Assembly: GCF_036850765.1 (NCBI RefSeq)
Contig: NC_089492.1
Location: 69,750,982-69,814,981 of the forward strand
Direction of reading: 5' to 3'
DNA: 64,000 nucleotides
Origin: Saccopteryx bilineata
Taxonomy: Eukaryota > Chordata > Mammalia > Chiroptera > Emballonuridae
Translations under genes and position numbers: made by a program
Part shown: positions 1-64,000 of the stretch, in pieces
How positions within the stretch are numbered: the stretch's first letter is position 1
Layout: each line of letters starts with the position of its first letter
The notes under the pieces: model-generated
The model's database searches: none
Told to the model about the DNA's origin: nothing
Seen by the model: only the letters and a program-made list of their open reading frames with translations

Positions 1-424
1 ACACTATCTAGAATGTTTTGTTTCTACAGTGTCACTAATATACAGATTACTTATAGATTGCATCTGTACATTCACACAGAAATTTAATACAACTTATGGT
101 TAAGTTTCTAGGATAGGCTATATAAAACTATCTCCCATAAAATAGCTGAAATCATATTAATTTATTTATATATACCAAATCCCTTAATCTTAGCAGCCAT
201 AGGTAATCCTGAACATGAGTTACTATGAGGCTTAGCTAAACCCTACTGACTGTAGAGCTTTCATGGACTTTATTTATTGTCCTTTTAAAACAGAGTGCCA
301 TAAAAGCTACCGAGAAATTTTGAGGAGAGAATGGGAAAGAAAGAAAATTTTAATAATGCACTGACAGGAAAATATTCAGAGACCTTAGAAGAAGGTCCAG
401 AGCAAACACAGTATTAATTAAAAA
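1..424. other. No recognised feature
   Basis: AT-rich unique-looking DNA. I see no long open frame, repeat family or RNA gene. Confidence 0.4.
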
Positions 425-893
425 GGCTTATATTGTCCACCCATGTTTGTGTTCATAGCAGCATTATTCACAATAGTCAAAAAGTATTCATTGGTAGATG
501 AATGCATAATGAAAATGTGGTGCATACATACAATGAAATATCATTAAACCTTCAAAAACAAGGACATGCTCACATATCTATACTATTGATTAACCTTGCA
601 GATGTGGTATTAAGTGAAATAAACCAGTCACATAAAGGTAAATATTGAACAATTCCACTTACGTGAGGTACCTAGAGTAATTGAATTCATGGAGATAGAA
701 AGTAGAATGAGGTGGGCTGAAGGAAGAGAGATCGGGGTGTTTTTTTTTCATGGGAGCAGAGTTTCAGTTTTGCAAGATAAAAAGAGTTCAGAAGATTGGT
801 TGCACCATAATGTGAATGCACTTAACATCGCTGAACTGTAAACACAAAAGTGGTTAAGATGATACATTTTATGTCATGTATATTTTACCATCT
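425..893 (+). mobile_element. Ancient L1 (L1M-type) 3' end
   Basis: The order of phrases matches the end of old mammalian L1 ORF2 and its 3' UTR: a segment like CACAATAGTCAAAAAGTATTC, then a nearby ATACAATGAAATATCATT, then GTGAAATAAACCAGTCAC, GAGGTACCTAGAGTA, and finally TGAACTGTAAACAC and TATATTTTACCATC. It has many substitutions and no usable reading frame. The subfamily (L1MA/L1MB grade) is a guess. Confidence 0.8.
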
Positions 894-1189
894 GTTTTTG
901 AAGTATAAGAAATGGAGTACACTATTAAGAAAACCTAAGGGATTATATAAACAGGTTGTTTATTTTGGTTGTTAGCATGCTTTGAGGCCCCTGGGAAATA
1001 TTAAATGTTCCCTTGGCCCCATCATGGGATTTACTCTTTAAGGCTTTCTAGTGAGTAATTGTATTACTCAACAAGCCTTCCAGCATGCACTCAGCTTCAG
1101 TCAGCTGTTTAGTGAGCTACTTTTCAATATCAGTGGATGGCTAAGAACTACCAAACTATTAAAAGTATATTGTATATTCTAAATTGAAA
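894..1189. other. No recognised feature
   Basis: AT-rich sequence between two L1 fragments. No repeat family or gene was recognised. Confidence 0.35.
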
Positions 1190-2140
1190 GGAGGAAAATG
1201 AACAAATAGGACAAAAAAGTGAGGCACAGAGATATAGAGGGAAGATCTTTTAAAAATGAAAGAAGGCTAACATTAATATTATAAAGGGAAAAGAAAAGCT
1301 ATCACATCCTTGAAAAAAGAGTATTCAGAGAAAAAAATCTTAGAATAATATATAAAAGATAATTTCAGAAATTTTAAAAGTTCAACAAACATTTAGAAAA
1401 TAAGGTTGAAAAATGTTTACAGAAAGTAAGTGAAGCAGAGAAATAGATGGAAAATAGAAAGAAAATAGGGTAACTAGAGGACATCCATATATTTGAACTT
1501 CCAGAAAAAAAGAAAAAAGAGAAAATGTAAGAAAGTATTTCAAGAAAATTTCTGAGAACAGAAGATAAAAGGATCCACCAAGTGCCCAAGATAATATGTA
1601 AAAGTGAACAAAACTTCAAAAAAAAAACAAACTTCCAGAAGAGATAAAAGTCAAAGTGATTTTTATAGAAAGAAAAATAATTTTTAAAAATTAAAAAGGA
1701 CTTTAGCACCACTAGAAGACAAAAGATAATGGACTAACATCTCCAAAATGCTGAAAGTTACCACTAAACTAAAATTTTATACCCAGAACAACTATCTATG
1801 AATTGTTCAGATGGAATAGCAAGCTCTCAAAAGGTTACCCCCACCCTGTGTTTTCTATTTAAAGAAGCTAAAAGAGGATATGCTGCATCATATCAAGGGA
1901 TTACAGAGAAAAGGAAGACATGAAACCCAGGATGCAAGAGATTTGTGACAAGAAGGGAGATAAAGGTAACCACCAAGATGATGGTGAAAGGAGATTTTAA
2001 AACAACACTTTACTGTAGGACCAAGAAAAACCCATTCAGACTAAAGAAGGTCAGAAAGCTGTGAGAGAGACTTATTCAAGAAGATCAAAGTGATAGAATT
2101 TCTGAAGTGTTTGAACATACTGAGAAGAGATTTATGTAAC
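1190..2140 (+). mobile_element. Probable very old L1 fragment (ORF1 region)
   Basis: Purine-rich on the plus strand. A stretch near 1710-1800 (AAGATAATGGACTAACATC, then CAAAATGCTGAAAG, then TTTTATACCCAGAACAACTA) follows the order of the L1 ORF1 C-terminal region. A later AGACTAAAGAAGG also fits. It is too decayed to translate. The minus-strand 112-codon frame over 1374-1712 is an artefact of A-rich composition. Confidence 0.45.
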
Positions 2141-4666
2141 TGAAGGAGGGTAAATAAGTAATCCATACACAGAAAAATTAGCAAACAAAAATTGAACAGT
2201 TGTTAATTTCAGTGAAAATAAAGCATACAGAACTGTATATTAAATGCTCAGTTTTCAAGAGCATTTGTCATCACACTAACATAAATTATGATAAATTGAA
2301 GTTTTAGGAAGCATATTGTGTGAGTGTGATAGTGAGAAAGTGAAAAAGAGCTTATGCCTACTTTCTATTTTCAACAGAGGACTAAAACTGAAAAATTAAG
2401 AAATACAATCAAGAAGGATGTTATTTTGAGATTTGGAGATAAACACCAAAATAATTAGATTTAAAAATTAAAAGTCTTCTTTATGGATTGAAAAATGTAT
2501 GTATGACTATTTTTAAGGCACTTAAAATTATTTGATTGTTTAAAGCATGTACAGCTTTGATAAAATTAATGATAGAATTTAAAAAATATTAGAATATATT
2601 AGAATACACTGTTGAACTCTGCCAAAATGACAGCCCTCTTACAATAATTAGCATGGTCCTTCCTTTCCATTGTGGAAAACAGACATCTCCACCAGCTTCT
2701 GGAGCCAGTGGTGGTTGCCACCCAACTGGCTTCTAAATCCTCTGTCTCTCCTCATAGCAAATTTTCTTTATGTAAGAAGACAGAAAACAGTAAACATGGG
2801 TAATTTCAAATACTGTAGAAGTAATGTAATCACCTGCACATAACTAATGTTAATAACACAGTGCCAACTGAAATTCCCTGAGAAATTTGAACACATAAGA
2901 ACATACATCATAGATCCTGTCCTGACAAAGAGAGAAAATTTTATTAACACTCCTCCCTCTGTAGGGAAAGGAGAGAGGAGAAAAAAAAAGAAAGAATAGC
3001 TAACTAAGCCTTGAGCTGGGAACAGTGATAAGTTTTATACCTCAATAAATTGGTATGTATAGATGTGGAAGATTTCAAGCTACAAGGATCCTGAGATACT
3101 ACCTGGTATAAAGAAAGCATTGTGAATTTTTCGCTCTGATATATGGAAGGACTCTAAAACACAGAGTAGTTGACTGACCGGCATTAAAAGGACAAAACAC
3201 TAATTTAATAAAGTACACTTATTATAAAGAGGTACAATTTACAGAGTAGGCATGAAACCACAGGCAAGCTTTCATTTTGGCTTCTGGCCTCCCAGAACCC
3301 AATAGTAGGGAGAGAGAATTCCTAGATAAAGGAGAAGGGAGAAGGAATGGCTCCTCACTAGGCTCAGTGCCTGTCCATAGAAGAGAAAGGGGTGATGGTG
3401 GTAGATATAGGCAAGCCAGATTTCCCCAACAAGTATAGGTTCTTGAAGATTCTGTTATTTTGGCCAGAAGGACAGATCTTTCCCAGAGAGGCAGGGCAGC
3501 ACAAGCCTCTGGATCCCAGGGAGTTGGCTCTTGGGCTTCTCTTACGACCCACCAGGCTGTCACCCTGCCTCCTCTCTGCAGTGCCTGGGCCAAGAGTAGG
3601 CTACCTACCAACACAAAGTGGGGCCAGACAACGAAAGTCAGGAGCAGTCTCTGTGAAATATAACTAATTTTTTAAAACAACATATGTAAAATCAACCACA
3701 GCACTTATATTTTAAACATACATTAGAGCTAAAAACTCACATGCTGTATTTTGAAGTTTCATCAGTTCACTTTGTATCTCAAACTTAAAGTCTCAGAATG
3801 AGTCTGCTGGCCAAAAGGTGTTTTGTTACACAGTGAAGTTGGCTTGGAAGGGCATATATGACTGCAAGTCGTTGTGTTCCAGGAGCTCCACTCCAAGACA
3901 TTGCCCGAAGTCAGGAGAGTCAGGATTCAAATCCAGACCTGATTACAGATGATCTGTCCCTTCCTCTTGATGAGTTTGTATGTTCTTTACCGAAAGACAT
4001 TTGCATAGGCCAGAAGTATAAACACAGACTCAATTCCTGGTCCTGGTACAGCCTCCATCTCTTCTTTCAATTTTAAAATTTGTCATAGACACCTAGCATA
4101 CAGCTCCACAGCACCTGTGTCTGTGCTTCCCAGTGAGATGTTTACTTTGTTGAGTCACAGGTCTTTTAACCCCAAGCTGTCTCTCCAGGTGCAGGTTCTG
4201 CCTCTCACCACCACCCCCCGGCCCTAGTCATAGACAGCCACCCCTGCATCCCACAGCGTCTGCTCTGCTCCCTGCTTCTGATGCCCCTGTGTCCCCTGCC
4301 ATGTCTGGCCACCCCAGTTGTCACTGAAGATAAAATGGATTAGCCTCCAGAAGCATTCCTTCACCAGCCAACACCACCCATCTCTTCACCTTCAAGCCCA
4401 CTCAGGCTAAAGATTGTTTTTTCTCTGTTTCCCTAGAACCCTGTCCACCTCTATTATCTCACTCTATTCAATTATTGTAACCTCCTTGAGGGCAAGGAAT
4501 AAATAATTTTGCAATACTGTACAGCATGAGTGTCATTCCTTGAGGTCACAAACCGGGACCCATAGTCTGTATTGAGCCCATAATATGTTTTGCAACCTGC
4601 ACAGGTGTATAGTTTGGCGTTAAAATCAGGACATCGAACCTGGGCCAGCATTCCTGCCTGGTAACG
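2141..4666. other. Mostly unclassified DNA; small GC-richer pocket
   Basis: No gene is supported. A GC-richer pocket (about 3,240-3,640) has overlapping frames on both strands, none with a recognisable domain. A short MIR-like phrase (AGGATTCAAATCCAGACC) lies near 3,924. Around 4,470-4,510 the phrase CTCCTTGAGGGCAAGGAAT resembles the end of an L2-type element. Both matches are too short to call. Confidence 0.35.
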
Positions 4667-4674
4667 CCCTAGGC

Positions 4675-4994
4675 CAGGGGTCAGGAACCTATGGCTCGCA
4701 AGCCAGATGTGGCTCTTTTGATGGCTGCATCTGGCTCGCAGACAAATCTTTAATAAAAAAAAATAATAACATTAAAAATAGAAAACATTATCATGTTTAC
4801 AATCCATTCATTTCCTACCGCTCATGTTCATGGTTGTGGGAGGCTGGAGCCAATCCCAGCTGTCTTCCGGGACAACACCAAATTTTTATTGGATAATGTG
4901 TAACGTACATGGGTTGTTGTATGGCTCTCACGGAATTACATTTTAAAATTTGTGGCATTCATGGCTGTCTTGCCAAAAAGATTCCCGACCCCTG
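4675..4994. mobile_element. Non-autonomous hAT DNA transposon
   Basis: The termini are inverted repeats: CAGGGGTCAGGAACC at the left and ATTCCCGACCCCTG at the right. The element is flanked by a perfect 8-bp duplication, CCCTAGGC, at 4667-4674 and 4995-5002, as expected for hAT. It is 320 bp with no coding capacity. The interior repeats GGCTC motifs near both ends. The last base of the right duplication is also the first base of the next hAT. Confidence 0.85.
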
Positions 4995-5001
4995 CCCTAG
5001 G

Positions 5002-5210
5002 CAGTGGTCAGCAAACTCATTAGTCAACAGAGGCAAATATCAACAGTACATGATTGAAATTTCTTTTGAGAGCCAAATTTTTTAAACTTAAACTATATGG
5101 ATACATACATTGTTATTAACTTAGAGTATTCCTAAACTGGCCTTTGCTAAAAATGTCCTCAATCTGATTGAGCCACATGTGGCTCGCAAGCCTCGGTTTG
5201 CCGACCACTG
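5002..5210. mobile_element. Second non-autonomous hAT, abutting the first
   Basis: It starts CAGTGGTCAGCAAACTC and ends GGTTTGCCGACCACTG, a clear terminal inverted repeat of a different hAT family. It is 209 bp with no coding capacity. The right flank is CCCTAGAG and the left flank CCCTAGG, consistent with one original 8-bp duplication that has lost a base. The neighbouring hAT appears to have inserted into this junction later. Confidence 0.78.
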
Positions 5211-6262
5211 CCCTAGAGCCATCAGCACCCTTAGAGATTCCAGCTCACCCTATCCCTCATGCTCTGTGGCTCCCTGCCAGTCGCCATGTTTCTTTGGCTT
5301 CTCAGCCCTGTTTTCCAGCTATAAGATTTCCTGGCTACTATGGGCATTTGATCTGAATCCATGTTAAATGAGCACTAAATGTTTTTGGAATGAATAAAGA
5401 CATGTCAAGATTAAAATAAATGACTTCAAAAGAGGGATTTTCAAAAGGGAGAGAATTTGTGCCTTTTATGGGAAGAGAGTGGGATAAGGTGAATTTTAAA
5501 AATTCTACAATAGTTAAGATATACTAAGCCAGAGACAATTATTGTCATGCTCTTAAATGTCTCCAGGGGTTCTCTACTTTTTCCCAAGGCAAAGATAATG
5601 ATGTGGTTCATATGAGTCATTTCAGGTCGGTTCCATGAATGTAGAGTAACTAGTTGTATCCTGTTGAAGAGATCAGAACTATAACTTACAGGGGCCAAGG
5701 TTATGTTTTCAGTTTATACAAAGCAAATTTCAGATACATCCAAAGAAAGGGCTCCCATTAATTTGAAAACGTTCTATCGTAACCCATTTGTAACAAAATC
5801 CTGCATTCTCATGAAAAGACTCAGACTTCATAATCCTCTTTTCATCAGAATCTTAATTGTATTAGCTCACTGTCTCTATGATTGCTATTTGGCGTCTCTT
5901 CCCATCCTATCTATAAGGCAAATTATTTCCTGAAGTAGTTTTTATTGCCATGAGTCAGGAAACCACTTCTAATTGTAGTGAAATGATGCTTTTACAAGAG
6001 CCACTGTCCCCAGAGGGCTGTCCTGCAGCAGAGAGGTAAGTCCCTTTTCTCTTGTAAGGTGCAAGCAGCACATTGGGGACATTTTCATTATCCATGTGCT
6101 TCTTGGACACAGGTGAATGGATATGGCATTTAAAGTGTTTCATAAAACATCTTTCAGAAAGTCACTGAGAAAAATAGAAGCACATAAAATAGGAAAAAAT
6201 ATCTCAAAATAAAATCCCTAAATACATAAGTATTTTTCTACAGTACCTATGGTGTTAAGCAG
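5211..6262. other. No recognised feature
   Basis: AT-rich, apparently unique DNA. Short open frames on both strands show no recognisable domains. Confidence 0.35.
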
Positions 6263-6264
6263 TA

Positions 6265-6751
6265 CAGTCGTTTCCCCCTTATCTACGGGGTGGGGAGGTG
6301 TACATTCCAAGACCTCCAGGAAAGGCTTGAAACCAAGGATAGCAGGACCCCACAGATACTGCGTTTTCACCACGCATGCGTACACTCTCGGGCTTCTCTG
6401 TGGCAAGTCTGAGTTGCCAGCATCACTGTTCCTGCCCTGGGGGCCATCATGCAGTAAGGTAAAGGGTGACTGAACACAAGCCCTGGGGTTTCAGGGGAGC
6501 TGACCTGATGACCTAGCAGCTACTAAGTGGCTACGGAGAGGGAAGCGTCTACAACGTGGAGAAAGGGGACAAAAGGGTAATTCCTGTTTGGGATAGGACA
6601 GAGCAGGTCATCCTAAGATAGCAGCATGCTCCTCAGAACAGCATGTGATTTAAAACTTTTGGATTGCTTTTTTCCGAAATTTCCCATTTAGTATTTGTGG
6701 TAACTAAAACTGTGGAAAGGGAAACTATGGGTAAAGGTGGGGGGACTACTG
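6265..6751. mobile_element. Tc1/mariner Tigger-type non-autonomous element
   Basis: The left end reads CAGTCGTTTCCCCCTTATCT and the right end GGTGGGGGGACTACTG, in the style of the CAGTNGTCCCCCCTTATC termini of Tigger-related MER elements. TA dinucleotides sit at both ends (6263-6264 and 6752-6753), as expected for a TA target. There is no intact coding frame. Confidence 0.72.
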
Positions 6752-6753
6752 TA

Positions 6754-7187
6754 TACATGTGAGAGATTATGAGAAAATTGCTCTTTTTAAGTGGGAAGGG
6801 TATATACCAATGATTTATTGTAATCAGACAATAATAAATTATCTTTGACTTTATTTACCATTATATTTCTAGGTGGCAAGGTTTCACTCTGTGAATGTCC
6901 AGAAGTAGGGACCTTTTCATGAGGGGGAGGGAAGTGTCATTGCATCTTGACAGACCTTGGAGGTGTAAAACCTATCATGAATTCAAGGGAGTCCTGTGAT
7001 TTGGCTCTTCAATCTATGGTCTTTGTTCTGTCCAGGGCATTATTAATGAAAAGCTACACACATTTTATATTAATATATGTTTTCCTGTTTAGGAGTTCAT
7101 TATTAATGTTATTATTCTGATATTAATTAATTACTAATGTATGTGTTGTTCCCATATGTCTCACATTGAGCCTTGTACATAGTGGTT
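6754..7187. other. No recognised feature
   Basis: AT-rich DNA between two DNA transposons. No gene or repeat was recognised. Confidence 0.35.
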
Positions 7188-7195
7188 GCTTAAGA

Positions 7196-8176
7196 CAGTG
7201 ATTTTCAACCTTTTTTTGAGCCGTGGCACATTTTTTACATTTACAAAATCCTGGGGTACACCACCTACCAAAATGACACAAAATGATACTCTAACACAGT
7301 ATATATTATACATATAGTTAATAATATAGTTTCTAAATGTATTTATACTCACTTAGTGTGAAACCTGGGCCTGTTTCAATGAACACAAAAGGGATATCCT
7401 GGCAGGAATGGTAGAAAGACACACACGAAGCTCTTCCTCAATAGTTCTCAGTCTCTGTTTTTAGTTTTTAGCATAGTCAAGCTTGAGAAGCTCAGCTCAC
7501 ATAGATATGTGGTTGAAAATGGGAGTAATGTCAAAATAGCTTTGTTGGCCAGAATGGCGAACTCCTTGGCAACAGATAACCAAAACCTGTCCAAAGGAAG
7601 ATCAGCAAACTTTAGCTTTAAAGTTAGATAACATTGTGATGCATTGTGGTGCATTGTATATCATCCTTTGTGGGGGCCTCTTTTAAAAAGAAAAAGGTCA
7701 AATATCTATATATACCATCAGGATAGACATAACCAGCTGAGGCTGAGGCTGAGGCTAGTGGTAGCAACATTTACCTCCAGTCCTGACCAGGATTAGAAAT
7801 CGGGACCATGGGGAGGAGTAGCAGCTTCAACTACTCACCACGGCCACACAATGACAAGTGCATGGCAGCCCAAGCGGGGACCTTCCTGGGTGTGGATGAG
7901 AGGCGGCCTACTATTGGTTCATCGCTAGTGGTCGGGATGAATCCTAGAAGGTGATTGGTCAGTGAGCGTTCCCTGTGCCTCCACTCTTCCTGTCGCTGAT
8001 AGCTGGAGGGATTGTGAGGGGAATGTTTATGTTCGGATGGAGGTGGCTGGTGGCAGACTGGATAAATAGCCTCCACAGGCTGTATCCAGCATGCAGGCCG
8101 TAGTTTGGGGACCCATGTTTAATTTCCCCACGGCACACCTGACCATGTCTCATGGCACACTGGTTGAAAAACACTG
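7196..8176 (-). mobile_element. hAT (Charlie-like) transposon, internally deleted
   Basis: The ends form an inverted repeat: CAGTGATTTTCAACC at the left and GGTTGAAAAACACTG at the right. The flanks GCTTAAGA (7188-7195) and GCTTACGA (8177-8184) are an 8-bp duplication with one change. At about 980 bp it is far shorter than an autonomous hAT. It keeps the C-terminal end of a transposase on the minus strand plus GC-richer terminal DNA at the high-coordinate end. Most of the coding region is missing. Confidence 0.85.
7385..7654 (-). pseudogene. hAT transposase C-terminal fragment (dimerisation domain)
   Basis: The minus-strand frame 7654-7448 encodes the hallmark end of Charlie/ZBED-type hAT transposases: [17 protein letters not shown], then [18 protein letters not shown], then a KTKNRD run before a stop. 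Reading on in a shifted frame through about 7385 gives [20 protein letters not shown], the usual continuation, so a one-base frameshift near 7448 separates the two blocks. This domain normally mediates dimerisation in the hAT family. The N-terminal BED finger and the catalytic core are absent, so this is a dead fragment inside the transposon and not a host ZBED gene. Confidence 0.85.
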
Positions 8177-8184
8177 GCTTACGA

Positions 8185-8596
8185 GATAGTTGGTTAGTTT
8201 CCTGTGGCACCCCCTGCAGGAGTGGGGCTGAAGCGCCACTTTATGAGCAGGGCCGTGTAATTGGTCGGGCCCCAGGTTAGCAGACTCTTGAATGGCAGTA
8301 TCTCTAGTGCTTAGAACGTACCACCACAACAGCAACAAGAGCTGCGAATGACTGGCCCGCTGCGAGGAATGAGACTAATGGGCAGTTTATTGTGTAAAAT
8401 AAATTATATAGAGAGAGTAGGTAGCTAGATAGACATGTAGAAATAAAACTGGAATTAATTAAAATTTATTCCTTTTTCCTTCTCCCCATCTATCTGTTCA
8501 TCTGCTATACAAATACAATCATTTCAAATGCTATATATATATGGTGATTTTTTTTGTAGTTAGCATTTTATTCTCCCTAAAGAACTGATTTAACAG
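8185..8596. other. No recognised feature
   Basis: GC-moderate, then AT-rich DNA with an AT-rich run (about 8,535). No gene or repeat family was recognised. Confidence 0.35.
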
Positions 8597-9094
8597 TGCA
8601 TTCGTCTGCTAAGGCCACCATAACCAAGTGCCACAAACTGGGTGGCTTAGACAACAGAAATGTATTCCATCATAGTTCTGGAGGCTACAAGTCCAGGATC
8701 AAGGTGTCAGCAGGGCTGGTTTCTTCTGAAGGTTGTGAGGGAGAATCTGTCCTGTACCTCTGCCCTGGATTCTGTCACAGTTTGGCATTCCTTAGCTTGT
8801 AGATAACCTCACTCTGATCTCTGCCTTCCTTGCCACATGGTGTTCTGGTTCTCCCTGTGTGTGTGTCCCTGGGTCCAAATTTCTCCCTGTTTATAAAGAC
8901 ACCACTCATTGAATTAGGGGCTCACTCTACTCCGGTATGATCTCATCTTGACTAATTATAGCTGTAGTGACTTATTTCCCAATAAGGCTGCATTCTGAGG
9001 TCTGGAGGTCAGGCCTTAAACATAGCAGGTTTTTTATTGTTGGGGGTGAGGTGTGGGTGGTGAGGAAGGAAGGAACACAATTCAACCCCTAACA
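8597..9094 (-). mobile_element. MaLR (MLT1-type) solo LTR, minus strand
   Basis: The plus strand shows the reverse complement of an MLT1-like LTR: GCCACAAACTGGGTGGCTTA, GTTCTGGAGGCTACAAGTCC, TTTATAAAGACACCA and ACACAATTCAACCCCTAACA. Read on the minus strand it begins TG and ends CA. It is a solo LTR with no internal region. No convincing target duplication was found. The subfamily is not resolved. Confidence 0.75.
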
Positions 9095-10864
9095 CCAGGG
9101 ATGTTTAAGAAAGGTGTCTGTGTTCTCCTTTCCTATACTTCCCAGATTCCAGCGCCCCCTCTCCATTTGTCTGCAGTTCTTGTCTCACGGAAAGGAGCCC
9201 TGAGGCAGTCGCTGCTTTGCATCAGGTGTCAGAGTCCTTTTTGAAAATATAATTCTAGCCTGGCTTCCAGGGCAGTCTTCACCAGCTCTGGGTTCCCCTG
9301 GCAGTCCCTCAGCCGTGATGTCTCAGCCGTGTGCTGGGCGGCTGGCTGCTCTGGGTGGCCGTGTGTTGATGCCCTGCCCGCTGTTTGCCTCCACTCTGCT
9401 GCCCAACACTGGGCAGGGTGGCAGACATGCCAGAGGGCACAGGCTACCCTGAGCTCCTTCACTGCCCAGAAACACACTCTGCCCCGTAAACTTCATCACA
9501 GGACAGCCTCACACCCACAGCCACACAGTGTGCATGGATATTATTTGGGAAAATCTCCAGGTTCATCATTATGCTTTGGATTAGATATGCAAGAGTAAGT
9601 TTCTCGTTGACTGTACAGAGGGACCACATGTGCCAGCCAGTCATTATGAATGGAAAGGGGAAGAGATATTGGGAGGTTTTACCGAAATGAGGTCAAATTA
9701 TATTACTGGATTTCCCTTTATTTTTGCAACCTATGACCCTGTCACAATTAAAAGTAAAATTTCTCCTACTTCACATCTTTCCATAAAGGTTAGGCTAACT
9801 AGAGGTCATGGCAGTGTATTTCACATTTGTCATTTAGATAATAATCAATAGCACTTATTAAGCTCACACTGAACAAGTTAATCATTAAATGGCAGAATTT
9901 CAGTTATCTAGAACCCTTGGGGGCTAAATCGATGTAAAGGGCTGACTTTCTGGATGGCTGAATGTTGTCGCTTTCAGCTGTAAAACATATAAATCAATAA
10001 GTAAATAAGTTTTGTATACAATGTTTTTCCTCACTAAAATCTTTGTTTTGCTTCTTACCTTAAAATCTGTTTACTCTTACATTCTGTTGAACATATGTTC
10101 ATTTGTATGAAAATAAATACTGATCTAAATCTTATTTATTAGAGCCATTACCCTACAATCAGTAGAAAAATAGGCGACTATTTGTTTCTACACTAAATCA
10201 CCCAAAATTGCTCTTTGACTTTTTATATTAGTTTCTGTTTTTTCCTGCCCATACATTCAATGTTGAGTCTTTGTATATAGCTGTATTAGCGCTTCTGTTT
10301 CATACCTTCTTATATAATCCTTTTATTGCTTCTAATGTACTTGGAAACCAGGTCCTGTTTGACTCCCATGCAAAGTAAACAGAAATGTGTTTGGATTAGA
10401 CACCACGTGAAACATTTATGAACATTAGTGTCTGTGTACTATGATACCAGAGAACAAAGCTAGTAAGAGCAAGAGCACAAAATGAGAAAAGGTGCAGTGT
10501 GCTGTGAAATGTTGCATTTCGGTGTTGCCGGACCGTCGTGTCTGAGGCACTTACTAGTGAGAGACAGGGAGGGCTGTGTGCCTCCTATGTCCTGCTCAGG
10601 AATTGAACGCTGTCTTAAGGAACAGAGGTTTACCTGTAAATGAGATAGTAAGACTTGAGGTTGGACAAATTTCCCTTTTGGCTCTCTAGAGGATATACTT
10701 GAGAGACACTGGTTTGGAAAATAGATTCGGCTGGGTTGAAGAGTGAATGAGAGATGAGAAAGTAGAAATAAGAAAGTTTGACAGTGATTTTAAGAAGTTT
10801 GGATTCTAAGAAGAGGAATAAAATGGAATGGTGGCCATTGGCAGCAATGTGGAAAGAGATTTGG
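9095..10864. other. No recognised feature
   Basis: Two overlapping frames of 80-90 codons lie on opposite strands around 9,230-9,600 in a GC-richer patch. Neither shows a recognisable domain. The rest is AT-rich and unclassified. Confidence 0.35.
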
Positions 10865-10876
10865 AGGGTTTTGTTT

Positions 10877-11202
10877 ATTTATATATGTATGTATTTATTT
10901 ATTTTATTTTAGAGAGAGAGGGATAGACAGGGACAAACAGACAGGAAGAGAGATGAGAAGCATCAATTCTTTGTTGTAACACCTTAGTTGTTCATTGATT
11001 GCTTTCTCATATGTGCCTTAACCAGGGGGCCTCCAGCCGACCAAGTGACCCCTTGCTCAAACCAGAGACCTTGGGATCAAGCCAGCGACCATGGGGTCAT
11101 GTCTATGATTGCACGCTCAAGCCAGCAACCTTGGGATTTCGAACCTGGGTTGTCTGCATCCCAGGCCAATGCTCTATCCACTGTTATACCACCTGGTCAG
11201 GC
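10877..11202 (-). mobile_element. SINE-C (tRNA-headed bat SINE), minus strand
   Basis: In reverse it ends with a tRNA-like head (GCCTGACCAGG..., GGTTCGAAATCCC). The body carries repeated 'CAAGCCAGCAACC' units, TTGTTCATTGATTGC and a GAGA tail. It is flanked by a duplication, AGGGTTTTGTTT, at 10865-10876 and again just after 11203. This shows insertion by target-primed reverse transcription. The tRNA head is not a functional tRNA. Confidence 0.88.
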
Positions 11203-11214
11203 AAGGGTTTTGTT

Positions 11215-12251
11215 TTGTTTTGTTTTGTCTTTTGATATTTTTAGGATGGAATAATATTTCTCTCCATACCTACTAATAGAAAAGGGAGGCTTGGAGAGAA
11301 AGGGAAGAGATGGGTTTGAGCAAGGTACTGGAGGAGGTCAAAGGATTAGAGTCAAGGTCATGAGTGGAATCAAGAGCACAGGTGGAAGGAATGGTCTTAG
11401 ACAGGAGTAGAGGCCCCTCATTTGCTGTGCAGAGGGGCTAGAATCTACCTCAATAAATTGTCAGCTTTCTGAGGGTTCAGATAACTGAATGTTAGCAAAT
11501 GGTAAACACTACGTTTCTTGTTGATGAATGAAAGAATAAAAGAGTGGGATGAAGGTAAGCAGTGCCGGTAGGGATGAATGAAAGGTGTGAGTCCTGTAAG
11601 CCAAGAGTGTATATATTTGTTCAGCATTTCTTATTCCTTCAGTGGAGGCATCATAAGCTTTCTTTACCCTGGGTCTCCACACTTCCACTGCAGCCTCTGC
11701 TCATTCTGGTCTGTTGACTAGGTTTTATTGGACCCTAGTAATGAGTCGGTACTTTTCCAGACTGTGGCCGGAGTGGATCCCTTCCCTCATGACCAGCTGA
11801 AAATGCCCTCAACGAGGACTGCTCATGAAATCGTAAACAGCCCCACCCCATTTAAATTACTTTTCTATCATTTAAACTCCAAGATCAAATGAGTGTTGTT
11901 AGCCTGTCCAGGATGCTCAGAACTAGCCTGGGATACCCATTCAGCATCCTCACTATGCAGCAATGGTTTCCTGGCTCCCAACAGCGTGCTCCTCATGAGT
12001 TTACAAAGCCTGAACTGTGTGCTCCTGATGGCTAGGCCCCAGTTGTATTTACTTGTATATACTCACAGCTTAATACATGTTGGGTATAATGCAATTGAAT
12101 CAATCAGTCCCTGAATGAATGAATAATCAACTTTATTTTTTAAAATTATACCTTCCCCAAATGCCAACTGACCAGCCTGAATGGTCTTATCTGATTCCTA
12201 CCTGGCCTCATGCCCTCCTCTACTACTATTTCTTAGATTTCAACCCCAAGC
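11215..12251. other. No recognised feature
   Basis: No gene or repeat family was recognised beyond a short TTTTG repeat at the left edge. Confidence 0.35.
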
Positions 12252-12429
12252 CTCTGGTTCTTAACCTTGTCTACACTTGGTATCACCTGGTGATTTAAAA
12301 ACATTGGTATCACCTGGTGACTTAAAAACATGGACGCCTCGGTCCTACTTCAGGAGCTTTGGATTTGATTGGTCTGAGATTTTAAAACAGCCAGGGGACC
12401 CTCTTGTACAGCCAGAGTGAGAATTAATG
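12252..12429 (+). mobile_element. MER5A-type hAT fossil with internal tandem duplication
   Basis: CTGGTTCTTAACC at the left, TATCACCTGGTGA inside, TTGGTCTGAGATTTTAAA and AGCCAGAGTGAGAA at the right follow the MER5A order. A 27-bp unit beginning TTGGTATCACC occurs twice in tandem (12277-12303 and 12304-12330) with one mismatch, an insertion relative to the usual single copy. Confidence 0.75.
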
Positions 12430-12722
12430 CCTTCTTCTCACTGACCATGCAGCCTCAGCTCCAGACCTAAGAGACTTGTCTCAGCACCTGCATCCCTGTA
12501 GCCCACCTGCTCTTCATCCTGTCATCCTCCAGCACTTCCCATTGTAGCCTAGAAGCAGGCTGCCCGTGTGTGCATTAGTGACATGCACCAAGAGTGACAG
12601 ATTTGCTGGGTCTCTTCCCATTGGCTGAGATATGCTTCCAAGTTGCCACGTGTAGGTTTTATGAAGCCATAGGAAACAGGGAGCTGTACATTTTTTTTTC
12701 AGGGGGAGTTCATTAAAATGTG

Positions 12723-13092
12723 CATAAGGCACTGGCTGGTTGGCTCAGTGGTAGACCGTTGGCCTGGCATATGGAAGTCCCAGGTTCAATTCCTGGCCAG
12801 GGCACACAGGAGAAGTGTCTATCTGCTTCTTCACCTTTCCCCTTCTCCTTTCTCTCTATCTCTCTTTTCCCCTCCCACAGCCAAGGCTCCGTTGGAGCAA
12901 AGTTGGCCTGGGCACTGAGGATGGCTCCATGGCCTCCACCTCAGGAGCTAGAATGGCTCTGGTTTCAACAAAGCAACGCCCCAGATGGGCAAAGTATCGC
13001 CCCCTGGTGGGCATGCTGGGTGGATCCTGGATGGTTGCATATGGAAGTCTGTTTCTCTGTCTCCCCACTTCTCACTTCAGAAAATTTTTTTT
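12723..13092 (+). mobile_element. SINE-A (tRNA-headed, long form)
   Basis: The tRNA-like head has A-box TGGCTCAGTGGTAGACCG and B-box GGTTCAATTCC. A CT-rich linker and the family body follow (GGCACTGAGGATGGCTCCAT, CCCCCTGGTGGGCATGC), then a T/A tail. The target duplication AAAATGTG is at 12715-12722 and 13093-13100. The open frames across it are translations of this non-coding element. Confidence 0.9.
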
Positions 13093-13100
13093 AAAATGTG

Positions 13101-13702
13101 GATATTTAGCTTTCTCATTCTTTGTATACAATTTATTAAGTGCATTTTAAAATAAACTGATCCTGCAATAATTTGATTTAACGTAGGATAACATAGCTTT
13201 TTGTTTTTAAATATAAACATACAATTTTTATTTCAAAAACTCACATGTTGTTTGAACAGAAAGATGTTTTTTCCAGATGGCCTCTGCCCCAGGGGAAAGT
13301 GGCAGCCACTAATCTCATGTTTAGATGGTTCTTATCTGGGCCCTGCCCATACCACTTTCAACGCCTTTGAAGCTGATGCTACATGGAAGCTCTCTGTAAA
13401 TGATGTTTAAAATCAGCCATTCCCAGGATGAAAGCAGATTTCTCCTGAAGATACAGATATTTAGGTTAAGCTCCTGACTTGCTGTCATAAAGAGAAATGG
13501 TTAGTTTAGATTGATCACAAATGACTCGGAGTTGAATTTACAAAGAGCAGCATGCCCATGTTAGCTGTGGCATGGCTGCCACCTGCTGGACATGCTCAGA
13601 ACCAGGTTTTTAGCACCACATTATTTTCCTTCTGTATTTCTTATGCAACAAGACCAATTATTTGGTGTCTCTGTCTCTCAAAAGGACAATTAGCCAATAG
13701 GG
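13101..13702. other. No recognised feature
   Basis: AT-rich DNA between two SINEs. No gene or repeat was recognised. Confidence 0.35.
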
Positions 13703-13912
13703 TTATTTTATTTTATTTTATTATTGATTTTTATATAAAGAGCAGAAGAGAGAGGGGGGAGAAAGAGAGAGAGAGAAACATCAATTTGTTACTCTACTCA
13801 TCCATGTACTCACTGGTTGATTCTTGTATGTACTCTGACTGGAGATTGAACTCACAATCTTGGTGTATTGGGATGATGCTCTAAACAACTGAGCTACCCA
13901 ACAAGGGCTGAA
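13703..13912 (-). mobile_element. SINE-D (VES-like), minus strand
   Basis: The reverse complement has the VES layout: a tRNA-like head (the plus strand ends CAACTGAGCTACCCAACAAGG), GATTGAACTCACAATCTTGG, TGTACTCTGACTGGAGA, AACATCAATTTGTTACTC, a GAGA-rich stretch and a poly-A tail seen as a TTTTA repeat. Confidence 0.88.
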
Positions 13913-14241
13913 CAAGTAGCCATTTGTACTTTTCTGTCTGTTCAGCAGGCCATCTGTATCTATGGGCAGTGCACCATGCAGTCAACTAGACTGGCCAGTG
14001 TTTCTTGGGTAACCATGTTTGATTATTAAAAGTAGTATTAAAAAACTCATTGGAGGTGACATCAGAGAAATGACGCCATGAGGAGTGCTCCCGATACCTC
14101 TCCCCAAAAATTTCAACAAGTTCTACAACCAGAGACAGAAAAATTTATCCTTAGAGTGTTTGGAAGTCCCACACACTGAACAAGAAGTGGTATTAGGAAA
14201 ACCACCCTCACATGCCATTAAGGAAAAGGAAGTCAAATATC

Positions 14242-15137
14242 ATGGATACAAAAGACAGAGATGTAGCACAGATAGATGAGGAAAAATTTATAGAAAAAAA
14301 ATTTAACAGATTGGGAACCTTGTAGTTAAATGACAAAGAATTTAAAATAGAAATCCTAAAAATACTTAGAGATATACAAGAAAACACAGAAAGGCAATTT
14401 AGGGAGCTCAAAAAACAACTCAACGAACACAAAGAATATATTATCAAAGAAATTGAAACTATGACAACAAATCAAACAGAGATGAAAAACTCAATTCATG
14501 AACTGAAAAACGAGGTAACAAGCTTAGCTAATAGAACAGGCCAGATAGGAGAGAGGATTAGTGACATAGAAGACAAGCAACTTGAGGCACAACAGAGAAA
14601 AGAGAGAGACTCAAGAATTTAAATAAATGAGAAAGCCCTACAAGAATTGTCTGACTCCATCAAAAAGAGTAACATAAAATAATAGGTATATCAGAAGGAG
14701 AAGAGAGAGAAAATGGAATGGAGAACATATTCAAACAAATAATAGATGAGAACTTCCCAAGCCTGTGGAAAGAACTAAAGCCTCAAATTCAAGAAGCAAA
14801 CAGAACACCAAGTTATCTTAACCCCAACAAACCTACTCCAAGGCACATCATAATGAAATTGGCACAAACCAATGACAAAGAAAGAATTCTCAAGGCAGTC
14901 AGGGAAAAGAAGAATACAACATATAAAGGAAAGCCTATTAGATTATCATCGGATTTCTCAGCAGAAACTCTACAAGCTAGAAGAGAGTGGACCCCAATAT
15001 TTAAAGTACTGAAAGAGAGGAACTTCCAGTCAAGAATACTATACCCATCAAAGCTATCCTTCAAATACGGAGAAATAAAAACATTCACAGATACAGAAAA
15101 GATGAGGGAATTTATCATCAGAAAACCTCCACTTTAG
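14242..15137 (+). pseudogene. L1 ORF1p (RNA-binding chaperone), inactivated
   Basis: The start is the ATG in CATGGATACAAAAG. The N-terminal half is a heptad-rich coiled coil, as expected for ORF1p trimerisation. The C-terminal half, open from 14718 to 15137 (139 aa), holds the RRM and CTD portions, including RHIIMKLAQTNDKERILKA and a DFSAETLQARREW block, and ends at TAA near 15135. In-frame stops are visible in the N-terminal part (for example TAG near 14326 and TAA near 14621), so the protein is not made whole. In intact L1 this protein coats L1 RNA in a cytoplasmic particle together with ORF2p. Confidence 0.85.
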
Positions 15138-15524
15138 GAAATACTAAAGGGGGTTTTCCAACCAGATACAAAGAACAAAAAAAACAAAACCACAGATAAA
15201 AGCTCCACCAAGAACACAATAAAACCAAATTTAAACTGTGACAACAAAAACAAAAAAAGGGGGGGGGAGAGGACGAAGATTAATGGTAGCAAAGGACAAT
15301 GAAGTGCAGAAGCACTCATAAGATAGTTTACTACAATGAACAGGATAGGTACCCTTTTCATTACTTAATGGCAACCACCCCTGAAAAAACCACCACAGAA
15401 GCACATGACTTAAAAAAGGTAGTAACAGAGAAAAGAAGTATGGATTACAACTAAAAAACAAATGATAAAAAACAAAAGAGAAGAATCAAACAAGATACAA
15501 AACTAACAGAAAGCAATATATAAA

Positions 15525-18500
15525 ATGGCAATAGAGAACCCTCAAGTGGCAATAATTACACTAAATGTAAATGGATTAAACTCACCAATAAAAAGACACA
15601 GAGTATCAGAATGGATTAAAAAGAAATCCAATTGTATGCTGCCTACAAGAAACACATCTAAGCAACAAGGATAAAAACAAATTCAAAGTGAAAAGCTGGA
15701 AAACAATACTCCAAGCAAATAACATCCAAATAAAAGCAGGTGTAACAATACTCAATACTCATATCTAACAATGCTGCCTACAAGACAGCAAAAGTAATCA
15801 GAGACAAAAATGGTCATTTCATAATGATTAAGGGGACACTGAATCAAGAAAACATAACACTTCTTAATATATATGCACCAAATCAAGAAGCACCAAAATA
15901 TATAAGACAGCTACTGACTGACCTAAAAACAAAAACTGACAAAAATAAAATCATACTTGGAGACCTCAATACGCTGCTGACGGCTCTAGATTGTTCATCC
16001 AAACAGAAAATCAATAAAAAATATTGGCCTTAAACAAAGCACTAGAGCAATTGCATATGATAGACATCTACAGGACATTTCACCCCAAAGTGACAGAGTA
16101 CATATTTTTCTCTAGTGTACATGGAACATTCTTAAGAATTGACCATATGTAGGGCCACAAAAATAACATCAGCTAATTCAGAAAAATTGAAATTGTACCA
16201 GGCTTATTTTCTGATCATAAAGCCTTGAAACTAAAATTCAATTGCAAAAAGAGGTAAAAAAAAAAACAACACAAAAATGTGGAAACTAAACAACATACTT
16301 TCAAAAAATGTGTGGGTCAAAGAATAAATAAGCACAGAGATCAAAAGATATATACAGACAAATGAAAATCACAATACGACATACCAGAATCTCTGGGATG
16401 CAGCAAAAGCAGTAATAAGAGGAAAGTTCATATCACTTCAGGCCTATATGAACAAACAAGAGAGAGCCCAAGTAAACCACTTAACTTCACACCTTAAGGA
16501 ACTAGAAAAATAAGAACAAAGACAACCCAAAACCAGCCGAAGACAGGACATAATAAAAATCAGAGCAGAAATAAATGAAATAGAGAACAGAAAAACTATA
16601 GAAAAAAATTAATAAAACAAGGAGCTGGTTCTTTGGAAAGATCAACAAAATTGACAAATCCTTGGCAAGACTCACCAAGGAAAAAAGAGAAAACTCATAT
16701 AAACAAAATCCAAAATGAAAGAGGAGAAATCACCACAGATATTAAAGATATACAAAGAATTATTGAGAATACTATGAAAAACTATATGCCACCAAATTCA
16801 ACAATCTAGAAGAAATGGATAAATTCCCAGAAAAATACAACCTTCCTAGACTGAGTTATGAAGAAGCAGAAAGCCTAAACAGACCCATAAGCAGGGAGGA
16901 AATAGAAAAAACTATTAAAAACCTCCCCCAAAATAAAAGTTCAGGCCCAGATGGCTATACTAGTGAATTCTATCAAATATTCAAAGAAGACTTGGTTCCT
17001 ATTCTACTGAAAGTCTTCCAAAAAATTGAAGAAGAAGCAATACTTCCAAACACATTTTATGAGGCCAACATAACCCTCATACCAAAACCAGGCAAGGACC
17101 ACACCAAAAAAGAAAGCCACAGACCAATATCTCTAATAAATACAGATGCTAAAATACTAAACAAATACTAGCAAATCAAATACAATAACATATTAAAAAA
17201 ATAATACATCATGATCAAGTGGGATTTATCCCAGAATCACAAGGGTGGTTCAACATACATAAAATTGTAATGTGATACACCATATCAACAAAACAAAGAA
17301 CAAAAACCACATGATCCTATCAATAGATACAGAAAAGGCATTCGATAAAATACAACACAATTTTATGTTTAAGACACTCAACAAAATGGGTATAGAAGGA
17401 AAATATCTCAACATGATAAAGGCCATATATGATAAACAATCAGCTAACATCATATTAAATGGCATAAAACGGAGGACTTTCCCCCTTAAATCAGGAACAA
17501 GACAGGGTTATCCATTCTCTCCACTCTTATTTAACGTGGTGCTAGAAGCTCTAGCTCTAGCAATCAGACATGATAAAGAAATAAAAGGCATCCATATTGG
17601 AACAGAAGAAGTAAAGGTTTCACTTTTTGCAGATGATATGATCCTATACATAGAAAACCCCAAAGACTCCACAAAAAGATTGCTATAAACCAATAAACCA
17701 ATATAGTAAGGTCGCAGGATACAAAATTAATATTCAAAAGTCCATAGCCTTTCTATATGCCAACAACAAAACATTAGAAAACAAACTAAAAAAAAAATCC
17801 CCTTAGAGTTTCAACAAAAAAATAAAATACCTAGTAATAAACATAATAATGTAAAGGACCTATATAACAAAAACTACAAAGCATTGTTAAGGGAAATTGA
17901 AAAAGATACAATGAAATGGAAAAACATTCCCTGTTCTTGGATAGGAAGAATAAATATAATCAAAATGACCATATTACTTAAAGCAATATACAAATTTAAT
18001 GCAATTACCATCAAAATTCCAATGACATTTTTTAAAGAAATGGAACATCAGATTTATATGGAACTATAAAAACCCTGAATAGCCAAAGCAATCCTAAGGA
18101 AAAAGAACAAAGCTGGGGGCATTACAATACCTGACTTCAAATTATATTATAGAGCCACGACAATCAAAACAGCATGGTATTGGCAGAAAAATAGACACTC
18201 AGACCAATGGAACAGAATAGAAAGTCCAGAAATAAAACCACATATATATGGTCAAATAATTTTCAATAAAGGGGTCAACAACACACAATGGAGAAAAGAA
18301 AGCCTCTTCAACAAATGGTGCTGGGAAAACTGGAAAGCCACATGCAAAAGAATGAAACTCGACTACAGTTTGTCCTCTTATACTAAAATTAATTCAAAAT
18401 GGATCAAAGACCTAAATATAAGACCTGAAACAATAAAGTACATAGAAGAAAACATAGGTACTAAACTCATGGACCTTGGTTTTAAAGAGCAGTTTATGAA

Positions 18501-19336
18501 TTTGACTCCAAAGGCAAGAGAAGTGAAGGCAAAGATAAATGAATGGGACTACATCAGACTAAGAAGTTTTTGCACAGCAAGAGAAACTGACAACAAAATA
18601 AACAGACAGTCAACTAAATGAGAAATATTTTCAAACAACAGCTCAGATAAGGGCCTAATATCCAAAATATACAAAGAACTCATAAAACTCAACAACAAAC
18701 AAACAAACAATCCAATAAAAAAATGGGAAGAGAACATGAACACACACTTCTCCCAGGAAGAAATACAAACGGCCAACAGATAATAAAAAGATGCTCATCT
18801 TCGTTAGTTATTAGAGAAATGCAAATCAAAACTCAATGAGATAGCACCTCACACCTGTTAGACTAGCTGTTATCAACAAGACAGGTAATAGCAAGTGTTG
18901 GCGAGGCTGTGGAGAAAAAGGAGCCCTCATTCACTGCTGGTGGGAATGTAAAGTAATACAAGCATTATGGAAGAAAGTATGGTTGTTTCTCAAAAAACTG
19001 AAAATAGAACTACCATATGACCCAGCAATCCCTCTACTGGGTATATACCCCCAAAACTCAAAAACATTTGTATGTAAAGACACATGCAGCCCCATGTTCA
19101 TTACAGCATTGTTCACAGTGGCCAAGACATGGAAACAACCAAAAAGCCCTTCAACAGTTGACTGGATAAAGAAGATGTGGCACATATACACTATGGAATA
19201 CTACTCAGCCATAAGAAACAACGACATCGGATCATTTACAACAAAATGGTGGGATCTTGATAACATTATACAGAGTGAAATAAGTAAATCAGAAAAAACT
19301 AAGAACTGCATGATTCCATACATAGGTGGGACATAA
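15525..19336 (+). pseudogene. L1 ORF2p (endonuclease + reverse transcriptase), inactivated
   Basis: It starts at an ATG followed by a VAIITLNVNGLNSP-type endonuclease N-terminus. The QETH endonuclease motif is present, but a single-base deletion near 15625 puts it out of frame. Reverse transcriptase blocks are recognisable: [15 protein letters not shown] (16.9 kb), [23 protein letters not shown] (split here as [10 protein letters not shown] and DTEKAFDK, 17.3 kb), [14 protein letters not shown] and the catalytic FADDM (17.6 kb). The C-terminal region ends with [11 protein letters not shown] and a stop at about 19334. Stops and frameshifts occur roughly every few hundred bases. Intact ORF2p nicks DNA and copies L1 RNA into the target. 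Confidence 0.9.
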
Positions 19337-19601
19337 AAACGAGACTAAGAGACATAGACAAGAGTGTGGTGGTTACTGGGGGAGGGGGGGAGGAGAGCGA
19401 AAGAGAGGGGGTAGGGGAAGGGGCACAAAGAAAACCAGATAGATGGTGACAGAGGACAACTTGACTTTGGGTGACAGGTATGCAACATAATTGAATGACA
19501 AGATAACCTGGAGATGTTTTCTTTGAACATATGTACCCTGATTTATTAATGTCACCCCATTAAAATTAATAAAAAAAATTATTTTAAAAAAAGTAGTATC
19601 A

Positions 19602-19776
19602 GCCTGACCTGTGATGGTACAGTGGATAAAGCATCAACCTGGAATGCTGAAGCTACCAGTTTGAAACCTGGGGCTTACCTGGTCAAGGCACATATGGAAG
19701 TTCATACTTCCTGCTCCTCCCCCCTTCTCTACCTCTTTCTCCTCTCTAAAATGAATTAATAAATAAATCAAAAAAG
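19602..19776 (+). mobile_element. SINE-B (probable Rhin-1-like short SINE)
   Basis: The tRNA-like head is GCCTGACCTGTGATGGTACAG, then GATAAAGCATCAACCTGG and CAAGGCACATATGG, followed by CTCCTCCCCCCTTCTC and a tail AATGAATTAATAAATAAATC. It sits immediately after the L1-A target duplication. GGCAGTGTC after the tail may be a decayed copy of AGTAGTATC before it. Confidence 0.85.
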
Positions 19777-21469
19777 GCAGTGTCAATACCATAGCAAGTG
19801 ATCTGTTTTGTGAATTCCTGCCTTCATTCTCTAAGTCATTTTCATGATAGATATTAATCCCATTTTAATGTGTTTTGGTTATTACTGATGATTGCTTATC
19901 AGTAGAGGCTAGCATTACTATTCTCCAATATGAAGAATAATTTATAAGGAAATAAACATTTAAGGAGATATGTTAACTTTTTAACTTATGATTTTCCCCA
20001 GTGAAGCAATATTATAAAGCCCTTTAACCTCTCACTTTATAATATTGAATAATTTAAATGGTTTAGCTCATTGATTTAGATTAGAGGTGGTAAAAGATTT
20101 TTTTCCTAAAAGCAATGTATCCCTGGATACACAAAAGGCATTCACTGTTGTATGTCATTTGGAAGATTTGAGGAAAGGAAATGCAAACTTCAAATGCTTA
20201 GACTTAGTTCAGTTTTCCTAATCACCCAGATGATGGCAGCATTTCCAAACTCTATTGAATCTGAACACAGAAGGGAAAAGAATTCACCTCCATTTAATCA
20301 TTACTGTGAAATACTACTTTCCTATAATTAGCTCCTTGTAACTTCCATACTCAAAGTCTTTTGATACCAATACTGTACTGTTTTCTACTTGTAACATAGG
20401 ACTGCATAATTACTGTGACCACTTCTATAATTTTCCTACTGGTGAATTGCATTTTGGTTAGCACGTGGCTCTTTTCTTGGGCAATGACTAATCAATTATC
20501 TAGTAGGTCAGTAATGCCAAACAGAACTTTCTGCCATGATGGTAATATTGTATCTGTGCTGTCAGATAGCAGCTAGTAGCCACGTGCTACCTGCTCGTGC
20601 TACTAGAACTGTTCATATGTACTGCTACTAGAAAATCTAGTGCTGCTAAAGAGCTGCATTCTTACTTTATGAACTTGGAGTTCATTTAAATGTACATAGC
20701 CACATTGGTAGTAGTTACAGTGCTGGAGGAAACAGTTTTGGATGGTACACATGACCTGGCTGACAGATCAGAATGTTTCTCATATCAAATTGACTAATGT
20801 TGCCTCGTGGATTAAAACTTGCTCAACTGCTTCGAGTGCATTTGCTCGGAGGAGGCTATCTCAGAACTAGCCTTTCAATGGGAGTTCAGTCTTTTTCCTG
20901 ATGAAACTCTTTACTAGATTCTCTCTAACCCCCCTGGTCCTTTCTGAAGCTCCCCCGCCCCAGCCCACAGGTTCCTGCTCCTGCCTTTCACTGAGCATTC
21001 TCCTTCAGTTGCTTACGAGATTCCTGTTTATTTGCTGCTTGTGACCGTCGACCTCTGCTTTCTCCACATTCTCCCTGGGTTCCCCCATTCATTTCATGGT
21101 GTTAATTCCTATATATACCCTGCTGATTTCCTAACCTGTAGAGACAGCCCTGACCTTGGCTCCGCCCCTTAGCACATATCTGGTTGCCTAGTGGGTACCT
21201 CCACCCACAGAGCTCCAACATAAAACACTCAAAACTAAACTGAAGTTTCTCTGTGTCTGCTCCCGAATAAACTCTTTCCATGGTGGCTCGTCAGTGACCA
21301 CACTGATTCACCATTTCAAGCTTTTTTCTCCTTCACCCTGCCCTGTGTTCTACTACTTTTAGCTCCCAATCATTTTCAAATTCCTCCCCCTTCTCTCCGT
21401 CCTCATGGTTACGTTACTAACATCTCTCTCCTAATGCCGCAGCCTCTCAATGGTTTTCTCATTTTCTTG
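19777..21469. other. Mostly unclassified; possible LTR tail at 21145-21320
   Basis: No gene was recognised. Around 21,240-21,290 the phrase GAATAAACTCTTTCCATGGTGGC, split as GAATAAACTC and TTTCCATGGTGGC, looks like a retroviral LTR polyadenylation region. No opposite end or target duplication could be found, so I do not call an LTR. Confidence 0.3.
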
Positions 21470-21965
21470 TCTGCCTCAAACCCTCCCTCCACACAGCCAC
21501 ATCTTTCTAAAGACCTATTCTCCACCTAACACCCTCTAACGGCTCCCACATTGCCTAAGAGTCAAGTCTGAGCCTCTTCATATGTCCTGCAGTGTTCACC
21601 ATGACCTCTTCCAGGTACGCATCCAGCCCTGATGCCCACCCCTCTGGGCTCACGCTTTGCTCTGCTTGTCCCTCTGTGCACTCCACTGTCTTTCCCACCC
21701 CTCTTTCCGAGCACACTTCAGGCTTTACTCATTCTGCTGCCTCCACTGGAAGCACTGTCTGCCCACCAACCCCCGGCCCTTTTTCTGGTTAAAGTTTCCC
21801 TTTTCAGGCACAACTCAAACAGCATTTTCTTTAGGAAGGCTTCTTTCCACTCCCAGGCTAGATGAAATCACCCTGCCCATTGGTGGGGGGAGGGGGTTGC
21901 ATATCTTTATCATTGCAATTATAATTGTTGGTTTTCTCACTCAGCTTCCAGAATGCAAGGATTTT
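21470..21965 (+). mobile_element. LINE2 (L2) 3' fragment
   Basis: CT-rich text follows the L2 end in order: CTCCCACATTGCCTAAGAG, CAAGTCTGAGCCTCTTC, a 'GCTCTGCTTGTCCCTC' region, CAGGCACAACTCAAACAGC, AGGAAGGCTTCTTTCCA, then TATAATTGTTGG and GCTTCCAGAATGCAAGG. Several 70-100 codon frames across it are artefacts of this composition. Confidence 0.65.
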
Positions 21966-23069
21966 GTCTAATTCAACGACGCTCAAAATTTTATCAGACT
22001 TCTGAATGAAACTCACAATCAAATTGTAAGAACTGGATCTCCCATTGTAGTAAATGTACAGTGTGAGTTTAGAAGAAAATAGTGGGGAAAAAAAGAAAAG
22101 AAAATTATTCCGCAGCTCTGGATATGTCTTTCCTATATCTAAACTGTCCCAGCCTCTCTACACTAGCTTCCCAGGTATGAGAGCTTTCTTTACAAAATCA
22201 TCTCAAGTAACCCGTAGCTCATTACAGATGTCTTCTGCCAAAATGACCACTCAATGTTGATTCTATCAAATACTGCAGGAGAGGAATCATCAAGTACTCT
22301 CACTATAGGAAATAAATTTGCAAAGTTTGCCTTTATCAATGTTGTTCAAAACCTGACTTTGAGGACTTCACCTAGGCCTTGCCTGTACCTTGCCTGCACT
22401 TAACCCAGTACATGGATCCTAGTGCTGGCCCAGCATCTCGAAGCTTACTAGCCTGTTTGCACTCTGCACCCTTTGCCCTCAGTGCTAAATATCACATCTG
22501 AGCCCCAAAGTCCGCACTCTGTGCACCAATCTCCAGCTCCATGGACCACTTGCACAATTCACAAATCATCACTATCAAGAATGCCAAACTTCTCTTCTAG
22601 ATCAGAAGTCAAACAGGTAACTTTGCTAACCCTAATACCTGGGAGGGAGGGATACTGACTAAAAGAGGGTTGTGATTTCCCATTCATTTCATTAAGGTTA
22701 GTTTTCCTTCAGGCATGGGGGCTTTCAAATTTGCAAACTCTTAGGCGTATTTAGATTTCAAATCCTTAAGTCCATTCCTTAAACTAAACTAAAAACTTTC
22801 AGAGTTAGAATCGCACTACACTTGTGAGATAGCACATTGCTCACTGATGTTTCCCTGTTGCTTTCTTTATCTCCATCAGCTTGGAGAAAGTTTGGGGTGA
22901 ATCACTGACATTTTAAAAAGTCATTCCAGAGTGAGAGAGATATACATAAACACAACAAACAATTATAGATTGCTTTGAATCAACAGCTTGTCAAAAAGTC
23001 ATAATCCGATCAACTTCCAAAGTATTCTCTTTTATTATAAAAAGTAAATTGCTTAAAAAATTGCATTCT
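21966..23069. other. No recognised feature
   Basis: No gene or repeat family was recognised. Short frames are present without domains. Confidence 0.35.
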
Positions 23070-23388
23070 GGCCTGACCAGGTGGTGGTGTAGTGGACAGA
23101 GCATTGGACTGGGGCTCAGAGGACCCAGGTTCAAAGCTCTGTGGTCACCAGCTTGAGCGCAGGCTCATCTGGTTTGAGCAAGGCTCACCAGCTTGAGTCC
23201 AAGGTCGCTGGCTTGAGCACAGGGTCAGTCAGTCTACTGTAGCTCCCTGGTCAAGGCACATATGAGAAAGCAATCAATGAACAACTAAGGTGCCGCAATG
23301 AAGAATTGATGCTTCTCATCTCTCTCCCTTCCTGTCTGTCTGTCCCTCTTTCTGTCTCTCTCTGTCTCTGTCACCAAAAAAATTAAAA
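23070..23388 (+). mobile_element. SINE-C
   Basis: The tRNA-like head is GGCCTGACCAGGTGGTGGTG. The body repeats 'CACCAGCTTGAG' units, then GTCAAGGCACATATGAG, AACAACTAAGGTG and a CTGTCTGTCCCTC tail. The flanks AAAAATTGCATT and AAAAAATGCATT are an approximate target duplication. Confidence 0.87.
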
Positions 23389-23413
23389 AAATGCATTTTG
23401 AAACCTGTTTCAG

Positions 23414-23528
23414 CTCTGGCCAGTTGGCTCGGTGGGAGAGCATTGGCTGGGCATGTAGATGTCCCAGGTTCAATTCCCAATCAGGGAACACAAGAGAAGT
23501 GACCATCTGCTTCTCCACCCCTCCCTGC

Positions 23529-23585
<57 letters not shown>

Positions 23586-23833
23586 TCTTTTCTCACACCC
23601 ATGGCTTGATTAGTTCAAGCGACTTGGCCCCAGGCACTAAGGATGGCTCCATGGCTTCCGCCTCAGGCACTAAAAATAACTCAGTTGCTGAGCAAAGGCC
23701 CCAGATGGGCAGAGCATTGTCCTGTAGGGGGCTTGCCAGATGAATCCTGGTTAGGGTGCATGCAGGAGTCTGTCTCCATGCCTCACCTCCTCTCACTTAA
23801 TAAAAAAAGAAAAGACGAAAAGGGGAAAAAAAG
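23414..23833 (+). mobile_element. SINE-A with expanded CT linker
   Basis: The head CTCTGGCCAGTTGGCTCGG, B-box GGTTCAATTCCC, the body CTAAGGATGGCTCCATGG and an A-rich tail identify SINE-A. The target duplication GAAACCTGTTT lies at about 23400 and again at about 23834. It inserted within about 25 bp of the tail of the preceding SINE-C, and the CT linker has expanded into a microsatellite. Confidence 0.9.
23531..23585. repeat. (CT)n microsatellite
   Basis: About 25 CT units, with one interruption (CTTTCT), grown from the CT-rich linker of the surrounding SINE-A. The Ser/Leu-rich and Glu/Arg-rich open frames here are translations of this repeat. Confidence 0.95.
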
Positions 23834-23844
23834 AAACCTGTTTT

Positions 23845-24220
23845 CTTCTTACTCCTACTAAGAAGTTTTTATTATTTAGTTCTACAAAATTGGAATACCT
23901 TAAAGCAGAACTCACAAAATAATTCCTTTTAAATGTAGATATATTTAAGGAAGACTGGTTACAGTTGGTGAATTTGCAATATTAAACTCATTTAAAAACT
24001 CAGTAACTAAGCACAAGAAGTTACTTAGCATAAGTACTCAATGAAGTTATTATTTTTCAAGAGAAAAAAACTAGATTAAGCTCCAAGCACCTTTGCTTTG
24101 GTTGTAAAATATTGCTCTAAAATAGAAAGGCACAAAACAGAATCAACTTCTTAATTATTACTCCTTTTCCAATTAGGAAAATAGAGATTCTCTCCACTGG
24201 ACCCACTTATCCCACTCATT
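23845..24220. other. No recognised feature
   Basis: AT-rich DNA between SINE insertions. No gene or repeat was recognised. Confidence 0.35.
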
Positions 24221-24234
24221 GAAATTGAACTTTT

Positions 24235-24593
24235 AACCTGACAGGTGGTGGTGCAATGTATAAAGCATTGGACTGGACGCAGAGGACCGAGATTCAAAAC
24301 CTCGAGGTCACTGGCTTGAGCACAAGCTCACCAGCTTGAGTGAGGGGTCGCTGACTTGAGCATGGAATCACAGACATGACCTCATGGTTGCTGGCTTGAG
24401 CTTAAAGGTCACTGACTTGAGCAGGGGGTCACTTACTCTGCTGTAGGCCCCTGGTCAAGGCACATATGAGAAAGCAATCAATGAACAACTAAGGAGTCAC
24501 AACAAAGAATTGACATTTTTCATCTCTTCCCCTTCCTGTCTGTCCCTATCTATCCTTCTCTCTGTCTCTGTCTCACACACACATATACACAAA
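24235..24593 (+). mobile_element. SINE-C
   Basis: The head AACCTGACAGGTGGTGGTGC, repeated 'CTGGCTTGAGC' units, GGTCAAGGCACATATGAG and a CTGTCTGTCCC tail identify it. The flanks are GAAATTGAACTTTT (24221-24234) and GAAATTAAACTTTT (24594-24607), a 14-bp target duplication with one difference. Confidence 0.9.
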
Positions 24594-24639
24594 GAAATTA
24601 AACTTTTGAAAAACTTTTTTTTTAATCTGAAGGTTTCTC

Positions 24640-25195
24640 TGCAGTTTTAGGAATCAATCTATATGATACTGTTACTGAGGAGTTTGAGTTCTTGTCTGCT
24701 GATATAAAAGAGTTTAGACCAGAGGCACTGATGAAAGCAAAGGCAGGTTTACTGAGGCTCTGCAGAGGGTGAGGACATGGAGACAGGGTCCCAGGCTCTA
24801 CACCTGGAATGTGGAGCTCAGGGGTGTTTGTGGCTTGAGGGCATGGAAGTTGCTGGAATTAACCAATCAGGGAGTAGGTTAGCAAGCTTCTCCCTTTTTG
24901 GAACACAGACGTCCGGTATATGAACAATGATGTCCAATATATATCAGCAAAGCAAAGCATTCTGGGATTGTGCAGCACTTATTATGGGATACAGAAAGAA
25001 TCTTTCCCAATCAGGTACTGAATTTGTCTCTGTGATTTGTAGCTTGGCTTTAGATATGAAAAAGAAACTTAAAAGGAGTCAGGTTATTTCCTGAACCATT
25101 GTTTTATAGCAACCTATTGAGAATCGCCATAGTTCAGGTAGGGCTTGACTAGGTGGAGCAATTTTGGGGAACATTTTATTCTCCCTGTTTCAATA
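24640..25195 (-). mobile_element. Possible LTR-derived segment
   Basis: Read on the minus strand, GCAGAGCCTCAGTAAACCTG followed by a T-rich CTTTGC stretch looks like an LTR polyadenylation region. ACCAATCAGGG-type and GGGATTGTGCAGC phrases also occur. I could not fix TG/CA ends or a target duplication, so this stays tentative. Confidence 0.3.
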
Positions 25196-26594
25196 CAAGT
25201 TTTGGCTCAGAAAGATCCTGCTTCTTAAAGTGGTTGGCCTTTAAATTCTGAATACAACTGAAAAGCATATTTTCATCGTTCTTAGGTAGCTTGTACACAC
25301 AGCTCCTCCGCTCATTATGGAAATAGCCTGCAGAAGTCATGGGAACAAATTTTCTAAAATATTTTGTTCACTGTAGGGGAAGGTCAGTGCCACTGTTTCC
25401 TCCCCCTTGAAGGAGCTTATTTATCACTCGTGGCACTTCCCTGTCCCTCCCCTGGGAGGTAAAGGATTCATCTGGCTAATAAGTATAACTAACTCCACGA
25501 TGAGTACTGCCCTCGAACCTGGCTTCCCTGAGCTGTTCCTTTGGCCACCAAAGTAAGCTACACCCCCAACTTCACCTTTGTCATGATGTTTTATGTCTCA
25601 CTTTTATTTCTGAGCTGATTCAGCTCTCGAGCTGAGATAGAGTCTGTGTTTTTATTTCGGGTCCCATTGAATACTCCCAATACTTGGTGCTTGAAACAAA
25701 AACATTGACACGTACAAAAACAAGAGGCGAATTTGGGAAAGAAAGGTTGTTAGAGGAGGAAGGGGTTTATGGCTTTGGACTTTAGATGGCAGCATGTAAG
25801 CAGGTGTGTTGACTTCCACAGTTTTTCTGGGCTTACCTCAAGCCAGACGGGATTTTAGAATTGTGCAGTTGACTGTGCGGGAATTATCATACTGGAGAAC
25901 CTCCATTTATGACAGCATTATGCACACACACAAAAATTGTTGTATAGAAGTAAGATTGTACTTTGTAGATTCAAGAAAATGGTGCCCGGACCCCGCTGCT
26001 CTTACAGAAGCTTGGGAGGTGAGAGGGACATGGTAAGGGCTCCAGCTTGAGCAGATGCTTACACATGTGCAGGAAACTAGGGGTATAGCCTGTAGCAGCT
26101 CACTGTGCAGGTAGAGTCTCCAGAGAAGTCGTTGCCCAGGTGAAGGAGCGACTGGAGAGAAAAGCAGCTTTGTCTTTTGGGGACTTTTCTCTTGAGAAGA
26201 AAAGTTTATACTGGTTTTACCATCTTTTTACCTGGGCCCACTGAGGCAGGGCAGTCATGCCCGTGTCCTAGGGCTACCTTTCCGTGATTCATACCAGGCG
26301 CCTAGGTGAAAAGGGCTTAACCTACTCACCCAAATCCCATCTGCAAGCAGGGGGCTGAATTGGAAACTGGAGACTGTCTTAGAGTTCAGGGACCTTATCA
26401 CAGACTCCAGAGTTTAAAAATGTCAGATACCTTCCAGGCGGTGATAGAATTCACAGGTGTTGTGCAGGTACGCCAGGAGGAAAAGCTGGTGATAAATACA
26501 CGGGATTCAAAAATGGTGGGAGCACACAGTATTGAGGGACCAAATCTGAGGGATGGTCCTCACTCGCTGCCCTGCCCCCCTCTGCCCCGTGCAG
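25196..26594. other. No recognised feature
   Basis: Unclassified DNA with 60-90 codon frames and no recognisable domain, splice structure or repeat. Confidence 0.35.
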
Positions 26595-26764
26595 TGGTTC
26601 CCAAACATTCAGCTGCATCAGAACGATGAAACCACGGGTGGCTGGGCCCCACCCCCTGAGATTCTGATTGGTTAGGTCTGGGCAGGCCTGAGAATAAGCA
26701 TCTCTAAGAAGTCCCCAGTGCACCTAAGAGTGCTGGTCTGGGGTCCACACTTTGGGAACCACTG
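26595..26764 (+). mobile_element. MER5A hAT fossil
   Basis: The ends are CAGTGGTTCCCAAACATTC and CACTTTGGGAACCACTG. Inside are AGATTCTGATTGGTTAGGTC and GCATCTCTAAGAAGTCCCC, in MER5A order. It is 170 bp and non-coding. The 8-bp flanks are too similar in composition to score confidently. Confidence 0.85.
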
Positions 26765-28669
26765 CCCCAGGGGAAGAGGCTTCAGAGCACCAGTTTGCTT
26801 CAGGTCAGGGGTCTGCCAGAGGTGGTTTCCAGCAGCAGCCCCCCTGGGTTGGCAGGGGAAATGTTCTCTAGGCGGAGGGGTTCTTAGGGTTAAGCAAATA
26901 TCATTTTAAGTCCGTTAAAAACCTGGGGGGAAAAAAGGGTGATAGTTACTGGTCCCCTGAAAGACCTCACCATTCCTTTTCCAATTAAAATAGAAAATGA
27001 ATTACCATTCTTTCTATTTTATGAAAAATAAAATGAACAGAGGGTTGGGATCCTGGATGTTGCCTCAGGTGAGAACAGTCTTTGCTCAGTTATTCTCTCT
27101 CCACCTTCCCTGAGTACCACCAGTCATAATCAACAGGTTATTTACAAAAGTTCACCTTCTTTTAGGCCCTGTCACTATTGCCTGGGTTCAGCTGTTTACC
27201 ATTTGTCCTGCAGAACTATTCAAATTCTCATGCCTCTGTTTTCTCACTTGTCAACCAACTGCAATGCTGTCAGACTTTAAAAAGAGTCGAAATACGTTAA
27301 GGAGCTTAGCAGAGTGTCTGCCACATAGCAAGTGTGTTGTAGTTTCATTACCTGTTACCTAGTGTTCTAGGGTAGAAATACAAGCTACCGGAGGAGTGCC
27401 TGACCTGGGCAGGAAAGCCACAGGGATGGTGAACCCCCAACCTCAAAGAAGCAGGAGTATGAGCTGGCAAAGGAGCAGCGGGATCCGGGTGGGAGCAGGC
27501 TCATTCCATGAAGGAGATGCTCTGACCCCCCTGAAAAAGGACAAAGTGGTCAGACTGGAGGGACTGGTGGACGGCCAGGAAAGCTGGAACATGAGAGTGG
27601 CTGGAGTGGGACTGCAGGAGCCTAGAAAGGGCTAAGTTGTTCCAGAATTTCTGGAGCACACACGATTCGTGTCCGTTAATGCCATATAACTGAGCTGGGG
27701 GAATAAGCTTACACAGATAATCTTAAATGCAGGGCAGCACGTGACAAGGAGTGCAGTGAACTGCTGGTACCAGGAGTCTGCCAAGAGGCATCCATCATCC
27801 CTTCTGCTGCTATTTCCAGTTAAACTGTTTGACACCCACGTCCTGAGTTTTACGTGTGCTTTGGCCCTATGTGCCCTGTTCTTGCTGGGCTGCACTGTCC
27901 TCGCTGTAAGATACTCTTCACTGCATGTGAACCCTGTGACCCAAGCTGTCTCCAGGTCTCAATGGTGTTTCCTGGGGCCTTCAGGATCTTCCTGGTATAC
28001 CAGACTCAGGCACCTGGCATGCCAGCTGCATCCACCCCGTGTCCACGCTGCGCTTCCAGTTGTGGACATGGACCCAGCCTGAACACAGGGCAGCTATTAG
28101 ACCTGGCCTGGTGCCCACACATGCCAACCTGTCCTGCCCTTCTGTCTCAGCAGCTTCTCTGATTCTACAGGGCAAAGTCCTACTTTCTACTCATCCCTAG
28201 CCCCAGAGATGATGGACACTGGGCTTTTGAAAGGGGGAGAGTCAGTGTGCATTGGAATGGTGGGTACGTAGTTTTTGTATAAGATGTGGAACTCAAGTTG
28301 GTGTGACAGGGAAGAGCTGAACATAATGAAGGAAGGAAAAGTTGGGGTGGGTGTTTAATGTGAGGAAGAATACAATGAGAGGGTCTCTGCCAGGGACTGA
28401 GAGGAAAAATCAGGGAGTGAGACCAGGAAGGCACAGAAACTGAAACCCAGACAAGTGTTTACGAAAGTGGTGATCTATGATGTTTTACGAGTTGTTAGAC
28501 TGTTAGAGATCTGATGCATTTTCACATTTGTTATTATTACTTATAGGGAAATCTCCTTTAAGCAATGGAGTGCTCCACCAGTGACCACCACAAAGTCGAC
28601 ATTCATCCTGTTCCATGATGCACAGACAGGTACAGCTTACGCAGAGTCAGCTGACGGTCCCTGGGGTCC
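26765..28669. other. No recognised feature
   Basis: Several frames of 80-113 codons overlap on both strands (for example 27,741-28,082 plus and 28,180-28,434 minus). None has a recognisable domain, and the opposite-strand overlap argues against real coding. No repeat was recognised. Confidence 0.35.
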
Positions 28670-28830
28670 AGCTTCTTGAATTCTGGAATCATACTACCTA
28701 TGTGGCCTTGAGCAAGTTACTCAGCTTCCTCATTTTTCCCATCTGTCATATGTATTAAAATAGAACCTGTTTCATGGAGTTGTTAAGAGGGTCAGATAAT
28801 TTAATATGTATGATTAAAATAGGTCCACTT
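28670..28830 (+). mobile_element. MIR SINE fossil
   Basis: The order TTGAATTCTGGAATC, GTGGCCTTGAGCAAGTTACT, CAGCTTCCTCATTTTTCCCA, GAACCTGTTTCATGGAG, TTGTTAAGAGGGTCAGATAA follows the MIR core. Confidence 0.8.
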
Positions 28831-29383
28831 ACATAGTAAGTTAGCAAATCACTGTTTCAATATTATTATATATAATTGTTATTATACAACTATTACTTAT
28901 GAATTATTATATGACTGGTATTAGTCAATATTTTGAATGCTGCTTTAGACATGAGTTCACATCTCTCATATAATTGTTTCTTTTTTAAATCATTTTTTAC
29001 TGTGACTTTCACTGCATACCAAGACAAGTGCTTAAGATTTATATGAACATTTTCATTCACATGACCATATAATTTATCCTTCAAAATGGGATACTGAGAG
29101 AGATTTGAGCTGCTATGAACAGTGACACTAAGTCAACCAGCATGGGCTGGCGCCTGTTGTCTCCTAAATCAGTGAATAAGAAATGGTGGCTCCCGGGTAA
29201 TGCCACCCTGATCAAGAAACAGGAATGTCACTAGACTCTCAGCAGCTTCCCCCATATCTCCTGTAGGTCAAAACCTCTCCCCAGACCCATCATGTAATAG
29301 CTAGCCTCTCCTTTAAAGTAACAGTTCACATGCTTTCATTTGTGTTGTACACCTAAATTTGTACTCTTAAAAAATATAACGTA
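28831..29383. other. No confident feature
   Basis: AT-rich, then mixed DNA. The phrase around 29,205-29,230 (ATCAAGAAACAGGAATGTCA) resembles an old LINE segment but is too short to call. Confidence 0.3.
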
Positions 29384-30160
29384 TTTTTTATGTTTTTATT
29401 TTTTATTGATTTTAATTTATTGTGTTTACATAGATTCTACTGTTGCCCCAAATGCATCCCCCCACCCCATATTCCCCTCAACATCTCCCTTGCCCTCCTC
29501 CCAACAGCGCCCTCCCCCTTCCCTTCAGGTTTATCCCATCCTATCATCCTCTTTCCTTCTGTCCTCTTTTCCTCTGGTCCCTTTGATCTCTCCTCTGTTT
29601 CAATTCTGTTTCTCAGTTCACATTGTTCATTGGATTTCTCAAATGAGTGAGGTCATATGATATTTTTCTTTTTCTGCCTTGTTTATTTCACTTAACATAA
29701 TAGTTTTCAGGTCCATGCATGTTGTCACAAAAGGTAAGATTTCCTTCTTTTTCATGGTCCCATAGTATTCCATTGTATATATGCACCACCGCTTTTTAAT
29801 CTGATTGTCTACTGATGGACACTTAGGCTGTTTCCAGATCTTCACTATTGTGAACAATGCTGCCATAAACATGGGGATGCATTTCTCCTTTTAAAACAGT
29901 TCTATGGTGTTCTTGGGGTATATTCCTAAAAGTGGGATAACTGGGTCAAAGGCAGTTCAATTTTTAATTTTTTGAGGAATCTCCAAACTTTTTCACAGTG
30001 GCTGCACCAGTCTACATTCCCACCAGCAGTGCAGGAGGGTTCCCTTTTCTCCACATCCTCGCCAGCACTTATTCTGTGTTGTTTTGTTGATGAGCACCAT
30101 TCTGACTGGTGTGAGGTGATATCTCATTGTGGTTTTAATTTGCATTTCTCTAATGATTTA

Positions 30161-30190
30161 CACTGGGGAACAGATTTTTTTTTTCATTTT
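30161..30190 (+). repeat. Left terminal inverted repeat
   Basis: CACTGGGGAACA matches the inverse of the right terminus perfectly, then degenerates into a T run. The partner is at 32454-32483. Confidence 0.88.
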
Positions 30191-30484
30191 CTGTTGGATG
30201 AGATTTTAGAACTGTTTCTATATGTTTCTGCAATGCTAATTCCAAATCTGAAATCTGTTTCTTGGTACGTGTTCTAGTTTTTATGCAATTTTAGTTTCTT
30301 TTTGTTACAGTTAATGGCGTGCATTAGTTTTTAAATTAGAGTTAAAGGTCAATGACTCTTCCATTGAACATAACCACAAGGCAATTAATGTTTTACAAAC
30401 ATCACTTTTACATAATTGTGGTTGTTTTTAAATGTAAAAATTATCTGATAAAAACACCCTCTTATTTTGTTTTAAGATGGAATC

Positions 30485-32132
30485 CTGGCTTCTTCGAGTA
30501 GGCATAAATGTAAGAATAGTCCTGACACTTTCTGTTATATATGTGGCTGTTACACACTTCAATGTAAAAGGTGAAATATTTCATTATTTGTGACACGTGC
30601 ATATATTGCCTATTTTCAAGTTCCCCTTGGTGATCAAGACAAGAATTGGGCTCCTCATATTGTGTGTCATAATTCTAATGAAATGCTTCGTGACTGGACA
30701 AAAGGAAAAAGCAAAGGAATGTCATTTGGTATTCCCATGGTTTGGCATGAACCTAAGGACCACAGCAGTGACTGTTATTTCTGTCTGATCCACACAAAGG
30801 GCATTGGCAAGAAAAAACAGCATATGATCACATATCCTAATATTCCTTCAGCAATACGACCTATCCCACACTCTGAGACACTCCTGGTTCCAGTTTTCAT
30901 TGGTTTTCTTTCTTCTCAGAATGAAGAAAGTAAACATGGTGATCAAGTGTATTTTGATAAGATGCATGAGGAAATGGTTGTATAATCTGAAGTGTCTTCT
31001 TCTGATGCCAAGCAGTCATTAACCTCTCAGCAGTTTAGTCAACCTGAATTGAATGACTTAGTAAGAGATTTGGGCCTATCAAAGAAAGCAGCTGAGTTAT
31101 TAGCCTCCAGACTTCAAGAAAAAAAAATGTACTTCACTATTCAGCTAAAGTATCCCATTTCAGGAAGCGTGAACAAATTTTTATGGACTTTTTTTCCAAA
31201 GACAAACACTTTGTTTACTGTCATGATATTAATAGTCTTCTCAGCCAGCTAGGTGATACCACTTACAGTCCAACAGAATGGCAGCTATTTCTTAACAGCT
31301 CTAAACGGAGTCTGAAATGTGTTCTCCTACACAATGGTAATGTTTATGCAGCGGTTCCAATTGGTTATTCAACTCATCTGCAAGAAGATTATAATGACAT
31401 AAAAATTGTCCTCAACTTTCTGAAGTATGAGGGCCATAACTGGATCATTTGTGTGGATCTTAAAATGGTAAATTTCCTACTAGGACAGCAGAGAAGTTTC
31501 ACAAAGTATCCTTGCATTCTGTGTTTGTGGGACAGCCGAGCTTGGGAGAAACACTGGACACAGAAGGAGTGGCCGAAATGTGAAACTCTGGAAGTAGGGA
31601 TGCAAAATATTGTGAATGAACCTGTAGTTAATCGAGACAGGATCTTTCCCCCCCCAACACTACACATCAAACTTGGCTTAATGAAGCAGTTTGTTCAGGC
31701 TTTGAACAGAGAAAGTGAATGCTTTCAACATGTTATTTCTGCTTTTCCTGGATTGTCTTTCGAGAAGATAAAATTAGGTGTATTTAATGGACCTCAAATT
31801 CAAACCCTCATATGTGATGAAGAATTTGCCAGAAGATGAATAAGGAGGAGAAAGCAGCATGGCAGTCTTTTGTGACAGTTACAAAAAACTTCCTTGGCAA
31901 CAAAAAATACAGAAAACTATTAACTTCTGCCTCAAAAGATGCTGTTGTCTTTCTGAGACATTGGATGTAACATGAGCATTAAGATTCATTTCCTGAACAG
32001 TCACCTTGATAAGTTTCCCAAAAATCTTGGAGCTGTTAGTGATGAGCAGACCACTGCTGGAGTATCAAACGAGATTGTCCTTAACAAGTACACAAATGCA
32101 AGAGCTACAAACGCAAATTTTTGCCTGAATAG
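30485..32132 (+). pseudogene. Transposase of the CMC/Chapaev3-like element, inactivated
   Basis: About 550 codons, recognised as a protein family common in arthropod genomes and usually left unnamed there. The probable initiator is CTG at 30485 (a lost ATG). N-terminal Cys-rich blocks FCYICGCY and APHIVCHN suggest zinc binding. Further landmarks are WTKGKSKG, IPMVWHEPKDH, DLGLSKKAAELLASRLQEK, SSKRSLKCVLLHNG, ICVDLK (candidate catalytic Asp), YPCILCLWDSR (C-x2-C), LHIKLGLMKQF, LGAVSDEQ and the end SYKRKFLPE with TAG at 32130. Lesions: TGA at 30572, TAA at 30983, a frameshift near 31150-31165, a frameshift near 31833, further stops near 31921 and 31953, a deletion of roughly 25 codons at about 32049 just after DEQ, and TAA at 32082. 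The DDE-type mechanism is inferred from the family, not shown. Confidence 0.85.
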
Positions 32133-32453
32133 AATTTAAATAAGTTTTGCACAATTTTATAATTAAAATAAGTGTTTTAATATGTTCTATTTCGAAATTG
32201 TAGACAAATTCTGATGCAATTATATCTTTTAGTGTACTAGTGTATTTATTGCATTATATAAATTATTATATTTTCACAAAGATGATGCCCAAGAAGACAT
32301 TCTACTTCATTATGTTAAACTAAATGTTGAAAATTTTACAATAAGATGAAAACCTAAAATCTTGAATTGCAAAAAAAATTGTAGCTTACAGAGAAAAACT
32401 AATATCAGATTTGAGATCAGCATACACGAATTAGGTAAGAACAAGTGTATTTG

Positions 32454-32483
32454 TGGATGCAACAAAAATTTTGTTCCCCAGTG
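32454..32483 (-). repeat. Right terminal inverted repeat
   Basis: It ends TGTTCCCCAGTG, inverse of the left terminus (with G between T runs as TTTTGTTCC). The L1 sequence resumes after a TTA duplication. Confidence 0.88.
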
Positions 32484-32655
32484 TTAGTGATATTGAGCAT
32501 TTTTTCATATGCCTATTGGCCATCTGTATGTCCTCTTTGGAGAAGTGCCTATTCATTTCTTTTGCCCATTTTTGATTGGATTGTTTATCTTCCTGGTGTT
32601 GAGTTTTACAAGTTCTTTATAAATTTTGGTTATTAACCCCTTATCAGACGTGTTG

Positions 32656-33333
32656 TCAAACATATTCTCCCAATGTGTAGTTTGTCTTTATTCTGTTCTT
32701 ATTGTCTTTGGCTATGTAAAAGCTTTTTAGTTTGATATAGTCCCATTTGTTTATCTTGTCTTTTATTTCACTTGCCCTTGGAGATAAATCAGCAAATATA
32801 TTGCTGCGAGAGATGCAATAGAGCTTACTGCCTATGTTTTCTTCTAAGATGCTTATGGTTTCATGGCTTACATTTAAGTCTTTTATCCATTTTGAGTTTA
32901 TTTTTGTGAATGGTGTAAGTTGGTGGTCTAGTTTCATTTTTTTGTAGGTAGCTGTCCAATTTTTCCAACACCATTTGTTAAAGAGGTTGTCTTTATTACA
33001 TTGTATGCCTTTACCTCCTTTGTCAAATATCAGTTGTCCATAAAGGTGTGGATTTATTTCTGGGTTCTCTGTTCTGTTCCATTGATCTATATGCCTGTTC
33101 TTATGCCAGTACCAAGCTGTTTTGAGTACAATGGCCTTGTAGTATAGCTTGATATCAGGAAGTGTAATACCTCCCACTTTATTCTTCCTTTTAAAGACTG
33201 CTGAGGCTATTCGTGTTCTTTTTTGGTTCCATATAAGTTTTTGGAATATGTGTTCTATATCTTTGAAGTATGTCATTGGTATTTTAATTGGTATTGCATT
33301 GAATTTATAAATTGCTTTGGGTAATATAGACAT
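32656..33333 (-). pseudogene. L1-B ORF2 C-terminal segment (open over 225 codons)
   Basis: This uninterrupted minus-strand frame corresponds to the post-RT region of L1 ORF2p. It starts at [19 protein letters not shown] and includes [49 protein letters not shown] and [14 protein letters not shown]. It has no RT core or endonuclease because the element is 5' truncated, and it is cut off at the transposon side. The long open frame suggests L1-B is not very old. Confidence 0.85.
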
Positions 33334-33544
33334 TTTAATGATGTTTATTCTTCCTAACCATGAGCATGGTATATGCTTCTACTTGTTTGTATCTTCCTTG
33401 ATTTCTCTTATCAATGTTTTATAATTTTTCTAATACAAGTCTTTAATCTCCTTGGTTAAATTTAGAACCATATAAAAACAATGACAAAAAAAGAAAAGAG
33501 AAGAACCAAACAAGATACAGAGCTATCAGAAAACAATATATAAA

Positions 33545-36500
33545 ATGGCATTAGAAAAGCTCAAGTGTCAATAATTGTATTAAATGTAAATGTATTGGAC
33601 TCACCAATAAAAAGACACAAAGTAGCAGAGTGGATCAAAAAAGAAAATCCAATGATATGTGGCCTTCATGAAACACATTTAAGCTACAAGGATAAAAAAC
33701 AAATTCAAAGTGAAAGGTTGGAAAACAATTCTCCAAGCAAATAATATCCAAAGAAAAGCAAGTGTAGCCAGTCTCATTCATATTTAACAATGCTGACTAC
33801 AAGACAGCAAAGGTAATCAGAGACAAAGATGGCCATTTCATAATGATAAAGGGGACATTGAATCAAGAAGACGTAACACTTCTTAATATATATGCACCAA
33901 ACCAAGGAGCACCAAAGTATAAAAGACATCTACTAACTGATCTAAAATAAAACTAACAAAAATACAAGCATACTTGGAGACCTCAATATACTGCTGATGG
34001 CTCTAGATCATTCATGCAAACAGAAAATCAATAAAGAAATATTGGCCTTAACCAAAAGACTACAACAATTGGATATGGTAGACATCTACAGGACATTTCA
34101 CTCCAAAACACCAAAGTATACATTTTTCTCCAGTGTATGTGGAACATTCTCAAGAATTGACCATATGTTGAGAAACAAAACTAACATCAACAAATTCAGA
34201 AAGATTGAAATTATACCAAGCATATTTTCTGACCACAAAGCTTTGAAAGTAGAATTCAACTGCAAAAAAGAAGTAAACAAACGCACAAAAATGTGGAAAT
34301 TAAACAACATACTTCTAAAATATAAGTGGGCCAATGAAGAATTAAAAGCAGAGAAAAAAAAAGATATATACAGACACACCAAAATGACAATACAAATTAT
34401 CAGAATCTTTGATATGCTGCAAAAGTAGTAATAAGAAGGAAGTTCATATCATTACAGGATTATATGAAAAATAAGAGAAAGCTCAAGTAAACAACTTAAC
34501 ATCACATCTTAAGGAACTAGAAAAAGAAGAACAAAGGCAACCCAAATCAGCAGAAGAAAGGAAATAATAAAAATCAGAGCAGAAATAAATGAAGTAGAGA
34601 ACAGAAATACTACAGAAAAAGGTCAATAAAACAAGGAGCGGGTTTTTTGAAAAGATCAAGAAAACAACTAAACCCTTGGCAAGACTCACTAAGGAGAACA
34701 GACAAAGGACTCATATAAACAAAATCCAAAATGAAAAAGGGAAAATCACCACAGATATCATAGATATACAAAGAACTATTGAGAATACTATGAAAAACTA
34801 TATGCCACCAAATTTAACAATGTAGAAGAAATGGATAAATTCCTAGAATAATACAATCTTCCTAGACTCATTCATGAAGAAGTAGAAAACCTAAACAGAC
34901 CCATAAGCAGGGAAAAAATAGAAACAACTATGAAAATCCTCCCCCAAAAATAAAATTCCAGGGCCAGACAGGTATACTAGAGAATTCTATCAAACATTCA
35001 AAGAAGATTTGGTTTCTATTTTACTCAAAGTCTTCCCAAATATTGAAAAAGCAAGACTTCCAAATACATTTTGTGAAGTCAACATACATACCCTCATACT
35101 AAAACCTGGCAAGGACAACACAAAAAAAGAAAACTGCAGACCAATATCTCTAATGATTACAGATGCAAAAATCCTAAACAAAATACTAGCAAATCGGATA
35201 CAACAACACATTAAAAAAATAATTCATTATGATCAAGTGGGATTCATCCCAGAATCACAAGAATGGTTCAACATACATAAAACAGTTAACATAATACACC
35301 ATATCAACAAAACAAAGAACAAAAACCATCTGATCATATTAATAGATGCAGAAAAGGCATTCGATTAAATACTACACCATTTTATGTTTAAAACACTCAA
35401 CAAAACAGGTATAGAAGGAAAATATCTCAACATAATAAAGGCCATTTATGAAAGCTATCAGCTAACATAATATTAAATGGCAAAAAACTGAGGACTTTTC
35501 CTCTAAAATCAGGAACAGGACAAGGTTGTCCACTCTCTCCACTCTTATTCAACATAGGGTTTCACTTTTTGCAAATGATATGATCCTATACATCGAAAAC
35601 CCCAAAGACTCCACAAAAAGACTATTAGAAATAATAAACCAATACAGTAAGGTCACAGGATACAAAATTAATATACAGAAGTCTATTGCCTTTTTATATG
35701 CAACAATGAAACTTCAGAAAATAAACTAAAAAAAAATCTCTTTTGCGGTTGCAACAAAAAAATAAAATACCTAGGAATAAACATAACAAAGAATGTAAAG
35801 GACCTATATAATAAAAAGTACAAAGCATTGTTAAGGGAAATCGAAAAAGATACAATGAAATGAAAAAATATTCCTTGTTCTTGGATAGAAAAAATAAATA
35901 TAGTTAAAATGACCATTTTACCCAAACCAATATACAAATATAATGCAATTCCCATCAAAATTCCAATGTCATTTTTTAAAGAAATGGAACAAAAATCATC
36001 AGGTTTATATGGAAATATAAAAAAACCTTGAGTAGCCAAAATAATCCTAAGGAAAAAGAACAAAGCTGGGGGCATTACAATACCTGATTTCCAATTGTAT
36101 TATAGAGCCACGATAATCAAAACAGCATGGTATGGCAGAAAAATAGACACTCAGACCAGAGGAACAGAATAGAGAGCCCAGAAATAAAACCACATATATA
36201 TGGTCAAGTCATCTTTGATAAAGGAGCCAAAAGCACACAATGGAGAAAAGAAAGCCTCTTCAATACATGTTGCTGGGAAAATTGGAGAACCACATGCAAA
36301 AGAATGAAACTTGACTACAGTTTGTCCTCTTGTACCAAAATTAATTCAAAATGGATGGCCTAAATATAAGATTTTTTTTTTCATTTTTCCGAAGCTGGAA
36401 ACGGGGAGGCAGTCAGACAGACTCCCGCATGCACCCGACTGGGATCCACCTGGCATGCCCACCAGGGGGCAATGCTTTGCCCCTCTGGGGTGTTGCTCTG

Positions 36501-37627
36501 TTGCCAGAGCCATTCTAGCACCTGAGGCAGAGGCCACAGAACCATCCCCAGCGCCTGGGCCATCTTTACTCCAATGGAGCGTCGCTGCGGGAGAGGAAGA
36601 GAGAGAGAGACAGAGAAGAAGGAGAGGGGGAGGAGTGGAGAAGAAAATGGGCACCTCTCCTGTGTGCCCTGGCTGGGAATCGAACCCGGGACTCCTGCAC
36701 ACCAGGCCGACGCTCTATTGCTAAGCCAACTGGCCAGGGCCCTAAATATAAGATCTTAAACAATAAATTACATAGACGAAAACATAGGTACTAAACTCAT
36801 GAACCTTGGCCATAGAGAACATTTTATGAATTTGACTCCAAATGCAAGGGAAGTGAAGGCAAAGATAAGTGAATGAGACTACATCAGAACAAGAAGCTTT
36901 TGCACAGCAAAAAAACAAACAAACTGACAACAAAACAGTCAACTAAATGGGAGATGATATTTTCAAACAACAGCTCAGATAAGGGCCTAATATCCAAAAT
37001 ATACAAAGAACACACAAAACTCAACAACAAACAAGCAAACAATCCAATTAAAAAATGGAAAGAAGATATGAACAGACAATTCTCCCAGGAAGAAATTTAA
37101 ATGGCCAATATAAAAAGATGCTCGTCTTCACTACCTATTAGAAAATGCAAATCAAAACTACAATGAGATACCACCTCACACCTGTTAGATTAGCTATTAT
37201 CAACAAGAAAGGTAACAAGTGTTGGAGAGGCTGTGGAGAAAAAGGAACCCTCATTCACTATTGATGGGAATGTAAAGTAGTACAACCATTATGGAAGAAA
37301 GTATGGTGGTTCTTCAAAAAATTAAGAATAGAACTACCATATGACCCAGCAATCCCTCTACTGGGTATATACCCCCAAAACTCAAAAACATTGGTACGTA
37401 AAGACACATGCAGCCCCATGCTCATTGCAGCATTGTTCACAGTGGCCAAGACATGGAAACAACCAAAAAGCTCTTCAATAGATGACTGGATAAAGAAGAT
37501 GTGGTACATATATACTATGGAATACTACTCAGCCCTACGAAATGATGACATAGGATCATTTACGACAACATGGATGGACCTTGATGACATTATACGGAGT
37601 GAAATAAGTAAATCAGAAAAAAACTAA
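33545..37627 (+). pseudogene. L1-C ORF2p, inactivated with mutated RT active site
   Basis: The ATG follows TATAAA as in L1-A. Endonuclease, RT and C-terminal segments are recognisable in order (SKTPKYTFFSSVCGTFSRIDH in the endonuclease, split here as SKTPKYTF and [34 protein letters not shown]-terminal [13 protein letters not shown]). Stops and frameshifts break it repeatedly. Compared with L1-A, about 85-90 bp is missing near 35,560, between the SPLLFN block and the catalytic motif. The RT motif reads FANDM instead of FADDM, so one catalytic Asp is replaced. A SINE interrupts the C-terminal region. Confidence 0.85.
36373..36740 (-). mobile_element. SINE-A inside L1-C, minus strand
   Basis: Full-length reverse-oriented SINE-A: GAAGCTGGAAACGGGGAGG at the left (tail end) and CAACTGGCCAGGGC at the right (tRNA head). 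The target duplication CCTAAATATAAGAT is perfect at 36359-36372 and 36741-36754. It has a single CCCACCAGGGGGC unit, unlike the copies at 55.7 and 57.2 kb. Confidence 0.93.
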
Positions 37628-37783
37628 AAACTGTATGATTCCATACATAGGTAGGACACAAAATTGAGACTCATGGACATAGATTAGAGTGCTGTGGTTA
37701 CCAGTGAGAGGGGATTGGAAGAGAGGGGGGAAGGGAGGGGCATAAAGAAAACCAAATAAAAGGTGACAGAGGGAAAAAAATGG

Positions 37784-38304
37784 TGCTGGGCAGCTAAGTG
37801 TGTGCTTGCGCTCAGGGTAGGGCAGTTGATTGCAAATTGTAGATTGCATTCCTGCTTGGCAGGAGCTATTGTTTTGTTAATGTATGCTGGAGGAGGGGTC
37901 TTTGTGGGCCCAGGTAGTTTTGTAGGGAGAGCAGAGAGAATGCAGAGTGCTGAAGAAGCCAGTTTTGCAGAGAGTGCGGATGGGGAATCAGAGCTGAGGG
38001 GTTTTGGGAGCCCTACTGAGGCTTGTGAAGGCCTTCGATTCTAGGAGGAACCGGAGAGGATCCTCCTGGTTCTGGAACCAGAGAATGCATTAGGGGCTTT
38101 GGGAGCCCTGAATGAAAGGGAAGTATTTTCCCTGTGTGTTTGCTCGTCAGCTGATGCGAGACTTTAATAAAGGAATGGCACACTATTTTTTGGCTCTATT
38201 GTTTCTTCATCATCTGCCTGAATTCAGTGAGAACCTGCATGGCCATGATGGTGGCGGCCACTGGCCATACAGTAGCCCTGGCCCATTTCTAGTCAGAAGA
38301 AACC
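37784..38304 (+). mobile_element. Divergent LTR related to the 40-43 kb LTR family
   Basis: It starts TGCTGGGCAGCTAAGTG (compare TGTTGGGCAGATAAAATG in the copy at 42337). Its right half aligns with that family: CTTTAATAAAGGAATGG, TTTTTGGCTCTATTGTTTC, GAGAACCTGCATGGCC, GTAGCCCTGGCCC. AATAAA near 38165 fits a polyadenylation signal. The end is uncertain and no target duplication was found, so the insertion may have been rearranged with loss of the L1-C tail. Confidence 0.6.
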
Positions 38305-39954
38305 TGGATTTGGTAAGCAACACATCCAGCTTTTCAGTATGACCATATTCATATATAATGTTCACATATTTGTTAACTATATAGTTCAAGGAGAGTGAAA
38401 AGAACAGAATACTAGGGATATAGCTCTGACCCTTAGAGCTGCCTATAAACTCAGCTATGGCCCCAGTACGTGGGCCATACCTATGCCTATGTTGATCTGA
38501 ATGCATATACATGCTATAACATGGATGTAATCTAAAGTTCTCTGATATATTTTGCCTGATGCAAACAAAATCTTCAGTCTTAAAGCTAAATTTAGCATTC
38601 TAGGCTTCATTCACCTTTTCAATCTTAAAGAGTTAATACATCTCCCTAGGTTACATGGTTTACAAGAGAACGAGGCTTTCAGAAAATATGGTTTGTCATG
38701 TACAATGAGGAATAAATGTGTGAGTCCTAGGTCAGTCCTCACATGCAAGAATATCAAAGAAAAAAATGAATAAACTAAATTTTTGCTTAAATTAGGGCTG
38801 ATTTCTAAATCATAGCAGATGGTTAACTAAGGAGAAGAGATGACTCACCGTATCTATTTAGAGAAAACCAGCGAACAGACTGTTATCCATACTCTTATGA
38901 GTTTGTTTGCTTATGAACTCCAGCCTGAAACATTTACCAAATTTATTAAATCGTCCCACTGTAAAATTGGCTTAGTACAAAAACATGCAGGAAATCACTA
39001 TTAACCAGTCTTTATAATAGAGAGATACATGCACCTACTAAACTAAGGTCCCCAAAACAACATGTTTCCAAGTGGGTTCTCTTCCATGGTACCAGTTGCC
39101 CAAGTCTGCTTTTGTGACTGTGATTTGTCTGTAGTGTCCTCACACCCAAAGGCTGATTTCAGCCCCATGTCAATCAACACAAGGCCCACCTCTATATCAA
39201 TGTCTACTGCAACCCAAGCACACTAAATTCATAAGCAAGTAAGAATGCAGAGCCTGTTGCCCCCAAATTCCTTACCCCCCAGTTCCCCACTTCATATGCT
39301 AATGTGTGCATTTCACCTTGAAGCCCATCTCCCACGGGGTGGGTCAGCCTACCTTGCATTCTTTGTTCCCTCTTCTCAGTTCTCAGGCAGTTACTTTGCA
39401 AAACAATTCATCTTTCTCAAGTTCTACCTCAGACCTAAGTGCCAGCACTCACTGAGGCAGTTAGCACTCAGAGATTTCCAGTCATTGTGCACATTTTAAA
39501 TTCCAAAACATTTTTGATGATGTTTACTCTAAAGGAGTTCCAGTTGTAGAGGCTGAAGAACTGTCACTTAGAATACAAAAGTCAATTGTGTGTTTTCCTC
39601 CATTTTCCTACACCTAACAGGAGTCTAAAATACCTATTCTCTGTATTCTCTATTCTATGCTAACTAGGTATTCACTGGAGTTTAAGAGACTAAATCACAA
39701 CTCATTCTCCTCCAGCTGCCTTGTATTTTATTTCTATAGTTTTGTTGATTATAAGTCAGAATCTAAGAAAAAGAAAGAAGTAGTATGTCAGTTAAAACTT
39801 GTTTTTGCTCTGCCTTTGCAATTGACCTTGACAACACTGTCTTTATATCTATTTTCTTGATGCAACAGAGGCTAATCACTGTCCTCTCTACATCTTCAGT
39901 GTCTGCCGGTACACAATAAATACTCAGCAATGATTTCTGATTGCAGCACAGTTG
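38305..39954. other. No recognised feature
   Basis: Short frames only. No repeat family or gene was recognised. Confidence 0.35.
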
Positions 39955-40147
39955 ATTTTTAAAATTTTTTATTGATTGATTTTTAGAGAGAGGAGAAGGA
40001 AGTGAGAGAAAGAGAGAAACATCAGTTTTGTTCCACTTATTTATGCCATCATAGGTTGATTCTTGTACATGCCTTGACTGGAGATTGAACCCTCAGCCTT
40101 GGCAGATCGGGATGATGCTCTAACCAACTGAGTTACCCAGCCAGGGC
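39955..40147 (-). mobile_element. SINE-D (VES-like), minus strand
   Basis: TTTTTATTGATTGATTTTTA, a GAGA stretch, AACATCAGTTTTGTTCCACT, TGCCTTGACTGGAGATTGAA and CAACTGAGTTACCCAGCCAG are the reverse of a VES-type SINE. Confidence 0.88.
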
Positions 40148-40338
40148 CAACAGTACAGCAACATGAGGATCGGGGCACTGACATCCTGCATAGACAAAAA
40201 TCCATATACAATTTTAATTCCCTCCAAAATTAACTACTATAGCCAACTGTTTTTGTATGTTGTGGATACTAGATACCGTATTCTTACAATAAAGGAAGTT
40301 AGAGAAAATGATATGTTACTAAAAATCATAAGGAAGAG

Positions 40339-41018
40339 TGTAAAGCCAGGAGGCAGGGCCAGGGCCACTATCACAGCAGCCTTCTGGCCTATGCAGGTTC
40401 GCATTGGATTCGGACAGTCGGTAAGGAAACAACGAAGCCAAAAGCAGATGGGCCATAGTCTTTAATCCTAGGTTGCACCCAGCGGGCAAGTAAAAACACA
40501 CACTGGGCTCCAAAACCCAATCACATTCAGTGCTCACAAAGCCACTGACTTATCCGAGTTTCCTAGAATCAAAGGTTTCTAGCTCACCAGCCTTATTCTC
40601 CTCAGTTCCCCATCTCCTTCCTTATCCCAGATACAAACTCTGCACAAACTGGCATCTCACTCAGCACTCTGCCATCTTGGCTGCTTTTCCTGGCCTCCTC
40701 CACATGGCCTCCTTCCGCTGCTGGCTCTACTTTCTCTGCTCTCTCATGCTAACCTCAGGAACCAAGAGCCAAGTCCCGTTCTGCCTCCATTTTATAGTGT
40801 AGAAATCCAAACCCCTAATCCAATATACATAATAGGGAAGTCTCTAATACAAAGTCACTTCTCTGAGGCATGATAGGACTGTACCACCTCACACCAAAAA
40901 GGGTGGGACAGGCTTAATCCCAAAACCAAGCCTCAGGCTACAATTTTCCACACATTAATATCACCTGGGCAACGGCCTCTCCAACAAAGTGAGCATAATA
41001 CATTTTATCTGCCCAACA
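40339..41018 (-). mobile_element. Solo LTR 1 (bat ERV family), minus strand
   Basis: 680 bp, reading TGTAAAGCCAGGAGG to ATCTGCCCAACA on the plus strand. It is bounded by a 5-bp duplication AAGAG (40334-40338 and 41019-41023). On the minus strand it begins TGTTGGGCAGATAAAATG and ends in TTTACA. No internal retroviral sequence is adjacent, so it is a solo LTR. The frames crossing it are non-coding LTR sequence. Confidence 0.87.
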
Positions 41019-41364
41019 AAGAGAAAATACATGTAGAGTATTTACTGAAAAAAAAAAATCTGTGTGTAAGTGGACCCGTGTAGTTCAAATCCTTGTTGTT
41101 TGGGGGTCAGTTCTAATTTTTATTTTAAATAATAATAATCACACTGTCAATGCCTTAGAAAAGTGTAAGCAGGCAAATATGGGCATGGATTTGACTTGCC
41201 TGCCACAAGTTATAGTATTTTGAATAGTTCTTGTTTTGTGCCTGTGGGTCCCTGTGAGTTTTGTTGCATGTTTGCAGAGAAGGTATACTCCCTCCCTCCC
41301 CTAGTCCCCACAGTCACCTAGATGGCTGCATTTTTACACTGATGCTCCTATCTCATTTGGAGGG

Positions 41365-42085
41365 AGTAAAGCCAGGAGCCACGGCCACCACTATCAAAGC
41401 AGCCTGGTCCATGCAGGTTCGCATTGGATTCGGACAGTCGGTAAAGAAACAACGGAGCCACAAACTGGTGGGCCATAGTCTTTAATTCTAGCTTGCACCC
41501 GGCAGGCAAGTAAAAACATACACTGGGCTCCAAAACCCACTCACATTCAGTGCTCACAAAGCCACTGACTTATCCGAGTTTCCTAGAATCAAAGGTTTCT
41601 AGCTCACCAGACTTATTCTCCTCAGTTCCCCATCTCCTTCCTTATCCCAGATACAAACTCTACACAAACTGGCATCTCACTCAGCACTCCGCCATCTTGG
41701 CTGCTTCTCCTGGCCTACTCCACGTGGCCTCCTTCTGCTCTCTGCTCTGCTCTCTCTGCTCTCTCATGCTAATCATCCCAGGAACCAAGAGAGCAAGCTC
41801 TCGTTCTGCCCCCATTTTATAGTGTAGATTCAAAACCTTTAATCCAATATACAAAATAGGGAAGTCTCTAATACAAAGTCACTTCTCTGAGGCATAATTG
41901 GATTGTACCACCCCACATCAAAAAGGGTAGGAAAGGCTTAATCCCAAAACCAAGCCCCAGGCTACAAGGATTCTGCCTGCCTTTAGCCCACCCCCAACAC
42001 ACATTAATATCACCTGGGCGACGGCCTCCTCGTGGGCAGTGTAATCTTTAACAAAGTGAGCATAATACATTTTATCTGCCCAACA
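41365..42085 (-). mobile_element. Solo LTR 2 of the same family, minus strand
   Basis: 721 bp, closely similar to the copy at 40339, including GTTCGCATTGGATTCGGACA and CACCTGGGCGACGGCC. It is bounded by its own 5-bp duplication GAGGG (41360-41364 and 42086-42090). It keeps a CTTTAGCCCACCCCCAACAC stretch that the 40339 copy lacks. Confidence 0.87.
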
Positions 42086-42336
42086 GAGGGATTGAGCTAA
42101 CTTGCCAGCGTGTGGGCTCATCCACATGACTCCCCTGCAGAAAAACATAAAGCAGATTGTTCTGTTTTTTAACAGTGTTTGAGATGAGCTTGTCTTTCTC
42201 TTCTCTTTTCCAATTCCTTGATGACTTCCATTAATCCCAATTAACATTATGTATAACATACAATTTCCAAGATCTCAGAGGTAGTCCTATCACATGTTAC
42301 GGCCTCTGTCCCTACTTCTTTATGTGAGTGTGGGGA

Positions 42337-43031
42337 TGTTGGGCAGATAAAATGTATTATGCTCACTTTGTTAAAAATAGGCGCTGCCCACGTGAGGCTG
42401 TCGCCCAGGTGATATTAATGTGTGTTGAGACTCCTTGTAGCCTGGGGCTTGGTTTTGGGATTAAGCCTTTCCCACCCTTTTTTGATGTGGGGTGGTACAA
42501 TCCAATCATGCCTCAGAGAAGTGACTTTGTATTAGAGACTTCCCTATTTTGTATATTGGATTAAGAGTTTGGATTTCTACACTATAAAATAGGGAAGGAG
42601 CGGGAGCTTGCGCTTGGTTCCTGAGATTAGCAAGAGAGAGCAGAGGAGAACAGAGAAAGGCCACGTGGAGGAGGCCAGGAGAAGCAGCCAAGATGGCGGA
42701 GTACTGAGTGAGAAGCCAGTTCGTGTAGAGTTTGTATCTGGGATAAGGAAGGAGATGGGGAACTGAGGAGAATAAGTCTGGTGAGCTAGAAACCTTTGAT
42801 TCTAGGAAACTCAGATAAGTCAGTGGCTTTGTGAGCACTGAATGTGATTGGGTTTTGGAGCCCAGTGTGTATGTTTTTACTTGCCCGCCGGGTGCAAGCT
42901 AGAATTAAAGACTATGGCCCATCAGTTTTTGGCTCCGTTGTTTCTTTATCGACTGTCCGAATCCAATGCGAACCTGCATAGGCCAGAAGGCTGCTGTGAT
43001 AGTGGCCCTGGCCTTGCCTCCTGGCTTTACA
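42337..43031 (+). mobile_element. Solo LTR 3 of the same family, plus strand
   Basis: 695 bp, inverse orientation to the two previous copies: TGTTGGGCAGATAAAATG to CTGGCTTTACA. It is bounded by 5-bp duplication GGGGA (42332-42336 and 43032-43036). A CTATAAAATAGGG TATA-like motif is near 42584 and AATTAAAGAC, a weak polyadenylation signal, near 42902. Its 3' quarter is the part shared with the 37784 LTR. Confidence 0.88.
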
Positions 43032-43036
43032 GGGGA

Positions 43037-44986
43037 CCTGGAAGTGTCCTCCCTAATGTGAATTTCATGGGTCCATCAGCTTGAGCAGGTAGGTAGATGT
43101 TTGCTGTTTCTACAGTTTAGAGAGAAAGGACATTATCAAGAAAATTGAAAGACATTTAGGTTGAAGAATTGAATTAAAAGATAACTTGTATCGTGGTGAA
43201 ATTTCTGATTAAAGTCAAAAGAGTCTTGAGCCAGGTACCGTAACAAATCAAAGACTGGGGAGCAGAGATATTTGAGAGCAGGAAGGTATTGATTTAAGAT
43301 AAAAATCACAGAAAAATATTAATAAAGAGAGGACCAATGTAAAGAAGGTATGAACACAATTACCAATTATAGTGAAGTCATGCTGAGAACAATGCCAAAT
43401 ATATCAAGTTACCTGGTTAATGTAGATGATGAGCCAGATAGTAAATAATCCAGATAAAATGTACACTTCAGCATTTTAAATTTTAAGCTGTTGTCTCCCA
43501 AGGGGAGAACTAAACAATCATCACTAACATGAATTAATATGAATAGGAATGTTACAGTATGAAAAACAGTTCTGATATTATAAGGAACATGGTTTATAAG
43601 AGATGGGTTTTAATGGAATTAAATTTCAAGTGTTCCCCAGAAAGGTAATTTTTAAAAAGTTGTTCTTTCAAGCAAGTCAAGTGTATCATGAGTAAAATAA
43701 ACTCACCCTAAAAGGAATGGCAATACTGATTGATTAGTAAACTTTACTTCTCTGGTCCTTGTCCAATTGCCAGAGAGGCTCATTCTCATAATCTCACCCG
43801 CAAAGGAGAAAAGGATTAGGAAATAATTTGATGTATGCTTTGCTGAAAAGAACCATTTCCCTTAAGAAGTACCTTGAAGAATTCATAGAAAGAAGACAGA
43901 CTGTCCATCTGACAAGGGGTTAGGGCAAAGACTCTCTCTGTAAAACTAAAGGTATATTTCTAATAACAGTATACTGGTCAACATTCTATACCATGCAGTG
44001 ATTAGATAAACATTGTTTTTGTTCATTTATAAATCTTGATCCTGTCAGGTGCCAAGTCACTGGTGACTGTCTATAGGAATTATATGCACTTACGAAGATT
44101 TATTTGTCTAATCTTTTGAAAATCAAGCTAAATTTTTATATCACATCAACTAGTTCAAACTTAAGTAGTTGCTTATAAAAACTGCATATGCACCCAAGTA
44201 TTTATCAATCTAAACAGAGTTTTAAGACGTGTAGAAATGGTTGAAGCTTGGATTATAATTCTGGGGAAACATAGAAGAAATACTAATAATATATTAGAGC
44301 TATCTAGATATCCAGTGAGCAGCAAGACCAAAATGAACCTGTATGAACCTCTCTGGATCTTCCATAGAGAACCCTGAAGACCAGATGAAAACCTGGAAAT
44401 CAGAAGAGCAAATTTAACCATATAGAATTACAAGATAAGAATAATCGCCTAACTGTAATGAATATGGGAGAATTATAAAAGAAACACGATATAGCCATGA
44501 GCACAGCCATGTAGGCATGAAATATATCAACCTAGCCAGTTATAATGCCTGTATATATGTATCAAGATTTGTTACAAGTGTAAATGTTTTAAAAGGCTTA
44601 GTTTTTATTGTATTAGGTATTATCAAGGATTTAATTTTTGGTGGTTTGTAGTTATAAAAATTTGATTATGTTTTTACTATTTGTTATTTGGAGGCATGGT
44701 CTTCCTTGTATTCAATGAAATGCCACATTCTCCCACCTGATGGCAGCCATGGCTTAGAAACCACAGGAGTATTGAAAATAGTGCCTTCCAGTGCTGTGAA
44801 TCTCAAAGGACAAGTGCAACAACGCAAGCTTCGGAACAGATAACTGGTAAACCACAGCAGTCTAGTTTTGTAATACATGGTACCAAATCTGGGATTTCAT
44901 GAAACTATGTAAGACGTAGAGATGAGCAATGTAAAAAGAAAAGTACTGATTTTTGTCTTATGTTTTATTGGGAATACTGATTACTG
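43037..44986. other. No recognised feature
   Basis: Nearly 2 kb of AT-rich, apparently unique DNA. Short frames only. Confidence 0.4.
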
Positions 44987-45309
44987 TTTCTTTTCTTTTC
45001 TTTTCTTTTTTTTTACAGAGACAGAGGGAGTCAGAGAGGGGGATAAATAGGGACAGACAGACAGGAACAAAGAGAGATGAGAAGCATCAATCATTAATTT
45101 TTCATTGCGACACCTTAGTTGTTCATTGATTGCTTTCTCATATCTGCCTTGACCATGGGCCTTCAGCAGACCGAGTAACCCCTTGCTCAAGCCAGCGACC
45201 TTGGGTCCAAGCTGGTGAGCTTTGCTCCAACCAGATAAGCCTGTGCTCAAGCTGGCGACCTCGGGGTCTTGAACCTGGGTCCTCTGCATCCCAGTCCAAT
45301 GCTCTATCC

Positions 45310-46025
45310 CAGGGGTCCCCAAACTATGGCCTACGAGCCGCATGCAGCTCCCTAAGGCCATTTACCTGGCCCCTGCTGCACTTCCAGAAGGGGCCCCTTT
45401 TTCATTGGTGGTCAGTAAGAGGAGCACAGGATGCATCCTGTGCTCCTGGAGTATTGTATGTGGCGGCGCCACAAAGCACTGCGTGGCTCATGTACAATAC
45501 TGCTTCCGGTAATGCAGGATGCAGGCGTCATGGCTCCAGAAGCGCATCATATGACGCACATCCGGTCTGCGGCTGCAGCGCCCCACATTTTTTTTTCTTT
45601 TTTTTTACAGAGACAGGAGAGAGTCGGAGAGAGTCAGAGAGAGGGATAGACAGCGACAGACAGACAGGAACGGAGAGATGAGAAGCATCAATCATTAGTT
45701 TTTCGTTGCGCATTACAACACCTTAGTTGTTCATTGATTGCTTTCTCATATGTGCTTTGACTGCGGGCCTTCAGCAGACCGAGTGACCACTTGCTTGAGC
45801 CAGTGACCGGCTCAAGCTGGTGAGCTTTTGCTCAAACCAGATGAGCCCGTGCTCAAGCTGGTGATCTCAGGGTCTCAAACCAGGATCTTCCGCATCCCAG
45901 TCCGATGTTCTAACCACTGTGTCACCGCCTGGTCAAGCCCCACTTTTTTTTTTTTATAGTCCAGCCCTCCAACGGTCTGAGGGACAGTGAACTGGCCCCC
46001 TGTGTAAAAAGTTTGGGGATGCCTG
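45310..46025. mobile_element. Non-autonomous hAT, inserted in a SINE and itself split by a SINE
   Basis: The ends are CAGGGGTCCCCAAACTATGG and AGTTTGGGGATGCCTG, a clear inverted repeat. The flanks are CTCTATCC (45302-45309) and CTTATCC (46026-46032), an 8-bp duplication with one base lost. The interior (AAGGCCATTTACCTGGCCC, CGCGTGGC-like GC-rich DNA) is non-coding. SINE-C at 45588-45936 interrupts it. Confidence 0.9.
45588..45936 (-). mobile_element. Inner SINE-C within the hAT
   Basis: A full minus-strand SINE-C with a GAGA-rich tail at the left and a CACCGCCTGGTCA tRNA head at the right. The flanks GCCCCACA (45580-45587) and GCCCCAC (45937-45943) show its own target duplication. It is the youngest of the three nested insertions. 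Confidence 0.92.
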
Positions 46026-46226
46026 CTTATCCACTGCACCACTGCCTGGTCAGGCCTGATTACTGTTTCTAAAGTTAAAGAAAATCATTTAAAATGGGAT
46101 CATACTCACAAATGGATTAATTGTCATCAAATATGCAAATAAGGAACAGAAGAATTTCAAGGCATTTCTCTGGAATCAAGTTTTAAATTGATCATTTTTT
46201 TTTGAACTGCTTAAAAATAAGAATAA

Positions 46227-46437
46227 GCCTGGCCTGTGGTGGCGCAGTGGATGGAGCGTCGACCTGGAAATGCTGAGGTTGCCGGTTTGAAACCCTGGGC
46301 TTGCCTGGTCAAGGCACATATGGGAGTTGATGCTTCCAGCTCCTCCCCCACTTCTCTCTCTCTGTCTCTCCTCTCTGTCTCTCCCTCTCCTCTCTAAAAT
46401 GAATAAATAAAAAATAAAAAAAAAATAAAGATTAAAA
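46227..46437 (+). mobile_element. SINE-B
   Basis: The head GCCTGGCCTGTGGTGGCGC, then GGTTTGAAACCC, GTCAAGGCACATATGGG and a CT run followed by AAAATGAATAAATAAA. The target duplication AAAAATAAGAATAA is at 46213-46226 and about 46437-46450. Confidence 0.92.
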
Positions 46438-46630
46438 AAAAATAAGAATAATATCGTAATCATTTTGGTTCCCCTACCCCCCAAACATTGCCTAGTACCT
46501 ATAGATAGTCAATAAGTATTTCTTCAGCAAAAACAAGCTGAAGATGCATTCAGTTTTTCATGGATATGAAAATTATGTAAAATTCCAATCACCTCTATCC
46601 TCCCATCTTTGCAATTGTTGTAAATGAATG

Positions 46631-46745
46631 TTAGCATTTATTTACCCACTCAACAAAAGTATTAAAGACTTATCACATGTCAGTCACTTGTTAGGTTTAA
46701 GGATGAACAATACCAGGTTCCTGCCCTCAGGGAATTAATGTGTGA
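46631..46745 (-). mobile_element. L2 3' end fossil, minus strand
   Basis: The plus strand reads TTTACCCACTCAAC, CTTATCACATGTCAGTCACT, GATGAACAATACCAGG and CCTGCCCTCAGGGAATTAA, the inverse of the L2 3' end in order. Confidence 0.6.
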
Positions 46746-48049
46746 ATGGAGAAGAGACTTGTACGCAAATAATTTGTTTCTAAATAAATAAAAATTTGTA
46801 AATACTTATAGATACACACTTATATAAACTGCTGTGGGAGCAGAGACACTGGGGCGATCAAGTTTAACCAGGGGCAGGTTTTAAGAGTCTTCATAAAAAA
46901 AGTACCATTGAGCCATTTTGCAACCTGTTCACCTAACCATCAAAATACATGCCTCTCTCAGCAATGTAAAATATCAGAACCATGGCACTCAACAGAGAAA
47001 ATATTGAATTTGAAGTCAGCTAGCTCCTGTTAAAATTCAGACTAACAAAAGTGAGATTCAGCGGAGATGCCAAGTGTGTGGAAGATATGATCTCTTTTAC
47101 TGGACTAGGGAATGGTGCAGGTGTGGGTCAGGTGCAGAATGGATTTGTCTCCCACATGCCTCTCAGTCCAGATCAACAGCTGCACAGGTAGGATGTCCTC
47201 AACCCACGTGGGTCATTAAGGAGAGCCGACCTAGAGTCCCCCAGAGCCCTCATAGAAGCTGCTCCTCCTCAGGGATCCCTCTGCTTCCAATCCTTCCCTC
47301 ATCACCTCCTCAGTCAAGGCTGCTCCTGAAAAGCTCTAACAGGGATCAGCATCTTGTCTCTCACTCCTGGGCCCCGAGACTTCCAGCTTCTACCCTCCTC
47401 TCTGCACTGTTTACGTGGAGTTGATGGAAGAGAGATTTAAGGATGGTCTGTATCTCTTCTCCAAGTCAGAGTCCAGTTCTCTGACACACAGATTTCAGTG
47501 GCTTGACTTCTGTGAATACAGCTTTCTGTCTGACCCTTACATTGTTTATTTAGTTCTGTTGGTAAATACTGGGGCTAGCGCTCACAGTCATCCCCCAAAC
47601 TTAGCACTCTCAGCTACCAGGAGCTAAAAATAAGATGGCCTCGCAGGCGTTTCAACAAATGCTGACATTTAAACAGACTCTCTCTTCCTTTATTCTAAAA
47701 ATTCAAAAATAAGGTCCAGGCAATTCGTTTTCACATAGTTAAGTACACTTCAGCTAAAAATAATATGATGTTTTAATATCTATAGCTTAGGTTTCTCTCC
47801 CAAGTGAAAATATTCTGACTTCTTGTGGCCCCATTGTGATAAACATCCCTTAGGGACATTGATCCATAGATATATGAGTACTTTATTTTAAATGTGAATC
47901 CTCCTCATGAAAAAAAAAAAACACGTATTTTTATTGGCCAATAAAATTCTCTTACGCTCTCAATGATCTTCCCCTCTCCAGTGTAAGTCCTTATTAGGAA
48001 AAGTGAGAAGAGAACTGACATTATTTGGTCTCTGTTCTGTTACAGCCAT
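46746..48049. other. No recognised feature
   Basis: A 116-codon frame (47,074-47,424) lies in a GC-richer patch but shows no domain, and the patch has no repeat I recognise. Confidence 0.35.
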
Positions 48050-48240
48050 CAGCCAAGCAATTTCCACACATCGCCTCCTCCAGGCCTCATAACAAATCTC
48101 TTAGAAAGAGGTTAATTATCTCCACTTCCCCGAGGAGAAAACAGACTTGGTGGATTAAATAACATTTCAGAGATCCCAGAGCTGAGACAGAGTCAATGCT
48201 GGGATTTGAGCCCTGGCTGATCTGATTTTAAAGCTTAACT
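48050..48240 (-). mobile_element. MIR fossil, minus strand
   Basis: The order TTAATTATCTCCACTTCCCC, GAGGAGAAAACAGACTTGG, GAGATCCCAGAGCTGAGACA and GCTGGGATTTGAGCCCTGGC is the inverse of the MIR core. Confidence 0.75.
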
Positions 48241-50689
48241 CTAGGTTTGTAAAACTTAATCTCTTCTTAACACATGTATGGAATAATAAACTCTTCCTCT
48301 AGCCCTGCTTTTGAAGGGAAAGGTTGGAGTAAAGAGATAATTTTCTACAGTGTACAAGACCATGTATGCCCAATATCACATTGATAATTAAATGTTTTGG
48401 TACAGGTGAGACTCAAAATTCAACAGCAACAGTGAGAATGAACTCATATTTAGACGATAAAGTTCTGGTTATACACATTATCTTCTTTATTTTCACTGAA
48501 TATATTGAAGTAAAACCACTGCCATGTTAAGTGTCTCAATGATGAACTAAAGTGATGTTTTCTAGTTCTGGGTGTGTGTTTGGGTCTTCCTGGTGTTCCA
48601 ACAGTGTTCTAGACCAGACGATTACAACCTGCCCCCACTCAACCCCCCCCCCCCCAAAAAAAAAACTCTGCAGGCAGATGTTCTTCTGATGTAATGGCAT
48701 TTGTTCTCCAGCTAAGAGAGTAGAACTTTCCAGGTTTTTCCTGGTTCAACAACTTCTCTATGTTGACATTTAGGCTTTCACGTCTCTGTGTCACTTATTA
48801 AGGATTTTGTTGTGGTCTGAGGTCATCTTTCTTTAATGTGCAAAAAAATAAACCACTACTTCAAATTTCTGACTCCATTTGTGTTTCTTGAATCCTTGTT
48901 TCTGTTCCGGCTCATTTGGTATCTTGGTTTCAGATTAATGCTTTCATAAAACCTAATCTGGAGGTAGATATTTTTCTCCTTTCTAAATGTGTTCTTATAA
49001 TTGTCTTATATTTCCTGATTTTTCTTTCTGGGTATGCCTTCATAAGTTCCACTATAAACAGTCCTTTTTTACCTTAATATGTCATTGGTGCTCAAAACAT
49101 GTTGCAATAGAATTGTATTTTTTCTGCAAGTAATAAATATGTGAATTCCAAAAGTGATGTCTTCGAGGACGCAGGATCTTCCCAGCTCTTCTCAGGCATT
49201 CCCAGGTTTGGCTCTGTCTTTGGGCTGGTAGCAACGCAGCCACAGCAGTTCTACTTTGTTTATTCTAACACAATATCTAGGAAAGAAGATGCTGTTTTTC
49301 CCCTGTGGTCTCTCTTTGGAGCCAGGAAAATGTTTCCAGAAGTCCCTGCAGACCTCCCCTCATGTCTCATTGGCTATGTGCCCATTCTTGAGCCACTTAT
49401 TGGCAAGGGAATCCTGCTATGATGAGCTTAGGCCAGCCACCTTGGCTGGAATGAATGTTAGGGAATCAATTACAATAGTCACGTGTAGGGAATTTTTTCC
49501 AAACATGTTAGTAGATAATGATGATGCTATTCTACTCTTATTGTGTGCATAATGTCCTAACATTAGAGTCTGTTGAAAACAAAGAAATATTTTGTATTGT
49601 GTAATATTATTGTTGGCTTAGAACTATAAAATACGTGTAGTGCAATGTTCCTGTTACCTTTACAAGTCCTACTACATGCTGGAACTCTCTCGTAATATGC
49701 TGATAAAATGCGTCCAAAGCTAAAATCTGAATAAATCATATACTTCATCCTTATAGGACAAAAATGCATCCTTAAAAATGCAAGATTAGTGGTTCCTGTT
49801 ACTGCTGCTTAATTTCAGCAGAGCCTCCTGGGGCTGAAAAAAAGTGTAGGGGTCAGTCTGGCTTTGCCGGACTTACTAAGACATGGTGATACTGATTTTG
49901 CCAGCAAAGGTGGATCATCCAACCTCCACACTCTCCTAAAAGAAGAAGTTTGAAGGCACTGCTATTTGGTGAGGGTCGTCACTGATTGTGTGCTCCCTTC
50001 CATTGCTGTGGGTGAATAGGGATGGGTGCTTACTCCAGTGAGATGAGCTGCACTAATACCACTCAGAGAGCTTGGCATATGCCTATTAGTATTTGGAGGA
50101 GGTAGAGACTGATACCCGGTGAACATCAAAGGGTCCAAGGGGAAGGGGCTGCCTGACCACTCTGAAAACAGAGCAAGAGGAGATTAATAGAAAAAGAAGG
50201 AGCTACTTCCCCTCCGAGTGCAAGGATGAGGTGTTTCCCATGTTGACCAAAGCCCACAGGAGGAAGGTGGTCTTGAACCTTCTTCAAAGTGATCTGAGGA
50301 GTCCTAAGCTTTAGGAATGTGAAGAAAACCAGTCAAGTAGAATTGAGTGGAAGCCAAAAAAAAAATGTTTAATAACCATTGGATTTTGCATGAAGCTCAT
50401 TGGTACTTTTGGTGGTGAGGGAACAAGCCAGGCTATAGTAGGTTGTATTTTCATGGTGGTCAGTAAGCAGTTTGTTGAAGAATACCAATTTATCTTTCTC
50501 AGTTCTGCAGATCAGGATCCAGAGGGCTTGACTGGGCTCCTTGCTTTGGGCCTCCAAGACTAAAGTCAGTATACCAGTCAACCTGGGCTCTTGTTTGGAA
50601 TATCTGGGGGGAAATCCATTTTCAAGCTCATTCAGGTTGTTGGAAGAATCCAGTTTCTTGTGGTTGTAGGACTGGGGTTCCATGTTTCC
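48241..50689. other. Mostly unclassified DNA; one C/A tract
   Basis: At 48642-48665 a run of about 14 C is followed by about 10 A, a simple-sequence tract. A 93-codon frame (49,141-49,422) has no recognised domain. From about 50,350 the sequence may already belong to the old LTR-related unit that is clear after 50,690. Confidence 0.35.
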
Positions 50690-51310
50690 TTGCCAGCCAT
50701 CAGTTATAGGCTGATCTTTGCTCCTAGAAGTTTCCTGGATTCCTTATCATGGGTCCCTTCCATCCCTAAAGTCAGCAGTGGCACAGTGAACCTCCTCATG
50801 CCTCCAGTCTCTCTTACTTTTTGCTTTTGCCAACAGCCAGAGAAAACTCATTGCTTTAAAGTAGTGGTCCCCAACCCCCGGGCCGCAGACCAGTACCGGT
50901 CTGTGGGCCATTTGGTACCGGTCCACAGAGAAAGAATAAATAACTTACATTACTTCCATTTTATTTATATTTAAGTCTGAATGATGTTTTATTTTTTAAA
51001 AATGACCAGATTCCCTCTGTTACATCCGTCTAAGACTCACTCTTGACGCTGTTGCTGTCACGTTATACATTTATCCATCCCACCCTAAAGGCCGGTCTAT
51101 GAAAATATTTTCTGACATTAAACTGGTCCATGGCCCAAAACAGGTTGGGGGCCACTGCTTTAAAGGGTTTATGTGATTAGACTATCTCCCTATCCTGAGG
51201 TCAACAGTGCCATATAACATAACATCATCATAAGAGGGATATCTTTTATATCATAGGTTCTGGGGGTTTAGAGCATAACATCTTTGGTGGGCCCCTCTAG
51301 AAATTTTACC
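50690..51310 (-). mobile_element. MaLR (MLT1-type) LTR, minus strand, split by a hAT
   Basis: Outside the hAT, the plus strand has GCCAACAGCCAGAGAAAACT, then GTTTATGTGATTAGACTATC, CTCCCTATCCTGAGGTCAAC, GTGCCATATAACATAACATC, CATAGGTTCTGGGGGTTTAG and CATAACATCTTTGGTGGGCC. This is the inverse of an old MLT1-like LTR in order. It is more decayed than the copy at 8597. Confidence 0.6.
50862..51157. mobile_element. Non-autonomous hAT with perfect 8-bp target duplication
   Basis: The ends are TAGTGGTCCCCAACCCCCG (first base C to T) and CAGGTTGGGGGCCACTG, an inverted repeat. CTTTAAAG flanks both sides (50854-50861 and 51158-51165), a perfect and palindromic 8-bp duplication. Near-end GGTACCGGTCCACAG and CTGGTCCATGGCCC are subterminal repeats. 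It is 296 bp and non-coding. The frame crossing it is an artefact. Confidence 0.92.
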
Positions 51311-51744
51311 TAACTCTGGCACTTTGATTCATTGGGTGTGGTCACTGAGAAAGCAAGACAACTTGCCAGCAAGATGCTAGACAACAGGCAACCATGGGCC
51401 CCAAAAGATCTTCTACCCAAAGTCCACAGATTCACATTTGTGTGCATGTTTGTTTTAAGGGGAAATAATCAAAAAGTTAGTTAATGTGATAGTGTAATGA
51501 GAATGTGAAATCATTACTAAAAAATGCAAGGCATAATCAGATGAATGTTTAATGTTAAAACAATTGAGCTAATATCGAGTTGTCAACTTATAGTCTGATT
51601 TCAAAGTTTTTGTCAGGATTCTCCATCCTTGAACAATTTGAACAACTTGCACAGAGCAAAGCTATTGAAAGAAAATAACATACAATAAGCAGATGAACAC
51701 TATGTGATTTCATAACTCTTGTGCGCATTGCTAGGCAGCAGGAT
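51311..51744. other. No recognised feature
   Basis: AT-rich unclassified DNA. Confidence 0.35.
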
Positions 51745-51875
51745 ATCGTTCTGACCTTGAACAAGGTACTTAACCTCTCCAAGCCCCAGTTTCTTTATCT
51801 GAGATATTGGAACCATACTATCTCTCTCACAGATTAATTATAGGTACAGTACTAAATGAGACAACATCTGTAGTA
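51745..51875 (+). mobile_element. MIR fossil
   Basis: GACCTTGAACAAGGTACTTA, ACCTCTCCAAGCCCCAGTTT, CTTTATCTGAGATATTGG and ACTAAATGAGACAAC follow the MIR core in order. Confidence 0.78.
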
Positions 51876-54109
51876 AGAACGGAGTGAACAATATACACTC
51901 ACTTATTATAAATGCATATTAATCATTCAGTTTACTCTAAAAAGAATTATTAATCTGAAGTAATCATTCTAACCTAAGTCATTGCAAAATCAAATCAATG
52001 CCCAACATCTATTATGAGACCCTAAAGACCTGAAATCAGTCTTGTTTTTTTTTGTTGTTGTTTGTTTCTTTTTCCTTGTTGGGAGGGGAGTCTAACAAGG
52101 GATTTGTTATTATGCAAACCTCTTTTTAATTATAGACAATTATCTTAATTTACAATCACTCATTGTGTTCTGATGTTGGCAAAGAATCCAATTATTTCTC
52201 TAACAGAATTGATCTATAAATATTCATACTTTGAAAGCCTTAGTAAATAAATATTAATAAAGAATCTTACATAAACTATGACTGGAAAATGTACATATGA
52301 GTTCAACTAAGAAATGAGTGTAATCAGAGTGCTACTCAATTTTGAAATTGGAGAACAAAGAACGTGAGTGGTAACTTAATAGCAAATGGGAATTTACTCA
52401 TTGCCAAAATATAATGGATGGTTTGTTGTAATATGAATTGAATTTTAATTATATTAGCCTTTCCAGTGGCCTTTTTTGTTCACATAAAACTTAAATTTGT
52501 AATGCAATTGACCTGGAATTTGAAAAGGAGTGAAGTGTATTTCAATATAATATCTTTGACTTTTGCTAAATTAATCCATCACTGATAATCAAGAAATATA
52601 TGTTCCTGGTTACTTATATCACAAGCCACATTATTGCTTCATTCAAACTACTTTAATAATACATATACAAAACTTAAAAGCTGGAGTGATCACATAAATT
52701 TCTAATCACTTTTGCTAACTTGGTCTTATTTGTCTAAGGAGCAACATTTACTTCCAACATTCATTCTCACAATGTGATTTATCTGGATAAGTTGGAACCA
52801 TTAGCTATAACATGGAACTACCAAGGCGCACACCAAATAAAATCACACACACAGCTTTGCTACCATACATATATATTTAGTGACTATATTCTACTCATTC
52901 ATTAATTCAATGAGCAAACATAATTGAGCTCCACATCATGGTGACAGGTATTGATCTATGTTCTATAGGTACAGTATTAAGGATGATGTGGTCACTTCTC
53001 TAAAAATAAATAAATAAATAGCTCACAGTTCAGAGAATAAAATGGTCAATTATCATGATCTGTCATAAGTGTTCCAAATAGTAAAAGGTATCATGGGTTT
53101 ATACAGGAAGTCCAACTTCTATTCCCTTCTCCCAACCAGTAGACCTCTTCCAGGTAGGCAACATTGACTAGGTGGAGACAGAAAATAGGGATGACTTTGT
53201 ACATAGGCACAGGTACCCCTAGAAAATCTAGTTAATCCACAAGTGCCATTGACAATAGGCTTCTAGTCATGACTATATTTAAACCACAACACATTTTTTC
53301 AGATATTTAGGTTGCTGTAGGAACTTTCAGTTTCACCTATATCCTACCACTTTAATTTTTTATCCCCAGGTATTATCATGGCTATACTTACATGAATAAT
53401 ATATACATAAACTGGAAGAATTTATATTCACTCTTAATTTCTTTCTTGGTATTGAAAGTTAGGGGAATGTCTCCTTGTTCATCATGTATTACTGTATCTT
53501 GAATTTTTAAATATACCCATATTACTTCCATGATCAGAAAACAATAAGAATAAATATAGTCACTGTTTTTATGACCTCAAGAACTTTCCTGGCCATGCCC
53601 TCTTTCTCCTTTGCTTCATAGCCAAATATACTTAAAGAATTTTCAATAACCTTCAGTTTTTCACTGCTCCCCCCACCCCCATTTCTTCCACAAACCAGTG
53701 AAGTGTGCTTTCTCTTCCTAGTTTCCCTTACCTTCTGGTGTGAACTGCCAGAGAGGACTATTTCACCTCTTTTATTTTTCATATAGAATCAAATGAACAT
53801 GTTCCAGGCTTTTTCTTGCACTCCTCTCCCTTGGGCCACTGCACTCGATCATTCATTTTCCCCTTTCCTGTCATGTCCACTTTTCTTTCTTGACTCCTTT
53901 TCTACTTTGATAGTTTTGGGACATTGGGAAAATATGTGTGCTTATTTCTGCTTTTTTTTTTTTATTAAAGTCTTTTTGGTCTCATGCCATCCCAGTTCTC
54001 TAATGGTTATTACTGATGTCTTCCTCCATCCTTTAAATCTAATCAGCCACTTGATCTCATTGGGTGCTAATATAATCAGTCTCCCTAATCTGCTCTGCTG
54101 CTTAATTTA
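51876..54109. other. No confident feature; weak L2-like phrases
   Basis: AT-rich. Around 52,895-52,990 an inverted L2-like phrase is possible (AATGAGCAAACATAATTGAG, then GGTATTGATCTATG). Around 53,800-53,900 GTTCCAGGCTTTTTCTTGCA may be L2 in plus orientation. Both are too weak to call separately. Small frames at 53.5-54.1 kb have no domains. Confidence 0.3.
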
Positions 54110-55066
54110 ATTACCACAGACATCATAAATATACAAAGGATCATACTAGAATACTACGAAAGATTATATCCCACCAAGTTTAACAATCTAGAAGAAATGG
54201 ATAAGTTGCCTAGAACTATACAATCTTCCTAGACTGAGTCACAAAGAAGTGGAAAACCTAAATAGACTCATAAGCAGAGAGGAAATAGAAACAACTATCA
54301 AAAACCTATTCCAAAATAAAAGTCCAGGACCAGATGGCTACACTAGTGAATTCTACCAAACATTCAAAGATTTGGTACCTATCTTTCTCAAAGTCTTCCA
54401 AATGATAGAAGAAGAAGCAATACTCCCTAACATACTTTATGAGGCCAACATAACCCTGATACCAAAACCTGGTAAGAACACACAAAAAAGAAAACTACAG
54501 ACCAGTATCTCTAATGATTATAGATGCAAAAATCCTAAATAAAATACTAGCAAATCAAATACAATAATACACTAAAAAAATAATGCATCATGATCAAATG
54601 GGATTCATTTCAGGAGCACAAGGATGGTTTAGCATACATAAGTTAATCAATATATATAATACACCACATCAACAAAACAAAGGACAACATTTATATGATT
54701 TTATCAATAGATGCAGAGAAAGCATTCAATAAGATACAACATCCATTTATGTTTAAAACACTCAATAAAGGCCTGACCTGTGATGGCTCAGTGGATCAAG
54801 TGTTGACCTGGAACGCTGAGATTGCCGGTTCGAAACTCTGGGCTTGCCAGTCAAGGCACATATGAGAGTTGATGCTTCCTGCTCCTCCCCCTTATCTCTC
54901 TCTCTCTCTTTCTCTCTTTCTTCTGTAAAATGGATAAATAAAAATAATTTTTAAAAAATGTTCAAACACCATAAAAAATACTCAATAAAATGGTTATAGA
55001 AGGAAAGTATCTCAACATAATAAAGGCCATATATGACAAACCATCAACTAAATGGACAAACAATTC
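54110..55066 (+). mobile_element. L1-D: internal ORF2 fragment
   Basis: It carries ORF2 reverse-transcriptase sequence. The frame 54249-54542 encodes [31 protein letters not shown] and [10 protein letters not shown], as in L1-A at 16.8-17.1 kb. Truncated at both ends, it ends near 55,066 and is interrupted by a SINE-B at 54770-54979. It is non-functional. Confidence 0.88.
54770..54979 (+). mobile_element. SINE-B inside L1-D
   Basis: The head GGCCTGACCTGTGATGGC, GGTTCGAAACTC, GTCAAGGCACATATGAG and a tail AAAATGGATAAATAAAAATA identify it. ACTCAATAAA at 54760-54769 and 54980-54989 is the target duplication. About 30 bp of extra sequence separates the tail from the right duplication. Confidence 0.88.
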
Positions 55067-55099
55067 ATTGTTATAATTTTATTTTACATTTTAAATTTT

Positions 55100-55556
55100 A
55101 TTTATTTATTTATTTTTAGTGAGAGAGGAGGAAGAAAGAGAGACGGAGACAAAGAGAGACAGGACAGACAAGAAGTATGAGAGAGGAGAAGCATCAACTC
55201 GTAGTTGTGTCATTTTTTTTTCTGTTCATTGATTAACAATCTAGAAGAAATGGATAAATTGCCTAGAACTATACAATCTTGTACATGCCTTGACTGGGGG
55301 ACTCCAGCTGAGCCAGTAACCCCTTGCTCAAGCCAGCGAGCTGGGGCTCAAGTCAGTGACTTTGGGCTTCAAACCAATGACCTTTGGGCTCAAGCCAGCA
55401 ACCATGGGATCATGGATCCCACTTAAGCCACTGACCCTGCACTCAAGCTGTTGAGCCTGTGCTCAAGCCAGATAAGCTCATGCTCAAGCTGAGAGACCTC
55501 AGGTCCTCAACGTCCCAGATTGACACTCCATCTACTACACCACAGCCTGGTCAGGC
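55100..55556 (-). mobile_element. SINE-C carrying an L1 patch
   Basis: Minus-strand SINE-C with GAGA tail at the left and CCACAGCCTGGTCAGG head at the right. The target duplication TACATTTTAAATTTT (55085-55099) recurs as TACATTTTTAATTTT (55557-55571). At 55234-55280 the usual body sequence after TTCATTGATT (normally GCTTTCTCATA) is replaced by 47 bp of L1 ORF2. The central 'CAAGCCAGCAACC' units are also more numerous than in the other copies. Confidence 0.88.
55234..55280 (+). other. 47-bp L1 ORF2 patch inside a SINE
   Basis: It begins TAACAATCTAGAAGAAATGG and ends CTATACAATCTT. It equals L1-D 54181-54227 with one difference (ATAAGTTGCC there, ATAAATTGCC here). The other L1 copies differ more (for example AACAATGTAGAAG in L1-C). 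It has no tail or target duplication of its own, so it is not a separate retrotransposition. Confidence 0.9.
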
Positions 55557-55621
55557 TACATTTTTAATTTTAAAGAAGCTGAGAGAAGAAAGGGAAAACA
55601 TATATATTTATAAAGTTTGTT

Positions 55622-56031
55622 GGGTTTTTTTTGTTTGTTTTTGTTTTTTTGTATTTTTTTTTTGAAGCTGGAAACGGGGAGAGACAGTCAGACAGACTCC
55701 CGCATGCGCCCCACCGGGATCCAACCGGCACGCCCACCAGGGGCGATGCTCTGCCCACCAGGGGGCGATGCTCTGCCCCTCCGGGGCGTCGCTCTGCGGC
55801 GACCAGAGCCACTCTAGCGCCCGGGGCAGAGGCCAAGGAGCCATCCCCAGTGCCCGGGCCATCCTCGCTCCAATGGAGCCTCGGCTGCGGGAGGGGAAGA
55901 GAGAGACAGAGAGGAAGGAGGGGGGGTGGAGAAGCAAATGGGCACTTCTCCTATGTGCCCTGGCCGGAAATCAAACCCGGGTCTCCCCCACGCCAGGCCG
56001 ACGCTCTACCACTGAGCCAACCGGCCAGGGC
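55622..56031 (-). mobile_element. SINE-A with tandem duplicated segment, minus strand
   Basis: T-rich tail at the left, GAAGCTGGAAACGGGGAGAG body, GCCAACCGGCCAGGGC tRNA head at the right. The target duplication AAGTTTGTT is at 55613-55621 and 56032-56040. GCCCACCAGGGGCGATGCTC and GCCCACCAGGGGGCGATGCT are repeated back to back around 55730-55775. GC-rich frames here are artefacts. Confidence 0.92.
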
Positions 56032-56486
56032 AAGTTTGTTTTTTATTAAACTTTTTATTTACCATTTTTGTTTCTCTGTATTTCTTCCTGCGCATTTGAG
56101 TTACCATTTGATGTCATTTCCTCACTCTAATACATCTATAATCTCTTTTATGCTGTTATTGTCAAATACAGAAAATATATATTTTAAAATTTTAAATTAA
56201 GCAAATATATAAATATACAAAGTATATTTATGAAATAGAAAATATATATTATACATTTGTTTTTAAAATTAAGAGTAGAAATGATAAAAGTATGCAATTA
56301 CACTATTTGTTATAATTACCTACAAAATTACTTTTACTAGTACTCCTCATTTTTTTCTTGTGAATTTGAATTATTATCACATCACTTGCTTTCAGCCAGG
56401 AGAACTTTAGTTAATTTTTCATAAAGTAGGTCTGCTAGCAATAAATTCTCTTAGTTTTTGTTTATGTGTGAATGTCTTTATTTTGC

Positions 56487-56663
56487 CTTTATTTTTATTG
56501 ATTGATTTTAGAGAGAAAAAGAAGAAAGAGAGATAATTCATTTGTTGTTCCACTTAGTTGTGCATTTATTGGTTGCTTTCTATATGTTCCATGACCAAGG
56601 ATCAAATATGAAATCTTGGTGTTGCAGGATGACACTCTAATTTCCTGAGGTAACCAGCCAGGG
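56487..56663 (-). mobile_element. SINE-D (VES-like), minus strand
   Basis: TTATTTTTATTGATTGATTT, a GA-rich run, TTTGTTGTTCCACTTAG, ATCTTGGTGTTGCAGGATGA and AACCAGCCAGGGC are the inverse of VES. CCTTTATTT and CCTTTTATTT flank it as an approximate target duplication. It is more decayed than the other VES copies. Confidence 0.82.
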
Positions 56664-57106
56664 CCTTTTATTTAGTCTTTATTTTTGAAAGATATTTTTG
56701 TTAGCTATAAGACTCTTGGTTGACTCTTATTTGAACACTTTGAATATATTATCCCACTGCCTTCTGGTTTCTGTTACTTCTGCTGAGAAGTTAGCTATTA
56801 GTCTTACTGGAGTTCCCTTGTGTATGATTGAGTTTTTCTCTTACTGCTTCAAGATTTTCTCTTTATTTTTGGTTTTCAACATTTTTACTCCATTGCATAT
56901 GTATGTGGTTCTCTGCATTTATCCTACTTGGACTTTCTTGGATGTGTAGAAAATAAATTTTGATTAATCTGAAGAGATTTCAGCTGTTATTTTTCTAACA
57001 TTTTTTCTTCCCCTTTCTCTCCTCTCCCTTTAGAACTCTCATTATGTGATTGTTGGTGTGCATAGAGATGGCCCATATTTCTCTAAGGTTCTGCTCACTT
57101 TCTCTT

Positions 57107-57463
57107 TTTTTTTTTCATTTTTCTGAAGCTGGAAACAAGGAGAGACAGTCAGACAGACTCCCGCATGCGCCCGACTGGGATCCACCCGGCACGCCCACCG
57201 GGGGCGACGCTCTGCCCACCAGGGGGCGATGCTCTGCCCCTCTGGGGCGTGGCCATATTGCAACCAGAGCCACTCTAGCGCCTGAGGCAGAGGCCACAGA
57301 GCCATCCCCAGCGCCCGGGCCATCTTTGCTCCAATGGAGCCTTGGCTGCGGGAGGGGAAGAGAGAGACAGAGAGGAAAGCGCGGAGGAGGGGTGGAGAAG
57401 CAAATGGGCGCTTCTCCTGTGTGCCCTGGCAGGGAATCGAACCCGGGTCCTCCGCACGCTAGG
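57107..57463 (-). mobile_element. SINE-A, 5'-truncated, minus strand
   Basis: The T-rich tail, GAAGCTGGAAACAAGGAGAG body and GGGAATCGAACCCGGGTCC are present, but the last ~35 bp of the tRNA head (A-box side) are missing. The target duplication TCACTTTCTCTT is still perfect (57095-57106 and 57464-57475), so truncation happened at insertion. It has the same internal tandem duplication as the copy at 55.6 kb. Confidence 0.92.
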
Positions 57464-57850
57464 TCACTTTCTCTTCTTTAGATCGCATACTCTTTATTAA
57501 TGTATCTTTAAGTGCATTGATTCTTCTGCCAGCTCAAACCTACTGCTGAGCCCCTCTAGTGAATATTTTATTTTGATTATTGTATTTTTAATACCAGAAT
57601 TTTCATTTGGTTCTTTTAAATAATTTATGTCTTTTTATTGATATTCTCTATTTGATGAGATGTCATCATACATTCCTTTAAATCTTCAGACATGGTTTCC
57701 TCTAGTTTTGCAAACATGTTCATAATGTTTACTTTGAAGTCCTTGCTAAGTAAGTTCTTTCAAAAGCAATTTCTACTACCTGTTTTTTTTTCCTGAATAT
57801 TGGTTACATTTGACTGTTTCTTTGAATCTCTTTTAACATTTTATTGGAAA

Positions 57851-58184
57851 ATGTGAATTTTAGATAATATGTTATAGCAAGGCTAGATACTAATTCTTTC
57901 CCTACCTACCTTTTGGTTTTAAATTATATAAATAGTTTATCAAATAATTCAAATAGTAAACATTGTTAATTAACCTAATTTATAAATTTAAAAGAATACT
58001 CCAGCATAGTGTCTAAGAACAAGCAGGAACTCAATACTATTTGTAAATAAATAAGTTCTCTGCATTGGATGAAAGGTGAGCAAGACTCTGGTATAGCTAT
58101 AGCTGGCAGTGGCAAGCAGAAGACCTACATAAAATTGCCAACAAGACAACTGATTTTCTTTCTGTGGCCTTTGCCCCATTATAC
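57851..58184. other. No recognised feature
   Basis: AT-rich DNA. No gene or repeat was recognised. Confidence 0.35.
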
Positions 58185-58432
58185 AGTCTCAACACAGCAG
58201 CCTTTTACAACAATGTCATTTCCGTGACTCCTCTTCTCAAAGTCCTCTGGTGGCTTCCCATAACACTTAAAGTGAATGGCTCCCACTGTCTCTCTGTCTC
58301 ATCTCCTACCATTCCTTTCCCGCCTTACTCTGCTTCCCCCATACTGGCCTCCTTCTGAGATTCTCTTGTGTGGCTCATTTTCATGTTAGACCATGTCTGC
58401 CTGCAGCGTTTTTTGTATGAAATCCCCACAAA

Positions 58433-58469
<37 letters not shown>

Positions 58470-58740
58470 TCCAACATAGTTTCAAATGTTACTCTGTCCA
58501 CAATTTTTCTTTTCTCCCTACTTTGTTTTTCTCTGATGCATGTATCCCTGTCTAATACACCACATAAGTTACTTTTTCCCCTTGCTTATGATCTTTCTCC
58601 GTCACTAGAATGTGAGTTCTTGAAGGGTTTTCCTTTTGGGGTCCTCTCTTTACAGAAAAGTACCTGGCATAGTAAACACTCCAGAAAAGTGTGGATTAAT
58701 AAACATTGCAGTATATGTGCTTAATAAATCATACTTCATT
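58185..58740 (+). mobile_element. L2 3' fragment with embedded (TC)n
   Basis: CT-rich text in L2 order: CTCAAAGTCCTCTGGTGGCT, CCTTACTCTGCTTCCCCCAT, CACTAGAATGTGAGTTCTTG and AAGTACCTGGCATAGTAAAC. A 32-bp (TC)n lies inside (58435-58466). Confidence 0.65.
58435..58466. repeat. (TC)n microsatellite
   Basis: 16 uninterrupted TC units within the L2 fragment. The serine/leucine run in the frame crossing it comes from this repeat. Confidence 0.97.
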
Positions 58741-59732
58741 CAGTTAACTAGTACTCTCTGAGTATCAATAACATGTCTGGAGCTCTTGTAGGCACTCAGG
58801 AGTCCTCATATAGCTATAGTGAACAACTAAACAGAAAAGACAATTTTTGATGTTTGAGCATATCCTAAAGAAACTTAAGAAAGATAAGGTGTTTAAAAAA
58901 AGCCATAGGGGAAGATAAACAGTAGTGACAAAGAGAATTAGTCCATGGAAAACCTCTTCAAAGGTGACACTTGATGTGATTATGATGGTCATAATGGAGA
59001 TAGTAATAACACGATGACAATGATGAGGGAGACAGTGACAAGAGAGGTGCCTAAAAGTTAAGCAGAAAGTTATTTGGGCACTAAGTGCAGCTTTGTTCCA
59101 TTTCCATTACATAGTGCTCATTCCCCAGGACAAGTTGTCTCTGTATCTAATATGTTAAATGCTTCAATAAACGATTGTGCAAAACTGTGAGAATAACACC
59201 ATTAGTACTCTTCCTGATTCTGTTACATTTTGTTCTTTCTCAAATTGTTTGTTTACTCTTTCAAAAAATATCATTTATATTTTCTAGTATGGATCACAAT
59301 GTGTTTTAAATGAGTTTATAACCATTACCATTTCTTATTGAATTGAAAGTTTTCTGATTCTCAAGAAAAGTAAACTATAAATTCTCATTTTAATGAAGAC
59401 TGTGGCCTAAAGCAAATTGGACATGTCTAGTTAATTAAAATTTTCAGCAGGAGACCAGCCAAAGAAATCCCAAGTAATGTTTTTTTCTTGACATTAACAT
59501 TGTTATTCCTTCATCTGGGTGGCCAATCCTGTTCCTAGCCTCATTCCTACCTCCATCCCCCCCAAAAAGGTCTTTAGTGGTGTGAGTCCTTTTCAATATA
59601 TCCTTGAGACTTCCAGACATAGAGCAGAGTACATATCTGAAGTGGTCAATCCGCTTATATACCACAAGAATAATATAATTTTCACTCCTATTGTAAGTAG
59701 CATTATTCACTGAGAATAAAAAGAAAATTACA
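58741..59732. other. No recognised feature
   Basis: AT-rich DNA up to the provirus. No gene was recognised. 58,750-58,850 may hold a weak inverted L2 phrase. Confidence 0.35.
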
Positions 59733-60052
59733 TGTGGACAAGGCCCACCAGGGGTGAGGATGATGGAGACGCAAAGACATAACTCCGGAGACCAGGTCCA
59801 GTGATGCAGATCCGATTTATTCAGGAAGTAATCTAGTTTATATACACAGGTTTAGCCTATAGGGTGTTACAGTGTGTTCTTCAAAGCCAATGGCTAAAAA
59901 GTTCAGGGAGCTGCCTGGTTGGCACTGAGTCACTTCCTTATAGCGGGCAAGCTCCCTCCTAGGTGTGCCTAGGAGGGTTTCAGGTGCTGGAGTGTTCTCA
60001 CAGTATTGCATCAGCCACAGCTGCTAGGAATGCACTCTGTGCTGTACCTACA
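59733..60052 (-). repeat. 3' LTR of the provirus
   Basis: On the plus strand it runs TGTGGACAAGGCCC to GCTGTACCTACA, so the minus-strand LTR has TG...CA ends. AATAAA is present in reverse at 59816-59821 and a degraded TATATAAA motif in reverse at 59838-59844. Confidence 0.92.
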
Positions 60053-60069
60053 GTTCCCCCTTCTCTTTT
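60053..60069 (-). promoter_or_regulatory. Polypurine tract
   Basis: On the minus strand AAAAGAGAAGGGGGAAC directly precedes the 3' LTR. It would prime plus-strand DNA synthesis in an intact element. Confidence 0.85.
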
Positions 60070-60074
60070 AATTA

Positions 60075-61076
60075 GGGCCAATTGGACCTGATGAATGACA
60101 GCTTGCTGTTATTGTAGCTTCTGAATGCTACGCATTATGCAATGGAACCCTAGTAGAACTGAAACAACTATAATTAAATAATGAGGCAAGCTTCTGTAAT
60201 GTTTGACTAGTTAGGAAATAGAATGGGAGTCTTAAACAGGGGATTCCTCCTAGGGATCGGGATGTAATTTCCCTCCCATTGTGTTATAGAGACCTTCTAG
60301 GTGCCATTAAACACAGTTCCATTTTGATTGTAAAAAATGGAGGACATAGGTCCATGCATGTCCCCTTTTCACAAAGGTCCCAGCATCCAAACACAGAACG
60401 GATGGCTTGCCGTGGGCTGCATACTGCATATGGTTGCATTCCATCTCTCAGCTTCCAATGCCAAACTCCGAGGTTGATGGTCTGCGCATCTGGACCAGAG
60501 GCAATGCAGCAGTCTCTCCAGGGAATTCCTTCTCTCAGGATTGTTCTTAGATGTTCATCATACAGGAACAGGCAAAGAGGTGACCCTGGGAAGGCAAGGT
60601 TAGTGGGGTGGGCCCAGCTGTTGGTAGCTAGGGGGGAGGAGGGCTTGTAGGCCAAGCACTGAGCCTTGGTTGGTAGTACCATTTTTAGCAAAGTCCCCTG
60701 TAGTATGATTTCGAAGGAGGACCCACCCCTCTGAGAGGATAGTGTTACTATTCAGAGTAAACTTAGGTAGCATTGGGTCACTGAGGTTATCCCATATAGT
60801 GCCGTTCCACTGTTGGGATTCCCGGCCACTGTTGTCACAAGGGAGACTAAGGGAGCAATTACTGGAATATACTGCTGGAAACTGTGGGCTATTAACTTCA
60901 ACAGGCATAATTATGCCAGGGTGGGGAACAGCTTCCCAGACGTGGGGGTCTGCCCGTGTCTGGGAGTTAGTGGCTACTATAGCACACATAAGCAGGAACA
61001 GAGTACCAGGGCCTGGGGGCCTGCCCCGCCAAAGCCTCCACATCCCCCCAGGTGATGGGGTACGCATGCTGGCCAC
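60075..61076 (-). pseudogene. Envelope (env) remnant
   Basis: The frame 61076-60600 (158 aa) starts with a Trp/Arg-rich N-terminus and a hydrophobic stretch at residues 25-35, like a retroviral Env signal peptide. A surface-protein segment with five N-X-S/T sites (residues 73, 91, 97, 123, 132) follows. A second frame, 60691-60284, overlaps it and is Cys-rich (FGCWDLCEKGTCMD). Stops follow. Near 60,075-60,125 a segment resembling a transmembrane-subunit cytoplasmic tail leads into the polypurine tract. Most of the transmembrane subunit, including any fusion peptide and membrane anchor, was not found. The frames are disjoint, so no functional envelope is encoded. It is assigned to env by layout and signal-peptide character. 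Confidence 0.6.
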
Positions 61077-61769
61077 GAGGTCTTCTTCTGGAGCACTGAG
61101 GACCTTCTCCCCTCAGGCATAGTCAGTGTGGAGGAGGCCAGGGCTGTGGTTTTGGATGGGTGAAGACGGAACCACTTAGTGGGTGCCCAAGAAACCCTGT
61201 CAAGCAGGTTAGGGGGTTCCTGGTATTTAAATTGGCTGAACAGCACAAGTATAACCTCTCCCTTGTGTTAGAAGAGGGTGTGATCCCCGCCACTGTGCCG
61301 TGGCTGGGTCCTTCCAGCGTCATTTCAGAGAGAAGGAAGGTGGAGAGAGAGAGTGAGAAATACAGAAAAATAGACAAGACAGACAGACAAACGAGGGGAA
61401 CACGTGTTGGAGTTAAAGCTGGGATAGAAAATGGCATCTGAGAGGCTGGGGTGGGGCATTGAGCCCGACAGGTAATGCGGAAGTAGCAACTTCTGCTTCT
61501 TCGGGTGGCAGAGCTGATGGCACGGTTTCTAATGTATCTAGTTTTGTTTTTGCACACAGGTGCAAGTCCATCAAACTCGGTGGCTCAGCTCTTTTCTTCC
61601 TCTACAGGGGGAGGCGAATACGGAGGTAAGAGTTCCTCTGAAAGAGGAGTAGCCTGTAGGACCTTAGGAACCTGCAGAGGGTCCTCAGCAGGAGCACCAG
61701 TCAGGCAGGCATGTATCGCTAGCAGGGCAGGAATGAGGCCGAGAGGGAAGGTTTACTTTATGTACTTCA
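61077..61769 (-). other. Provirus interior, no intact retroviral gene
   Basis: This spans the gag remnant to env. It contains stop-rich frames and a GA-rich stretch near 61,325-61,395. A 144-codon frame (61557-61123) has no retroviral motif I recognise. Reverse transcriptase, protease and integrase motifs were not found, which implies that pol and most of gag were deleted. Confidence 0.6.
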
Positions 61770-61968
61770 GCTGAACGGACACGCTGGAAAGCTCAGGCCC
61801 AAGTATCGGGGTCCCAAAGAGGCATGTTCCAGAGCCAAGGGTTGAAACCTGAGAGGATTTCCCAGTAGGTACAAAGATCTTTTTCATTAACTTTAACTTG
61901 CCTACTCTGCAATAGGGTATAGAGGGCTCGAGCTTGCTGGGCTCAAGAGTAAGGAGAAGGTTTCCCAT
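61770..61968 (-). pseudogene. gag N-terminal (matrix) remnant
   Basis: An ATG at 61968 opens MGNLL, whose glycine could be myristoylated as in retroviral matrix proteins. About 25 codons on, a one-base shift moves the more Gag-like sequence (KDLCTYWEILSGFNPWLWNM, then LWDPDTWA) into another frame that stops at TGA. Only about 65 codons are recognisable and capsid and nucleocapsid are not visible. The ATG lies only about 43 bp from the primer-binding site, an unusually short leader, so DNA between them may have been lost. Confidence 0.45.
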
Positions 61969-62010
61969 TGCAGAGGCTCACTCACTGTTCCCTTGGATGC
62001 CAGTTAGGTT

Positions 62011-62026
62011 CCTGTTCGAGGCACCA
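62011..62026 (-). promoter_or_regulatory. Primer-binding site, tRNA-Lys-like
   Basis: On the minus strand TGGTGCCTCGAACAGG begins two bases after the 5' LTR. It resembles the tRNA-Lys3 type site (TGGCGCCCGAACAGG) with one change and one inserted base. Confidence 0.75.
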
Positions 62027-62028
62027 AT

Positions 62029-62348
62029 AGTGGACAAGGCCCACCGGGGGTAAGGACAACGGAGACGCAGAGACCCAACTCCGGAGACCAGGTTCAGTGA
62101 CACAAATCTGATTTATTCAGGAAGTAAGCTAACTTATATACACAGGTTCAGCCTATAGGGTGTTATAGTGTGTCCTTCACAGCCAATGGCTGAAAAGATC
62201 AGGGAGCTGCCTGGTTGGCGCTGAGTCACTTCCTTATAGCAGGCGAGCTCCCTCCTGGGTGTGCCTAGGAGGGTTTCAGGTGCTGGAGTGTTCTCACAGC
62301 ATTGCATCAGCCACAGCTGCTAGGAATGTGCTCTGCGTTCTACCTACA
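62029..62348 (-). repeat. 5' LTR of the provirus, with promoter signals
   Basis: 320 bp. On the minus strand: TATATAAG (62140-62133), then AATAAA (62117-62112) about 16 bases further, a compact U3/R arrangement. The end nearest the primer site has CCACT instead of the CCACA of the other LTR. It is probably no longer an efficient promoter. Confidence 0.9.
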
Positions 62349-62582
62349 ATTACAAACCTATTTAAATTTTATTCTAAATTCTTTATACATCCAATAATTC
62401 CAGTCATATTTTTGTCTTTATTTTTACCCAAAATAAATTCAGCAACAAAGATTTTTTCCAACTAATAATTCTATTTCAGAAGACTCAAAAATTTTACATT
62501 TATTTTACAAGGTAAGCCCTTTATGGTTAACTTAACTATTTACTGACCTATATCAATATATATATTTTTAACTAAAGTTGTG

Positions 62583-62760
62583 TCTGACCTATGGTGGCAC
62601 AGTGGATAAAGCGTTAACCTGGAACGCTGAAGTCACCAGTTCCAAATCCTGGGCTTGCCTTGTCAAGGCACATATGAGAGTTGATGCTTCCTGCTCCTCC
62701 CCCCTATCTCTCTTTCTATCTCCTCTCTCTAAAAATGAATAAATAAAATATAAAAAAAAG
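62583..62760 (+). mobile_element. SINE-B
   Basis: The head TCTGACCTATGGTGGCACAG, GATAAAGCGTTAACCTGG, GTCAAGGCACATATGAG and AAAATGAATAAATAAAA identify it. The target duplications are AACTAAAGTTGTG (62570-62582) and AATTAAAGTTGTG (62761-62773). Confidence 0.92.
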
Positions 62761-62773
62761 AATTAAAGTTGTG

Positions 62774-63959
62774 GTGGTATTTTTCTGATAATGACAAAAA
62801 ATGCATTCAGATAATGAATTTTGACTTTATTGTGTGAGGCATGGGCTGGGCATTGAGGGACCACATCAAAGACTTTTGTTTCTCTTTTGCTTTTGAATGT
62901 CTGGTATCTGAAGGTAACAATCAAGATAGGTCACAGGTGGCATGAGAGTATTTCACTGATTTTGGTGCAACACATGTAAATCGGGCAAACACTGCACAAT
63001 TAATGCAAAAGAAAAAAGATGGAAGGCGAGTGATGTCCATGAACTTTAAAATACATCCCAATATGCTCCCATTTGTTTATAATAATCACAGATAATATTT
63101 TGAAATATTAATTTTTTGCTCTTCTTTTCTGCATGTCTTTAAAGGTCATTTCTCCCATAAACAGTCAGCAGCATGAAACTTTCTGAAAAATACATAGAAT
63201 TTTTATAAAGGGCTGAAAAAAAAAGGGCTCATTGTTAATTTAACAACAACAACAAAAAACTTGTATGTTACATCAGTGATTCCCCTACTCTTGAAAAGAT
63301 AAAAACCCTTGAAAATGTCTGGTCACAAATACAATTGGCCTATCAAGTGTTAATTGCCTAAATGACTAGTAATAGGATTTGTGTAATAAATGATGTTAAT
63401 TTGGCATAATTTGTTTAAAAACAATGCTTCTTCACAAGTAGGGGTTTCCATCCCTTTGAAAACAAGTTTTTCTCACAATACTTATCTCATTTGAATGTGA
63501 ATGATCTCTCTGTGACAGAGTCTCCCCAGAAGGGCAGCATCCTGAACTGTGTTTGTACATGTTGGGATGGAGTCGGGATTAACTGGTGTGTGAGTGATTG
63601 GTAGGCAAGAATGACTCTTCTCCACAAGAGGAATGTTCAGATGAATGAAGCAATACTCCACAATATTCCACAGGCAGAACAGCTATTTTCTGCAAAAAGC
63701 TACTATGTCCTCCATAAATGGCCCAAGAATAGACATAGGGTAGTGCCTCCAGGAAGCAAAAATGCCTGTGTCAAGGGTCTGGGCCCTACAGTGATCACTG
63801 TCCATCTCCTCAACAGGAAGGTGGGCCATGTGCTAGGCTAGCAGCTCATTAACTAACCTGTAGCCCAAGGCTTTGTCTTCTTTATTTCACCATACCTAGA
63901 TTGACAGTTATGATGAGACCAATTTGGACTGTGGACTTCCATGAAAGGTTTACCTAGAG
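62774..63959. other. No recognised feature
   Basis: AT-rich DNA with small frames (for example 63,611-63,841, 76 codons) lacking domains. Confidence 0.35.
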
Positions 63960-64000
63960 CAGCGGTTCTCAACCTGTGGGTCGCGACCCCGGTGGGGGTC
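63960..64000. mobile_element. Start of a hAT element (SPIN-like terminus), cut by window end
   Basis: CAGCGGTTCTCAACCTGTGG followed by GTCGCGACCCC matches the terminal repeat of a hAT family that I recall as SPIN-like. Only 41 bp are visible, so size, autonomy and target duplication cannot be judged. Confidence 0.6.

Follow-up and report, generated by a model that had tools for sequence, protein, structure and literature searches.

In the bat Saccopteryx bilineata, an L1 element is interrupted by a 2,323-bp unit that has inverted ends and encloses the remains of a protein. The locus raises the question of what this unit is, whether it could have moved by itself, and how its family came to be present in a mammal. 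Few mammals show recent invasions by DNA transposons. The original prediction, made from the letters of a 64,000-nucleotide stretch of DNA (the window), had placed the insertion in the bat lineage, and the host is indeed a bat, S. bilineata of the family Emballonuridae. The window and the S. bilineata genome (2.61 Gb, 256 contigs) were searched for the insert, its relatives and its target sites.

The insert and its L1 host

The insert is a complete element located at 30161–32483 on the plus strand of the window. Its 12-bp inverted ends, CACTGGGGAACA, are perfect and of the CAC...GTG type. The left end lies at 30161–30172 (plus strand) and the right end at 32472–32483 (minus strand), and these are the only exact occurrences of the 12-mer in the window. 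When up to two mismatches are allowed, 11 matches are found against approximately 6 expected by chance. The ends pair over 27-nt arms with 85% identity, the left arm extending to 30187 and the right arm starting from 32457. A TTA trinucleotide flanks the element on both sides, at 30158–30160 and 32484–32486. The predicted architecture of a 2,323-bp unit with inverted ends between two TTA copies is therefore confirmed.

The host L1 is antisense to the element and covers, with approximate boundaries, 29400–30160 on the left and 32487–33400 on the right, both on the minus strand. A probe built from the joined flanks aligns unbroken across the junction in two other L1-like stretches of the window that are older (74–76% identity). 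The empty target site, sought as AATGA[..]AGTGATATTGAGC with one to four free bases permitted, is present at 181 places genome-wide and at none in the control. Among the 100 places listed, 97 read AATGATTAGTGA (AATGA-TTA-GTGATATTGAGC), three differ by one base and none contains an extra base. The window target, when empty, would read A-TTA-G. The left flank of the window locus, AATGATTTA, has one additional T before the TTA that is absent from all 100 listed empty sites. Because the empty L1 sites carry a single TTA, the trinucleotide was duplicated by the insertion and the element is younger than the L1, in agreement with the predicted order of events.

Classification of the transposase

The transposase contains the Chapaev3 motifs C(2)C, LH and H(4)H, and the CAC...GTG termini of Chapaev3 are present in both the window copy and the family. 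Its closest protein, among the best 120 entries in each of two protein searches, is P0001 of S. leptura. In an alignment of 50 sequences, D270 and D324 of the DDE triad are invariant and E522 is nearly invariant. The E522 codon is found in all seven undeleted genomic copies and at a fusion locus described below. The prediction of a Chapaev3-like (CMC) transposon is thus upheld by the termini, the TWA target, the three motifs and the triad, and on these sequence features the element is a cut-and-paste DNA transposon of the Chapaev3 group (CMC) in the bat lineage.

The modelled fold matches a RAG1/Transib-like core structurally, a match returned by the second-look aligner alone. The transposase core is accordingly modelled as RAG1/Transib-like. 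Foldseek yielded nothing against the PDB at E ≤ 0.001, and a sequence search of the PDB gave one chance-level match only. No Pfam family exceeded the cut-off for the window pieces, P0001, the P0001 tail or two relatives, and no Rfam match was found within the window. Weak traces of zf-AD, below the cut-off, are present at the N terminus, at residues 17–72 of P0001 (E 1.7) and residues 16–71 of the Hydra protein P0110 (E 0.024).

The entries following P0001 in the searches share up to 77% identity with it. The closest named relative outside Saccopteryx is a protein of the stick insect Bacillus rossius, 74% identical to P0001 over a partial length and grouped with it in a 49-sequence tree (support 100/91). 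Other named relatives, from a frog, an amphisbaenian, a snake, Hydra and a beetle, are 56–61% identical. The transposase had been predicted to be arthropod-like, with near-identical motifs in aphids; the stick insect supplies a close arthropod relative, but neither list of 120 names an aphid.

Remains of the transposase in the window copy

The transposase remains are divided among several frames of the plus strand. A first stretch at 30476–31126 follows the frame of position 30161 and contains two in-frame stops. The start codon position, 30485–30487, reads CTG, at the point where the majority protein begins MASSSRRK. The catalytic part, at 31130–31837, lies in a different frame. It reads N at the position of D270 (31294–31296), retains D324 (31456–31458), and includes the C(2)C motif (31513–31524) and the LH motif (31660–31665). 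The last part, 31836–32049, is in two frames and carries H(4)H, with its first H at 31987. It ends at a 76-bp deletion junction (32040–32049), where the corresponding parts of undeleted copies overlap by approximately 10 bases. The three landmarks predicted for the decayed protein are all present and the transposase frames are open in pieces. Neither triad nor frame is intact, given the N at D270, the deleted glutamate segment, the stops, the frame shifts and the CTG start.

Copy number, target sites and age of the family

The prediction had proposed a TWA target and a genome-wide count of the 12-bp termini with TWA flanks as a check. The terminus preceded by TTA occurs 929 times in the genome (470 + 459), against 7 (2 + 5) for the reversed control, and preceded by TAA it occurs 1,172 times (575 + 597), against 4 (3 + 1); recurrence is thus far over chance. 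Exact TWA+12-mer sequences make up 21 of the 58 termini in the copy table, so the genome counts scale to ~2,900–3,000 copies, a rough figure because the sampled copies are best matches of one query. In its first pass, the DNA search produced 3,473 candidates and scored 40 of them.

Flanks were tabulated for 30 copies fetched by internal similarity, in 29 of which both ends could be placed. Of these 29, 18 have TWA on the 5′ side and 19 on the 3′ side, or 37 of 58 flanks in all, which together with the TTA pair and the empty sites of the window locus supports the TWA target. An A precedes the target in 18 of 29 copies and a T follows it in 20. Identical 3-bp flanks are found in 13 copies (12 TWA, one TAT). 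The remaining 16 of 29 lack them, a proportion that exceeds what 3–4% divergence accounts for. The 5′ flank ends in T in 9 of 29 copies, the cause of which is not explained by the model proposed below. In L013, L014, L023, L024, L029, L031, L033 and L036, the T-ending 5′ flank mismatches the 3′ flank, while in L011 it matches (TAT/TAT). The mismatched T-ending flanks may reflect aberrant insertion, recombination or another target type.

The non-CpG K2P distance to the class majority is 0.031 for copies with the 76-bp deletion (n = 32), most of which are top matches to the window copy. Since copies of that kind also supplied most of the family majority, the ages may be somewhat low. The distance is 0.039 for undeleted copies (n = 7) and 0.039 for a class that lacks a further 328 bp (n = 7); the distance of the window copy is 0.042. 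The mammalian substitution rate is ~2.2e-9 per site and year. At this rate, the K2P distances would date the family to about 14–18 million years. Over 520 codons, the copies average 2.5 frame shifts and 3.7 stops each. Their ratio of nonsynonymous to synonymous changes is 2.67, against an expectation of 2.65 calculated with transition and CpG weights chosen by the analyst. As judged from these changes, the family copies are decaying neutrally.

Several copies carry later insertions. tRNA-type SINEs are present within copies L002, L008, L028, L031, L045 and L049, and two further copies are broken at the element position of the SINE in L049 (1821–1835), perhaps as members of a SINE-carrying subfamily. 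Copy L034 contains an insert of ~600 bp, palindromic at its ends (CAGTGTGTCTGTAAAGTCATGG...) and resembling a miniature element of mariner type; another DNA transposon would thus have moved after the L034 copy had inserted. Elsewhere in the window, at 55326–57463, SINE copies enclose short tandem-repeat tracts (GCCCACCAGGGGGCGACGCTCT) and are presumably of bat type.

A shared deletion and the probable spread of dead copies

The 76-bp deletion removes the stretch that contains the catalytic glutamate, E522 of P0001. It is found in 27 of the 29 copies aligned first, and two copies retain the stretch. Those 29 were found with a deleted query. A second sample, chosen by TTA+12-mer only, comprised the leading 28 entries of the terminus list, on contig C1. 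All 28 sites match the element: 19 are deleted, five are undeleted and four do not span the stretch. Since L003 and L005 share a flank and are counted as one insertion, 18 of 23 independent informative sites are deleted. Seven of the 19 deleted sites lack a further 328 bp and two lack a further 732 bp. L003 and L005, at 5.82 and 6.18 Mb of C1, have identical 3′ flanks in opposite orientation and represent a segmental duplication.

Apart from the deletion, the majority sequence of this class has an open frame of 549 codons; stops are present in the corresponding majority of the seven undeleted copies. Because the deleted-class majority is otherwise open, the deletion is older than the spread of the class. 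We infer that the class spread while dead and would have been mobilised in trans by the transposase of undeleted elements.

These observations bear on the original description of the insert as an autonomous-type element. At 2,323 bp the insert is nearly as long as undeleted copies (2.4 kb), and the transposase can still be recognised over most of its length, as would be expected of an autonomous element that decayed in place. The description fails, however, on the missing catalytic-glutamate segment, which is absent from the window copy and from most sampled relatives, and on the N at D270 of the window copy. A deletion that is common to nearly all first-aligned copies and predates their spread contradicts an autonomous past of this copy. 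That reading is very improbable and was dropped.

A candidate transposase–DLGAP5 fusion locus

P0001 is an automatically annotated protein of 681 aa that comprises the entire transposase frame and a 117-aa tail. A search with residues 562–681 returned P0001 and 60 other proteins, all of Pfam family PF03359 and, where named, nearly all DLGAP5. In S. bilineata, DLGAP5 occupies C4:44978262-45021371. Its last exons recur ~150 kb away, at C4:45167570-45176029, as a partial duplicate in inverted orientation. The two listed exon matches of the duplicate are free of stops inside.

An undeleted copy of the element lies directly upstream of the duplicate; its frame of 564 codons is free of indels and 97.7% identical to P0001. 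The candidate fusion locus (L059 and L060; C4:45175600-45180250, minus strand) consists of the transposase frame, a splice donor and two DLGAP5-like exons. P0001 residues 1–564 match one uninterrupted frame of this locus barring one stop, a TAG at codon 105, where the S. leptura record is open. The catalytic and zinc-type residues that were checked are kept. A SINE adjoins element position 156 of the locus (650 bases were fetched, with the 5′ terminus outside), and the 3′ end of the element, TTTCCCAGTG, is followed by AATT with no TWA.

Within the last codons of the element, HKRKSYKRKFLPE, a change of AGC to AGG creates the splice donor AAGAG/GTACAAAC (the slash marks the splice point). The same change is present in one of 48 other copies. 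The acceptor, TTTTTTTCCAG/G, opens the next exon in frame as R-SSIVEDAQ, which matches the reading of P0001. Donor and acceptor were read by eye in L059 and L060.

The P0001 tail agrees with the duplicate against DLGAP5 at six positions, one of them at an exon end, and with DLGAP5 against the duplicate at four; it has no changes of its own. Since the tail shares changes of the duplicate, the fusion locus is the same in both species. The tail exons of S. bilineata contain four changes of their own that are not found in S. leptura. Capture likely preceded the species split, followed by retention in S. leptura and by recent loss or polymorphism in S. bilineata.

Selection at the candidate fusion locus

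Relative to the majority sequence of the family, the fusion locus of S. bilineata shows 24 nonsynonymous changes, 20 synonymous changes and one stop. The 48 other copies together show 2,169, 784 and 189, respectively (Fisher p = 0.0057, or 0.0037 with stops counted as nonsynonymous). The changes private to the locus are 7 nonsynonymous and 11 synonymous (p = 0.0005). The majority was derived from copies that are mostly best matches of the window copy, and the alignment includes SINE bases outside the counted codons. No indel event is present at the locus, against a mean of 4.2 in 39 comparable copies, none of which has zero.

A test by codon position used the locus trimmed to the element, with SINE bases removed. 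The noncoding parts (18/509 changed, family 0.0326) and the third positions (17/546, family 0.0289) are close to the family average. Positions 1 and 2 changed at 16 of 1062 sites (0.0151), against 0.0297 in the family, and none of the 48 copies is as low. The deficit gives p = 0.0047 within the locus and p = 0.012 against the other copies. With the neutral parts average and positions 1 and 2 changed half as often as expected, the transposase frame has evolved as if under purifying selection, with p from 0.0005 to 0.012 depending on the test. Between the two species, change in the tail and change in the transposase do not differ significantly (p = 0.086).

In a rival reading, the locus is not a gene: the frame of an ordinary undeleted copy may have stayed nearly open by luck, and the annotation program may have connected it to DLGAP5-like exons. 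We give this reading a substantial probability, short of even. Automatic annotation favours open frames, and the family, in which a copy averages 4.2 indel events and 3.9 stops, would include ~600 undeleted copies (5/23 of ~2,900); a Poisson estimate expects ~1 of these to lack indels and have no more than one stop. The stop at codon 105 and the four private tail changes fit relaxed selection in S. bilineata, and the comparison of tail and transposase reaches p = 0.086 only. However, choosing a copy for its open frame alone fails to yield positions 1 and 2 at half the family rate beside average third positions and noncoding parts. The 24/20 ratio against 2169/784, and the tail residues and frame common to two species, also speak against this reading. 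That a Chapaev3 transposase with a RAG1-like core and full triad has been spliced to a duplicated DLGAP5 tail as a new gene stands, in our estimate, at an even chance. The open frame by itself was discarded as proof of domestication, as ~1 such copy is expected by chance.

Origin of the family

The family may well have entered the Saccopteryx lineage horizontally, probably from an arthropod or a parasite. The low distances of the copies to their class majorities (0.031 to 0.039) indicate youth, the closest named relative is the stick insect protein sister to P0001, and no other mammal is named among the best 120 of the two protein searches, in which few entries carry names. Repeated movement of Chapaev3 families between hosts has also been reported (PMC4079192). 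However, no named relative outside Saccopteryx exceeds 74% identity, a value too low for dating a transfer, and the comparison is confined to protein relatives and Saccopteryx. The viral and prokaryote collections contain no confirmed relative either: the vector search gave nine pattern matches in viral contigs and 19 in genome contigs, none of which was confirmed.

Proposed history of the family

We regard it as highly probable that the account as a whole holds: a Chapaev3-group family, dead deleted copies moved in trans and one candidate DLGAP5 fusion. The full element would be ~2.4 kb in length and encode a single-frame transposase of ~570 codons with a RAG1/Transib-like DDE core. It would cut at its CAC...GTG ends, as the family suggests, and prefer A-TWA-T targets. 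The family would have expanded in the Saccopteryx lineage to ~3,000 copies. The 76-bp deletion would have arisen in one element, with loss of the catalytic glutamate. The dead element and its further-deleted forms (328 bp or 732 bp more) would have been copied in trans until most copies were deleted. The window copy would be one such deleted element, inserted in an L1 and later decayed. One undeleted copy would have landed upstream of the partial DLGAP5 duplicate and gained a donor from the single base change before its transposase stop; its frame would then have been held by purifying selection as a candidate fusion gene.

A family of this size in an emballonurid bat, mostly dead at the sampled sites, illustrates how a young family can be overrun by copies with internal deletions. 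If true, the fusion is a young parallel to RAG1, less than ~20 million years old at the substitution rate given above, and already broken by a stop in one of two species. It would show an early stage of host capture of a RAG-like transposase, with thousands of neutral sister copies as clock and control.

Comparison with known systems

The Chapaev3 families Conan, Merrow and Garfield were described by Zhang et al. 2014 (PMC4079192), and Conan is present in one mammal, the tenrec. Mammalian Chapaev3 as such is already known, whereas searches of the open-licence literature showed no report of Chapaev in bats or of a Chapaev-derived mammalian gene, and the bat family and the DLGAP5 fusion candidate seem unreported there. 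The bat family resembles the three families of PMC4079192 in the 3-bp TWA duplication, the CAC...GTG termini, the C(2)C, LH and H(4)H motifs, a patchy distribution among animals and deletion derivatives. The published families insert between A and T; of the 29 bat copies, 18 have the preceding A and 20 the following T. Garfield, with a transposase of ~556 aa and a 2.3-kb element, is also similar in size. Merrow and Garfield have a two-exon transposase, whereas that of the bat is single-frame. Compared by description only, the bat family further differs from all three in its emballonurid host, its mostly dead sampled copies of 1.6–2.3 kb and its one DLGAP5-joined copy.

RAG1/Transib and the bat transposase share 9–14% identity in the rows listed, and the N-terminal part lies outside the match. 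The Transib target is 5 bp, unlike the TWA of the bat family. KRABINER and SETMAR are host–transposase fusion genes. The fusion locus resembles them in the putative splicing of a transposase frame to host exons and in a frame kept by selection. It is distinguished from both by its Chapaev3 source, by a host part that is a duplicated C-terminal piece of DLGAP5, and by the one stop in S. bilineata.
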